DNA of 64,000 nucleotides from Rhizophagus irregularis (lineage: Eukaryota; Glomeromycota; Glomeromycetes; Glomerales; Glomeraceae): positions 1,798,001-1,862,000 of the forward strand of contig NC_089429.1 in NCBI RefSeq assembly GCF_026210795.1. Direction: 5' to 3'. A model generated the notes under the pieces. The model had not been told where the DNA came from. It was given only the letters and a program-made list of their open reading frames with translations, and did not search any database. A program made the translations under genes and the position numbers. Below are positions 1-64,000 of the stretch, piece by piece. Positions within the stretch are counted from its first letter, which is position 1. Every line of letters begins with the position of its first letter.

Positions 1-736
1 TCAACGTAATAATATCATCATCAATAAATTTCAATGGTTGGTAAAATCAAATGTACTATATTAATTCATTATAAATCAATATAAGCCTAAATTATAAGTA
101 AAACCGTTATAACAGCTATTTTCATCGAAAATTATTTATCTGTTATTGATAAAAAATGAAAAAAAAAATCGTAATGTTAACTTTTAAATAAAATTTGATT
201 ATTACAATAAATACTTCATGAGACTTTTATTCAATAACAACTTCAATAAATAATTTCAAAATATTGTAGTTAATTATTATGTTAGTATATATTGTATGAA
301 GGTTTGATAAAAAAAAAAAAGAATTTCTAATTCTTTTATTTTAAAATACGCTTCACAGTTAAGTAAAATTTTTCTCAAATAATTAAATCCTCAAATTTTT
401 TTAATTTTTTTTCATTACCCATATTAGGCTATAACAGCTATTAATTCCTTCATAATTTCTATAATTTGTACGAAAATAAGAAATGTCAGATGAGATGATA
501 ATCAGTTTCGAAACAATATTTTTTTTGTACGAAGTTTATATTGTACAATTACTAAATTAATAATGGCGTTTGCCTGTTTGTCTAAAAAAAATTTTTTTAT
601 TTGTAGCATTTCATTATTTGTGTAATAGTTAATGTGGTATCACAACTGTCACATAATAAAAGGTCAATCAGCGGGTTTAGCGGTTACACCATTTTTTCGA
701 TTGTTTACAAATTATTAAACACACTTCATAATAATT
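1..736. other. AT-rich upstream region, no gene seen
   Basis: Very AT-rich sequence with A and T homopolymers and no open frame worth reporting. It is presumably the upstream region of the kinase pseudogene that starts at 737. No convincing TATA box or shared promoter motif was recognised. Confidence 0.6.
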
Positions 737-1327
737 ATGTCCACTATTCGAAGAGAACTAATAAGTGCAGCACTTAATAGAGCATTTACATCTCTTGACT
801 ATAGCATGATCAATAACTTTCATGAAGATTATGAATTTAGGAAACAAATACTTCTTGCTGATAATTCTCTTACAGAAGAGGAAAAAACTGAAGCAATAAG
901 ATTAAATAATAGAGATTATGATCGAGATAAAATTAAGTATAATTCAGGGACAAGAAGAGTTTGTGAAAATTGTAACCAAAAATGTTTAGCTACATTATAT
1001 TGTGAATTTTGTGTTCAAAATTATTTAAAAGTTAATTTATCAAATTGGACATCTGGAAATAATGATATTGATAATTTAATAAAAAATTGTCAAATGGAAA
1101 CACTTAGACCAAATGTTATTATTGAATGGATCCCATATAATAATTTACAAAATATTGAATATCTAACAAGAGGCGGTTTCTCTAAAATTTATATAGCAGA
1201 TTGGATTTATGGAAGATATGAAGAATGGGATTCTAAAGAACGAAAATTAATAAGATTTGGAACAATTAAAGTAATACTTAAACAATTAGAAAATGTTGAA
1301 AATGCAAGTCAAAGTTGGTTTGAAGAG

Positions 1328-1402
1328 GTTTGTAATCTAAAAAAATTTGATATTTTCTCTATTTATAAGAAACTAAAATTTAAAATCATCCTTTATATAT
1401 AG
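1328..1402 (+). other. Intron 1 of the kinase pseudogene
   Basis: A 75-nt GT-AG intron in phase 0. Splicing joins WFEE to AKSHLTISNKYAEIVQCFG, which restores the kinase beta-3/alpha-C region. Without splicing the frame ends at 1402. Confidence 0.8.
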
Positions 1403-2177
1403 GCTAAATCACATTTAACAATAAGTAACAAATATGCTGAGATTGTTCAATGTTTTGGTTTAACACAAAATCCATCAAATGGAAATTATATGCTTGTTAT
1501 AAGGAAATGTGATGTAAATTTAAGAGAATATTTACAACAAAATCATAATCAACTTATATGGAATGAAAGAATTAAAATTACTTTTTTAATAATTAATGCA
1601 CTTTATAATATTCATGAAGAAAATTCAATTCATAGAGATTTGCATTCTGGAAATATATTATATTCACAGTTTAATAATTCCTGGCGTATTAGTGATCTTG
1701 GATTTTGTGGTCCTGCAAATAGATCATCAACAAGCATTTATGGAAATCTTCCTTACATAGCTCCTGAAGTTATTAATGGAAAAGGCTATACTTTTAAATC
1801 TGATATTTATAGTATTGCAATGCTTATGTGGGAAATTTCATTTGGACAGCCTCCATTTATGAATTATGAACATGATTGTATTTTTGCAATTAATATCATT
1901 GATGGTATAAGACCAAAAATTATATCAGAAATTCCTTCCGAATTTAAAAGTCTAATGGAATAATGTTGGGATGCTAATCCATTAAAAAGGCCTGATATTA
2001 ACACACTTTGTAATAAGATGAATGAAATTATGTCATATTATCGAAATAAACCTGATGAACTACCTCAAACAATAATACAAGTAGACAAAAAAACAAGCAG
2101 TATTATGAGTAGTAAAATATTTGCAAGTAAAATTCATAGTTTTGAAAATCTACCTGAACCAAAAAATGCAACAGAAG

Positions 2178-2267
2178 GTAAAGTAATTATTTTAATAATT
2201 ATTTGCCATTTAATACTTTCGTTTCTATTTTTAATAATATCATCTTTTCTAATTTGTGAAATAACAG
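2178..2267 (+). other. Intron 2 of the kinase pseudogene
   Basis: A 90-nt GTAAAG to ACAG intron. Its length is divisible by three and it has no in-frame stop, so when retained it reads as a hydrophobic stretch that mimics a membrane helix. Splicing gives NATEEEQE, the expected kinase tail. Confidence 0.75.
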
Positions 2268-2276
2268 AAGAACAAG

Positions 2277-2279
2277 AAG
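2277..2279. repeat. Target-site duplication AAG, left
   Basis: AAG immediately left of the CACTG terminus; its copy is at 5302-5304. In the host it is the end of the exon before the GTAATA donor. Confidence 0.7.
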
Positions 2280-2624
2280 CACTGGTCGAAGTGGGATGAT
2301 TTGCATGAAGTTTATTGCCCATAAATAGCTTATAAATTTGGTGATCTCAATTACGATTAGGAAATCTCCATCAAATTTAATTTATAGATTGAAACAGTAA
2401 AATTTATTGTAAATTTTATGATTTTAAAATTAATTCGCTAATTTATAATGTATAAATTCTGAATAAATTTTAATTAAATTTAATATCAATGTATATTACA
2501 CATATTATAGCTTGAAATTTACTTGAAATATGATATTTAATTTGCGACAAGCCATCTACTTAAATTTTGCTATTACTTAAACAAAGTTTTATATCATTGC
2601 AAAATAACAAAAATAGCAGAGATA

Positions 2625-2763
2625 AATCATAAACTTCGTAGCCACGCTCAATTAAGGCAATGTATTACTGGACCTACACTAAAGATGACTTTAGCAAGGC
2701 TTTCTTTATGAATTAAAAGAAATTTCATACACTTTGCCAGCTGGTGAGAAAGCTTATGAACTC
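2625..2763. repeat. Left arm of internal long inverted repeat
   Basis: A 139-bp arm whose reverse complement recurs at 4693-4830 with five substitutions and one single-base indel by eye. Neither arm lies at the transposon ends; the left arm begins 345 bp inside the left terminus. Confidence 0.9.
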
Positions 2764-3499
2764 TGATAATTTCAAGTCAATTATACTAAAAAACCCAGAA
2801 TATAAATTTTTCTAGGATTTTTTTTTATATTAGATTGGTATAGTATAATGAATAGATATAAAAATTTTTTTGGAATTTTTTTAATAATAGATTGGTATAA
2901 ATATATTTTGAGATTTTTTTTAACAATAGAGTCAATAGAATAATGGATAGATATAAAAAGTTTGCTGGAATTTTTTAATACAATAAGTTGTTTTGCAAGA
3001 AATAATAACTAATTTGTCTGTTTATTATTTTGAAGAGTATAAAAGAAAAAATGCAAAGAAATTAAAAAAAAATTGATTAAAAATAGTTAAAATAGTTTAA
3101 CGGCTTTAACGCGTCCATCGCATCCTACATAAAATTAATGTCACGTGTATCACGTGATATAATGAAACTGATAGGCGCAGTTCAATGATAATCTTTAAAA
3201 AAAAGTTTACATTCTTGTCCTTCTTTCCCATAATTCCTTTCCCTCTTTCTCGTTCATTAATTTCTTTTTCACAACAGTAACATCAACAAGCTATTGATAT
3301 AAACAACTGACAAAAAATTAAAGGAATGAACAATGTTCCCAATGGTTTGAAGTTGAGGTTCAATTGAGAACGAACTGAACATTTCCACAAGTTAGTGCTC
3401 TCTTAGGTGATTTCTGATTTCTTTTTTATTTTTATCGATTATTAGATTTTTTTTTTGTTTTATTAACTAATAAATTTTCTTTTTTTCTTTTTATTTTTC

Positions 3500-4680
3500 A
3501 TAAAAATTTTTCCAAGCCTATGATAGCTGGACTTTGGAAATTAGTTTATAAACCATTGATTAGGCTACTGAAGAAAACAAAAGTAAAAATTATACTTTAC
3601 AAAAAACAAGAATCGGAAAACTAAAATAAACAGTAAGTTATTAATTTTGTTTTAATAGTTTATCATTAAGTGTTAGGAATGAATTTTCTTTTTTATTTCC
3701 TTCTTTTTTTGGTAGGTAATATTCTCTGGAGGAACTTTTGGATGGTAAGTAAATTTTTTGGGGAAGAGTTTCGCCATTATCTATGAGGAATGTATTAAAT
3801 TTTCCTTTTTTATTTTTTGTAGGTAATAACTTTCTCTGTGGAAGACTTTTGGATGGTGAGTTATTTCTTTTGAGAGGATTTCGTCATTTATCTATAAGAA
3901 ATGTCTGACACTTCTTTTTTTAATCTTTATAGGTTCTGTATTTCCAGACTCCAGTAAGCTATTTGAGTTCGGAATTGACTTTAAGAAACCTACTTTAAAA
4001 GAATTTTATTAATGAAACTTTTCTTTTTTTTATTTTTTAGCCTTAGGTTAATGTATTCTTTTAGATGACTGATATGGTACTTCGGATCTTTGAAGCAGAA
4101 TTTTGACAAGGGAAGACAAAGAAGTTTTTCACTTATTTTTAATGCTAGATTTTTTTGATACATGGACTTCTGGTAATTCTTTTTTAAAGTTCTTTTTTTT
4201 TAATTTAACGAAAGAAAAAGTGACTTTTAAATTATTCTAACAAAATTTTTTAAACTTTTTATTTTAACATAACATTAACTTAATGACTTCATTTTTCGTT
4301 ATTATTTAGATAAATCTTCAGCTTGCTCTTTGGATGCTGGTTTTGGTAAGATATTTTTTACTTTAATGTTAACAAACAATTACTAACTTTTTTTTCTTTT
4401 ATACTGTAGACAACTTGCTCTTTGGCTTCCAGGAATATCTTTGAACACAAATTTCGTAAGTTCAATTTTTTCTTTAATTTTTTCTTTTAACAACCGAATG
4501 ATCACTAATATTCATCATCTTTCTTTTTTCAGATGGTTGGTTCTTTGACTCTTTAAATGCATGAAAAACTTGATAAGATTTTGTTTCTAATTATGCATTT
4601 CAATGAAATGTTTTTACTAATGTTTAATTTTCTCTTTTTTTAGATGGTCTAGAATGTTTAGGAATCTTGTAAAAAAAAGG
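3500..4680 (+). ncRNA. Candidate multi-micro-exon non-coding transcript inside the transposon
   Basis: Short, GC-richer blocks alternate with T-rich, intron-like spacers bounded by splice-like signals. Examples are blocks at 3716-3744 (acceptor TAG, donor GTAAGT) and 3823-3855 (acceptor GTAG, donor GTGAGT). Others lie near 3937-3949, 4312-4345, 4411-4456, 4534-4560 and 4645-4680. The blocks at 3716 and 3823 and their following spacers are clearly duplicates; further pairs share CTCTTTGG or ATGGT starts. No open frame runs through them in any phase I tried. A spliced non-coding RNA or a degenerate multi-intron gene are the two readings; transcription is unproven. Confidence 0.4.
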
Positions 4681-4692
4681 GGTTTAAGGTTA

Positions 4693-4830
4693 GAGATCAT
4701 AGGCTTTCTCACCAGCTGGCAAAGTGTATGAAATTTCTTTAATTCACAAAGAAAGCCTTACTAAAGTCATCTTTAGTGTAGGTCTAGTAATACATTGCCT
4801 TAATTGAGCGTGGCTACGAAGTTTATGATT
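4693..4830. repeat. Right arm of internal long inverted repeat
   Basis: Inverted partner of 2625-2763. The pair encloses about 1.9 kb. A transcript through both arms would form a very stable hairpin, and the pair could also be the ends of an older nested element. Confidence 0.9.
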
Positions 4831-5301
4831 CTTTAATAGGACTTTTGTCAAGTATCTTATTATACAACATTTTGTTTTATTAATTTTACAATGCATTTAA
4901 AGTGTTAGCGAAGTTTCTTTATAATATACATAAAATTTATATAGAATTTATAATAATTTATTGTATTTATTGTTAATATTTTAGCTATATATTTGCAAAT
5001 ATGAGCAGAATTTCTTTAACATTTCTTTATAATGCAAACAATTTCATTTTAATATGTTGTAAATTTAAATGATGTATAAATATGTTTTATTGCAATTTAA
5101 AATACATTTATATAATGGAAACTTGCAAATTTCAAAAGATATATACACTTCATGGAAATTGGACAAGTTTACAACTAATTTCTGTGACATACATTTTAAT
5201 CGGATTCAATTGAAATTACTAGTAAATCAATATGAAATGTGACGTGTGCGTAAAATTTCTCTGATGTAAATATATTGCACATCACCCCACTTTGACCAGT
5301 G

Positions 5302-5304
5302 AAG
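5302..5304. repeat. Target-site duplication AAG, right
   Basis: Second copy of AAG, directly after CAGTG and directly before GTAATA, the displaced kinase splice donor. Confidence 0.7.
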
Positions 5305-5987
5305 GTAATATAAAATTGATTTTTTTAGCTTTATTTATAAAATCTTCAATATAAAAAATATAAAAGGCCATTTTTTTTAATAGCATTTCATAGTAAATCA
5401 TATGATTTTAGTGTTCCTTATAATAGTAAGTAATTATTAAAGTTATATTAAATATTTGCATCGCTTAATAATAATTGTTTATTGTTTTTATTTTTAGTTG
5501 ATGATTTTGGCAAATCAAGTAATCGGAATACATCAAACATAAGTAATATTATCAAAGGTAATTTATTATTAATTTTAAAAAAGAATAAAATGAATATTAT
5601 ATAAAAAATTTACCAATTGATATTTTAAATTTTAGATAGTAGCAAAAAATTATCCAAAGTATTTAAAAAATTTCAAAGAATGGCAAGTAAAAATTTAATA
5701 AATTAATTCTAATTTAATTTAATAATAAAATAACATTTATTAAATTTGATTTGTTATAATAATTTTAATAATCACAGATAATCATAATAAAAAACATTGC
5801 TAACACAAAATCTTAATAATGAAGGTAAGCAAATTATCTATTGAGCTCCTTTTTAGATAATAAATTAACATTTTTTACCTTTGTTTCTATAGATGAAGAT
5901 GAAGTATATAATAATCCAATTCTTCATTCAGAGGAACAAGATGAATTTGAAATTCCTGATGGTTCGTCTATTCTTTCTATTCTTTAA

Positions 5988-6727
5988 TATAAAATAATAA
6001 AATTTTTTATTTATTAATTAATTTATTTTGATAAGAATATCAGTCAATTATTGAATTATTTAAACACCAAGATTATATTATTAGGTAGTTTCTTAGTTTG
6101 TAATTTAAATAATTCTTTTTTTTTTGTATATGTATTAGAACTTATTCATTTATTAAATAAAAATACAAATTTATTATATATTATATACTACAAAATATTA
6201 TATGAACGTCGTATGATAAATTAATTTTAAGTATTAATATGCTATTTACTTAATAAGTATTTTAATTAAAAAAAATTGATAATCTAACAAATAATATAAA
6301 TTACTCATTCATTTCTAAAACATTTTCGCATCTTTTGCATAATTCACTTTCTGTGTGTGCATTATAATTCCAACATCTATAAATAAAGAAGCCCTTTTAA
6401 TTATAATCTTACAAATCCTATCAGATAAATCAACTTCATTAGTATATATCAAAGTATTATTTGAACAATTCTCAATCATTTCCGAAGACGAAGATATTGC
6501 TGCATTTGAAGTTGTAAAAAATAGATGGCTATCCACATCAGAGAAGATATTCTTAGTTTATTATTCCTCCATGTTCAAGATTATTTAATCAAAACAAAAG
6601 GAGACATAAAGAAAAGAGGTATCGGGTGAAAGAAAATATTCTTCAACCTTACAAAGTTTCAGAATGCCAGAAAAGGGAATTTATAATGAATATATTTTCC
6701 ATAAAGTAGTAATAAAATTTGAACCCT
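5988..6727. other. Gene-less spacer with a weak open frame
   Basis: AT-rich spacer after the kinase remnant. An open stretch at 6355-6588 (+) encodes an acidic and hydrophobic peptide (ISEDEDIAAFEVVKNRWL), but it has no ATG and no recognised family. It may be an eroded exon. Confidence 0.5.
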
Positions 6728-7803
6728 AAAAGAAAGCCTAATAAAGAGAAGACCTAGGCAGAGGAGATAAACCTAAAAAAAAAGATGAAAAAAAAATAAG
6801 ATGAACACTTCCAACCCACATACTACTTAAAGGAGGACGTAAAGAAAAAGGCCTAAAAAAAGACCTAATGAAGAGAAGACCTAGACAGAGAGAGGATAAA
6901 TCTAAAAAAAAAGATGACAAAAAAAAAAAATGATAAAACACCACACTCCCAAACCCACACTCCCACGCACCACACACTCCCACGCACCACTCCCAACCCA
7001 CACTCCCTCACTCCCTCACTCCACACTCCTACACTCCCCAACCCATACTCCCAACCCATATACCTAAAGGAGGATGTAAAGAAAAAGGCCTAAAAAAAGG
7101 CCTAATGAAGAGAAGACCTAGACAGAGAGAAGATAGAACTAAAAAAAAGTTGACGAAAAAAAATTAAATAAAACACCACACTCCCAAACCCACACTCCCA
7201 CGCACCACACACTCCCACGCACCACTCCCAACCCACACTCCCTCACTCCCTCACTCCACACTCCTACACTCCCCAACCCATACTCCCAACCCATATACCT
7301 AAAGGAGGATGTAAAGAAAAAGGCCTAAAAAAAGGCCTAATGAAGAGAAGACCTAGACAGAGAGAAGATAGAACTAAAAAAAAGTTGACGAAAAAAAATT
7401 AAATAAAACACCACACTCCCAAACCCACACTCCCACACACCACTCCCACACTCCCAACCCACACTTTCAACCCACATACCTAAAGGAGGAAGAAAAGGCC
7501 TAAAAAAGACCTAATAAAGAGAAGACCTAGACAGAGAGAAGATAGTCCTAAAAAAAAAAAGATGACGAAAAAATTAAAATAAAACACCACACACCCAAAC
7601 CCACCACGCTCCCACACTCACAACACTCACAACCCACACTCCTACACTCCCAACACTCCCAACACTCCCAACCCACACTCCCACACTCCCACACTCCCAA
7701 CCCACATACCTAAAGGAGGACGCAAAGAAAAAGGCCTGAAAGAAAACCTAATGAAGAGAAGACCTAGACAGAGAGAAGATAGACCTAAAAAAAAAGATGA
7801 CAA
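6728..7803. repeat. C-rich minisatellite, five long units
   Basis: Tandem array of 180-237-bp units. The landmark AAAGGAGGA occurs at 6829, 7066, 7301, 7482 and 7712. Each full unit has a purine half (GAGAAGACCTAGACAGAGAG) and a half built of CACTCCCA-type words. Units beginning at 7066 and 7301 are almost identical at first, so recent expansion or unequal exchange is likely. The minus strand carries many GGG tracts. No gene is encoded. Confidence 0.92.
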
Positions 7804-7899
7804 AACAGTATATATTGTGTGTATATGTATATATAATATTGTTACTGAACTAGGAAAGAATAGCAGATAATCGCTTTATTAATTATTTTTATTTATCTA

Positions 7900-8850
7900 C
7901 AGTGGCCTACAAAAAGTCAGTGAGTACCTGTAAAATACAATAATCATTATGCAAATATGCTCTAATGTAAAGTTTTTTTTTTATTAATTGACCCACCTTT
8001 TGTATTATAAGTAAAGTTGATCACCAAGTTGAATTACACCTACTCTGAAAATTACACGAACTTCTAATTAAAATTGATTTTTGTATTTAAAATTTATTGG
8101 AAAAAAATTAGATTTTTAATAGAAATCTTTTAGTATTAATACAACGATAAACTAACTTATTTGATCATATTTTATTTTTTAAATAAATTATTTTCCATAA
8201 TTTATAACATTATATGAAGTATCTATCATCAGTATTAACGCAATGATCAGCAAGTTACAACATTTTTACTGGCATTTGCCGATCATTTGTAGATCACTAC
8301 CAGATTATTTACCGGAATTTAGCAAAACTAGTGCATTAAATTTAGCCAAATTTTTTTTGTATGAATGTTGGAAATTTTGACTATTTGTTTCTAACTTTTT
8401 TATTATAATCATAATATAAGATCATGATTTATTCTTTATTTAACAATTTACAAATAATTAATAGATGCCAAATATCTTTGCCAAACGTGTGTAACTTGCT
8501 AATTATTTTGTTAATGTTGATGATACTTCGTGATCATTATGCTGTAAATTATGACAAATAATTTTATTAAAAAAAAATTAAGTGTTTTAAAGCAAATATT
8601 TTAATGCTAAATTATTACCATAGATTTCCATTAAAATATCTAAATATTTTAATAAATTTCAAAATATAACAATTAATTTTAATCAGAAATTCATGTAATT
8701 TTCAGAGTAAGCATAATTCAACTTGGTAATCAACTTAACTTATAATACAAAAGGTGAGTCAATTAATAAAAAAAAAACTTTACATTGGAGCATATTTGTG
8801 TAATGATTATTATATTTTACGGGTACTCACTGACTTTTTGTAGGCCACTG
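7900..8850. mobile_element. Tc1/mariner-like MITE with long inverted arms (951 bp)
   Basis: Begins CAGTGGCCTACAAAAAGTCA and ends with its reverse complement. It is flanked by TA on both sides (7898-7899, 8851-8852). The inverted arms extend about 200 bp (7900-8100 and 8650-8850) with scattered differences. TA duplications and CAGTGGC...ACAAAAGT-like ends are typical of Tc1/mariner. The roughly 550-bp centre is AT-rich and has no transposase frame, so it would need a transposase in trans. A Tc1-type transposase relic lies at 56184-56520, but no link between the two is shown. Confidence 0.88.
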
Positions 8851-8852
8851 TA

Positions 8853-11379
8853 TAAGGCGTGGCTATATACAAATCACGTGATATAATCTTATATTTACTA
8901 AGGAGTGAATAAATTATAATCCCGTCTCGCGTCCCATTCAAAATTCCTAATAAGCATATTAAAAAATAAAAAATTTTTATTGAAAAGCAAGAAAAAAAAT
9001 ATTTTAGATCATGTAATAATGTTATAACAATTAATATTTTTATTGGTATGTAATAATTTGTATGTTTCACAAGAATTAACGTTTTTTTATTTGTAAAAAT
9101 TAAAATTTTTTATATTAATAATTTTAATAATTTTAATAATTTTAATAATAATACTTTAATAAATTATTATTAAATGTCATTATAAATAATAGTTATGGGG
9201 TAAAATATCGGTAACCCCGAATATCAGTCCGTCAAAATCTTATTAGACTGACCAATAATATAATGATATAATTTTTTTATTTTTAATATGCTGATTAAAA
9301 TTTAATAATATTAGTGTCGGGAAATGTCGTGGCTCGTGACTTTGAATTTTTGTGAAACGTCAGGTTTATTATAATGGGATCGGGAATTCGTAGTAAATCC
9401 GTAATAAGTAAGGTACGATGTGACAAACTTTTCCAGCGTAATCATGAAAATTGGCCAGAATTATGACATTTTACACTGTCGGAATAAATATATAATAAAA
9501 ATAAAAAAGTGTAGAATGTGATGCAGCGTGATGAATAATATGAATAGCGTGATTTATTAGCGTGATTTTATTACTCAGCAATATTAAATGAGTCTAAATT
9601 CTGGCGGGTATGATCTTATGTTCTTATGTAGATGGGTTCGTAACATACCTGCTGTAAATCTTGAAGTAATACAAAAAATTTTTTAAAATTGTTTTGGCCT
9701 GATTTGATTTGATTTCATTATGGTCTGAAATAATTATCGTACCGTAAAATTTTTAAGTGTACCTGATAAAAAAATACATAACAGCGCACTAAAATAACAA
9801 CGTAACTAAATACAGAATAACTCGAAATGAAGTTTCTCTGTTTCTGTTTGAAATTCTATTAGAGTATTTTTTCCAATAATATATACAATATTTCTTCAAC
9901 CGTAGTGTAGAAATCACTATTACGGCATTAACTTTTACCATTTTTCATAGTATTTATAGTATTTCCCAAGGGTAGTACAATTTATTATTATTATATTATT
10001 CACATATTTACTAAAATATTCCGGTTGAATAATATATATATATATATATAACAAGCTTTGTCTACAAGTACTAATATATCTAAATTGGAAATCGGAACCT
10101 TAAATTGTGATCAGTTAACACAGTTAACAATTTCCTACTATAATTGTACGCGACGCGTAACAGTCGTAGACTCATGATCATACGATCAATATATCCTCTT
10201 TCACTCATTCACTTGTCCTTTTTCCTTCTGCTTTTTGCTCACCTTTTCCCACTTTTGTCTGGATACCTCTTGGACAGAATTTCGAGATATATATATATGT
10301 ATAAGGTAAACTTACGAAATTCTGTTTTTTTTGTTTTTATTTATTTAGCAAAACGTTTACTAACGTTTCAGCTTTCTCTTTTGTAGGTTCTGGACGTTTC
10401 ATTTTGTCGTCTCTCCCCCTTCCTCTAGCCCATAATCAATTTTTATAACTTTCCTTTTCACCGTCTGTATATGGAAATATTTAAGTAGACTTCTAGGTAT
10501 TTTGTTGGGACCATATTAACTTTTTTTTGCAACACATTTCTTTTATTAAAATTAGTAAGAGTACATATATATAATATTTAGAATACTTAGAGATGCCAAC
10601 CAAATAAATAAACCTCGTTCTCTCTAGTCCTATGAAAAAACCGTATCTGGAGGAAGTGTGTGATCAACCAGACAAAATTACCAAACGGTCTACTCGCCCA
10701 GTTTTATCCCTCCTCTTTCCCATGGCCTTCCCTACAAAATGTAAATTAGTAAGTTTGTGAATTCTAAACTAATCAAGAACCCCTATGTTAAACACTAAGC
10801 TAAAAGCAAACGCGAGGGTCGTCAGTCCAAAATCCAGTCCCTCAATTCTGCATCCTAGTCATCACCATACCCCGCATAAAATTTGTTATCGGAAACTTTT
10901 TTATGTGAAATCACGTGACTTCGATTGCGAGATGCGACCCATTTATTGCTGTTTACTGTCTTCCTCCTTCTTTCCGTTCACCTTCCGTCTTTCTTTTCTC
11001 TTTCTCCTGCTCTCGCATCTCTCATCGCATTAATTCAAGCCACTGTATGGGCTCTCTGTCTTGGGTCTCTTTTCTCCTACCTCTTTCTCATCGGTCATAC
11101 AATTCTTCTTTGAGTCATTTTGTGAAATCGTCGTTCAACGTGGTGTATTCTTGCGAAATTTCACTTTATTCCGCTTTTATGACCTATCCTCAAGAAGTTG
11201 TTATGTTTCATAGCTCAGTCTTTCATCTGATCCAGGCTTCCTAGACCTTGTTCTTTGCTCAACGGTACAAAGTAATATGTTGCCATTCCATATCATTGGA
11301 AGTTGTTGTAAAGATCTCTTCCAGTTCTGTCAGCTTTACTTTTGCCTCTGCCATACCTTCAGATTCCTCGCTGAGCACT
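8853..11379. other. Gene-less region with pyrimidine-rich stretch
   Basis: No supported gene. It contains a TTTTAATAA run near 9115-9150, an (AT)n microsatellite at about 10026-10050, and a hairpin with a perfect 10-bp stem (CAGAATTTCG at 10275-10284, CGAAATTCTG at 10315-10324). A C/T-rich stretch at about 10190-11240 yields several overlapping Ser/Phe/Leu-rich frames that I read as composition artefacts. One TCACGTGA lies at 10911. Confidence 0.5.
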
Positions 11380-11740
11380 TGGTATCACACATACTCTATC
11401 TTTTTGGTCGCATGATAATCCTTTATGACCCCCACAACTTCTTCCGGCGCAATATTATCTTGTTTTTGAGTTTTGGTTGAGGCTTCAGCCTTAACTCTCC
11501 CGGTTTTTCATCAACCGAATCTGAATCCGAGTCTAAATCCTCTCCTAATTTCCAATTGATAATCATATCCACTATCACTTCTTCAGTTAAAGGTGTAGTT
11601 TTTTTGTATTTCTTGACCGCCATATTTGCTAACTCCATGTATATTCTATCAGGAGGTGTCAGTGGCGTAGAAATATTTGCCGAATGGTCAACTGGTGTTT
11701 GCGTATTAGGTGTTTTTGTCTTCTACCTTTTACCTTCTTC
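11380..11740 (-). pseudogene. Relic of a dispersed repeat-family protein
   Basis: Minus-strand coding-like sequence in at least two frames. From 11638 down to 11423 it reads MELANMAVKKYKK... with an acidic DLDSDSDSVDE segment. After a frameshift near 11465 it continues as NIAPEEVVGVIKDYHATKKI. The second segment resembles the relic at 24970-25160 (NISPKEAVEVIKEYRVDGKI), so both probably derive from one repeated gene or element family. I do not recognise its function. Frame changes and a stop right after IEYV indicate decay. Confidence 0.45.
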
Positions 11741-11794
11741 CAAGCCCTACCATTTCTGTATATCATTTTGAACTTCTAAATGTCTGGAAAGTAG

Positions 11795-12840
11795 TCTTTT
11801 GGGTATTTCGATGGAGCAGCATGATGCTATACATGGGTGGGAGTATAGCGTGCTTACTTTGTAAGCCTGTGAGTACCAGCTTTTGCTGCAGTCTCATGGT
11901 AGGGCTGGTTGGGAACTTGGAGCGGTATAGTACTATGCGTGGGTTGGAGCATAGACGCTTACTTTTAGTAAGCTCGTGGGTACCAGTTTTTGCTGCAGTC
12001 CTGCGATAGGACCGAAGGTAAGTGCACTTTTTTTTGTTATTTTTCAGTTTTTTATTTTTTTTATGATTTTTTTTTATTTCTTCGTTATTTTTAGCTGGGT
12101 ATTTTATTGGAGCAGCATGATGCTATGCGTTGGGTGGGAGCATAGCATGCTTACTTTGTAAGCCTGTGAGTACCAGCTTTTGCTGCAGTCTCACAGTAGG
12201 GCTGGTTGGGAACTTGGAGCGGTATAGTACTATGCGAGGGTTAGAGCATAGACGCTTACTTTTAGTAAGCTCGTGGGTACCAGTTTTTGCTGCAGTCCTG
12301 CGATAGGACCGAAGGTAAGTGCACTTTTTTTTTATTTTTCGGTTTTTTTATTTTTTATTTTTTTATTTTTTTTTTTCTTCATTACATTTTTAGCTTTGGG
12401 TATTTCTTTTGGAGCAGCATGATGCTATGCGTTGGGTGGGAGCATAGTATGCTTACTTTGTAAGCCTGTGAGTACCAGCTTTTGCTGCAGTCTCGCAGTA
12501 GGGCTGCTGGACGAAAGGTAAGTGCACTTTTTTGTTATTTTCAGTTTTTCTTTTTATTTTTTTTATGATTTTTTTATTTCTTCATTATTATTAGCTTTGG
12601 GTATTTTTATTGGAGCAGCATGATACTATGCGTTGGGTGGGAGCATAGTGTGCTTATTTTGTAAGCCTGTGAGTACCAGCTATTGCTGCAGTCTCACAGT
12701 AGGGCTGCTGGACCAAAGGTAAGTGCACTTTTTGTTATTTTTCAGTTTTGCTTTTTATTTTTTTTATGATTTTTATTTCTTAGTGCGCTTCTTAGGAAGT
12801 CCCTTGTGTCAGGGCCATAGTACTAAAATATATCTGAAAA
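11795..12840 (+). ncRNA. Tandem array of exon-like cloverleaf RNA units
   Basis: Four GC-richer blocks (11795-12017, 12095-12314, 12394-12517, 12595-12718) are separated by T-rich spacers of 77, 79 and 77 nt. Each spacer begins GTAAGTGCAC and ends TTAG; a 65-nt spacer (12719-12783) leads to a last block starting TGCGCTTC. The first two blocks hold two related modules each (A then B), the last two hold one A module. Modules start at 11813, 11919, 12109, 12216, 12411 and 12612. Each can fold into a closing stem plus three hairpins: GCTATGC with GCATAGC, GCTTAC-TTT-GTAAGC, and CTGTGAG with CTCACAG capped by CAGC-TTTT-GCTG. Differences between copies preserve pairing (GCTATAC/GTATAGC in the first, ACTATGC/GCATAGT in the last). 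Block lengths (220 and 124 nt) and changes do not suit coding. Function unknown; expression unproven. Confidence 0.65.
12018..12094 (+). other. Intron-like spacer 1 of the cloverleaf array
   Basis: 77 nt, GTAAGT donor, T-rich body, TTTTTAG acceptor. Spacers at 12315-12393 and 12518-12594 share the same start and end and much of the body, so exon and spacer were duplicated together. Confidence 0.6.
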
Positions 12841-14089
12841 TAAAGATATTGAGAGATGTTATTAAGAAATTTTATTATAAATCTTGATCTTGAAAGCAAT
12901 AACATCTTAAAAAAAATATATAAATAAATACTATTTAATTATTATAATAGAAATTACAGAAATTATTTTGAAAAACTACATTATACTGTACCATTGAAAA
13001 TAATTTTCGTTATATAATATTTGAAATATGTGTAATATTGGAAATTTGATTGTGAATATTATATTATTTTTTCTTACATTCTATTAAACAAATAATCACC
13101 TATGTTAATGTGATCCCAAAATTTTCATTTTCCATAGGCGCAGTGTGATGGAAGATATTACATGATCTCCTGCTATGCTTCAAACAATTATGACTAACAA
13201 CAAGTAACTCTGTAAATCAATGTGTAGAAAAATTATTGTATCAAGACTTTAAATACATAGATGGAAACAAATTACAATAAAATCTTTGAAACAATTAGAT
13301 AAACTCTGTGAACCTTTACAATACGCGTCTAAAAATATTTTGATTTGTATTATGACATAATTTTTTTTGTTTTCAATAATATAAAAATACAATTAAATGT
13401 TTTAAACTTTTTATTGAATTTGTATTATACGTTGATACAGTATATGATAGCTTATCTGATTACATATAGTACTCATTGAAGAAAAATTCATGATTTTATT
13501 TAATAATTAAAGATCACTTTTATAATTAACGAAAATTCTAACATAATTTTTGGTCACAAAAAATTTTGTGACTTGAATTTTAATTGAGTCAGAAATCAGT
13601 ATTAATAATTTTGATTCACACGTCCTGGTTGTCAGCTTTACCTGGTTCGAAGATACCACGGTATTAATTTTTTTTTTCATTATTAAATAAAGAATAAAAT
13701 AATAAAAAATTTAGATTAAACTAACTTATAGCTAGCACCAATTCTACTATCCGTTTCTATATGTCCAACCCTATTAAACAACCGTAAATGGAAAGTTCAG
13801 GCTAACTTTATGGCATTAACCTTACACGTAATAAAGCAGTAAGCTAAGATTCCGAATCGATAGACTCCACAAAATCCGAAAAATGGCAATACTAAGACAA
13901 GTCTCGGGTTATTGAACGCTGCATTCGAAGACACGTAAAAAATTGATAATTCAATTCTTTAAATTTTAGTGGACGTAAAACATGGAATAAAATATTTAAA
14001 CCTGATGATTTCAATAGAATAAATAAATCCTGTTTAACCAATTATCTGTTAATGACATTATATATTTATATCGTATTTAAAATTGGTTA
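12841..14089. other. Gene-less AT-rich region
   Basis: Nothing supported. A GGTTCGA word near 13650 resembles a tRNA T-loop, but no acceptor or anticodon stem can be drawn around it. Confidence 0.55.
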
Positions 14090-14460
14090 AAAGAAAATTT
14101 TTAAATTGAATCCCGGAAATGATTATATTGATAATTTATTACAAGAATGTCAAATAAAATCTTTGCGCAAGTTTAATAGATTCCATATACAAATAATTTA
14201 AAAATCTAACAAAAAGCAGAAACCTTGAAATTTATACAGCCAACGGGCTGGATTGATAGAAAATTTATTGAATGGGATCTTAATATTAAAAGTTAAAAGA
14301 CTTGGAAATCATAATACTATCCTAAATTATTAGAAAATGAAGTTTTGGAGAAGTTTGAACATTATTAATTGAAATATTATAATAAAGTATCTTTTAAAGG
14401 CTAAAGCACATTAAGTAATTAACTATGGTAAACTTAGACTCAATGTCAATGTAAATTAAA
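14090..14460 (+). pseudogene. Decayed protein-kinase fragment
   Basis: Translation of about 14110-14165 reads GNDYIDNLLQECQIKSL. It lines up with GNNDIDNLIKNCQMETL just before the kinase domain in the gene at 737. Downstream sequence keeps nucleotide-level resemblance, including an AGGCTAAAGCACATTAA stretch matching the start of that gene's second exon. Several stops and indels interrupt every frame. It is a badly eroded member of the same kinase family; no start or end can be fixed. Confidence 0.5.
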
Positions 14461-15059
14461 TTCAACTTAATACAAAGTATCTACAAGTTAGACGTAAATA
14501 TCACGTGATTAGAGCCCAGAGTTGGTTGGTGTTGAATTGGTCTTGTTCACGAACCGATCCGGATCAAACCAATTTATATGATTTTTCTATTCAACAAAAA
14601 ATTACCAAATTTTGTTGTTCATCTACATTATTGCATTATAATTTTTCTCGTAAATTCATTTTTTTTATTAAAAAAAAAAAAATTTGAATTTAAATAAATT
14701 ATTTAGCTAAGATATTTCGTACCTAATATTTTTCTCCGATTGATTACTAAATCATAAAAATAACAACGAAAATTAAAAAGAAAAAATCATTCTTTTTTTT
14801 TGTAACCAATCAACAACTTTACCAAACTAATGAACTAAATATCCTGTCCTAACCCTAATACAATAATAACGCCACGCACTGACTCTAATCCTAACACAAT
14901 ATTACTAACCTTAATGCATATTATCCTTAACGATATTAACGTACGAACTGGCTGGAGTTAACGTTAGCGCCATCACGTGCAAATGTATGACCCCTATATT
15001 CTGGTAAGATGTACGTATACGTTAAGGACGCCAATTATCATGTACTTCATATTAATAAT
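14461..15059. other. Gene-less spacer
   Basis: Contains TCACGTGA at 14501 and a moderately GC-rich stretch near 14510-14570. No gene recognised. Confidence 0.5.
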
Positions 15060-15275
15060 AAGATAAACAATTTCTTTATCATCTTTACATTCTTTTCAGG
15101 ACAATTTCGTGAATGATATGATTTACAAATAGAGCATTGTTTCTTATCCCTTTTTCTTTTTGTATCCTAAGCTTCTTCCTAAACATTTTCATTTCAGATT
15201 CATTGTCAATATCAGAATTCATTATCATTATCATCATATTATGGTATAGGAGAAAATCCTGGATATCGTTCATCT
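15060..15275 (-). pseudogene. Zinc-knuckle relic, possibly transposase C-terminus
   Basis: On the minus strand around 15100-15150 one frame reads KKQCSICKSYHSRNCPEK, a CCHC arrangement with one residue fewer than a standard knuckle in each of the last two spacings. Upstream sequence is coding-like (acidic, Asp/Asn-rich) but in other frames with stops. Such knuckles end some MULE-type transposases in these fungi, which is the likeliest origin; the fragment is too short to be sure. Confidence 0.3.
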
Positions 15276-15397
15276 AGATAAATATGCTAATAAATTTATT
15301 TTAACAACTTAAATCAAGAAATTTTATAGGAAAAAAACAGCTAATAACATAAATGATTTAAGGGAAAGAACATTTATGAACGCGAAATTCAATATAA

Positions 15398-15805
15398 ATG
15401 GATGGTATCCGATCTCGACAATCCAAAATCTCGGCAATCAAAATTCCGACAATCCAAAACCTGACAAGTCATTATATCGTTCAAATGATTTTCAACAAAG
15501 CGATCAAAAGTTGGCAAGAAATTAAGTGGCATCATCTTCATCGCCTTGGAAACTCTTTTGATCTAATCTATACTTGCAACAATTTTTATATTTCAAAAGT
15601 GGAATGGGTTTTAAGAGCCTTTGAAAGTTCATTAAGTGTATTTATTTCATTAGGAATTGATATCGGAGAATCAATATTTAATTTACATAATTTCAAAATA
15701 TCTCTTTCTTGTCTAATATTATTAATTAAAGAACTAGCTTTACCCATTCTTCAGGCGACGATCTCATTATACCGTATCTTGTTAATCAACTACTTTAATT
15801 CGTGA
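15398..15805 (+). CDS. Hypothetical open frame, 135 aa
   Basis: Opens with ATG and runs 135 codons without similarity I recognise. The first codons lie in a short tandem repeat (CGACAATCCAAAA words, about 15415-15465). The rest is hydrophobic to mixed (KSWQEIKWHHLHRLGNSFDL, then several Leu/Ile-rich segments). The opposite strand has a competing ATG frame from 15750 to 15588, MGKASSLINNIRQERDILKL..., 53 aa, with codon use more like local genes. At most one of the two is likely to be real. No TATA box or introns support either. Confidence 0.2.
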   Translation: MDGIRSRQSKISAIKIPTIQNLTSHYIVQMIFNKAIKSWQEIKWHHLHRLGNSFDLIYTCNNFYISKVEWVLRAFESSLSVFISLGIDIGESIFNLHNFKISLSCLILLIKELALPILQATISLYRILLINYFNS

Positions 15806-18800
15806 TCCGTGAGTCAATTGCAAAAAAAATTCATATTTAATTTCTGCAAATATATATCAATCATTAGTAATTTTTTTCTGATACCCAATTTTCATTCCTT
15901 AAATAATGAAAACTAATATATTTTAATACATATTATTTATCCCAAAGTTTCAAATGGTTTGTTTTTAAAACAGTTTTTTCGCATAACTTTTAATTTATTT
16001 TGACGCCACGCCAGATTCCTAAAGCTGACTCATGAGATCGCGAATTAACGTTAAATTCGCAGAAATTGTTAAAAGATAATTTATATGTATTAATATAGAT
16101 AATGATTCTATGGACTTCTTGCAAATTAGATTTAAAATTCTAAAATAAACATTTTTATGATTGTAAACCAAAGAAGCCAATAATGTTAAGAGATTCGCCT
16201 CGATGGTCTGCCAATATTGAAGTTATTAAACAAAGAGCAATGAAAGGTACTTAGATCTAGCACTATAGTAATCATAGATGATATTTTTAAATTTTTACTT
16301 ATTAAAAGTTACTATATAGTATTTATTTTTAATATATTTATTCACCAATACTTAATTCCAAAAGAAATTTATAAAACGTTGGCGTAAGGTATAGTTAAAT
16401 TAAGATGGTGTTATAATTTGGTACATAGTATGCTCTTATGCAATATTTTAATTTGTAGGATGAAAAATGGAATTCATTAAACAAAAATATTAATTATCCT
16501 CTAAATTATAATATTTAAAAAAAACATTTTATTTGTATAAAGAAATATATTATGAAAAGCTTAGTGAATTTAGATCTTTCTCTTGAAAGACGAAGAAGAT
16601 TAATTTATGATAATAGTTATGATTTTGCAAATAATGTTGGATTTATTTATTAATAAAAATTTACTTTATAATTCTCCTATAAAGAGATATTATATACGAC
16701 AAACAGGGCGGGCATCTCTATTTCTTAATTAAGAATATGAAATTTTTTTCAAAAGGAGTGCAACATTTAACTAAAAAGATAATATAAATTAATATCTTTA
16801 CTTCTTTTTATAAAATTTGGATTTATTTAATTTATTTAGTATTTTTTAATTCGTAATCTATGAATCAACTGTAAAGAATTTACAGAAAATGGGATCAGGA
16901 AAAACAACCTATCTATAACTACACCTAGTACACTGTGTATAACCTATTAGCCTATTATCCACTATAATTAGAATTATTATTAACTGGCAAACAGTATGTA
17001 CTATCGGAATAATAGTTCTTGACAATTATGACATGAATACTCATCATTTTATTTACATTTTATACCAAGAACCAGGTGATGGAGGAATAGATTTGTTTGG
17101 TGGTCTTTTAGGAACTATTTATTTTACTTTTAAGCGAATAATAAATCGTATTCGCCATGTATATACCCGTTATTTGTGATCAGGAATTCTTTTTTGTATT
17201 TTTTCTTTATCTTGTTTATTTTTATTTTTCTTATATGGACGGGGTATACAAAGAAAATAGATATTAATTCTACCCAAAGAAAAAGACTATACTAAATATA
17301 TAAGTTACCACCTAACCTCCAGGCGAATTAGAGAGTCGCCTCGTTCGCTATTTACAAAAGAAATTAAATTTTTATTCATGTAGAATAATTACTATTAAAA
17401 AGTCACATTCGAAGAATGAGATTACTATTTACTACTGGAGCGAGAAAAATTTTGTGATCGAAACTTTTATGTAATTGTGCTCCTATTTTTAAATGGTTTG
17501 TCATAAAAAATTCTTATAATTTAACTATTTATACTGGAGTTCTAAAATGAATGGCAAATGTCTGGCAATTTACTTAGTATTTGCTATGTAATTGCTATAC
17601 CTATAAATCACCAGTTTAACACTCAAACTTCTATAAAAATGTTAATATTATGACTTCAAATTATCATCTTTAACTCATCTACATCATTTATTTCATTTAA
17701 TAAATGAAAAAAATAGTGCAATTACGGAAGTCATATTATTAGTTTATAGAATTAAATAACAGGGAACTAAAGGTAGTGGAGTACAGGGACAAAAAGAAAA
17801 AATGAAGTGGAGTCTGTGACAGTGTAAATCTAAAACACAAACAAACAACATTGTACTTATTTTATCACAAGTTTTCTTTTTTTTTAATTAAATCTAAGAG
17901 TGTGCAAATAAATATTTTTTGAATAATAAATAGTTAAAATTTAATAGTCATTTATTGTAAATACTAAAAATAAGATTTATTTAAATTAAAGCTAATAACT
18001 AAAAAATCTTACAACATACCAATCCTTACTGCAAAGTAATAGTTAAAGAATGGAATCTAAAAATAATAATATATAGTAAAATAGGTTAGAAGACTCGAGT
18101 ACTCTAAGTAAGCTTTGTAAAAAAGACAGATTCAAGCCCCCATGCCTACTATCAACTGACATTAACGATATATCGTGAGTGATCAAACTCGTGCAGAGGT
18201 ACTGTCACATTAATAATAAGACATAAGACCCACCACCAAAGGGAAGGGCCCCACATACAGAAGTCTGCGACATAGCTTGAGATATTATACAGTATTTTTC
18301 TCATTTAAGGTAACCAGACTACTAGAAGAGGAGGATAACCGAAGCACTCTAGGTGCACAAATCCCTTATACATCCCAGCTTAGTCATTTCCACTTACCGG
18401 AATAATAAATATTCAAGTTTGATGTTCATTTTGAACTTTTCTCTTCAAGACTTTGACTAAAAGTTGCTTAGGAGTGAGGCTCATATTTTTTGATATTATT
18501 TGTTTCTAAATAGAGAGTTAATATCTTGACTAGCAGCTGAAAGACTTAAAATGTTTTTACGTTTGTAATAAAAAAAAAAAAAGTTTATGCGTTATAGTAC
18601 ATATCTAAAGTTTAAGAAAAATAAGGAATGTTCATAATAAAAAAAAAAGTTTACGCGTTATAATAAATATTTAAAGTTTAAAAAATTACAAGTATTGAAG
18701 CGTGGGAAAAAGGATTTTTAAATATAAGTATTAAAGTTGTTGCAGTTGAGTTATTATTAGTAAAACTAATGGTTGTGATCAGATTTGAGGTTCCGATGAT

Positions 18801-19200
18801 TATTTGCATGAGTCATTTGATATATGTATCTATGTTGACTGATTATATTTACTTCGATTTTTCGATAATCATTATTTTTTAATCTATTTTTTTCATCAAA
18901 TTATTATCTAAGATAGTGTCAACACACACGCCTTAATATAGAATTTAAATAAGTTAAGAACAACTGACAATTTGATTGCTGCGTCTTACCTTTTACCATC
19001 ATATTTAACGATAAAAGGTGAAATAAAGTGATAAATTTTTTTATTATACTTATTATTATATAGAAAAAACTTTTAAAATGAATTCTCTAATTATACAAGC
19101 TTGCTAATTATGTTATAAATGGAAATAAAAAAAAAATTTTTTTATTAGAAATGTAAATATTATAATAATTAAAATTTTTTTTTTTTGATATTATAATTAC
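15806..19200. other. Gene-poor region with coding-like scraps
   Basis: No intact gene. Scraps worth noting: a coding-like stretch at about 16170-16250 (+) reading LRDSPRWSANIEVIKQRAMK before a GTACTT; a short ATG frame at 16552-16653 (+), MKSLVNLDLSLERRRRLIYD..., 33 aa; and 17075-17179 (+), PGDGGIDLFGGLLGT..., resembling the GDGGID active-site region of Mrr-type restriction-endonuclease-fold proteins. A tandem duplication lies at about 18563-18685, with AAAAAAAGTTTAYGCGTTATA twice. The stretch 18060-18420 is noticeably richer in G and C than its surroundings, but I found no gene in it. Confidence 0.35.
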
Positions 19201-19440
19201 CTCACAAACAATCGCTTTAATTGTAGCATCATTTAAATTATAAAAAGATTTAAAGGCACAACATTTATGAGAATCCTTCCAATCTGCACGATAAACTTTT
19301 CTGAAGCCTCCAGAGCCAATTTCTTGAAGATTATAAAATTGGTCAAATTCATTAAATTTAATAAGTTTTATAGAAATTGCTTCTTCTATCTAATCACACT
19401 CATTTGAATTATTAATAAGTTCAGTGTTATTAGGTGCAGG
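19201..19440 (-). pseudogene. Protein-kinase N-lobe relic
   Basis: The minus strand reads PAPNNTELINNSNECD, a TAG stop, then IEEAISIKLIKFNEFDQF, and on into the kinase glycine loop EIGSGGFRKVYRADWKDS and a likely ATP-site Lys in CAFKSF. A single-base loss after that Lys breaks the frame before NLNDATIKAIVCE, which ends at a plausible donor GTAATT (19200). The TAG sits where family members have Trp, to my knowledge. This is a decayed exon from a different kinase subfamily than the gene at 737; the catalytic lobe is absent. Confidence 0.65.
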
Positions 19441-20378
19441 AAAATTTTTACTGTGGAAATTAATTTTACGGTTTTATAAAGGTAGAATTTAAAAAAGAAA
19501 ATACAAATATTTTTACTATTTATAGATAGGATAGTATCACATGTCGAAAGTCCGCACGAAATTTGAGGAAAATAGTAATTCCTGGATAAATTTGGTAAAT
19601 GGAAAGTTTCACAAAATTAGAATTTTTTTTTAAAAAAATTAAATATAATATCTAGGTCTTTAGCAGATCAGAAAATTAAGATGGATGTTTATTTTAAATT
19701 ATCCGTAAATTATTACTTCCTCATTTTAAAGACAAAGATTTAGTAACTTTAGTCATTTTAACAGTATCTTTAAACGCTTACATAAATACAAAAAATTGTT
19801 ATTATTTCCAATAAATTATTAAATCTGTTTTCTGTTCCTAAATTTAAATTGAACATAATCTTAATTGAAATGTCATTTATCGATTTCTTGTATATAAAAT
19901 TCATTTAAAATATTTTTCATTGACAAATTTTGGTTCAATCATATTTCGGAACATGTTTAGATTCTCAATTTTTTGAATAATCGAAATGGAGATAAATAAT
20001 TTAACATTGTATATTTTTTTACTTGAGCATGCATTTTAACGTCTTGTATGATTGCAGTGAAATAATAAAATTTTTGACGAGATTATTTTACAAAATAATA
20101 TCCGTAATAGTACGTCATATAGGTTGTGCTGTTCTTTTCCAGCATCACTGATCATCATTCACGTTATCCAGGTAATTATTTTCGGTAACTGCTTTTTTTG
20201 TTTATTGTATTTACACAACACTAAAAAATCACAAAACTATACGAATAACAGAATGTACTGGGAATAATATTGTAGCTTTGTTTTATTATTACTAATACAA
20301 AAATGACAAACAATTATCTAACTGTAACGTAAAAATTTAAAAATAAAATATTGAGTTATTGGAGTAGTAATTCTAATA
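19441..20378. other. Gene-less AT-rich region
   Basis: No gene or repeat recognised beyond homopolymers. Confidence 0.5.
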
Positions 20379-20699
20379 TTAGAATGATTTACCGTAATTA
20401 TAATTGTTCGTAATACCATCTTTCATTTTTTCCAACAAATTGAAATTTGGCCGAATTTTCTTTAACCATAGATAACCTTTTGGTTTATTGCGTGATTCTT
20501 CTAACACCTTTGTCTTTAAATATAACAGTAAATTAAAAAATTAAAATTATTAATAAATGATCAAATAAATAGAATTTGAAGATACCTTATTTATTTCGTG
20601 CAAATAAGCTAAATCAGTTTCATAAATACGTCGTTCTACGTCGTCATCAAATTGAATCCTCCCAATAACATGTAAATACTTCAATAATTTTTTCATCAT
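20379..20699 (-). CDS. Small two-exon hypothetical protein (82 aa)
   Basis: Exon 1 runs 20699-20586 (38 codons, starting MMKKLLKYLH and containing FDDDVERRIYETDLAYLHE). A 71-nt intron follows, donor GTATCT and acceptor TTTAAAG, phase 0. Exon 2 runs 20513-20379 (TKVLEESRNKPKGYLWLKKI..., ending GKSF and TAA). Codons in both exons are open, hydrophilic and A/T-ending like other local genes, and both splice sites fit the same frame, which argues against chance. The protein is basic and charged with no signal peptide. I do not recognise the family, and further 5' exons cannot be excluded. Confidence 0.5.
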
Positions 20700-22119
20700 A
20701 TTTATATTTTATAAATAATACAATCCATTATCCGCAGCGGAAAGTACATTATAGCTGTAACTTAAATATGGAATAAAAAATTTCTCTGCAGTATTTCAGT
20801 GCATGACCAAAATCATCTTTTAATAGATTAATAATAAATTAAATCAAATTATGTGTTAAAATTCTTTTGAAAATCAAAAAAAAAAGAGGAAACCATTGAA
20901 TTTGAGTTAATAACGATTAGAGTTTTTGAAGGTATGTTTTTCTTCAGCTACCATAGGATATATTTTCTAATTACAATTGGGATACGTCTTTTGTGGTGCT
21001 AATATAGTGTACTTACAGTAAATCGTAGGATATCAGCAAAGTAGTAATGGAATCGACATTAGTGATATTAGAAAATCAACTGGATATTTAAGAATAACTG
21101 GGAAAATAAATCTATTTTAGAAAAATTCTTCGCCTTTGCGTGGTTTCTGAATATTCATTTGGTGAAGCCTGGCCTGACCTGCTCAATGATAAATCTTAAA
21201 ATTTGATGCTTGTTTCTTAGAAGAATTGTAATTTATTTACTTAAATATTACTCACGCATAATTTTTTAAAAAACTGATATTATATCGCCATATTATTTGC
21301 AATAATGTTCAGAAAATTCGGCCAACTTAAATCAATGATTCTTATATATTTTAGTATTTTTATTAAAGTTTTTAAGAGCTAAATAGTAAAATAGAGGACC
21401 CAAATATAAATAGTGATAAGTGAAGTGGATAGATAAGCGGTGTAACAAAACAAAATAAATAAAAGAACGAATTATCAACATTTATCCAACTTTTAATGTG
21501 TATATTTATGATTTAAAAATGACCCAAATCTTCCTTATTTTATGTCAATAAGATTTTCATTATACTATGCCATAAACATTCCATTTTTATGTGACTAGCT
21601 TGATAAAACTTTATCCAAGAGAGTGATTTTAATCTATTTATTATATCCGTACTTTTAAAATCAGATTTTATATTGCATGATGACGTGTAATATACTAAAT
21701 TAATTTTTTTATTTTACAAAAAAATTGTTTTATAAAGATATAAATTGTTATTAAAAATTTTGTCTTTTTTTTTGTAATATTTAATTAAAATAAGAATCAA
21801 CTAAAAATGTTCAATTTCCCTCACAAAATTATATTCTTTTTTTTTTATTCAATGTTTTATTTTTATGAGCATTTGCAAAATATTGAATCTATAATTCTAT
21901 AATCAAATTTATACAAGCAATAATAATTTATAATCCAGATAAATATCATTCTAATTAATCTTTTCACTATATTCCACACTTTATTGTGAAAGAATATACT
22001 CTATATCATCATTTTATTCATTTAATAAGTCTTTACGATTTGACTTTATTGCTCAATCACAAACTGATTTTGTTCATTTATAGTAAAAAAATTTTATAAT
22101 TACTAATTTGTTATTTTTC
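20700..22119. other. Gene-less AT-rich region
   Basis: No supported feature; only short scraps and homopolymers. Confidence 0.5.
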
Positions 22120-22500
22120 ACTTTCATTTTCAATTGAAGCTCCTATAAAAAATTAAAAATTTAAAAGTTTTAACAATTTTTTTTTAATTTAAAAGAAAGT
22201 TTTTATTAGAAATAACATACTATGTAAAATCAATAACATCAACTGAAATTTGATTTATACTAAAATATATTTTATAATGTGGCTTATAAAAAAATTCTTA
22301 TGATGACGTCATTATACATACTGTGCGCGAAATAATTGCGGTACTGCGGTACTACGGCTAGATTTTGGAAGATCTTTTGTAAATGAATCATGTAATCGAG
22401 AAGTATTACAAGCTTGTGGATGAATAGATGATTGTTCATTTTCAACAGCTGGAAGGATGTGATTTGAATCCTGGTTATAGGGAACAAGAATATTATAGAA
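22120..22500 (-). pseudogene. C-terminal exon scraps, probably of a kinase
   Basis: The minus strand reads ILVPYNQDSNHILPAVENEQ then SSIHPQACNTSRLHDSFTKDLPKSS in one frame between 22493 and about 22360. A donor GTAGTA and an acceptor TTATAG near 22143 could join it in phase to ASIENESEK and a stop. Kinase genes of this fungal group often end with a TSRLL...LPKP tail, so I infer a kinase tail. No catalytic domain lies upstream, so this is a fragment. Confidence 0.35.
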
Positions 22501-23751
22501 TTAAATGAAAAATTTTCAGCTATATTATATAAAACGGAAATTTGGGTATAAAAATAAATGATTATACATATTTAAATCTAACGCTAATGCGAGTTCTGTT
22601 CTTCAAAGTTCAAAGTTAAAGATAATGATCTTTGTTTTTTATCAAAATATGATAATTGCGGATACTATTTCATCTTTTTGGCGAACATACAATCTATAAT
22701 ATAAATCACAGATGTAGCTGATCTTGACATGATATCTCAGTTGTTTCATGTAATATGTCGATATCTACTAATTTTTTCAATTAAATTGTTCATTTTATTA
22801 ACATGAAAAAATTATAATATAAAAAACAGTCTCATTATTAAAATACAGTATGATTTTATTAATGAAGTTCATCATTTATTGATTTTTTTAGTTGTTGCTA
22901 TGTTAATCTTACATTTCTGAAGAAATTTTGATAAAGCTATAAAGCTATAACAATTTACAACAACGTATATTTGTTTAGTTTGGCTATACCTGTGATAATA
23001 AAAAAGTTTGACTCACATGGTTGGCCACATCAGTAAAAATTTATAGCCGATCATCAATTAATCCATGTGATATTGCCCACATACTATAATACCTATAATA
23101 TTATTATTGTCTGGGCTATTAAAAAATAATCAATATCCGATATTAAATAATTTACAGTATATAGTTTATCCATTTAACTGATGCTATAAGCTATGTCACG
23201 GTCAAATAATATATTCCCAAGTATGTAACACTTATTATGATACCTCTATTATCTGTAATGTATAAATCTGTGTCATTATATATAATTGCTGGAAAAGCTT
23301 ATGCGGTGATAATTATATCGCTCAAAATTACTTGCAGCTAAATGTCCAAAGCAAAAATATAGTAAATATAGCAATATCTATCCTTTACCAATATTAATTT
23401 ACTTTAAATTTTATTATTTTTGATTATGGTATTTTAGAAAAAACTTGATAATTTTTTTTTTAATTAACTGTTAAGATTCATATTACAGTACAAGTTTCAG
23501 ATCAATTAGCTTATGAATCAATTGATGTGACAAATGTGACTCATCTTTATAAATATAAATCTACAATACTAATATGCTGATATGCTGATTTTTTACTGCA
23601 AAATATTATATAGGTTTACATTATATAAAGCTTATGTATAAGTGAATACATCAGTGCTACTGATTTATAGGGGGTAAATCATATTGTAACAAATGTGACT
23701 CATACATGATAATCTTTATTTTTTTTATGAGCTATCAAATGTTTTTACAAG
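22501..23751. other. Gene-less region upstream of the membrane ORF
   Basis: AT-rich. CAAATGTGACTCAT occurs twice (about 23538 and 23690). No gene seen. Confidence 0.45.
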
Positions 23752-23759
23752 TATATATA
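23752..23759 (+). promoter_or_regulatory. TATA box candidate for the ORF at 23881
   Basis: TATATATA, followed at once by a pyrimidine-rich initiator-like stretch (CCCTCACTTCCTC). The start codon is about 120 nt downstream, past a four-fold TCAAATATTATTTTT repeat (23782-23870). Confidence 0.45.
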
Positions 23760-23880
23760 CCCTCACTTCCTCAAGAAAAAATTCAAATTTCAAATATTAT
23801 TTTTCAAACTTTCAAATATTATTTTTCAAATCTCAAATATTATTTTTCTCTCAAATATTAATCTTCTATATCAACTGAAA

Positions 23881-24384
23881 ATGTCTTATCAATTGTGTGC
23901 AAATATTATCTCTACTGTTTTCAATGAAATACCAATCAACAAATGCTATAATCTTCCTCAACAAATTGAAACTCCTCAACAAATTGAAATTCTTCAACAT
24001 CCATCATTATTTCAACATCTACCATTACTTCCATTACTTTTTTACATTCTTTTTATAATCCTTCTCATAAATACCAATCTCCTCAATCATATAATTGTTT
24101 TGTTTTTTATTTCATTGAAATACATAATTGCTATACTCTTTTTCATTCTCAAACATCTCCCTTCTCTTCCTTCATATCTTTATAATTTATTTTACTCTTT
24201 TAAAAATCTTTTGCTATATATATTATTATCATTTACTCTTTATATATTATCTACCTTATCATCAATTCTTCTTCATCTTCTTTATTTGCTTAATTGCATA
24301 ATTTATATTCTCCACTTTTTTTATTCTTTCCTTTATAAATTAACCTATTTATTAAATAATATTATCCTTTTAATTTCCCAATAG
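23881..24384 (+). CDS. Leu/Ile/Phe-rich putative membrane protein (167 aa)
   Basis: ATG-initiated, uninterrupted frame. Residues 1-50 are polar, with an imperfect duplication (PQQIETPQQIEILQH). The remainder is almost entirely Leu, Ile, Phe, Tyr, Ser and Asn and could form four or five membrane spans (for example LLPLLFYILFIILLI near residues 56-70). No known motif is visible. A TATA box 120 nt upstream and a long frame in AT-rich DNA favour a real gene. T/C-rich DNA can produce such hydrophobic frames by chance, so this is uncertain. Two covarying hairpin repeats follow at 24531. Confidence 0.45.
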   Translation: MSYQLCANIISTVFNEIPINKCYNLPQQIETPQQIEILQHPSLFQHLPLLPLLFYILFIILLINTNLLNHIIVLFFISLKYIIAILFFILKHLPSLPSYLYNLFYSFKNLLLYILLSFTLYILSTLSSILLHLLYLLNCIIYILHFFYSFLYKLTYLLNNIILLISQ

Positions 24385-24524
24385 CTTAGTTACTATCTTT
24401 TTCTTTTCTTTTTTTCTTTCTCAATAATCTTATATTACGTAGCTAGGTCCATTGCTTACCAAATATAGCATGGAGACGTAATCTTTACCCTTTGGTCAAC
24501 TCGGGAATACTTGGCCATTCTTAG

Positions 24525-24735
24525 ATAGATAATTTTTATAAGGGGATCGTTTGCATCGCCCATGAAGCATTGCACAGCGCTGATTGGTGTCAGAGAGATC
24601 CTTTGTCTTATAAAAATTTACCCTTTTTTGATCATTTGACCATTCTTAGATAGATAAATTTTACAATGCATCGCCCTTTTTGCACTATGCTAATTGGTGT
24701 CAGAGAGATCCTTTGTCTTGTAAAATTTACCTTTC
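24525..24735 (+). repeat. Tandem pair of hairpin units with covarying stems
   Basis: Two units share CCATTCTTAGATAGATAA, ATTGGTGTCAGAGAGATCCT and TTTGTCTT. In unit 1, AATTTTTATAAG (24531-24542) pairs perfectly with CTTATAAAAATT (24607-24618). In unit 2, AAATTTTACAA (24656-24666) pairs perfectly with TTGTAAAATTT (24718-24728). Where the stems differ (TATAAG versus TACAA) both strands changed together, as expected if the fold, in RNA or DNA, matters. The loops are about 64 and 51 nt. Confidence 0.75.
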
Positions 24736-24969
24736 TTGATCATTTGATCTATCTCATATGATTTCATTCTTCACATGTGATACCCTTTATTTCATTCCTT
24801 TGTTGAGTTCTTTCCTTAATAACTTATTAACTCAACATTATCCATCACCGTTGGTTCCACAATTTTTGTGTCCAAGTTCAATTCTTGGAGGTGATTTTCA
24901 TTTTCTTACTAATTAGTCTTTTTTTCAGTTTTCCATTGATGTGCGTGATATTTTAATAATGTTTGATGG

Positions 24970-25190
24970 GTGCAACAAAAACATGGGGGTCAAAAAATTG
25001 TAAGCTTTCTCTCTGGCGGTCACAACCAAAATGCCTTTGAAATGAATAACATTTCGCCAAAGGAAGCTGTTGAAGTCATAAAAGAGTATCGCGTGGACGG
25101 GAAAATAAAGTACATACAAAACAAAGTGACCGATGATACATCAGGTCTAAAAGAGGTAAACACTTTGAATAACTTATTTGATTTAAAAAT
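24970..25190 (+). pseudogene. Relic of the same repeat family as 11380-11740
   Basis: One frame reads QQKHGGQKIVSFLSGGH, then NISPKEAVEVIKEYRVDGKI and KYIQNKVTDDTSGLKE, then a possible donor GTAAAC (25156). There is no ATG: the frame opens with a non-ATG codon. It matches the minus-strand relic near 11400-11450 in the NI(A/S)P-E-V-VIK-Y segment. Function unknown. It may be an exon of a gene or a captured piece of a mobile element. Confidence 0.4.
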
Positions 25191-25903
25191 GTAAAAAAAA
25201 TGGTAGATTTTTAGATAAACATAATTTTTTTAAAAAAAAAACGCAGCACAAAGATGTGATGCTACGATCGACAATGATCAACAAAATACGATTTAATAAT
25301 ATCGTAAACATTGGGAACTGAGTAAAAAAAATTATTTGAAAAATGAAATTTATATTTCAAATCTTTTGCGTTTAATATATTCTTAACTATTTAAAAACAA
25401 ATAATTTACTTCATTCTTTAATATAGTTGCTTATACGCGATTAAATGGAATTGAGTTTTAATTGAGAACATATTTTCTTAGCTATTAATATTTTACAAAA
25501 CGCATAACGATAAGAAATATATAATTTATTAAATCAGAAGATTAACAATTGTTTGCCATTATTTACTTTTTATAATAAAAAACTGATTTAGCATAACTAA
25601 TTTAAAAAATCAACTCTTTATTAGTTACATGGCGCAATATATGCGAGAGTAGTTGACATATCCTTATACTAACTTTTTTTCGACTAGAAAATTTAGCCTC
25701 TTTCAATTAGTTAGATTTTCGAGAAAAATTGAATTAATTATGCCATAGCATATTATGATGAATTGTAATTGTTCAAAAAAGAATTTTCTTTATCTATTAT
25801 TTCTATGCATTGGAAGTTAAATAAATAATACGCGTATTATAATATGTGTCAAATTAACTTCTTTTGTATTTATAAGTATTGTTTTACGCCAATAAATGAA
25901 CAG
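25191..25903. other. Gene-less spacer
   Basis: AT-rich; nothing recognised apart from the TATA box at its right end. Confidence 0.5.
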
Positions 25904-25911
25904 TATATATA
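25904..25911 (+). promoter_or_regulatory. TATA box candidate for the HMG gene
   Basis: TATATATA, 34 nt before the in-frame ATG at 25945, followed by GATTCTCTCCCC, a pyrimidine initiator-like run. Confidence 0.45.
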
Positions 25912-25944
25912 GAGATTCTCTCCCCACATTTTTGCTCTTAAACT

Positions 25945-26633
25945 ATGATAAAAAAAACAAAAGAATCTTCAAGTATAGTAAGAATCAAGAAATTACAATC
26001 TTCTGTGCGAGATCAATCCAAATAATTAAATTTGCAAGAATTATTATCTCCTTCAAATGCAACAAGATCGAAAAGCATACCAAGACCTCAAAATCCATGG
26101 GTTCTATATCGAAAAAATATTTCAAAGGGATTAATAGGATTAAATATGTCAACTGGTGAAATTTCCGGTATTGCATCTAATTTTTGGAATGAAATACCTG
26201 AACGTGAATCGCAATTTTGGACTGAATTGTCTCATATCACTAAGGAAATTCATTCAATAGAATATCCTAATTATAAATATTCTCCTGTTAAATCTCATAA
26301 TCAAAATAAAAGTTCAAAAGAAGTCATTTCGCAAAATACTAATTTAGATACTTCGGTGTTGAAAGATTCTTCAGAAATTGTGTCACATACTACTTCGGAA
26401 ATTGATATAGATATGTCGGAAGTTGATATCGATATGGTACAGATCTTTTTCAAAGTGATTTTTTGGATGTTGATATGAATCCCTCCTTATTTATAGATCA
26501 ATCCTTGACAGATTCATCGTATACAGATCCATTCTTAATAGATCCATCATTAATAGACCCATCCTTCTCTTTTATCGATCCTTCTTTGATGGATTATTCC
26601 TTAGAATTTACTCAAGATAATTATAATTTGTAA
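25945..26633 (+). pseudogene. MATA_HMG-type HMG-box transcription factor, broken
   Basis: The frame opens at ATG 25945 (MIKKTKESSSIVRIKKLQSS). It meets a TAA at 26023-26025 after VRDQSK, then continues LNLQELLSPSN. An HMG box follows: PRPQNPWVLYRKNISKG, EISGIASNFWNEIP, FWTELSHITKEIH, NYKYSP. These are typical of MATA_HMG DNA-binding domains, a family strongly expanded in Rhizophagus. After SEVDIDM near 26435 a one-base shift is needed to keep an acidic, repetitive tail (DPFLIDPSLIDPS) that ends at TAA 26631-26633. One nonsense codon and one frameshift make this a pseudogene unless the start lies inside and the tail is dispensable. Nuclear DNA binding would be the ancestral role. Confidence 0.75.
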
Positions 26634-27163
26634 TAAGTTGTCAAACGTGGTTTTATTTTTTATATGTTGTTCATTAAAACAAAGCACAAAATTGTTACAT
26701 CTAGGCATAAAAAAATTTTGTTTTAGTAAACCTATAGAATTAGAAAATAGTAGTACAGAAAATTGTTAATTACTTGTTAATTAATTTATATTAATTAATA
26801 ATTAGTATGTGGCGTAGATTGATGTGATGTGACTCTACCATCGAAAATTAGGCTAAATATTTATCTATAGAGATTGGGCTGAGGAAGTAAATAATACGCG
26901 TGTTATTTACGCGTTAATTATTTTCTTAGCTTTTAGTAAAAATTTACGCCGTATAAACTTATCATGATTACGATTATGAATAGAACATATACCAATTATT
27001 CATGGTGTCTATTTCATAGGTATAAAGAATGTCATGATTACCATTAATTTGTTAAATTGTTAGTGAAAACTGCAAATCAATTATACATCCAGTATACAAT
27101 TATACGATCATTTTTTGATTTGTTGTTCCGATATGATCCGATCAAGTGGTGATCATGTACAAA
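26634..27163. other. Gene-less spacer before the F-box gene
   Basis: Intergenic; nothing recognised until the TATA box at 27164. Confidence 0.5.
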
Positions 27164-27173
27164 TATATAAAAG
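27164..27173 (+). promoter_or_regulatory. TATA box of F-box gene 1
   Basis: TATATAAAAG, about 83 nt before the ATG. Downstream come TTTCGGAAA (27215-27223) and a C/T-rich leader that is shared with the F-box gene on the minus strand at 31261. Confidence 0.55.
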
Positions 27174-27255
27174 ACTGATCAACACATAAATTAATCATTT
27201 GGCGGGACTTTTAATTTCGGAAACTCCTTTCTCTTTTTTCTTTTCTCTTAACATA

Positions 27256-28848
27256 ATGGCATGTTCAAAATTATTTTCAGGAGATTTACCTCACGAGTTA
27301 TTAAACGAAGTTATACAAAATTTTCATTATGATTATAAAACATTACATTCGTGTATATTGGTTAATAGATTATGGTGTCGTTTAGTAATTCCATTATTAT
27401 GGGAAGACCCATTTTCAAAGGATTATCCCAAAAATTACCAATTCATTGAAATTTACTTTTCTAAATTAAATGAAGATGACAAAACAAAATTTAATGAATA
27501 TGGAATTAAATTTGATTTATTACATTCAAATACGTTATTCAATTATCCTAGTTTTATTAAATACTTGGATACAAATAAAATTCGTCATTCTATTGAAAAT
27601 TGGGCTGTTGGGGCAACAACAACTTCACGTTTACAAGTGTCAGACTTCACAAAATTAATTTTTAGGTTATTATTTGTAAAATTCATTGAAAATGAAGTAA
27701 ATTTGCATAGTTTTAAAGTTAGGCCATGTGCATGTTTTAATGAAATTTTAGGATTAATACAACAAAATCCAAAATTCATTTGTAATATTACAAATTTTAA
27801 ACTAGATTGGAGTAATTCATTTGATGACATAAGAGAAATTTTAAGAATCCTCTGTTCTAATTGTTATTCAATTTCATCACTTTATTTTTTTCCATTTCCA
27901 GAATATGCTAAGAATGAAAAAAGTTTATCGCAATTAATCAAATCTCAAAAAAATCTTCAGAAGATTTTATTTAGTTATAATCATGAATACACATTGTATC
28001 ATCCGTTATTATCATTACAAAATTCTAATTGTTCAAATACGTTAAATACAATTATTTTTTATCTTGTTGATTTTAAAAATATAGTTGTTTTAAGTGAAGT
28101 ATTTAATCAGTTGAATGTTTTAGAATCAATTCATATCGTTTATTGTTATTCCATGTATTCTAATTTTATTCATCAAATTAATAATATTACAAAACCATTT
28201 AAATTGAAAACTTTATTTTTGAATGAAATCATCTATGAATCGTTGGAACTGTTATTACAAAAGTCTGGCAATTATTTAGAAAATTTAAATTTTAGATACA
28301 CTAAACCACGACAATTCCAAAAATTACTACGATTACTTATAAAATATTGTAGTAATATTAGTAATATTAAATATATTGATTCTATTTGTGTATATAGTCA
28401 GAATAATTGTTATTTACTACTACTTAATTTAATTAAAAATATTACACAAAAACTTAATTATCTTACAATTACCGTATCTAATTCAATTTTATTGAAAAAT
28501 TTAGGACAAATTCTTCCTTTTAAATTAGAATATTTGGATCTGAGCCTTTTAAGTGATTTAGTTAATGCAAGTGATTTGGAAATATTCTTGAAAAAGTCTC
28601 AAAATACTTTTATTAAAAAATTGTTAATCAGTACTGATATAGGGAGAAAAGATGATGATATTTTACCTTATATAGAAGAACATATTATGAAAACGAAAAG
28701 AGTTAAATATTTAGCTTTAGAAGTTTGTCGTGAGGATTTGTTTTTTCAGACGGACAAAGTAAAGGAATTTGCATTACATAATATTTGTGTTTTTAAGTAT
28801 AATGATTTGAAATTTGATATAATTAATTTTCTAGAAGAAATTCATTAA
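27256..28848 (+). CDS. F-box protein 1 (530 aa)
   Basis: Start chosen at the MACSK methionine shared by the paralogues; the upstream in-frame codons have no ATG and lie in the C/T-rich leader. Residues about 8-50 form an F-box-like helix set (LPHELLNEVI, TLHSCILVNRLWCR, IPLLWEDPF), which in the family binds Skp1 to make an SCF ubiquitin ligase adaptor. The rest is Leu/Asn-rich with weak leucine-repeat periodicity (NCSNTLNTIIFYLVDF, PFKLKTLFL, LPFKLEYLDL) and presumably selects substrates. Single exon, ends TAA. A 5' segment (27351-27600) is almost identical to the gene at 44119, although the rest has diverged. Confidence 0.85.
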   Translation: MACSKLFSGDLPHELLNEVIQNFHYDYKTLHSCILVNRLWCRLVIPLLWEDPFSKDYPKNYQFIEIYFSKLNEDDKTKFNEYGIKFDLLHSNTLFNYPSFIKYLDTNKIRHSIENWAVGATTTSRLQVSDFTKLIFRLLFVKFIENEVNLHSFKVRPCACFNEILGLIQQNPKFICNITNFKLDWSNSFDDIREILRILCSNCYSISSLYFFPFPEYAKNEKSLSQLIKSQKNLQKILFSYNHEYTLYHPLLSLQNSNCSNTLNTIIFYLVDFKNIVVLSEVFNQLNVLESIHIVYCYSMYSNFIHQINNITKPFKLKTLFLNEIIYESLELLLQKSGNYLENLNFRYTKPRQFQKLLRLLIKYCSNISNIKYIDSICVYSQNNCYLLLLNLIKNITQKLNYLTITVSNSILLKNLGQILPFKLEYLDLSLLSDLVNASDLEIFLKKSQNTFIKKLLISTDIGRKDDDILPYIEEHIMKTKRVKYLALEVCREDLFFQTDKVKEFALHNICVFKYNDLKFDIINFLEEIH

Positions 28849-29656
28849 TTATTCATGCAATTTAGATTGTTATAAATTAAGTTCTTTCAAGCATAAGAAT
28901 TTAAAGAGATAATTTCAATCTTACTATGCTTTATTTTATTGCATAGCAAATGAAGTATCATAGTCAATTAGATATTCTATTAATAAAATTGTTACATATT
29001 TTGGTAGTGATCAGTTAGATTATTATGCTTATAAATACTTATAAAGAAAACAGATTTTTTTATCATAATCAAGATATAATTATTTAATCTTAAAAATGAA
29101 TCTATAAAATATGTAATAGTTATTTCACGGGGAGTCATGATATTTATGCGACACGTCCAGTGGGGTTGCACTGTTAACTATGTAAATCAAAACTATATCA
29201 AGTCGTCTAAGATTTTTGTATAGTTAACATTTTAGAGTCTAAATTTATAGATGAAATTTTGATAATAAATTACTATAAAAAACAGCACATTTTTTTTAGA
29301 TGCACAGATCGAACAATTTCTTCTTTCTCAAATATTTTCACATTTATTAGCTTCTTCAAACTATCTTTACAAAATTACGAAGCTATTTTTTACATTTACT
29401 GGCATTTAAAATAAACATTCATTATGTGATAATGTGTGGTTATCTAGTTTATAGCTAACTATGAATACAATAATTAATAAATAACAAAAGGATAATTAAA
29501 ATATTCTTGATATTTTCAATGATTTTTTATACAATATAAATTATAGTAGAATTATTTATTTAAATTATTGTATTTTAATTTTATTCTTTAAGAATTAATA
29601 TGATAGCATGACTTTATTTATAGTGATAAAAAAAAATAATTTGAATACATAAATAA
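28849..29656. other. Intergenic region between convergent F-box genes
   Basis: 3' flanks of two genes that converge here. AT-rich; no feature recognised. Confidence 0.55.
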
Positions 29657-31261
29657 TTAATCAATTTCATTTATAAAATCATAAACATTTATAAACAAAT
29701 CATCATAATTTGAAACTTGAATATCATATAATTGAAATTCCTTTACTTTATCCTTCTGAGAAAACAAATCTTCACTTTTTCCATTACAAGTTTCTAAAAT
29801 AGCTAAATATTTAACTCTTTTCTTTTTCATAATATATTCTTTTATAGAAGGAAAAATATCTTGACTTTCTTCTTTCTTGTTATTTTTAATTAACAATTTT
29901 TTAATAAAAGTATTTTGAGAATTTTTCAAGAATACTTCTAAATCACTTGTTTTAGCTGAAAGACCCAGATTCAAATATTCCAATTTAAAAGGAAGAATTT
30001 GTCCCAAATTTTGTAATAAAATTGAAGTACCACGGTCATTAATTGTAAGATAATTAAGATTTTGTGTAATGTTTTCAATTAAACTAAGTAATATATTAAC
30101 ACTCTCATTATATGACCAAACAGGACCCAAATATTTAATCTTACTACAATATTTCACAATTAAATGTAATATTTGTTGTGATATATTGTCTGCAATTCCA
30201 AAATTTTCTAAATAATTTCCAGATTTTTGTATTAAGAATTTTAAGGATTCAATTTGCAATTCATTATGAAGAAATAAAGATTTTAATTTAAAAGGTTTGG
30301 TAATATTAATAATTTGTTGAATAAACTTAGAATCTAAAGAATGACAATAAATAATATGAATTGATTCTAAAACATTTAATTGATTGAAGATTTCAGCTAA
30401 AATACTTATATAATTAAAATCAATATTATGAAATATAATTGTGTTTAAAGTATTTGAACAATTATAATTTTTTAATGATAATAATAAATCGTATGAGGGA
30501 GAATAATTATGAGTAAAGGAAAGCTTTTTAAGATTCTCTTTAGATTTAATTATTTGTGATAAACTTTTTTCATAATATGTTGGTATAAATAGAATATAAA
30601 GTGATGAAATTGAATTACAATTAGAGTAAATAAAATTTAGAAAATTTGTCATGTTATTGGTTATTTTATAAACATTAATTTTAAGATGTTTAATATTACA
30701 AATGAAATTCGGATTTTGTAAAATTAATTCAATAATCAAATAAAAGTGATCTGTAGTCATTGTAACTTCAAAACTATGCAAATTTACTTCGTTCTCAATG
30801 AATATTAGAAATAATGACTTATAAATTAATTCTATAAGTGAATATAATAAAATTGTATCTCGTATGGAATAGCTAGAATATTGCTTTTCAGTTGTTGAAG
30901 ATTCAACAGTTGCAATCCATTTTTCAATAGAATTACAAACTTTTGATACATCTAAACGTTGAATGAAACTAGGATAATTAAATAATGTATTTGAAGGAAA
31001 TAAGTCATTATGAACTACGTATTCATTTAATTTTGTTTTATAATCATCATTTAAATTGCGTAAATAAATTTCAATAAATTGATAATTTTTAGGAAATTTA
31101 ATTGAAAATGGATCTTCCCATAATAATGGGATTGCTAAACGACACCATAATCTATTAACTAATATACATGAACGTAATGTTTTATGGTCATAACGAAAAT
31201 ATTGTATAACTTCGTCTATTAATTCAGGTAATTCTCCTGAAAATAACTTTGAACACGCCAT
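29657..31261 (-). CDS. F-box protein 2 (534 aa)
   Basis: Same architecture as the gene at 27256. MACSKLFSGELPEL opens an F-box-like domain (LRSCILVNRLWCRL, IPLLWEDPFS); a Leu/Asn-rich repeat-like body follows (YNCSNTLNTIIFHNIDF, LPFKLEYLNLGL). Uninterrupted to TAA. Its leader shares TTTCGGAA and the C/T-rich tract with gene 1 at the same distance (33 nt) from the ATG. The LINE at 31379 lies 104 nt upstream of the ATG in the opposite orientation, so this gene keeps only about 100 bp of its own promoter. Likely an SCF adaptor; substrate unknown. Confidence 0.85.
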   Translation of the reverse strand: MACSKLFSGELPELIDEVIQYFRYDHKTLRSCILVNRLWCRLAIPLLWEDPFSIKFPKNYQFIEIYLRNLNDDYKTKLNEYVVHNDLFPSNTLFNYPSFIQRLDVSKVCNSIEKWIATVESSTTEKQYSSYSIRDTILLYSLIELIYKSLFLIFIENEVNLHSFEVTMTTDHFYLIIELILQNPNFICNIKHLKINVYKITNNMTNFLNFIYSNCNSISSLYILFIPTYYEKSLSQIIKSKENLKKLSFTHNYSPSYDLLLSLKNYNCSNTLNTIIFHNIDFNYISILAEIFNQLNVLESIHIIYCHSLDSKFIQQIINITKPFKLKSLFLHNELQIESLKFLIQKSGNYLENFGIADNISQQILHLIVKYCSKIKYLGPVWSYNESVNILLSLIENITQNLNYLTINDRGTSILLQNLGQILPFKLEYLNLGLSAKTSDLEVFLKNSQNTFIKKLLIKNNKKEESQDIFPSIKEYIMKKKRVKYLAILETCNGKSEDLFSQKDKVKEFQLYDIQVSNYDDLFINVYDFINEID

Positions 31262-31364
31262 ATTAAGCGAAAAGTAAGAAGAAAGAAAAAGGATTCCGAA
31301 ATTAGAAATTACGTCAAAATATGAAGTAGGGATTAGTTATGTATCATATGATTTGTACATATGA

Positions 31365-31378
31365 TCTACTTTGCTATA
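31365..31378 (+). repeat. LINE target-site duplication, left
   Basis: TCTACTTTGCTATA, identical to 39461-39474. The boundary with the following A-run is ambiguous by a few bases. Confidence 0.9.
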
Positions 31379-31450
31379 AAAAAAAAAAACTCTCTCCTGC
31401 ATAAATCGATTTTCATAAGAATCCGCAGCAAAATAAAATTTACTAGAAAT

Positions 31451-33565
31451 ATGGGTATAACACCGTCAAGAGAAGACTTCGTAGCCCTAGAAGGATACGC
31501 AAAAAAAAGCGAAGAAGAGCGCAGAGCAATAATACAAAACGCGGGAATGGAAATAACCGATAACGACAAAGAGATAGCACAATTTTTGGGTTCAGAAGAC
31601 GAAATACTAGGTTGTTTTATTAGGGGAATAATCACGATATGCTTAAGACACTTTAACAACCAAAGAACAAAAGAATTTAACGAATACATAGAAGATTACA
31701 AGACAGCAACAAACGATATGATACAACAAAAAACTGTAGAAATGAACGAATGGGCCCGACTAAAAGAAGAACAATGGAACATCAAAGAAGAATATTATTT
31801 CAAAAATACATCGATAAAAGCGCACCAAATACAAACCGAACTAGGAGCGGTAGATAACGAAGACAGGATAAGGATAGAAAAACAGGAAAAAGAGAAAATT
31901 ATGAATGAATGTAGAAAGATAACTATGAACAACCTCGACGAGGACAGCGACAAAGACGAAGAGATAATTCAACATACGTGGGAAATAGAAAGCAACACAC
32001 CCAGTGAAGAATCATGGGACGAAGGGAAAATGAACCAAAAATACCACGTTTACAACAATGCATCACACCAGACAAATGAAAACACCAATAATACTTCGAG
32101 AATGCAGGTCGAGAATAAAAATAGAAATTTTACAAAATCAAGAGACCAATCATTAACAATGGCGATCACTGCCGATCACAACATGGGAGAAAAATCTAAT
32201 AAAAGTAAAGAGTCCGTGCATCAACCAAAATCGGAAAAAGATCTGAAATATTTCGCAGGACTTTTTACAGTCCAAATAAGGGATGGACAAACTGACCAAT
32301 CGATAATAGATTATCTCAACACCAATAAAATTTTAGAATATCACGTGAACACACTAGGTAGAACTACTCATCACGGCAACGAATACACGTACTTAGGCTT
32401 TTTCACAGAAGCAGCGAAAAACGATTTTATAAACGACGGAAGAATATTGGGAACGATAGGAAAATTCAGAGATCTAGAATGGTTAAATAAATTGAACAAA
32501 ACAATCATCATATCAGCAACCGGAATAGACGGAGAAAACACAGATATCAACGAAGTTATCCAAGCAATAGAAGACAAATTAGGTAAACTCAAAAACGTAA
32601 CACAAAAAACAGGAAATGGAAAATGGATAAGTATGAAACTAGAAATGGACATTAAATGTACAGAGGACGAACTATTTAACACCTGGGGAGTCCTAGTCAA
32701 AAACAAAATGATAAAAATCGAACCAATGAATTACAAACATCATATAACCAAACAACGAGGAAGAATTATGGCGGAAATACTCGATATACCTAACGAAATC
32801 GATGAAACAACATTCTCAAAAATACTTAACACTACCAACGCAAGATATTGGTTCAAAACCAACAACAGGATGAAAGGAACATACAACATGAAAATATACT
32901 TCAACAACGATGAAGACAGAAAACAAGCAATTAACAAAAAAATCAAAATCGACGGAAAGATTTTTACTTGGTTTTTTCGGACTGGACCGGGAAGACAGAA
33001 TAATTTTCGTAATGAAAGAAGAAATGATAATGGATTTGGCAAACGATTTCAACAAGAAATGTACGATGGAAGAAAGACCGGAAGATCCAGATGTAATATA
33101 TGCAAAAGGAATAACCACATCACAGACGAATGTTATTTCAACAATAGAAACAGAACACATGAAAACAGAAGAAACTGGAACGACAACTGGAATGAAACAT
33201 ATAGATATAGAAAAGGTAGATACGACAATGAAGGAAAGTTCAGATATGACACGCAACAACAACAATTCAGTGATCACGACGATAACAGATACAACGCCTA
33301 CACCAACAGAGGAAAACAAATACACTCAAGAAGAAGATTCAACAACAACATTAACAGAGAAAATGGCAGAGATGAGACTAGAGGAAACCGACAAAGTTTT
33401 TACCACCAACAACAAAGATATAATGGATACAATAACCATAACAACAACGGTCACAACACAGAGAGATACAACGAGAATGGAAAGAACAACTACAACGGAT
33501 ACAACAGAGATTGGAATGAAGGAAACAGTTCCAATGATAGGCGTCGAATGGCTAGACGCTATTGA
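31451..33565 (+). CDS. LINE ORF1, RNA-binding protein with CCHC knuckle (704 aa)
   Basis: Start chosen at MGITPSRED: the earlier in-frame ATG at 31361 lies in host DNA and the target duplication. Residues 1-200 are charged and probably coiled (EEERRAIIQNAGM, EQWNIKEEYYF). Residues about 280-520 form a folded middle part that resembles ORF1 domains of other LINEs; I cannot name the fold. Near residue 548 a perfect CX2CX4HX4C knuckle occurs (CNICKRNNHITDEC). The C-terminus is Asn/Arg/Tyr-rich, suited to nucleic-acid binding. The protein would coat the element RNA and form the ribonucleoprotein. It ends in RRMARRY and TGA, 59 nt before the open region of ORF2 and in another frame. Confidence 0.88.
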   Translation: MGITPSREDFVALEGYAKKSEEERRAIIQNAGMEITDNDKEIAQFLGSEDEILGCFIRGIITICLRHFNNQRTKEFNEYIEDYKTATNDMIQQKTVEMNEWARLKEEQWNIKEEYYFKNTSIKAHQIQTELGAVDNEDRIRIEKQEKEKIMNECRKITMNNLDEDSDKDEEIIQHTWEIESNTPSEESWDEGKMNQKYHVYNNASHQTNENTNNTSRMQVENKNRNFTKSRDQSLTMAITADHNMGEKSNKSKESVHQPKSEKDLKYFAGLFTVQIRDGQTDQSIIDYLNTNKILEYHVNTLGRTTHHGNEYTYLGFFTEAAKNDFINDGRILGTIGKFRDLEWLNKLNKTIIISATGIDGENTDINEVIQAIEDKLGKLKNVTQKTGNGKWISMKLEMDIKCTEDELFNTWGVLVKNKMIKIEPMNYKHHITKQRGRIMAEILDIPNEIDETTFSKILNTTNARYWFKTNNRMKGTYNMKIYFNNDEDRKQAINKKIKIDGKIFTWFFRTGPGRQNNFRNERRNDNGFGKRFQQEMYDGRKTGRSRCNICKRNNHITDECYFNNRNRTHENRRNWNDNWNETYRYRKGRYDNEGKFRYDTQQQQFSDHDDNRYNAYTNRGKQIHSRRRFNNNINRENGRDETRGNRQSFYHQQQRYNGYNNHNNNGHNTERYNENGKNNYNGYNRDWNEGNSSNDRRRMARRY

Positions 33566-33624
33566 CCGGCAACTATACCAAAACACAACAACAGAAGAAG
33601 AAAATGAAGAAAAAAGAGGCGTAG

Positions 33625-36600
33625 GTGAAGAAAATTTTAAAAGAGAACGAAGAGGAAAACATCACAACAAATAAAACAAAAAAAGGAAAAACTTACATAA
33701 AACAAAAACAACAAGAAAATAATAAGAAAAAAGAAAAACATAACAAACTAAAAATAGGTTGTATAAACGTAAGGGGGATGAACGATACAAAAAAACAAGG
33801 CGATATAAGAAAATTTTTATCAAAAGAAAACTGGGATATAGCAATAATTAATGAAACTAAACTAAAAGAAGCAAAAGGTAAATATATATACAAAGGCTGG
33901 GATAAATACAAATGCATTAACAGTAGCTACAACAACGAAAACAACAAGAATGGAATAATAATAATGATAAGAAGAGATATCTACGATAGAGGATATAAGA
34001 TAGAAACAATCAACGGTCACGTGATTAAATTCGACTTATTATTCAAAGGAAATCAGAAAAACATAAGAATCATAGGAATATATAATCCAAATAACGACAA
34101 ACCAACTACGAATAACATAGAAAAACATTTGGCAAAATGGATGAACGAAGCAATAAACCTAGAATATGAAACGATAATTTTGGGAGATTTCAATGAATCA
34201 GCCAATAACAAGAAAAAATTAAAACCGTTAACAAACACAATCAAGAATCATGGCTTACAAGACATTCACGAAAGTTTAACAGTAGCGGAAGATAGACTAG
34301 ACACTTGGAAGAGTGGAGACAATTCATCCAGGATAGATTTTATTTTCGCAAGCGAAGGCTTTCAAGAAAGTATTATAAGTCATGAGATACTAGAAATAGA
34401 AGACTTCGACACAGATCACAAAGCACTAACAGTTAAAATAGAAATTAAAGAAAAATTAGGAATAAACAAACCCGGATTTATGAAAGAAATAAAAAAGGAA
34501 ATAAGACACATAAAATTAGAACAAGAAGATTGGAAAGAAATAGCAGAAGAAGTAGAAACAAGATTAGAAACGTTAGACCAGAATACAACACAACATTTAA
34601 ATCGAGAAATGATATGGAAAACGATAGTAGATATATACGACGAAGAAAAGAATAGACAACTAATTAAAATCAGAAAAAGAAAAGAAGATTCAAAAAAAGA
34701 TAGAGACGAAAGTTTAATGAAAACAAACGAAGAAAGATTAGAGGAATTAATCACAGAATACGAAAACTTAGAAAAAATTGATACAATAGAACATGGAATC
34801 AGTAAGATAACAGATAAAGTTATAAAGAAATTATGGCAAGATAGAAAAGCCTTTCAATACAAATATAATTTCAAAGAATTCGAAGAAACAATAATAATAG
34901 AGCAATGGGGAACAACGGACACAGGTAAACACAACGCGGTAAAACTAGGAAAATTAATCAACATACATGATAGACTCGAAAAAAACATTGAATACGGAAT
35001 CACGATAGATAAACTAAGAAAATATAGAAACCGCAAAGATTTAAAAGAAAGAAGAACAAAAAGAGCAGAAATTATGAGAAGCCTATATGTGGAAATTAAT
35101 AGCCTGAACATAGAAATAAACATAAGAAAACGCGAAACGTACCTAGAAGAAGACATAGGAAAAATGTTAAATAGAATTTTAGAAAAAAAGAGAGAGAAAA
35201 TTAATATGACAGGATTAGTAATAAAAGAGAATGGAAGAATCACGATAGAAAAAGACAAAAAAAAGATAAAAGATAAAGTATTAAAACATAACAAAGATTG
35301 GACAAAGAAAAGAGAAATAGACCTAGATGAACTAGAATATGATCCGGAGTGGAGAGAGATCTATACACCTAATGAAGATATAAACGAAAATATTTACAAA
35401 AATCTAATGACACCGATAAGGATGGAAGAACTAGAAAGGGTATTACAAAACCTAAAAACAAATAAAGCACCAGGATCAAGTGGTATAACTTACGACTTTT
35501 GGAAGAAAAGCGGAAACCTAACGAGGAATTTATTATTAAACATCTTTAACGACAGCATGGCCAAAGAGAACGTAACGGATGAATGGAAAAAAGGATTTAT
35601 ATATCCGATAAATAAAACTTCACGTTCAAATTGGAATCAAGATTTAAATTTGACGAGACCGATAGTGCTCTTAGAAACGGCAAGAAAAATTTGGTTTAAA
35701 ATATTGGTAAATAGATTAGGCGAAATTTTAACAAAAGAACAGATTTTGACAAATACGAATTTTGCAGCACTAAAAAACGAAAGCACCCTAGAGCCAATAA
35801 AAATCATCCAAGCAATAATAGAAGACGCTAATAATTACAAAAAAGAAGCATGGATACTATTGATGGATATATCCAAAGCTTACGATTCAGTAAATACAAC
35901 AATGCTAAAAAGAAGCCTGGAAAGAATTAAACTGCCACCAAATTTTATTAACATAGTTATGGACGTCAATTTAAATAGATTTAATAGGGTGCTAGTAAAC
36001 AACGAACTTACAGATGAATACCATGTAGAAGACGGTATCGACCAAGGTGAAGTATGGTCACCGATACTGTGGAGAATTTTTTATGACCCGCTTTTAAGTA
36101 GATTAAATGAAATGAAAGAGGAGACAGGTTACAACTTTTACGAGGAAAAATTAATCGATAATAATAAAAAAGATAAAGAAATACTTGAAATATCGATTAA
36201 CGTTACGGCATTTATGGACGATACAACGCTTATCAGTAAAAATAAAAAACAATTAGAAAAAATGATTGAGATATGTCATCAATTTTTTAATATAAATGAC
36301 ATAAAAGCAAACGTATCGAAATATGAACTTATAAAAATAAATAATGATAAAGAAGAACTTTTAATTAAAGGAGAATCAATCACAAAAACAAATAGTGAAG
36401 AAGGTAATCGTTACTTAGGAATATTTTTTAGATACGACAACAAAAGAGAAATATATAAAAAGAAAATAACATCAATAATCAATAACGCCTGCAATATATT
36501 TAATTGGAAAAGATTAAACGAAAAACAAATCATAGCGGTTTGGAATATAGTTATTATACCAAGGATAGAGTATCAGCTGGCAGCCATAGTCCTAAAGAAA

Positions 36601-39252
36601 TGGGAATGTGAGAAATTGATGACAAGAATAAATATGATAATCAAAAAAAGAGCTGGCCTAGCAAGATCAACTCCAAATTTTATAATTTATGATAAAGACA
36701 TTTTAGGTATAAAACATATTTACGACTTACAGATGGAAATGATATGTAAGAATTTGCTTTATCAGGCGAATGGAAATTACAAATTACAAATTTTATTTAA
36801 AATCAAAATGATCCAAGAACAGAAAAATATATGGACTTCGAGATGTCCTGGAGAAATAGAAATAACAAATTACAGGAAAAATAATTGGATCATATCAGCT
36901 CTAAAGGCGTTAAATAACGAAAAAATTAAAATATGTAATCATGAAATAAAAGATTTTAGAGAAAGCCACAGAATCAAAGGAGGAAAGACTGACCTAATTG
37001 ATTTAATGGAGTGTAAGGATTTTATAACAAGTACTCAATCAAGAAAAACAAAAAAAATAATGTTTTTAGAAGACATCCTAGAGGCAGACGGTATCACTTT
37101 ACTAAAATGGAAGCATTTATGTAAAGAAAGAGGAAAGAACACGAAAGGAAAATCGCCTAAATGGTTTAAAAAATTAGAATTGAAACTAATAGCAGACGAA
37201 AGTGGACAAGTAAGAAAAATAAGAAACGAGTTTATAGGACAAGCACAAAAAGAAAATATTCACATAAACTATTTTGATGAAGATGAAAAATCGGACAAAA
37301 ATAGTATTGTAACTTGGAACGACTACGGAGAATACCCGATATTTAGTATTAATAAAAAAAAATCGCAGAGTAAGAAATACAAAAGAATAGGAATACATTT
37401 AGAACTAGACGGAGATAGTTATGATCTAAACAATTCGCCTCAACTGAAGAAATGTCAAGGATGTTTTAGAAACATTAGTAAAAAAAAGGGGAGCAACGAA
37501 TGTCTAATATACATAGAAAACGAAATCTGTAGAAATTTAGATAGAAGAAAAGAAGAAGACTATATTAAACCGTACGAAACTCTAAATAATATTATAAAAA
37601 AGAATGAATGGTTACGAACGTATACAAAAGAAGATAAAAAAGATGAGTCATTTAACAAAAAAATAGAATTAATCGACAAAATAATTAACACGAATGACAA
37701 AAATTTTCTGGATATAATCAAAAACAGTATTTTCGAAGAAGAAGATAATTTGATTTCGATTACAAAACGAAGATTTTGTTTACTAATTAATACAAACAAA
37801 AAGAAATGGGAAATTAATAATAAAGGTAAAAGAGTTTATCGATATAATGTAGTATGGAAAATATTTGAACTGAATTACGAAGGAAAAGAGAGCGAGGAAG
37901 TGATCCTACTAGCGAGCTATGAATGTAATTACGAAAACGAATTCAAAATTATTCTTAGATGTATAATTTTAGGAATTATGATAATAAGTGAGAATAGCGA
38001 ATTAATTTTAGGAATAAACGAGAAAGTCAATAGACTAATAATTGAATTTACTAATAATTTTAGTAATAGGAAGAAAATAGATAGTGATTACTATTTAGAG
38101 CTTTTATTTTTAGAAAACTTTTTAGAAACAAATAATATTGAATTAATCGAAGGTAATGAGAAAATACAGAGAATCATAAAAGAAAAAAGAAAAGAGATGC
38201 AGGAAATGTTAAAGAACAATAAGATAGTAGATAAGATAAAATATAATTTTGAATTAATAGACGAAGGTTTAATTACGAATGAATATAATTTAATTTGGAA
38301 TAACAAATTAATAACAGGAGGATTCCGAGTTTGGAGGAAAGCAGTGACATTAGCAATTTGGAAAAATGAAATTTTAAACAGCGAGAGGTTAGAAGATCTA
38401 TTTATGTACAATTATAGAAACGAATTCGACTGGATCGCAAGTCTTGAATTTATTAGTAATAGAGTTAAATTTTCGCAAAGACAATGTGGTGATAGAGACA
38501 CAATTGAACGCTCATACAGAATCAAAAATTTACTTAAAGAATTGCCCACATATAACACTTTATTTAAAAGAAACACGAACAAAATTGATACAGATAAATG
38601 TATAAGATGTGGGAAAATCTTCACGGAAGATTGGGAACACATATGGATATGTGAAGATAACGATATATCAATTGATGAAATCATACGAGAATCACCATAT
38701 AATTTCGAAAAAGTTTTGGATAACTCTAACCAAACCGAAGAACTAAATATTTTAAGAAACTACAATTGTGAATTTATTAATATAATTGAAAGTCCTTCAA
38801 ATATTTTGTTGGGGAAAAGCAGAAAATGGGAATTATTAAGAGGGATTTATAATAATAAATTCAATGATTTATCTAAAGAGAAAAAAGTTAAAGATCTAAT
38901 CAAAAAGCTTTGGATGTTCACGTATGACGAGATTAAGAAACGAATATGGATACCACGATGCGAAGAAATTAAAAGATTAGAAGAAAGAGAACAAATTAAA
39001 AAAATAGATCTTAGAAGGAGAAGAGCCGCAAACGATGATATAGTAGAAGATGAAATCGACAAGGATATATTACCAGGAAAAATGAAAAAACAAAAAACAA
39101 AAGAAAATTTAGTTAAAAAAGAAAAAAATACAAATATAAATAGACAAATTAGCTTAGTAACGTTAGATAAATTGAAAGGATTAATCACAGAAGGTATTAA
39201 TATAGCTAAATCTTGGAATTCAACAATTAAATTAACGAACGCTCTAGTTTAG
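33625..39252 (+). CDS. LINE ORF2, endonuclease and reverse transcriptase (about 1,875 codons)
   Basis: APE-like endonuclease, about residues 42-275: GCINVRGM, NETKL, ILGDFN, SRIDFIF and TDHKALT supply the metal and catalytic residues. Reverse transcriptase, about 590-880: NKAPGSSGITYDFWKKSG, LLMDISKAYDS, DGIDQGEVWSP and FMDDT (863-867; Met replaces the usual Ala of FADD). A Cys-His motif near 1658 (CIRCGKIFTEDWEHIWIC) matches the C-terminal knuckle of many LINEs. No RNase H domain was recognised. Start unresolved: the frame opens at 33625 with GTG straight after a TAG (33622-33624). An ATG at 33604 is in frame but stopped by that TAG, and the next Met lies inside the endonuclease (RGM). Expression may need non-AUG initiation, re-initiation or readthrough, or the copy is dead. 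Confidence 0.92.
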   Translation: MKKILKENEEENITTNKTKKGKTYIKQKQQENNKKKEKHNKLKIGCINVRGMNDTKKQGDIRKFLSKENWDIAIINETKLKEAKGKYIYKGWDKYKCINSSYNNENNKNGIIIMIRRDIYDRGYKIETINGHVIKFDLLFKGNQKNIRIIGIYNPNNDKPTTNNIEKHLAKWMNEAINLEYETIILGDFNESANNKKKLKPLTNTIKNHGLQDIHESLTVAEDRLDTWKSGDNSSRIDFIFASEGFQESIISHEILEIEDFDTDHKALTVKIEIKEKLGINKPGFMKEIKKEIRHIKLEQEDWKEIAEEVETRLETLDQNTTQHLNREMIWKTIVDIYDEEKNRQLIKIRKRKEDSKKDRDESLMKTNEERLEELITEYENLEKIDTIEHGISKITDKVIKKLWQDRKAFQYKYNFKEFEETIIIEQWGTTDTGKHNAVKLGKLINIHDRLEKNIEYGITIDKLRKYRNRKDLKERRTKRAEIMRSLYVEINSLNIEINIRKRETYLEEDIGKMLNRILEKKREKINMTGLVIKENGRITIEKDKKKIKDKVLKHNKDWTKKREIDLDELEYDPEWREIYTPNEDINENIYKNLMTPIRMEELERVLQNLKTNKAPGSSGITYDFWKKSGNLTRNLLLNIFNDSMAKENVTDEWKKGFIYPINKTSRSNWNQDLNLTRPIVLLETARKIWFKILVNRLGEILTKEQILTNTNFAALKNESTLEPIKIIQAIIEDANNYKKEAWILLMDISKAYDSVNTTMLKRSLERIKLPPNFINIVMDVNLNRFNRVLVNNELTDEYHVEDGIDQGEVWSPILWRIFYDPLLSRLNEMKEETGYNFYEEKLIDNNKKDKEILEISINVTAFMDDTTLISKNKKQLEKMIEICHQFFNINDIKANVSKYELIKINNDKEELLIKGESITKTNSEEGNRYLGIFFRYDNKREIYKKKITSIINNACNIFNWKRLNEKQIIAVWNIVIIPRIEYQLAAIVLKKWECEKLMTRINMIIKKRAGLARSTPNFIIYDKDILGIKHIYDLQMEMICKNLLYQANGNYKLQILFKIKMIQEQKNIWTSRCPGEIEITNYRKNNWIISALKALNNEKIKICNHEIKDFRESHRIKGGKTDLIDLMECKDFITSTQSRKTKKIMFLEDILEADGITLLKWKHLCKERGKNTKGKSPKWFKKLELKLIADESGQVRKIRNEFIGQAQKENIHINYFDEDEKSDKNSIVTWNDYGEYPIFSINKKKSQSKKYKRIGIHLELDGDSYDLNNSPQLKKCQGCFRNISKKKGSNECLIYIENEICRNLDRRKEEDYIKPYETLNNIIKKNEWLRTYTKEDKKDESFNKKIELIDKIINTNDKNFLDIIKNSIFEEEDNLISITKRRFCLLINTNKKKWEINNKGKRVYRYNVVWKIFELNYEGKESEEVILLASYECNYENEFKIILRCIILGIMIISENSELILGINEKVNRLIIEFTNNFSNRKKIDSDYYLELLFLENFLETNNIELIEGNEKIQRIIKEKRKEMQEMLKNNKIVDKIKYNFELIDEGLITNEYNLIWNNKLITGGFRVWRKAVTLAIWKNEILNSERLEDLFMYNYRNEFDWIASLEFISNRVKFSQRQCGDRDTIERSYRIKNLLKELPTYNTLFKRNTNKIDTDKCIRCGKIFTEDWEHIWICEDNDISIDEIIRESPYNFEKVLDNSNQTEELNILRNYNCEFINIIESPSNILLGKSRKWELLRGIYNNKFNDLSKEKKVKDLIKKLWMFTYDEIKKRIWIPRCEEIKRLEEREQIKKIDLRRRRAANDDIVEDEIDKDILPGKMKKQKTKENLVKKEKNTNINRQISLVTLDKLKGLITEGINIAKSWNSTIKLTNALV

Positions 39253-39460
39253 ATTTAGTTTAGCGATATTTAGATATAGCGTGAAATTTTTATTACGATT
39301 TTTACGATAGATTTAGGTGATTTAGTTATAGTTCGATAAATACTTAGTTATAGGGTTTGAATTTTTCAAGCTCTAGGTGTTTACTTTTAATTATGTAATT
39401 TATTGTATAAATTCAAATAATTAATAAACGCGTTACTATTTAAAAAAAAAAAAAAAAAAA
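39253..39460 (+). other. LINE 3' untranslated region and poly(A)
   Basis: About 190 nt of T-rich tail with repeated TTTAG and GATTTAG words, then 19 A residues. It may carry the reverse transcriptase recognition site. Confidence 0.75.
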
Positions 39461-39474
39461 TCTACTTTGCTATA
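39461..39474 (+). repeat. LINE target-site duplication, right
   Basis: TCTACTTTGCTATA directly after the poly(A), matching 31365-31378. Confidence 0.92.
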
Positions 39475-39640
39475 TAAAAAATATTGTGCGACAGAGTGCG
39501 ACAAATATCGGAGATACAGTATGTATATCTTTTATATAATCACCAAATTTGTGATCATACAGAGGGCAGAACGTATTCATTAATTTAAAAAAAGTTATTA
39601 ATCATATTAATTCACCATTTCTTTTTTTTTTGTTTTAAAT
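39475..39640. other. Host flank right of the LINE
   Basis: Original upstream flank of F-box gene 2, now 8 kb away. Includes TATATAAAAAATATT and a GCGACAGAGTGCGACA repeat. Confidence 0.4.
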
Positions 39641-41100
39641 GGTATTTATTACCGAATTTTATTAGTATAAGATGCAGAACTTACACCGGAAAACCCGTAT
39701 AACCTACATTTATGCGCATCGAATAGATGTCACCCCTGTGATACCACGCCATTGTTATCCTAACTACGAACAATGTTACCGACCTACTCCTTTAGTTCGG
39801 CTATTGTAAAAAATAACAGTTACACCTTTTTTACTTAGAATTAAATTAACCCCAAAAATAATAACAATACACAAATTTGAAATGGTCATTTTGCTAGCTA
39901 AATTTGACATCGTGGTACATACGTACATTTTTTGTAAAAAATTACCATCTACGATACCTAGAAAAACCTACATTCACGAAAACTATCCTAAAAACTTACC
40001 ACCCTTTAAATACCCGATAACACTACGCATGTGTCACTCATCAAAAAAATTTTTTCGAGATAACATTTTTCAAAACTCATCTTCCGTTCCCACCTCATCA
40101 TCGACGCCTCATGACAAAGTTTGGCACGCCAATCAAGTATATAATAAATGGCGTTCCAAAAAGAAAACTCAAGTTTTTTTCAAATAGACTCGGTATATCG
40201 TATATGGTCTCGTACCGACCAATAAATACAAAAAGTAGTTGACCAAGGTTCGCGTTATATGTACAAAAAATTTTTTGATGGCTTCAAATGCCTATCACCG
40301 ACCAAATCACGTACAAAGAAAAGACAAGACAAGCGCTTCGAACGTCATTGTAGAAGAATCTTCAAACCTTCGAACAATACATCTCTTTCATCCTTGGATG
40401 ATCGTATATTTCAAGCTCGTAAACATCGTCTTATTCCTTGAATCACAATACATAGCAAAACCTATACAACATCTTAAATCCTACAAGTCGTCGGATGTTG
40501 TTAAACAAAACCAAAAGAGTACCCGTTTAAGACGCCTCTCTACGCTCTCAAAGCAGGTCCACGTCCTCCACTAGCCAAGAATATCGAAGCTACCTTACCG
40601 GACTCTACTAATACTTTTAAGACATCAAGCCCAAGTACTAGTACAACCAGTAACACCCCTTCTTTCTCGGAGATAGTTTCAACCAACAACGGAGTTTGAC
40701 TCTGATATACCACTTGAAGTCTACGCCGCGATGGAGCTTGCTCAGAATGATCGAGGTATAGCCTTAGATAAAATTGATGCCCGAGACTTTGGCACCTCGT
40801 ACAAACACTATTTTTACCGAATGTACCACTAAACCTGGAAAACGAGCACGGCTAGAAGAGGAATTCAAATAATTTACTACAAATTACCGTACAATTTTTA
40901 ATGAAGAAATCTTCTCTGACACATCAGAGGAAACAGCGACGTTAGAATATCGTCCCCTCAAACAACCACAACTAATAATTCAATTTGGATTCACATATTC
41001 TCGATCACCAACTAAAGAAACTATGTCCAGCTATTGATATCTCAGAAGATGACTTGACGATCGCTGGACCTTCATAATTATCCCTTTTTAAGTCACATCA
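39641..41100 (+). pseudogene. Decayed coding sequence of an unrecognised repeat family
   Basis: GC-richer than its flanks and coding-like on the plus strand, but broken across frames. 39882-40187 reads ...SSVPTSSSTPHDKVWHANQV and KWRSKKKTQVFFK. Another frame at 40259-40441 reads MYKKFFDGFKCLSPTKSRTK and HCRRIFKPSNNTSLSSLDD. A third, 40239-40574, overlaps it. Stops and shifts separate them, and further coding-like scraps run to about 41100. The composition (Ser/Thr/Lys-rich, basic) would suit a structural or nucleic-acid-binding protein of a mobile element, but I recognise no domain. It could equally be an old captured gene. Confidence 0.4.
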
Positions 41101-41988
41101 TACCCTATAGTCTATTTTTTTAACGGTTAATTTTATCACTTTTAACAAACAACTTAAAATAGTGTGAATCATTTTACCTCTTGCCGTATTTACAGGTAAC
41201 GTCCTCGGGTGAAAGAAAAATAGGGTCCCTAGGTCTTTAGTCTTGGATTGTTTCCTCTAGTTTGTTCTTATAGCGTAGTTCTATTTTTTCAAACATTTTT
41301 AAATCGAAGGGTGAGGTCCTCTCTTGGGGGGATGACGACCACCGATCTACTACTTAGATAGTCATTTTGTATCCAATACTTGACCTTTAAATGTATTAAA
41401 CCTTTGTTACTACTCTTTTAGAAATAAAAAATTGCACTATTTGATTGGCCAATAAATATCGTCATCATATGGCAACTAAACGTGACGAACAGACGCACGA
41501 AATAAAGAAAGCAGTTAATATCTTCCATAACTATACAAAAAATACGAAAAATTGGGAGGGAAAAAAATCAGAAGAGATAATTCAATCCTTAAAATTTAGT
41601 GATGAATAATCATTCTTGCTGCGGCAAGTATGTCAAGTATGTTCAACTGCTTTTTAAGCCAAAAGTAAAAAAAGAGATCGGCGTTTAAATTTTTTTATCA
41701 ATTATGCAAAACTTGAAATACTGATTATTTTTTGTGTCACTCCATACAGACTTTTTATAAGGAATTTGTGTTTGGGCATTTTATTTTATTTTATTTTTTT
41801 TTAAAAAAAAAAAGAAAAAATGTTTAAATAATAATAACAATACTTAGAATTATACATTTGTTTACGATGAGATATTCCTTGTTCGACATATTAATTTTGT
41901 ACGACCACGGAATTACAATTCCGATAATTCCGAACCGATATAATATGAAATTAAACAATTTCCTCCCTTTCCTTCCGTCATTTGCAAT
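41101..41988. other. Upstream region of F-box gene 3
   Basis: Contains a GC-richer stretch (41200-41400) that looks like the 3' part of the repeat family to its left, AGAGATCGGC near 41673, and AATTCCGATAATTCCGAACC near 41919-41938. A C/T-rich leader (TTTCCTCCCTTTCCTTCCG) precedes the ATG. Confidence 0.45.
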
Positions 41989-43509
41989 ATGGCACGTTCG
42001 AAAATATTTTCAGGAGATTTACCTGAATTATTAGATAAAATTATGAGATATTGTAATGATATTTCAACTTTATATTCATGTATTTTAGTTAATAGAACAT
42101 GGTGTCGTATAGCAATCCCATTATTATGGGAAGATCCATTTTCTTTTCATGATCATCGTATTATTGATTGTCATTTACGCAATTCAAGTGAAAATGATAA
42201 AATGAAATTAAAAGAATATGGAATTAAAAATGATTTGTCTTCAAATACATTATTTAATTATCCGAGTTTTATTAAATGTTTAGACACGCAGGATTTACTT
42301 TACTGTATTAATAAATGGGTTGTATCTACCAGTAGTACCTTAATAAATTCTTTAAATTTAACAAGGTTAATTTATAAGTTATTATTTGAAATATTCATTG
42401 AAAATGAAGCAAATTTGCATACCTTTAAAGTTGAAATAGGTAGAGATAGAAATCTCATCGAATTAATATTACAAAATTCAAATTTTATTAATAATGTTAA
42501 AAATTTAATAATTCAAGTTTTTCCTAGAAATGCTGATAATTTAACAAAGACTGAAAAGGATATTATTATTGAACATACATCTCGTATGATTAATTCACAA
42601 AAGAATCTCAAAAAAATTAATTTTCGTTCTATTGAATCTTTTTTATATGATTCATTATTATCATTGAAAAATTCTAATTGTTCAAATACTTTAAAAACTA
42701 TTATGTTTTATAATGTTAATTTTGGTAATATTTTAATTCTTAAAGAAGTAATTGAACATTTAAACGTTTTAGAATCTATTCATATGATTTATTGTCGATC
42801 TTTAAATTCTGGTTTTATTCAACAAATTAATAATATCAACAAACCATTTAAATTAAGGTCTTTATTTATAGGAAATAGTAGATCATATCAAATTAATTCA
42901 ATTCAATTATTATTACAAAAATCTGGTATTTATTTAGAAAATTTTGGATTTAATTTTGAATATAATGGATCAAAAAAAATACTTAAATTAATTACAAAAT
43001 ATTGTACAAGAATTAAATTTTTAGAATTACCAGGATTTATTAATCGAAAAATTTATTCTGTATTTGATTTAATTAAAAGTATTGGACAAAATCTTAATTA
43101 TCTTGATATTATTTTTCATGGAATGTATATTGATTATTATGGTGAAGAGTTAACTAAGATTAGTTCAACCATATTAAAAAGTTTAGGAAAATTTCTCCCT
43201 CTTAGAATAAAATATTTACATTTATTTCTTTATGATATTACAGCGAAAGATTTCGAAATATTTTTAAGAAGTTCTCATAAAACTTTTATTGAAAAATTAT
43301 TAATCAATTATATTAAAACGGAAGATAAAGATATTTTACCTAATTTATTAGATAAATATATTATAAAAAGGAAAAGAGTCAGTTATTTGGGATTTATAGA
43401 TGATTTATTTTATTTAGAAGAGGAATACAAGTCATATAATGTTATAATTAAGGATTACTATGATTTAGTACATACCGGATTTTATGACTGTATAAATGAG
43501 TGGTATTGA
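41989..43509 (+). CDS. F-box protein 3 (506 aa)
   Basis: MARSKIFSGDLPELLDKIM opens the F-box-like domain (TLYSCILVNRTWCRI, IPLLWEDPFSF). The body keeps the family blocks (NCSNTLKTIMFYNVNFGN, LESIHMIYCRSLNSGF, LPLRIKYLHL). It is about 25-40 residues shorter than the longest paralogues: the CNSISS segment normally found in the middle is replaced by a short KTEKDIIIEHTS stretch, an internal deletion or divergence. Single exon, ends TGA. Probable SCF adaptor. Confidence 0.83.
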   Translation: MARSKIFSGDLPELLDKIMRYCNDISTLYSCILVNRTWCRIAIPLLWEDPFSFHDHRIIDCHLRNSSENDKMKLKEYGIKNDLSSNTLFNYPSFIKCLDTQDLLYCINKWVVSTSSTLINSLNLTRLIYKLLFEIFIENEANLHTFKVEIGRDRNLIELILQNSNFINNVKNLIIQVFPRNADNLTKTEKDIIIEHTSRMINSQKNLKKINFRSIESFLYDSLLSLKNSNCSNTLKTIMFYNVNFGNILILKEVIEHLNVLESIHMIYCRSLNSGFIQQINNINKPFKLRSLFIGNSRSYQINSIQLLLQKSGIYLENFGFNFEYNGSKKILKLITKYCTRIKFLELPGFINRKIYSVFDLIKSIGQNLNYLDIIFHGMYIDYYGEELTKISSTILKSLGKFLPLRIKYLHLFLYDITAKDFEIFLRSSHKTFIEKLLINYIKTEDKDILPNLLDKYIIKRKRVSYLGFIDDLFYLEEEYKSYNVIIKDYYDLVHTGFYDCINEWY

Positions 43510-44118
43510 ATATCATTATTTCCGTCTTTGTAATTTAACTTTTTTATATAAATAAAATAAATTTCAATTTTGAAAATTCTATTCATATGGGTAATAGTAG
43601 AATATACAGTGTAAATAAAATCTATCAGACTGACTTGTCTAACCGTCACCGACCACGTGATTGACGAGATCGCGTTGCTTATATTTATCTCAGCGACTTT
43701 TTTTTTTGAGTGATGCCTATTCGCCCATTCGCCACCACGTAAGTGTATTTATTTGAATGCGATTACAGTATAACAGGACCCGAAATATATATGTAGAATT
43801 TAATAGCTGTACGCATATTTTTCAGGGCCGAAATTATGTTAATGTCAGTCAGTTATTAAAATAGATAATAAATTTTGACTGGAATTATCTAAAAGAGGAA
43901 GATCTACGCGATTTTTGTTGGGAGTCGATAATTGAAAAAAAAAATACATGAACATCACAAAATGAAAGAGATCGGCGGGCTGAAATAAAAATAAAAGAAA
44001 TGATCTACATGTTATTTTTGGTTCTATTGTTGTCTTTTTATGGAATACTAAAATTGTACAACTTCGAAAAATTATATAATGAAACTTTATAAAAATCATA
44101 ACATCCTTCTTTTTCAAT
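43510..44118. other. Spacer with dispersed promoter-proximal repeat
   Basis: Contains TTTTTCAGGGCCGAAATTATGTTAATG, spelled over 43822-43848, and GAGATCGGC near 43967, followed by GATCTACATG. The same words in similar order recur at about 47475-47560 and 61952-62000, so this is a decayed dispersed repeat. A minus-strand frame across 43845-44249 is a shadow running into the F-box gene. Confidence 0.5.
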
Positions 44119-45756
44119 ATGGCATGCTCAAAAATATTTTCAGGAGATTTACCTGAATTAACAAAAGAAATTATACAATATTTTAGAAAAGATTTTTTAA
44201 CATTACATTCATGTATTTTAGTTAATAGACTATGGTGTCGTTTAGCCATTCCATTATTATGGGAAGATCCATTTTCAAAGGATTATCCCAAAAATTACCA
44301 CTTCATTGAAATTTACTTTTCTAAATTAAATGAAAATGATAAAACAAAATTTAATGAATATGGAATTAAATTTGATTTATTACATTCAAATACGTTATTC
44401 AATTATCCTAGTTTTATTAAATACTTGGATACAAATAAAATTTGGCATTCTATTAAATATTGGGTTGATCTCTTAGTGGATGAATATGGTGGTGAGCTAG
44501 AAAATAAGTTACTAAACTTAGTTTATAGGTCATTATTTAAAGTGTTTATTGAAAATGAAGGAAATTTATATTCTTTTGAAATTAGTCGTTGTTATGATAA
44601 ATATCTTAATGATAATATAGACTTGATTTTACAAAATCCAAATTTAACATACAATATAAGAAATTTAAGATTATCTAATGATTCTATTTCATTTCAAAAT
44701 ATTATTCCATTTTTTAAATTTTTATGTTTTAATTGCAACTCAATCTCATCAATTGTTTTTGAATTTCTTACCAACAATAGTTCAATAATTGAACATTTAT
44801 CACAAATTATTATTCCACAAAATAATCTTAAAAAAATTTCATTTGAACTTAATACTAGTACTTTATATAAACCATTTTTATCATTAAAAACTTCTAATTG
44901 TTCAAATACTTTAAATATAATTATATTTTATTATATTGATTTTAAGAATATAATTAGTATTTTACAAGAGGTTTTTAATCAATTGAATGTTTTAGAATCC
45001 ATCCATATTCTTTATTGTGGGTCTTTAAATTCTGATTTTGTTCAACAAATTATTAAGGTTATTAAACCTTTTAAATTGAGATCTTTGTTTATGAATGATA
45101 TATTAAATGTTGAACCATTACAATTACTATTACAGAAATTTGGTGATTGTTTAGAAAATTTTGGATTTGAAGTTAATAGTCGTTACAGAGATGATAGCAA
45201 AGATTACGAACAAGAAGATAACCAACGACAATTATTTAAATTAATTATGAAATATTGTACAAAGATTAGATATCTTAATTCGAGTATACCTTATGATAAT
45301 AATATTTATCCATTCATTGAAAATAATCAACATAATATTAATTATATTACTATTGAAAAAGATTATTTAGATGAAGATACTAATTATAGTTCAACTGTAT
45401 TACAAAATTTAGGTCAGGTTCTTCCTTCTAAATTAGAATATTTATATTTAGGCTTTACTTTTAGGACAGATGATCTGGAAATATTTTTAAATTATTCACA
45501 AAATACTTTTATTAAGAAATTATTAATTAAAGATAAAGGTTTACATATAAATGAAGATATTTTATCTTGTATAAAGAAATATATTATTGAGAAGGAAAGG
45601 GTTAAATATTTGGCTATTTCTCCTAATATCACGAATTATGAATTGTTTTCTTTAAAAAACGAAGTAAATGAATTTAAATTACATAATATTATAGTTCAAA
45701 GATTCCTTGATTTATATACTGATGCATATAGTTTAATAAATGATCATTTACTATAA
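44119..45756 (+). CDS. F-box protein 4 (545 aa)
   Basis: MACSKIFSGDLPELTKEII begins the F-box-like domain (TLHSCILVNRLWCRL, IPLLWEDPFSK). The Leu/Asn-rich body includes NCNSISSIVFEFL, NCSNTLNIIIFYYIDF, LYCGSLNSDFVQQI and LPSKLEYLYL. A charged insert (SRYRDDSKDYEQEDNQRQ, near residues 354-371) distinguishes it. The region 44268-44441 matches gene 1 (27408-27581) with three mismatches, far closer than the rest of the two genes. Single exon, ends TAA. Probable SCF adaptor with unknown target. Confidence 0.85.
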   Translation: MACSKIFSGDLPELTKEIIQYFRKDFLTLHSCILVNRLWCRLAIPLLWEDPFSKDYPKNYHFIEIYFSKLNENDKTKFNEYGIKFDLLHSNTLFNYPSFIKYLDTNKIWHSIKYWVDLLVDEYGGELENKLLNLVYRSLFKVFIENEGNLYSFEISRCYDKYLNDNIDLILQNPNLTYNIRNLRLSNDSISFQNIIPFFKFLCFNCNSISSIVFEFLTNNSSIIEHLSQIIIPQNNLKKISFELNTSTLYKPFLSLKTSNCSNTLNIIIFYYIDFKNIISILQEVFNQLNVLESIHILYCGSLNSDFVQQIIKVIKPFKLRSLFMNDILNVEPLQLLLQKFGDCLENFGFEVNSRYRDDSKDYEQEDNQRQLFKLIMKYCTKIRYLNSSIPYDNNIYPFIENNQHNINYITIEKDYLDEDTNYSSTVLQNLGQVLPSKLEYLYLGFTFRTDDLEIFLNYSQNTFIKKLLIKDKGLHINEDILSCIKKYIIEKERVKYLAISPNITNYELFSLKNEVNEFKLHNIIVQRFLDLYTDAYSLINDHLL

Positions 45757-47922
45757 TTTTAATAAATAAAGACTTGCGTATTTTATTTTAAAAATAAAAG
45801 TTGTATTCCAATTTATTAATGTGAATATGGAAAAAACCTCTAGATTCCCAACCAATCCTAATTGGCGCTAAATGAACAGTACCCGCCGCAACAAATCCGT
45901 GTTATGTTTGATTATGAAAAAGCAAGCCTTTTATTTACATTTATTAAAGTAAACCACTAAAATTATTTAATATAAAAATCAGCACCAAAGTATATAGAAT
46001 GTCTAGTAACTCAAGAAACATATAAATAATTTGCAAGTGTGTGTTATTAAAATTAATCATTATTAAAAATGAACATTGGCATCTTTTGCATTATATTATT
46101 ACTAAGCAAGTGGAAAAGCCATATTTAACATCTTGTTACCATTAATTCTTTCTAATCGTATGTCCCGATTTTCCACTATATTTTATTATTTTATACAGTA
46201 TCTATCTAGAACCACCATCACTCTTAATTTATGTCGTCTCTTTTTCTCTTTTTCTAGAATCTATTATGATGAATATTAGATTTAGATCGGGTCGCGGTCA
46301 GGCCCGGTCCAAAAAAGACCAGTCTATCGATCTTTTGACCATTCGTAAGACTGACTAGTCCTTAAAATATTTTATTTATAACAGCGGTATAATTAGGTTG
46401 ATCAGCAAGAAAAAATTTTTCTTATTCATAATAAAATATTGAAATTAATTTGTTATACAAAATTTCGAAAAATATGATAAGATTTTTATTACTAAACGTT
46501 CTAATTGAATCAAGAATCTTTTTTTTTTTTAAAAAAAAATAATATTCTTACGCTTAATATTGTTTATTTTTTTTATTTTGTAAATTTCTTAATAACCTAT
46601 CTATAATAGATAGAGCGGGGAGAATAATGAATAGAACGGAAGTTAGTACACAACTTTAATTAAATATTAAATAAATTTATTCAAAATAATAATATTTTTC
46701 TGCTCATAAATTTCATTTGATCTATATCAGATATCAAAATATCAATTGACTGCGCTAGTGAATTAATTTAAACAATATTATATTAAAATGACAAATTAAA
46801 AACATTATCCTTGCTTAAATAATACAAATATCTGTAGCGAGTCTAAATACTCAAACAATATGAAAAAAATTGAAAAAAAGCAAATATTCGTAATAACTTT
46901 TTTCTTTTAGGTAATGCCACCCAGATCTACTGGCTTGGCCAGAATTAAGATAATTGTATCTAAAATCCGCATCTTAACACTAACGCGTGTCAGTAATTTA
47001 ATGAGGCTGGAGACTGGACTATATCTCTATATAGCATACAATTTACAAATTCAACACATATTTTTAATGTAATATCTAAATTTAATAAATATTTTTATGA
47101 ATTTCACACAATATAATAAAGTAACATGAGAAAATTTTTCAAAATCATCACCATAACATGAAGTTTTGACCACAAAAAGCAGAGCATCATAAACGATTCC
47201 AGGATCTTAATAGAACATCATCAATTTAAGAACTAAATTAAGGTCAGAAGAATCTAATTTTACTGTACCATTTTAATTTACAAATATATGACGCGTGGTT
47301 CAAGCCGAATAACAGTTTAACATTGATCAGCAATGCAATGAAATAAGGCCGCACTAAAATTTGTCATTAATTTATTATTTATTACCTTTACTTTCATTGT
47401 AATCTAAGTATGGCTATATTTACTAAATAAAGTTGTATAACTAGGCCCGAGTTATATATATATAGGTCAGGGGAGATCGGCACACATTTACTACGCATTT
47501 CTTCAGGGCCGGCACTATGTAATGCTGGCGGCATTAACCACAAATGGAAACGATCTACATGATTTTGGCTCATTCTGAGCAAATAGGTCCTGTATAACTA
47601 TTGCTCAACAATTATATAAACTTTTTTTAATCTAGATTGGGAGGTATTAAAGTAAACCTTTGACGCTCCAAACCTAAAATTTAAACGATTTTAAAAAGTT
47701 TTTTTAGAACTCGAGCTAATATAAAATATTGAACAAGAAAAAATTCTCACTTTAGTAGAATCATAAAAGTTTTCTTTTATAGCGGAAGCATTAGAAAATT
47801 AGAAGCTATTCATACTGAAAAGAACCATATTCATCCACCACATTTAACTAATAAAAATATGAACAATCTGAACTTTTGTTATCAACAAACAATTATGAAT
47901 TAATATCGAAAATATCATTAAT
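45757..47922. other. Gene-less region with repeat scraps
   Basis: No supported gene. A GC-rich scrap near 46285-46360 (GATCGGGTCGCGGTCAGGCC) resembles the MITE at 48751 in word content. At 47475-47580 lies another copy of the AGATCGGC...CAGGGCCGGCA repeat seen upstream of two F-box genes. A TATATATATA run is at 47452. Confidence 0.45.
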
Positions 47923-48255
47923 TTAAATCATTGTTTCTTCGGTTATAACTGCATTATTGCTTTCGCAAATTTTACGAGCGAATTTACGTTTTAAAATTTT
48001 AAGAGACTTAGAGAAGAATTTTTTGACCTTATTATGTGATTTATATTGTTTAGGCCAGAATTCATTACCATCTAGTTTCTGGGAAATTTCGGCAGGATGA
48101 GAATGATCATTTTGTGTAATAATAAATTCAGGGATGAATTTTTTATCAAAGATCGAAAAGTTGATATTGAAAATATTAGTTTGCATATTAATGAGAATTT
48201 CCAAAAAGAATTTTGCAAAAGCAGTGCTTTCTTTTATAACTATTTTTTTTGGTTT
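47923..48255 (-). CDS. Probable terminal exon of an unrecognised protein
   Basis: The first in-frame ATG is at 48186, giving 87 aa ending at 47923. The frame is open further upstream and reads KESTAFAKFFLEILINMQ with local-type codon use, so an upstream exon is likely and the 5' limit is approximate. The body is FDKKFIPEFIITQNDHSHPA, then GNEFWPKQYK, and a basic helix-like tail (FFSKSLKILKRKFARK). No family recognised and no signal peptide. The overlapping plus-strand frame at 48097-48339 is a shadow. Confidence 0.35.
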   Translation of the reverse strand, partial: KPKKIVIKESTAFAKFFLEILINMQTNIFNINFSIFDKKFIPEFIITQNDHSHPAEISQKLDGNEFWPKQYKSHNKVKKFFSKSLKILKRKFARKICESNNAVITEETMI

Positions 48256-48750
48256 TTGTTCTCATTAAAAAAGAAAACTTTGTTCCAAGTTTATCAAGAA
48301 GCTATTATTATTTCCGAACAAAAAGAAAATCATACATAAATATTTGTAAGCTACAAGCTACAGTATTACAAACAGTATACGGTACTTTTAAATATTTTGA
48401 AGTAATTCATTATTAAATTATTTAGGAGGTTCTTGTTAAGATGACAGAATTACCATGTAGATTTTTCCTTTTTTGAATAATTCCGACCAGAATTATACGT
48501 CGCTTGCCCTTCTGGGACATGATTTTATTTAAATGTCACAGATCTGCTCGGGTCCCGGCCAAAGTTCAGGTTTTAATGTAATCGTTTTCGAGTTAATTAA
48601 TAAAGTAATCATATAAGGCGAATAAAAGTGAGAGATAATTGATCAATTACATTGTTAAACCTTATTATATTGTACTTGTGAATTTAAGTGTTTCTTGTTA
48701 TATATTAAAAATATTGCGTTAAATCATTTATATTTCTTTGTTAAAAATTA
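48256..48750. other. Gene-less spacer
   Basis: No feature recognised other than a GC-richer scrap near 48480-48570. Confidence 0.45.
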
Positions 48751-48905
48751 TAGTGTTCCGAAAGGGACGGGTCGAACCCGGGTTATCCGAGTTAGACTAT
48801 AATCGGATCAAGTCGAATCCGGGTCATTACTTTTACACTTGGATCGAGTTCGAGACTTCGAATAGACCTCAAAACCCGACCCGACTCGACCCTTTTGGAA
48901 CACTA
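48751..48905. mobile_element. Short GC-rich MITE-like element (155 bp)
   Basis: Ends are TAGTGTTCCGAAAGGG and, inverted, CCCTTTTGGAACACTA. The interior consists of repeated GGGTCGAACCCGGG and AACCCGACCCGACTCGACCC words that can fold back on themselves. It stands out sharply in GC content from the surrounding AT-rich DNA. No clear target duplication was seen. Confidence 0.6.
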
Positions 48906-49474
48906 GTTAAAAAAAAAGAAAATTTCATCGTTATAAAATTTTATACATTAAAAAACAAATTTAAAATCATTTACATATTGCTCGAAAATTATCAGAATGG
49001 TTACCTTCTAAAACTTTTTTTTTTCATTAAAATTTATAACGCTTTTATATTTGGATTAATATTTAATATTTAACCCACTATATATTTCATAATTATCTTA
49101 ATAAAATATTTACGAACATTGCAAAATATAAAGGAATTTTTAAGTCGTAACATTAGTTTTATGCCCATACGAAGTAAATCAATAAAATAAATAATAATTA
49201 AAAGTTTCTAGGTTTATACAATATTCTCATTGGCTCATTATTAAATTTAAAGTTGGTTGATGGAAAAGTATAGTATTTAAAATTTATTTTTATTCAAATC
49301 TTTTTATAATAAAGAATTTTTTCTAACGAACGAATATCAAGTAAAATACTTCTGTTAGTTTTATATAACAAATAGTAAAATTTTACTGTCTTAACTTCAT
49401 TAAACTGATTGTATGGTATCCATTCAAGCACTATATCATAATCATCAATTTCTAACTGCATTTCTTGAATGAAC
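48906..49474. other. Gene-less spacer downstream of the TLDc gene
   Basis: AT-rich 3' flank; nothing recognised. Confidence 0.5.
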
Positions 49475-50947
49475 TCATCTTATCACTTGGAATACTTCAT
49501 AATTTTCTACTATAAAATTTCCTGGAATACCTATCTTAGGATAATAATTACTATTATAGCAAGACCAATTATTAGAACCCGGGCAATATAAATCACCTGT
49601 ATATGGCCCATAATCACTATAGCAGAAAATAGCACAATCTGTATTATTAACATAACCTAATTTTGCCGTAGAAATATCTTTTCCATCTGTAAAATTAAAT
49701 AAAAAACTATCTGCAGTTTTTTTCCATTGATGTCCATTCCAATCAAGAGGATTATACCCTCCAATTAATTGCGTTGAGCCTTGAATTTTTGCTACCCAAA
49801 TAGTAGCTCCTTTATTATCACAATTTTTATGAAAAGTCTTACCATTAAATCCATCTCTACTTGAACGATATAATAATTTAAATTCATAAGGGATCTCATT
49901 TTTATTATAAGAGGAATCCTTTTTATCAATCCATGAAGCGAATAAAGGAATGTGATTTGATTCAATTAATGTTGAATCAAGTTTAAATTTCAAGTTTAGT
50001 TTTCTTGAAGGTGCTACATTAGTTTTGGGTTTCATATTAGGAACTATATGAAATTCCAAAAGATTATGAATTAAATCCTGAGGCAATACTTCTTTATAAC
50101 AATAAACTTTGTAAAAGAAATCTGCAGGTTCAATATCATAAAATCTAATTAAAGGAATAAATCTATGTAGTGACCTTTCAATCTTTGTAATATCTTCCTT
50201 ATTCCATTTTGTTGGATCATTTATGATATTTTGTTGAGAAAAACACCATTTTAATAAACTTTCCCAAATTACAATTTCATCTGTATTTAAGTCATCTCGT
50301 TTTAATAATAATTCCAACAAAGGAGCCTTTAAATTGATAAATTTATCTGAATTAAATAAAATTTCAGGTTCTTCACAAATTTTTTCAAGACAAAAATTCC
50401 ATAAATCAGTAAATGTTTCATGTTGATAAATAACTTCAAGAATACCAGTTGGATTTTGATTCAAAAATTCAGTTTGATGTTCGATCAAATATTCTTGAAT
50501 ATGAGAAACCAATTGTTGAATATTAAGCTCATCAACAGCTATCAAAAGTTTCAATACTTCAGGACCTTGTAAATTCTTTAATTCAATATTTCCACAATAA
50601 ATAAATCTATTGTTAAAAGATAATTAATTATAAATAAATATAATGCATAAATAAATGTTAAAGAAAATTTTCATTATTAATATTATAAATTACCTGAGAA
50701 TGATATTAAATAAGTGAGACGAAATATTTGGTTTCTTTAAAATAAATTTCCCATCTTTTTTCTCGGCCCACTCATTAGAAAATGCGGAACGAAAATATTG
50801 AGACCTGATACACAAAATATTAGAATGAGCATGAATTTCTTTGACGTTTGGTTCTTCTCCAGCATAAATGATAATATCGTATCCTAATTCCGTTTCAAAA
50901 AGTTTTTCATAATCACTAGATAACTCTGTCAAAAATTTCGAAGACAT
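49475..50947 (-). CDS. BTB-BACK-TLDc domain protein (461 aa)
   Basis: Exon 1 is 50947-50694, exon 2 is 50606-49475, joined across an 87-nt intron (GTAATT to ACAATAG, phase 2) that restores NIILRFIYCGNIE. BTB domain at about residues 15-120 (YDIIIYAGEE, HSNILCIRSQYFRSAFSNEW), BACK-like region at about 130-240, TLDc domain at about 300-461 (FKLLYRSSRDGF, FHKNCDNKGATIWVAKI, GYNPLDW, GNFIVENYEVFQV). BTB proteins usually recruit Cullin-3. TLDc domains are linked to oxidative-stress protection and V-ATPase regulation. The combination is abundant in Rhizophagus; cytoplasmic location is inferred. The gene appears intact, ending in TGA-free sequence up to TAA at 49475. Confidence 0.9.
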
Positions 50948-53081
50948 TGTTGTTTAAAATGATGTTTAGGGAGGAAAAAAAATTTTGTAATGTAATACAA
51001 TTTAATAAAATTTGTACTAGTAACAAGTTAATGCAGTTGGGCTAAAAATTATGCGCATTGTCAATCCATGAACACAAATCATATGTATAATGATATTCTG
51101 TACATTCAGTTATTAATTAAAGCTTGTGGCAAGACGTCCTCAACCCAGAAGGTTTGTTGGTAATAAACCCGGTATAATAGTGATATAATGGTAGAGAATC
51201 AAGATAGAGAACGTAAATCATCCACTACGTGGAATTATTTATTAAGAACTAGATCAGGTTGATGCGTGGCAACTTCATTGCCACCAGATAGATTATTGTC
51301 AAAAACATAATCTTTGTTCACAATTATTTTATTTATTTTAAAAAAAAAATTGTAATTCCAAAAACTATAAAAAGTTTTGAAATAAATAATAACAAATTTA
51401 TTTATTTTTTATTTATAAAATTGATAAAAACATTCGCAAATATAAAATGAATATTAAAAATTATAAAAGTTGCTACTGGTTAGATTTTTTATAATAAAAT
51501 TTGCCAAAACCTGGTTAAAAAAACTGATTATTAAAATCGGAAAAAGTTGCTATTAGTCAGTAATGAATATGGTGAACATTAGTTTATTTGAACTACTATC
51601 ATATAATTTAATCAATTAAAAATCATTTTATCCCAAGATGAATTGTTTTTAGTTAGTAAAAAAATAAATATTTTATTAGTGATTTGTAATAAATAATTAG
51701 TAATTAATTTAACAAAAATTTTATCATTTACCAAGATATTTACTAAATTGCCAATGTGATCTATTAGTATTGTCCTATTTCAGTCAGTTCAAGAATAAAC
51801 ATAAATGGTAGAAAAAGAAGTGGCTTGATTAATAATATTCGAAGAAAAGAAAAATAATATTGTTAAACGAATGATTGTCAAAATGTTATTTACCAATAAA
51901 GTCACAAGATCAAATCTAAAATGGTAAATCAATTTTAGATTAGTAAACTAATCAGGACACTATTATAGTTTAAAATAAAATTAGTTAATTAAAAAAAAAT
52001 TGTTTAAAATAAAATTGGTTAATTAAAAAAATTGGCAAAAAACAAATTAGTCATCGGTAAATATGCTGATCTACAAATTACTCCAAATCAGCCGCATTTC
52101 CCATTAGTCACTGGGTGATCTGCAATTTTTTTTTTTTTATAAAAAATAACTTTAATTCGCAAAAAAAATTACAGAATCAGTATCTCTGAATCAGAATCTG
52201 AATCAGATACTGAATCAGATACTGAATATAATACAATATAATAATAATGAACGGTCATTTAGGTTACACAAACTTCTAAAAAAGGTGATTTTTTTTGGAA
52301 AAAGGAAATTGTTTATTACACTAAAAACGATGTACATATATAAAATTATATTTGTTAAGGTAATACAAATCTCTTGGCGAACCATCCTTAATTATATTAT
52401 GTTAATTAAAATTATTGTCCGGAGTGTAGCGAAAGACATTCTATTGTTATGCACTACTAGATGATTTGTATTTCCTTCATTTTCCCCTTTTCCTTTCTTT
52501 TCCCTTTCCCCGATCACCTCAACGTGGTGACCAAGTGACACCAAGTTTCTTAAGAAACTTGGCTAAGTCATAATTACATATTACATTAAGTCATAAATTC
52601 AGCAGTAGGTGGTTTAGCGACATACGTAATTGAATTTATTTTTTCTTAGGAGGGTTAGCTTTTAAAATTTTCTTTGGATTATTTGATAGTCTTTCTGATA
52701 ATCTTTCACTTAAAGTTCCTTCGAGTGGTTTTTTGAAGTTTTCACCCTTAAGGTTTTTCAAGCGGTTTTTTTTTTTGTTGAAAAAAATATTGCAAATTTC
52801 ACTGCGCATGACCATTGTACAGTAAGTGTTGACATAGTCTCCGTGTTTCTTGACCGCCATGTAGATAATATTGTGCTTATTCGACACTATTTGCTATAAA
52901 TTTCAATAAAAAATTAATTTGCTTAACTTATTCTTTACAATTTATATTAAAATTAATTTTATTGTTTTCATTTCAAACTTTTTTATTTATTCGTTTATTT
53001 TACTTTTGATCATCTCATGTAATAATAAGCCATTAAAATTTTGTAAATAAATTTATTTAAAAATCATAAGCATTTACATAT
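50948..53081. other. Long gene-less region
   Basis: No intact gene. An imperfect GAATCAGATACT tandem repeat lies at about 52176-52230. A non-ATG open stretch at 52887-52636 (-) contains MAVKKHGDYVNTYCTMVM and a LSERLSERLS repeat; it may be an eroded exon. AT-rich elsewhere. Confidence 0.45.
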
Positions 53082-54629
53082 TTAGTAATACAATTTATTT
53101 ATAAAATCATGAACTTTAATACATAAATTATCATAACTTGTAACTTGAATATCATAAAATTTAAACTCTTCTACTTCATCTTTTAAATGAAACAGTTCTT
53201 TCCTTACATTATTAGAGTAATAAAGAAGACTTTCTATAGCTAAATTTGCGATCCTTTTTTCTTTCATGGCATATTTTTTAATACATGGTAATATTTCTTC
53301 ACTTTCTTGATACATCTTATTCCTGATTAATAATTTCTTAATAAAAGTATTTTTAGAATTCTTAAAAAATACTTCCAAATCATTTATATTGAATTTAAGA
53401 GCCAAACTTAAATATTCTAATCTATAAGGTAGAATCTGTCCTAAATTTTGTAATACAATTGAACTAAGTTTATCATCATAACTTAATTGATAACAACCAA
53501 ATTGACAAAAATTGATAGAAAGATAATTAAGATTATGTTGAATATTTTTCATTAAATTAAATGATGAATAAATATTTTGATCATCAAATTCAAGTATTTC
53601 TAGAAATTTGATTTTATTACAATAGATTTTTGCTAAATTAAATAATTGAAATTTAAATTCATGATCTATTGAAGATTCAAATCCAATATTTTCCAAGTAA
53701 TTACCAAATTTTTGTAATAATAATTCTAATGACTCAATTTGTGATACAGGGCCTTCATCCATAAATAAAGATTTTAGTTTAAATGGTTTAGTTAGATTAA
53801 TAATTTGTTGAATAAAAGCAGAATTTAAAGGATAACAATAAAGAATATGAATTGAATCTAAAACATTTAGTTGTTCAAATACTTCATTAAAATTAACTTC
53901 CCAATTATTTAAATAAACTTTATGAAATATAATTATTTTTAAGGTATTAGAACAATTAGAATATTTTAAACTTGTTAAAGGATAACTACTATAATCAAAA
54001 AAAATTGTTTTGAGATTTTGTTGAGAATTGAATATTTTGTGAAAATCTTGAAATGATAATAAATTATTACTATAATTCATACGTAAACTTTTAATATTAA
54101 AAATGAAATTTGGATTTTGTAGAATTAATTGTAAGAAAGATTTGAAAGAATCACCATCAATCATTCCTAAAGTAGTTGAAATTTCAAAAGTATGTAAATT
54201 AGCTTCATTTTTGATGAATATTTTGATTAATGACAAGAAAATAAATTTTGACAATTTAAAATCTTTGTTAAATTTTGAATCCCTTGCATTATCAATCCAG
54301 TTTGAAATAGAACAACTAAAGGTTCGTGTACTTAAACATTTAATAAAACTAGGATAATTAAATAGTGTACTCGAAGGAAATATGATTCCATATTCATTCA
54401 ATTTTATTTTATCATCTTCATTTAATTTATTCAAGTAAATGTCAATAAAGTAATAGTTTTTAGGACAATTTTTCGAAAACGGGTCTTCCCACAATAAAGG
54501 AATTGCTAGACGACACCATAATCTATTAACTAGAATACATGAATGTAACGTTGAAAAATCATTCTGAAGATACTGTATAATTTCACTTGTTATTTCAGGC
54601 AAACCAGAAAATATTTTTGAGCATCCCAT
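53082..54629 (-). CDS. F-box protein 5 (515 aa)
   Basis: MGCSKIFSGLPEITSEII starts the F-box-like domain (TLHSCILVNRLWCRL, IPLLWEDPFSKN). The family body follows with NYSNNLLSFQDFHKIF, YSNCSNTLKIIIFHKVYL, LYCYPLNSAFIQQI and LPYRLEYLSL. Like the gene at 41989 it lacks the middle CNSISS block, which accounts for the shorter length. It has MGCSK in place of MACSK. A C/T-rich leader precedes the ATG, and CGGATATTCGGAGTTGC-type words lie further upstream (about 54695-54720). Single exon. Probable SCF adaptor. Confidence 0.84.
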   Translation of the reverse strand: MGCSKIFSGLPEITSEIIQYLQNDFSTLHSCILVNRLWCRLAIPLLWEDPFSKNCPKNYYFIDIYLNKLNEDDKIKLNEYGIIFPSSTLFNYPSFIKCLSTRTFSCSISNWIDNARDSKFNKDFKLSKFIFLSLIKIFIKNEANLHTFEISTTLGMIDGDSFKSFLQLILQNPNFIFNIKSLRMNYSNNLLSFQDFHKIFNSQQNLKTIFFDYSSYPLTSLKYSNCSNTLKIIIFHKVYLNNWEVNFNEVFEQLNVLDSIHILYCYPLNSAFIQQIINLTKPFKLKSLFMDEGPVSQIESLELLLQKFGNYLENIGFESSIDHEFKFQLFNLAKIYCNKIKFLEILEFDDQNIYSSFNLMKNIQHNLNYLSINFCQFGCYQLSYDDKLSSIVLQNLGQILPYRLEYLSLALKFNINDLEVFFKNSKNTFIKKLLIRNKMYQESEEILPCIKKYAMKEKRIANLAIESLLYYSNNVRKELFHLKDEVEEFKFYDIQVTSYDNLCIKVHDFINKLYY

Positions 54630-56183
54630 AATGTTAAGAGAAAAGGGGGAAGGATATCCTGTTTAAAATGTTCAAACAAGGCAGTTTATACTTTTCGGAT
54701 ATTCGGAGTTGCTATTCCGATATTGAACACAGCAGATCAGCTGATTGCAAACATCATTTCCACGTGATTTAAGTGCATCTAAATTTTTATTGGCGTAATG
54801 TTTGGTATATAACATGTGACTCGGAATATTTCCGTCTCCCGATGTCATCAAGACCAACGTCTCCACTTGTTGTCGCGATTTGGTTAATGTTAGAATTATT
54901 TTTGGCTTCTTTATTAATTAGTCCCTATAATTTGTACTGCGACTTTGTATATTTTGTGAGATAAATAAAAATAACAAGTATATAACATGTGACTTATCAG
55001 TTTACAGTTTTATATTTGTATTACTCTCGATTCTATTATATAATATCTTTGTAATCGTTACTGAAACTTTATTCTGTTAAATAAAAATAAAAATAAAAGG
55101 TTTCCAAGGTTTCGTATATAACATTTACAGTGTAATACCTATGCCCGTGATAAATCACGTTGCCACCATAGATATTAACAAAATAATACTTTATTAATAA
55201 TATAAATAAATACAATAATATGCTTGGTTTAATAATGTTAAATAATGGTTAAACTTTTATCCTTATTTTTCTAAATAATTTCAAAGAATTCGTAACCTCA
55301 TTTTTAAGTCAAAATCTTCCCATATTTATATTAATCTTTATATGGCGACCTACTGGATTATCCTTTACCTTTTCAGTGTCTCAAAAATATTTAAGTGTTA
55401 AAAACATTGCTCAAAAATAAATATTTGCCCACAACAAAAACGTTGTTCCACTTCATTCAAACAATGTCCACCATCACCACTTTTCCACTTCGATCTACAA
55501 ATTAGTCATATTTGTAATCCTTTAATAATCAACTAAATTAAATATACGTCATGATCTACAAATTAATCACCTGACATTCCAATCACTTGACTCATTAATT
55601 CACTTTAACGTCATCGCGGACGTTATATACTATTGGTTGGTAGTTTAATGTCATTCCGGACCAATTAAAATACAAATTTAAACTACTAAAATTTATATAC
55701 TAATATTAAATATAATACTGCGCCCCACAATTCATAAATTTACTAGGTAAGTACTATTGAGTATTGCTCTCTCATTCGTTTGTTCCGAACGTATATGATC
55801 AGTTTGAATGTTTCTCTGCTGATTTCCCACGCTCCCTCCAAATCGGCCAAATACGAGAAATTTAAAATTAGAAATGATTATTTCATTAAAATATATCTGA
55901 TATTGTATTTTGCTTTGATATTATTATTTTATCAATTATTTTCTCAATTATAATTAATAAATAAACAAAAATATTTGTAAGGTAATGGAAAAATTTTAAT
56001 AACGTTTAATACCAATAAGCACGTGATAAAAAAAATTGATTAATAATTTTTTAACAATTTTTTAAAATTAATTACACAATAAAATATGATATATATTTTT
56101 CTTTCTTGTTAATCCGCAAAATTTTAAAGATCTCCATAAAGTAATTAAAGTACTGTATGTATAGAAACCTCTTTTCCAATTTT
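54630..56183. other. Gene-less region
   Basis: Upstream of F-box gene 5. GATCTACAAATTA recurs at about 55492 and 55554. AT-rich; no gene recognised. Confidence 0.45.
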
Positions 56184-56520
56184 ATTAATCATCTCTCCAC
56201 CAAATTTCATTCAAATAATGATTAGGATATTCATTGGTAATTTTCTGTAAAATCTAAAAATAAAATAGATTAACTGTCAATACTAGTTACAAAATTATAT
56301 TGATATAATTAACCAACCTTCATACCAGAACCTCTAAAAAAAATTTTCTCCTTACTTTTATCACAAAAGGTGGATTTGTTACGAATCTCCATTTTTGATT
56401 ACATTTAAGAATTCTGTATACTGTTGGAATATATACTGCTGATTCTTAGTTATTGTCGTCACAAAATAAATACAGTACTCTCCACCTTAAATCCTCATTT
56501 AAATACGTCCTATTTCTGAA
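56184..56520 (-). pseudogene. Tc1/mariner-type transposase DNA-binding domain relic
   Basis: The minus strand reads YLNEDLRWRVLYLFCDDNN, a TAA, ESAVYIPTVYRILKCNQKW, RFVTNPPFVIKVRRK, then after a shift of frame IFFRGSGMK. A possible intron (GTTGGT to TTTTAG, 56318-56251) joins it to ILQKITNEYPNHYLNEIWW and a stop. The order RWR(I/V)xYL, TVYRIL, KW, RRK, ILQxIxxEYPxxYLxEI follows the helix-turn-helix part of Tc1-like transposases. The catalytic DDE domain is missing. Two lesions show it is dead. Confidence 0.5.
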
Positions 56521-57075
56521 AAAATGCTAGTTAAAGTGTGATTCTTGTGTGATTTGCAAATTTATATTGTAGTGTTCGTAAAATGATAACTGCAAATATA
56601 GAGTTTTTTTAGTTTCGCAAAAAAAACCTGACCATAAAACATTAGGTGACAAATAAAGAATTGTGTCACAGCTATTTTGTGCGTTCAATTTCTTTTTTCT
56701 TAAAGTATCAAAATATTTCGCGAAAAAGCGTGTGAATGAATGACCATTATGGCCAACAAAACGATTTTGTTATGAACATACTAAATATTATTGTAGAATG
56801 TTTTGGAGATGAAGTTGAATAAACTATAAGGTAATTTCATTAAATAATTTTATACAATTTAACGTAATTCTAATTTAAAGAAAAATTATTATTACTTTAC
56901 ATATATAATATTATTAAAAAAAAACTTCCCCTATAATTATTTAAAAAACTTTGCTTAATTAACTACAAATAAAAAATTTATATATATATTTGAATCATAT
57001 CATAAGGTAAGTTACATTGCTTCTTTTCCCTGATATATAAATAATAAGATAAACTATGAGAATGGAGAACCAGTA
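56521..57075. other. Gene-less spacer
   Basis: AT-rich; nothing recognised. Confidence 0.45.
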
Positions 57076-57300
57076 TCAGCTATTGCCAATCCGGCTTCTG
57101 CGTCCCGCATCACGTTTCCAAATAGGAACATATCGACGTCTCAATCCCCCGGTGCTGCATCTGCTAATTTAAATTATCATTAAAAGAACCCTTAATATTA
57201 ATATGAATAAAAAAAGAAAAATTTCTTTTAAAGTGATAATTTATTTACCCGCTAAAACAATAGTAATGGCGAAAATTAACAATAAGTATTTGAATTTCAT
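57076..57300 (-). CDS. Small secreted peptide candidate 2, frame possibly broken
   Basis: Exon 1 (57300-57249) encodes a signal peptide, MKFKYLLLIFAITIVLA. A phase-1 intron with donor GTAAAT follows, with acceptor TTAG at 57164 (or CAG at 57161). Exon 2 then reads ADAAPGD and stops at 57143-57141, giving only 24 aa. One base out of frame, the same exon continues LRRRYVPIWKRDAGRRSRIGNS to a stop at 57078-57076; it contains RRR and KR, both potential Kex2 sites, bracketing YVPIW. A run of five G at the junction (57146-57150) would join the frames if it had six. The layout (signal exon, phase-1 GTAAAT intron, tiny exon) matches the peptide gene at 59979. A TATATAAAAC lies about 90 nt upstream. 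Confidence 0.45.
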
Positions 57301-57437
57301 TATTGACTTTATTTGTAATTGTGATATATATAATTTTTAATTCGTTGTTTATTAATTTATTTAAAGAAATTTCTCACCTCTTTCTCAAAGTGTTTTATAT
57401 AAGAAAATTTTTTATAATAACACTATTTCAAATTATT
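57301..57437. promoter_or_regulatory. Promoter region of peptide candidate 2
   Basis: On the minus strand TATATAAAAC (about 57391-57402) lies about 90-100 nt before the ATG at 57300, the same spacing seen for peptide 1. Confidence 0.35.
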
Positions 57438-57840
57438 TCATGAATCAATGAAGGCGAGGTGTACTAGAGTATTTTTCCACGTTTTTCTATATTGCGCCAT
57501 AGCTATGTTAAAATTTACAATTGAAGAGCAGAGCAACATGAGGAAATGTGAAATTTTGATATTAATAATATTTTTAGCCGCGATCATTTGTAAAATCGCG
57601 TTATTAATGAGGGCAAAGTAAAAACATACAAGAGTATTTTTGACACGTTTTTTGCATTGTGCCATGTTAAAATTTACAATTGGAGAGCAGCCACTTTAAA
57701 TTAATAATGAGTAAAATCGAGGTTTTGATGTCAATAATTATTTTCAACCGCAATTATCTGTAAAATTATTTTTTTTTGTTGATTGTGGTGAAGCAAAAGA
57801 GAGTATTTTGCCACGTTTTTTTACATCGAGCCACAATCGG
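57438..57840. repeat. Tandem repeat, two full units and a third partial
   Basis: Unit of about 170 bp. Landmarks AGAGTATTTTT, CACGTTTTT, TTGYGCCAT, GTTAAAATTTACAATTG and CGCRATYATYTGTAAAAT occur from about 57463, again from about 57631, and AGAGTATTTTGCCACGTTTTTTTACAT begins a third from about 57799. Copies differ by scattered changes. No coding potential. Confidence 0.8.
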
Positions 57841-58307
57841 AACGAATGGTGCAATAGACGAGATCTATCTTTTTTTTTTTAAAAAAAAAAGAATAAATAA
57901 ATAAAAATATATAGTATATATTGTTCAAAGTGGTAACTAAGATCAGGAAAGTATAACTCATTTCTTTTATCTAATCAATAAAAAATGAGGACCAGTCACA
58001 ATGAGTCACATTACCGACAATCAAATGATCGACACAGATGGGTGATTGACGCAGCAAAATTATATTAAACACACTTCGTACCTTTACACATATATTAATT
58101 TATTCTGTTTAATAATTATAAATTAACTGTTAATGCTTTATAATTATATAAATCGAAGTTTATCAGTTATTTTTTATTCAATATAAATTTGTAATCATAA
58201 TACAAGTAAAAAAATAATAGTTTGAGTTAAAACTACAATGAATGATGATTATGAGCAATGCCTCGCAAAAAATCTAAGACTGGCCTATCATCATATACCC
58301 TTTGAAT
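57841..58307. other. Gene-less spacer
   Basis: Contains an A/T homopolymer palindrome near 57868-57892. No gene. Confidence 0.5.
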
Positions 58308-58560
58308 TCAGGATTCACGCTCACGATCTTTTTTTTTAGGTAAATTTCGTCGTAAAATTGGTTCCATTTCTAATTGAACCCTATTTTGCTCTTTCTGAAT
58401 TTCTTTTATTATTTTAAATACGCCTACATGTGCATGACCTACTAATGTCTTCAACATTATTTTGAGTTCAATGAAAAGCATGTTCAATATTATCAACACT
58501 AGACCACAGTGAAGGTGGAAATAAAGGTTCAGATCAAATAACATTTCCACTAATTAAGAT
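58308..58560 (-). pseudogene. MULE-type transposase C-terminal relic
   Basis: One minus-strand frame reads PSLWSSVDNIEHAFH, a stop, TQNN. A second frame continues as VGHAHVGVFKIIKEIQKEQN and RVQLEMEPILRRNLPKKKDR. NN-(I/V)E near a conserved W, followed by a helical segment HxxVFKxIxxIxKEQ, resembles the end of MULE transposases found in many fungi, where residues after NNxxEGxH precede such a helix. The catalytic DDE part is absent and a frameshift and stop are visible. Confidence 0.4.
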
Positions 58561-59671
58561 GCTAAAAAATTTGCATAATTAATTCAATTATGGTCAAAAA
58601 ATATTTATTATAAATTCGAATGTCATGTTTTATTAGAAATTAGCAAGTTCAAAATAAATCAAATTTCATATATTTTACATTTTATAATCCTAACTCCAAC
58701 ATGAATTCTTGTTCTATAAACGTAGATCAAACATATGAATATAATTTTATTTATATGTTATACACGTCTATATTTAACATGGTGAGTCAACTGAGCCATG
58801 TTAGTTGATGTTATTTAAATGGTTTCAATAAAATAATAAAAGATTATCTCCCGTTAATTAAATTCCCTTTATACTGTATATTCAAAATTAGATAACTCAA
58901 ATTATTAATTAGATTAGTTGCTCCAATACTCTATGGAAAAAGAAGTAAATAATATTATAATAGCAATATTTGTAACATCAAGGCCGTAAATTAAGGGTGA
59001 TATTTATTTTGGATACAAAATATAGTGGAGGATCGGAGAATATTGATGAGGAAAAGATAAAGATGCGAAATATAGTTTTTCCTCTTGCTTAAATAAATGT
59101 TTAACTGAACATTTATGTCATTTTTCGTTCTTGATACGTTATAAATAGTTGTAATTTATATGAAAAACAATTTCTTTTTGGAATACTACATATATATATA
59201 TATATACTGTATATATATAAATAAATTATATACAAGAAATTCCTTTCCCCGCAGATTTACATTAAAGTTTTAATTAAATAATCGACTAGCAAATCTTTAG
59301 TCTTTGTAAAATCAATAACCTCAATCTTACATATAGGATGAAGTTTGAAGTGTATCCTGCGAAAAAAAAAATCATTTAACGAAATGTGTTGTAGTAAAAT
59401 AATTTAAATATTTTTATTTTCAGTTTATATAATTATCTCGAAATTAAATGAAATGATAAGCCTTTATTATTCCAATTTACTCATCCATTATTTCTTATAA
59501 TAACAAAATGCAAGATAACAAAAATATATGAATGGAAGAAATTATCAATAAGAGAAAGAATAAATTCTTATCAGTTAGCAAGAAAATGACTCTCTTATTA
59601 TAATTAGGTTAATTTGTTTAAAGCAACTAAATCAGTGAATATGAATCTAGAATTATAAGAACGTCATAATT
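58561..59671. other. Gene-less region
   Basis: AT-rich, with TA microsatellites at about 59187-59218. No gene recognised. Confidence 0.5.
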
Positions 59672-59979
59672 TCATTTCCGACAAAAAGGAGGACACTTCC
59701 AAGCTTGAAAAATAAATTATTATATTTTTAGAAAAAGGAAAAGAAAAACAAAATTAAACAGTAATAAAATAATGAGTTTAATTATTTACCTTCAGGGTTC
59801 GGTTCAGGGTCCGGTAGAGCTTGAAAAAATAAATTATTATATTTTTAAAAAAAGGAAAAGAGTAATAAAACAGTAATAAAATAATAAGTTTTATTTGATT
59901 ATTTACCTTCAGAAACCGACGCTAGGGTTGAAATGATTACGACCACGAAGATACTAGTAAAAAGGGCTTTGACATTCAT
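59672..59979 (-). CDS. Secreted alpha-factor-like peptide precursor (44 aa, three exons)
   Basis: Exons 59979-59907, 59819-59790 and 59703-59672; both introns are phase 1 with GTAAAT donors and TTTTTCAAG/TTTTCAAG acceptors. Exon 1 encodes a signal peptide starting MNVKALFTSIFVVVIIS (residues 1-20 or so). Exon 2 is exactly 30 nt. The spliced protein continues EALPDPEPNPEAWKCPPFCRK and stop. EA-LP-DP-EP-NP-EA is an unbroken run of X-Ala/X-Pro dipeptides, the substrate of Ste13/DPP-IV-type aminopeptidases that trim fungal alpha-pheromones. WKCPPFC is a Trp-led core with two Cys able to form a small disulfide ring, as in W-C...C pheromones of filamentous ascomycetes. RK could be removed by a carboxypeptidase. 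Pheromone or symbiotic-signal roles are inference. The two introns are nearly identical, so the exon was duplicated. Confidence 0.75.
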
Positions 59980-60081
59980 TTTTTCAATTATTATTGAGAT
60001 TGTTTATTGAATTATTGAAATATGAAAATTTAGAATATTTCACAAAATGTATTACGTCCTAACACCAAGTAAATATAACGT

Positions 60082-60088
60082 CTTTATA
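60082..60088 (-). promoter_or_regulatory. TATA box candidate of peptide gene 1
   Basis: TATAAAG on the minus strand, about 105 nt upstream of the ATG at 59979, comparable with the spacing of TATA boxes at other genes in this window. Confidence 0.45.
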
Positions 60089-60124
60089 TTCAACAAATAA
60101 TGTGGCGTAGTAATTTAATAAATT

Positions 60125-60562
60125 ATGCATGTCTGAAATGTGTGCCAGGTTGATGGCGCAGTGTGGCGCAGCGATTTTTCCAAAAAAAATTAAATTGCAA
60201 TTTTTTTTTAAAAAAAATAAAACCTTTAAATCCTGCACTAGGTGTATTTTCGTCCGCTCTGCAAATTTACTTAGAGCATATACAGGTGGTTTAGAAGGCC
60301 ATTTTCGAGTTATTTAACAAAAACTGTTCTTTCGACAAATCCAATTTGGAAATGATCGGCAAAGACGATAAAATCGGTTGTTATATACTAAAGTCAAAAT
60401 CTAATACTTTCATTTATAAGTGAATTTTGTAAAATAGATGAAAATACATCCAATGTGTAAATTTGAAAGCTTTACATTAAAAAGAAAATCTTTAACTTAA
60501 ATCTTTTTGAAATTACTGCGCCACACTGCGCCGTCAACCTGGCACACATTTCAGACGTGCAT
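60125..60562. mobile_element. MITE with 46-bp inverted termini (438 bp)
   Basis: The left end is ATGCATGTCTGAAATGTGTG, followed by CCAGGTTGATGGCGCAGTGT and GGCGCAG. The right end is its inverted counterpart with about four differences. AAATT flanks both sides (60120-60124 and 60563-60567), a likely 5-bp target duplication. The interior has no transposase; an open frame at 60129-60317 is only a read-through of the left terminus. Superfamily not assigned. Confidence 0.85.
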
Positions 60563-62269
60563 AAATTATATCATAATTAAATAAGCCTAAAAACTCGCGA
60601 ATAAGCCACGTTTATTTATTTATATACGTGGCATTAATTTCTTTACTAAGCCATGCGTTCTAAATAATCAATAAATTGAAGATTGCCACGTTAGCCACTG
60701 CTAGATACAACTAAGCCATTCGCAGTTTGTTATGATTTTATGACTTAATCAGATTAACCAGCCTTCTTGAATGATGCAATATTTTATACTTATTCAGCTT
60801 AGGCGCTTAGAAAAATCATAAGCCTACATTATTTACGTACGTGGCATAATATATAAAATTTATATTAAATTATGTAAAAAGTTTCTAAATTAACTTCATT
60901 TGTTCTTATAATAAGTTCCAATATATAAAAAATTTTCTAATGTTGCCTTCATGGCTATGTATTTGTTTAGCAAAATACAATTTTAAATACGATTTACAAT
61001 AATACTAAAGGATATTTTTTTTTCTCATATAGTCAAGGAGCAAGTCACTATGCAGTATGAAACTTTCGGATACATTTGGAATTCCGAAAAATTATTATCA
61101 GATATCTATCAGAAAATAAGAAAAGTGCCCAACCTCGGCTTCAAATAATGCAAATCATGTGAGGAAAATTTGATTATGAGCAATAAATTAAATTATATTC
61201 TCTTGATTTTATTATGTTTTAGTTTATAAAATTACATTACAAACACAGTAATATCATATTATATAAGTGAATAAGTAATTGAAGCAATAAGAAAATTATT
61301 CCATAGTAAAAAGATAATTGAAAATTCGGCGTTTAACGGTAAAATGATGAAGGAAGATTATAATCTTTATAATATACGTAAGAATAAACGAATTAATGTA
61401 GATCGCTTAAATTTCACTTTAAGTCACATTTTTTCACCTTTTAGTACCTTCCATTCTTTTTACTATCTGCTGAGCCATTTTATCACCTTTAAGCCTTTTT
61501 TATAATTTTTACTGTAATAACATGTCTTATTTGTCTAGAAAATATATATAACTTGGAGCACGTCATTAATATGTGAATCACGTGAGCTACAAAAAAAAAT
61601 TACTGCGCCCTATGAATTACGACATTTCCAATGTTTTTTTTCACTTACATAAATCAAATATTGCAGTGGTATGAATAACTTCTTGAGGTTTAGGTTAATA
61701 TCTTTCCCTTGTTGAAGATAACCAAAAGGATTATTTTAATATAATATAAAAGCCTCGCTGTCATCATAATTATTATACAATATGGTATGTAATGTTCTTA
61801 ATAAATTTTCTTCATTAAAATTTATTTTAAAATCACAAACACATCTTGATCATGGATCAACGGACAATTTGTCAACTTTTCGGTGATCAATTTGTCTAGG
61901 TGATAAGTCGTCCTGCACCAATAGGACCCAAATAATATATAAATAGATAACAAGAGATCGGCACTCATTTCTTTAGGACCAGAATTACGTTATGCCGCTG
62001 TCATTATCCAATAAAGGAAGGAACTGTATATATTTTGGTTATATTGCTACCTTTTTATGTATTTTGCTCGGGCCCTGCGCTAATAGTTACCCAATCATCT
62101 ACGAAATGATCAACATTGATTAATAAAAAAACTTGTGGCGTAAAATGTAATCGATCGACAAATAATTGTGTAACTGTGTACGAAAAATGGATAAATTTAC
62201 TCCCATTTTGAGTAAATTTTAAAAAACAAACTTTTTTCCTTTCCCTCTTTTTTTCTTTCTTCATTAAAT
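60563..62269. other. Upstream region of F-box gene 6
   Basis: GC-richer CCACGT/ACGTGGC inverted words at about 60606-60634 and again near 60838-60846. A short coding-like stretch lies at 61051-61148 (+), QYETFGYIWNSEKLLSDIYQ..., unassigned. TCACGTGA at 61578, ATATATAAAT at 61935-61944, and AGAGATCGGC at 61952 with TTTAGGACCAGAATTACG, the dispersed repeat also found upstream of F-box gene 4. A C/T-rich leader abuts the ATG. Confidence 0.45.
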
Positions 62270-63913
62270 ATGGCATGTTCAAAAATATGTTCAGGAAATT
62301 TAGTTGAATTAGCGGAAGAAATTATTCAATATTTGAGAGACGATATATCGTCATTATATTCATGTATTTTAGTTAATAGATTATGGTGTCGTATAGCAAT
62401 TCCATTATTATGGGAAGATCCATTTTCGGTTCCTACACAAAAATTTGATTTTATTAAAATTTTATTACGTAGTTTAAATGATGAAGATAAAACAAGATTA
62501 ATTGTAAAATATGGATTTAATAATAATGAATTTTCCCCTAAAACATTATTTAATTACCCTGGTTTTATTAAACGTTTAAATACACAAAACATTAGATTTT
62601 GTATTGAAAATTGGGTTCCAAATTTAACAAATAATTTTGCAAATTCAGCAAATTTATTTTATTGGTTATTATTTAAAACTTTTATTAAAAATGAAATAAA
62701 TTTAAATTCTTTTGAAATAGTAATGCTCATAAGTAGAGATCATAAATATTTTAATGAAGTATTTGATTTAATATTAAAAAATCCGAAATTTATTTATAAT
62801 ATTAAAAATTTAATACTTCATCTTAACTTACTTCCAGGTGTAATGAATATCGTTCCTTTTTTAAATTTTTTAATTTCTAATTGTAATTCAATTTCAACAA
62901 TTTATTTTAAAATTAATAGATGTTTTATTTCATCAATTGAAAAATATTTATCAGAAATTATTCTTTCACAAAAAAATCTTTTAAAAATTTCATTTGAATA
63001 TAAAACTCTTACTTTATATGATTCATTATTATTAACATTGAAAAATCAAAATTGTTCAAACACTTTAAATACAATTATATTTTATTGTATTGATTTTGAA
63101 AATATAATTGATAATTTAAAAGTAATTAATAATTTGAATGTTTTAGATACAATTCATATTCTTTATTGTCATTCTTTAAATTCTAATTTCATTCAACAAA
63201 TAATTAGTATTACCAAGTCATTTAAATTGAAATCTTTATTTATGAGTAAAATATTACAAATAGATTCATTACAATTATTATTACAAAAATTTGGTAATTA
63301 TTTAGAAAATTTTGGATTTGAATTTGGAGATGATGAATATAGTGAACCAAAACGTCAATTACTTGAATTGGTCGTAAAATATTGTACAAAAATTAAATAT
63401 TTTGATTTGGCAGGACCTGATGATAATAATATTAATCCAACATTTAATTTAATTAAGAATAATATGCAAAATCTTAATCATCTTTTTATAGAATTTGATC
63501 TTGAATTTGATGATTATAATTTAAGTGATGATGTTATTAAAATTAGTTCAATTATATTACAAAATTTAGGTCAAATCCTTCCTTCTAGATTAGAATATTT
63601 ATGTTTGGAACTTAGTTTTAATATGAATGATTTGGAAATATTTTTAAATAATTCTCAGAATACTTTTATTAAAAAATTATTAATTAAAAATATAGTACAA
63701 GATGGAAATGATAATCATATTTTATCTTTTATAAAAGATTTTATAAAGAAAAAGAATATGGTTAAATATTTGGCTTTTTCAGAATTTTTGGATGATAATT
63801 ATAATGATTTGTTTTCTTTAAAAGATGAAGTAAATGAATTTAAATCATATAATATAGAAGTTCAAAAGTATAGTGATTTATATATTCGTACTTATGATTT
63901 TGTAAATAATTAA
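62270..63913 (+). CDS. F-box protein 6 (547 aa)
   Basis: MACSKICSGNLVELAEEII begins the F-box-like domain (LYSCILVNRLWCRI, IPLLWEDPFS). The body has NCNSISTIYFKINRCF, NQNCSNTLNTIIFYCIDF, LYCHSLNSNFIQQI and LPSRLEYLCLELSF in family order. FGFEFGDDEYSEPKRQLLEL shares the charged insert position of the gene at 44119, its closest relative here by these blocks. Uninterrupted, single exon, ends TAA. It is preceded by a C/T-rich leader and, at about -318, by the AGAGATCGGC repeat. Probable SCF adaptor. Confidence 0.85.
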   Translation: MACSKICSGNLVELAEEIIQYLRDDISSLYSCILVNRLWCRIAIPLLWEDPFSVPTQKFDFIKILLRSLNDEDKTRLIVKYGFNNNEFSPKTLFNYPGFIKRLNTQNIRFCIENWVPNLTNNFANSANLFYWLLFKTFIKNEINLNSFEIVMLISRDHKYFNEVFDLILKNPKFIYNIKNLILHLNLLPGVMNIVPFLNFLISNCNSISTIYFKINRCFISSIEKYLSEIILSQKNLLKISFEYKTLTLYDSLLLTLKNQNCSNTLNTIIFYCIDFENIIDNLKVINNLNVLDTIHILYCHSLNSNFIQQIISITKSFKLKSLFMSKILQIDSLQLLLQKFGNYLENFGFEFGDDEYSEPKRQLLELVVKYCTKIKYFDLAGPDDNNINPTFNLIKNNMQNLNHLFIEFDLEFDDYNLSDDVIKISSIILQNLGQILPSRLEYLCLELSFNMNDLEIFLNNSQNTFIKKLLIKNIVQDGNDNHILSFIKDFIKKKNMVKYLAFSEFLDDNYNDLFSLKDEVNEFKSYNIEVQKYSDLYIRTYDFVNN

Positions 63914-64000
63914 TGGGTAACGATTCTGAAGGTATATATGATATATATTAATACAATTCTGATATAAATAAAAAAGGTATATATAAGTTTTATATGATAA
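63914..64000 (+). other. 3' flank of F-box gene 6, window end
   Basis: TA-rich sequence with GGTATATAT words and an AATAAA-like stretch (ATAAATAAAAAAG); probable 3' UTR cut by the window edge. Confidence 0.4.

Follow-up and report, generated by a model that had tools for sequence, protein, structure and literature searches.

A dispersed family of putative multidomain, spliced non-coding RNA genes in Rhizophagus irregularis

What kind of gene, if any, consists of several copies of one cloverleaf-like RNA fold set in blocks that are parted by what look like introns? The question is raised by a locus in a 64,000-nucleotide stretch of the Rhizophagus irregularis genome (contig NC_089429.1, positions 1,798,001 to 1,862,000; hereafter the window), for which an earlier note had proposed a multidomain spliced non-coding RNA. 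All six of the related modules that it described in spaced blocks were recovered where it had placed them, both in the sequence and with a covariance model, and the matched stem variants that it quoted are present (Table 1). The A modules match this A-type model by construction and the B modules do not, and apart from the six modules the 64-kb window holds no further match at E up to 1. Folded singly, each of the six (6/6) gives a centroid with the proposed closing stem and three hairpins. Their energies exceed those of shuffled sequences modestly (z from -1.48 to -2.61), and the modest z-scores of the modules count against the explanation that we favour below.

Table 1. Modules and spacers of the array locus, in positions of the window. 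A slash within a spacer sequence marks a block border.
Feature	Position	Strand	Sequence or structure	Basis
Module A1	11808..11912	+	CAGC/GCTG closing stem, three hairpins, hairpin 1 GCTATAC/GTATAGC	A-type covariance model, 124.4 bits; junction fold when folded alone
Module B1	11914..12019	+	CGGT/ACCG closing stem, hairpin 3 TCGTGGG/CCTGCGA	A-type covariance model, 89.2 bits; fold
Intron-like spacer 1, 77 nt	12018..12094	+	GAAG/GTAAGT ... TTTTTAG/C	Sequence
Module A2	12104..12209	+		A-type covariance model, 131.2 bits; folding z -2.61
Module B2	12211..12316	+		A-type covariance model, 86 bits; fold
Intron-like spacer 2, 79 nt	12315..12393	+		Sequence
Module A3	12406..12511	+	Hairpin 1 GCTATGC/GCATAGT (G-U)	A-type covariance model, 120.7 bits; fold
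Intron-like spacer 3, 77 nt	12518..12594	+		Sequence
Module A4	12607..12712	+	Hairpin 1 ACTATGC/GCATAGT (compensated)	A-type covariance model, 121.2 bits; fold
Intron-like spacer 4, 65 nt	12719..12783	+		Sequence
Module C, 3' half only	12784..12823 (3' end approximate)	+	Hairpins 2 and 3, 3' strand of closing stem	

The architecture of the window locus is AB/AB/A/A/c (slashes standing for spacers), that is, six modules of about 95 nt followed by a broken seventh of a third type, C. Other loci supply 44 nearly complete C modules to one alignment. Against that reference, the profile match in the window covers only positions 49-84 of the 85 of C (L001:2487-2522), and both hairpin 1 and the closing stem's 5' strand are absent. 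Having lost this 5' half of C, the window copy is a damaged member of the family, the sole array of 14 in which C is cut. Upstream of the array, in a stretch that is common to other array loci, a 99-codon open frame lies on the minus strand at 11423-11722. A carrier gene was considered and set aside, as neither this frame nor one at 15398-15805 on the plus strand has a match in Pfam. Farther away in the window are a minisatellite at 6819-7794, with a 235-nt unit and CCACACTC subrepeats, and a tandem repeat of a 117-nt unit in 1.8 copies at 59702-59912.

Searches of the genome (146.7 Mb in 32 contigs, with the window on contig C1) recovered a dispersed family that includes modules outside the window; this dispersal, and the third module type at the ends of copies, go beyond what had been described. 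A DNA search with the window locus gave at least 87 matches (40 of 82 first-look candidates were scored). The motif of hairpins 2 and 3, at up to 2 mismatches, occurs at 165 genome sites, 100 of them among the matches listed, against a single site for the reversed pattern, which argues that the modules are not chance. A motif of the terminal module, at up to 3 mismatches, occurs at 49 sites on 19 contigs with none for its control; of these sites at least 3, each with 3 mismatches, are not among the loci compared and may be non-members. On these counts the family would number about fifty gene copies, and our sample holds 53 loci.

The commonest architecture, found at 26 of the 53 loci, is a single A-B-C unit of about 300 nt that has no spacers. 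Arrays make up 14 of the 53 (L001-L014) and follow the order (AB/)n(A/)n AC, and the remaining 13 are extended, doubled, partial or worn. C stands last in all 14 arrays and in every A-B-C unit, and in the doubled locus L033 (ABC/ABC) the first C is internal; the number of A modules per locus runs from one to nine. Since the commonest member is the unspaced A-B-C unit, the spaced array that raised the question is probably a derived form. The three types have a common plan of closing stem and three hairpins, and C appears to be related to A and B because the A model recognises C modules (E values between 8e-7 and 5e-5): in a first set all four loci with an intact C gave such a match, and in a second set five of six did (all but L044). 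Two identical chimeric modules in one array (L008:1313-1426 and L008:1617-1730) resemble C in their 5' half and B in their 3' half, and their closing stem is altered on both sides (CGGC/GCCG); module types would thus have recombined without loss of the fold. In L020, L026 and L034, the 450 nt upstream of A are T-rich, with many TTTTTAG and with pieces resembling degenerate B and C, which are perhaps remnants of older exons.

Is the fold itself maintained? Pairing is kept in 98.9% of 1411 paired cells for B (53 distinct rows), 98.9% of 2569 for A (86 rows) and 97.9% of 920 for C (42 rows), against 15.8-47.6% in slid controls. Pairs changed on both sides number 6 of 27 in B, 6 of 30 in A and 2 of 22 in C. 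The compensatory change goes beyond shuffled and slid controls for A, for B and across types, which bears out the covariation that had been claimed, and it is weak for C alone, where the count of both-sided pairs was reached by 33 of 500 shuffles and the number of pair types by 126 of 500. For A and B, RNAalifold arrived at these main stems with no structure as input, and for C it recovered the three hairpins with a different closing stem. In a cross-type alignment of 37 distinct rows from eight sources, which was fitted to the model and leans in its favour, 14 of 30 pairs have changed on both sides and 106 cells are both-sided where shuffles average 32.2. Pair types in this alignment are no more numerous than in shuffles (320/500). 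Between types the closing stem passes from A-U to G-C (20 versus 17 rows) and from C-G to U-A (25 versus 12), and hairpin 3 from C-G to U-A (17 versus 17).

Trees built from unpaired columns tell how pairs changed: 67 of 82 changes in B and 108 of 133 in A end in a standard pair, with 48 of 62 and 74 of 100 on trees from all columns, and transitions alone would, by reasoning, be expected to preserve about half of the pairs. G-U cells far outnumber A-C cells on the plus strand (124 versus 11 in B, 157 versus 13 in A, 109 versus 11 in C), and since the wobbles are G-U and not A-C, the RNA should be that of the plus strand. As judged from these comparisons, the fold is under selection, and on the plus strand. 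Some results tell against the favoured explanation: when whole A-B-C units were folded, none of four gave three modules, because the modules cross-pair, and of ten modules folded singly three (L038 A, L038 B and L034 C) take another shape. The 5' leader pairs with the 3' end no better than shuffled sequence does (0.284 versus 0.281, 37 loci).

The four spacers of the window start with GTAAGTGCAC and end in TTAG, and the junctions proposed for them (12017-12095, 12314-12394, 12517-12595 and 12718-12784) coincide exactly with the borders of GTAAGT...TTAG spacers. Across the family, 15 loci contributed 47 spacers. In each of them an exon end in G is followed at once by GT, which reads GTAAGT in 38, in a donor search that required GT.A near the block end; AG was recognised in 45 of the 47, in 43 as TTAG, and lengths run from 56 to 85 nt. 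The 47 exclude two of 49 gaps, at L025 (41 nt) and L028 (37 nt). The spacers thus have spliceosomal GT..AG borders with donor and acceptor consensus, and part of their likeness comes from the youth of the arrays as duplicates. A C module that precedes another block ends in CCGAAG/GTAATT (L033) and not in the usual CCGTA, an ending that the splice donor would demand and the fold would not; the C of L015 ends in the same way with no recognised block following. We infer that the spacers are spliceosomal introns and are removed from the RNA.

If these loci are transcribed, what would read them, and would the product be translated? Stops occur in all six frames of the family cores (83-173 per frame over 29 cores), and core lengths cover all three classes modulo 3. 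A protein-coding gene on either strand was accordingly discarded, there being no open conserved frame in the 29 cores; the earlier note had held that coding frames are not kept and had named a conserved frame as one result that would speak against its reading. Runs of 5-8 T inside 26 of 29 A-B-C cores disfavour transcription by Pol III, and a Pol III gene was on this ground ruled out from the sequence. An snRNA-type gene was likewise ruled out: the three U1 genes of the same genome (L059-L061) have CCCATAATTT upstream and GCGGGTT downstream, and each of these elements is absent from all 44 family loci searched. U1 also has a four-way junction, and its genes are likewise multi-copy structured RNA genes, from which the family differs in lacking the U1 flanking elements. 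For U2 (L054-L058), six matches pass the cut-off, five of them on contig C3 and four of these five within 8 kb.

TGASTCA occurs 135-391 nt upstream of A in 13 of the 44 loci and downstream in one of them, and shuffled sequences average 1.66 such loci with a maximum of 5. The upstream sites are of ATGASTCAT type and belong to L012, L014, L016, L018, L019, L030, L032, L035, L036, L038, L039, L044 and L047. A second word, CACGTGAT, lies upstream in 8 of 44 loci and downstream in 2 of 44, with 0.14 in shuffles. Both belong to a minority of loci, spread over 7 of 13 homology clusters for TGASTCA and 4 of 13 for CACGTGAT, and in that part of the family they look like candidate Pol II promoter sites. 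Downstream AATAAA is uninformative, its antisense word being equally common (39/47 each).

Duplicated loci allow the cores to be compared with their surroundings. Copies with common flanks are segmental duplicates that share hundreds to thousands of flank bases, and 20 pairs, some with loci in common, were selected from among them; L011/L045 was left out, its differing architecture having misaligned the core (59.1%), and L001/L008 and L006/L009, which differ in module number, were retained. In the 19 remaining pairs, core identity is 88-99% with a median of 96.4%, against flank medians of 80.5% upstream and 78.3% downstream, which were taken from alignable stretches only and so favour the flanks. 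The exon core exceeds the upstream flank in 18 of 19 pairs and the downstream flank in 17 of 19, as in L034/L037 (core 96.3%, flanks 77.8 and 76.8%) and L016/L018 (93.6%, 70.5 and 68.3%); the exceptions, with a flank as conserved as the core, are L009/L010 on both sides and L004/L005 downstream. Within L013/L014, exons are 92.3% identical and introns 71.4%. Stem changes private to one locus preserve the pair in 23 of 57 cases; for stem variants that at least five loci share, the figure is 16.4 of 17. Broken pairs are concentrated in a few worn copies. Private stem changes may be near-neutral, with part of the copies decaying or selection acting on some only; our reading of this pattern is a birth-and-death turnover of gene copies on which selection has acted over the long term, and gene conversion may contribute to the conservation of the cores.

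The same comparisons bear on whether the family might be a non-autonomous mobile element, SINE-like or transposon-borne, with an RNA fold selected for its own copying and most copies passive. SINE-type elements are likewise short, dispersed, structured and non-coding, Alu is dimeric and the A-B organisation recalls it, and about fifty dispersed copies on 19 contigs, with private stem changes that look near-neutral, would suit such an element. The family departs from SINEs, however, in its intron-like spacers and in its internal T-runs, which oppose Pol III; close copies, moreover, have common flanks, that is, they arose by segmental duplication, and within these duplications the flanks have diverged more than the core. 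Flanking direct repeats average 5.14 against 4.87 in the control (29 loci), so target-site repeats do not exceed the control, in a test that is weak because the element ends are not sharp. We consider a mobile element unlikely. A curated study of R. irregularis repeats names new SINE families that could include this one (PMC11075540), and the family might sit in the repeat library under another label.

If the modules were instead a cis-acting element of protein-coding genes, a UTR or intron structure of riboswitch-like kind, then they would not form a gene of their own. Introns of spliceosomal type would be at home in such genes, a donor-like GTAATT follows C in L015, and at some loci A is closely preceded by a GTAAGT that resembles a donor, with a TTTTTAG resembling an acceptor downstream, an arrangement in which A-B-C could be intronic. 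Set against this, the 44 loci fall in thirteen upstream homology clusters, every frame of the core is stopped, and at one single-unit locus (L067) frames of at least 110 codons end about 2.8 kb before the core and begin about 1.3 kb after it, which together make a cis-acting role quite improbable. The numerous hairpins at numerous loci could in principle be cut and loaded for gene silencing, but the helices are only 4-9 bp, too short for usual Dicer substrates, and a small-RNA precursor is very improbable. That the window locus is a plain, functionless tandem repeat, as its array form might suggest, is scarcely credible given the strand-specific compensatory changes, cores that change more slowly than flanks, and single A-B-C units that are commoner (26/53) than arrays (14/53).

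Does the family belong to anything already described? No Rfam 15 family matches 11600-13000 at E up to 5 or reaches the gathering threshold in the whole window, in keeping with the earlier statement that no such RNA family is known, and ARAGORN found no tRNA gene in 11500-13000. Bacterial or viral relatives were sought and discounted: a 19-base pattern occurs 0 times in viral contigs and 3 times in genome contigs, and the covariance model recognises none of these at E up to 1. A text search of the literature, with supplements and preprints outside its scope, found no description of this RNA among the best matches, and a 10-base piece of a module searched together with Rhizophagus had no match. 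Structured ncRNA motifs of fungi likewise have conserved folds and a function that is unknown or partly known, and the main texts of two surveys contain no words beginning with Rhizophagus, Glomer or Mucoro (PMC5640933; PMC8216456); the second lists five query genomes there, four of them named as ascomycetes. The RNA gene family is apparently undescribed.

The explanation that we consider probable is a gene family for a structured non-coding RNA, transcribed by Pol II and enlarged by duplication of domain-bearing exons. A multidomain spliced non-coding RNA, as first proposed, is the best-supported reading, upheld by the structure counts with their controls, the strand, the frames, the junctions of the 47 spacers, Rfam, and the rates of core and flank inside the same duplications. 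The fold with its strand and conservation, the order of the domains and the canonical splice sites can be read from the sequence; that the family is transcribed and spliced we infer from them. RNA polymerase II would read the genes from the plus strand, and the basic product would be one RNA of about 300 nt with three four-way-junction domains, A-B-C. Some loci would have grown by tandem duplication of blocks carrying one (A) or two (A-B) domains, parted by T-rich spliceosomal introns of about 77 nt, and splicing would yield RNAs such as ABABAC, or AB-A(7)-AC with seven inner A blocks, in which C would act as a 3' cap.

A protein may recognise the junction or its conserved loops. If each domain binds one protein, then the number of A and B domains would set the valency of a scaffold or sponge, which we offer tentatively as one possible function. 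It would suit a fixed succession of three related junction domains of which the inner ones have been multiplied to varying extents. The repeats of Xist-type lncRNAs bind proteins. Xist repeats and Firre are described as long RNAs with tandemly repeated working modules (PMC8786293, PMC6316617, PMC4820808). The modules of this fungal family, in contrast, form compact, covarying four-way junctions; every block occupies an exon-like segment to itself, and the gene is present in about fifty copies. The likeness is one of working principle with no claim of homology.

We put forward with more doubt that these loci may represent a new eukaryotic class of RNA gene, a combinatorial one with self-folding domains on exons of their own, A first, A and B inside and C last, in which exon duplication, and possibly alternative splicing as well, would determine the valency, and which would have a trans-acting task in an obligate plant symbiont. 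About fifty loci, in single-unit and array forms and with natural compensatory variants, provide a ready test set. If they are transcribed and spliced, then a model plant symbiont would have an undescribed RNA gene family, and exon duplication would assemble RNA machines one domain at a time, as happens with proteins.
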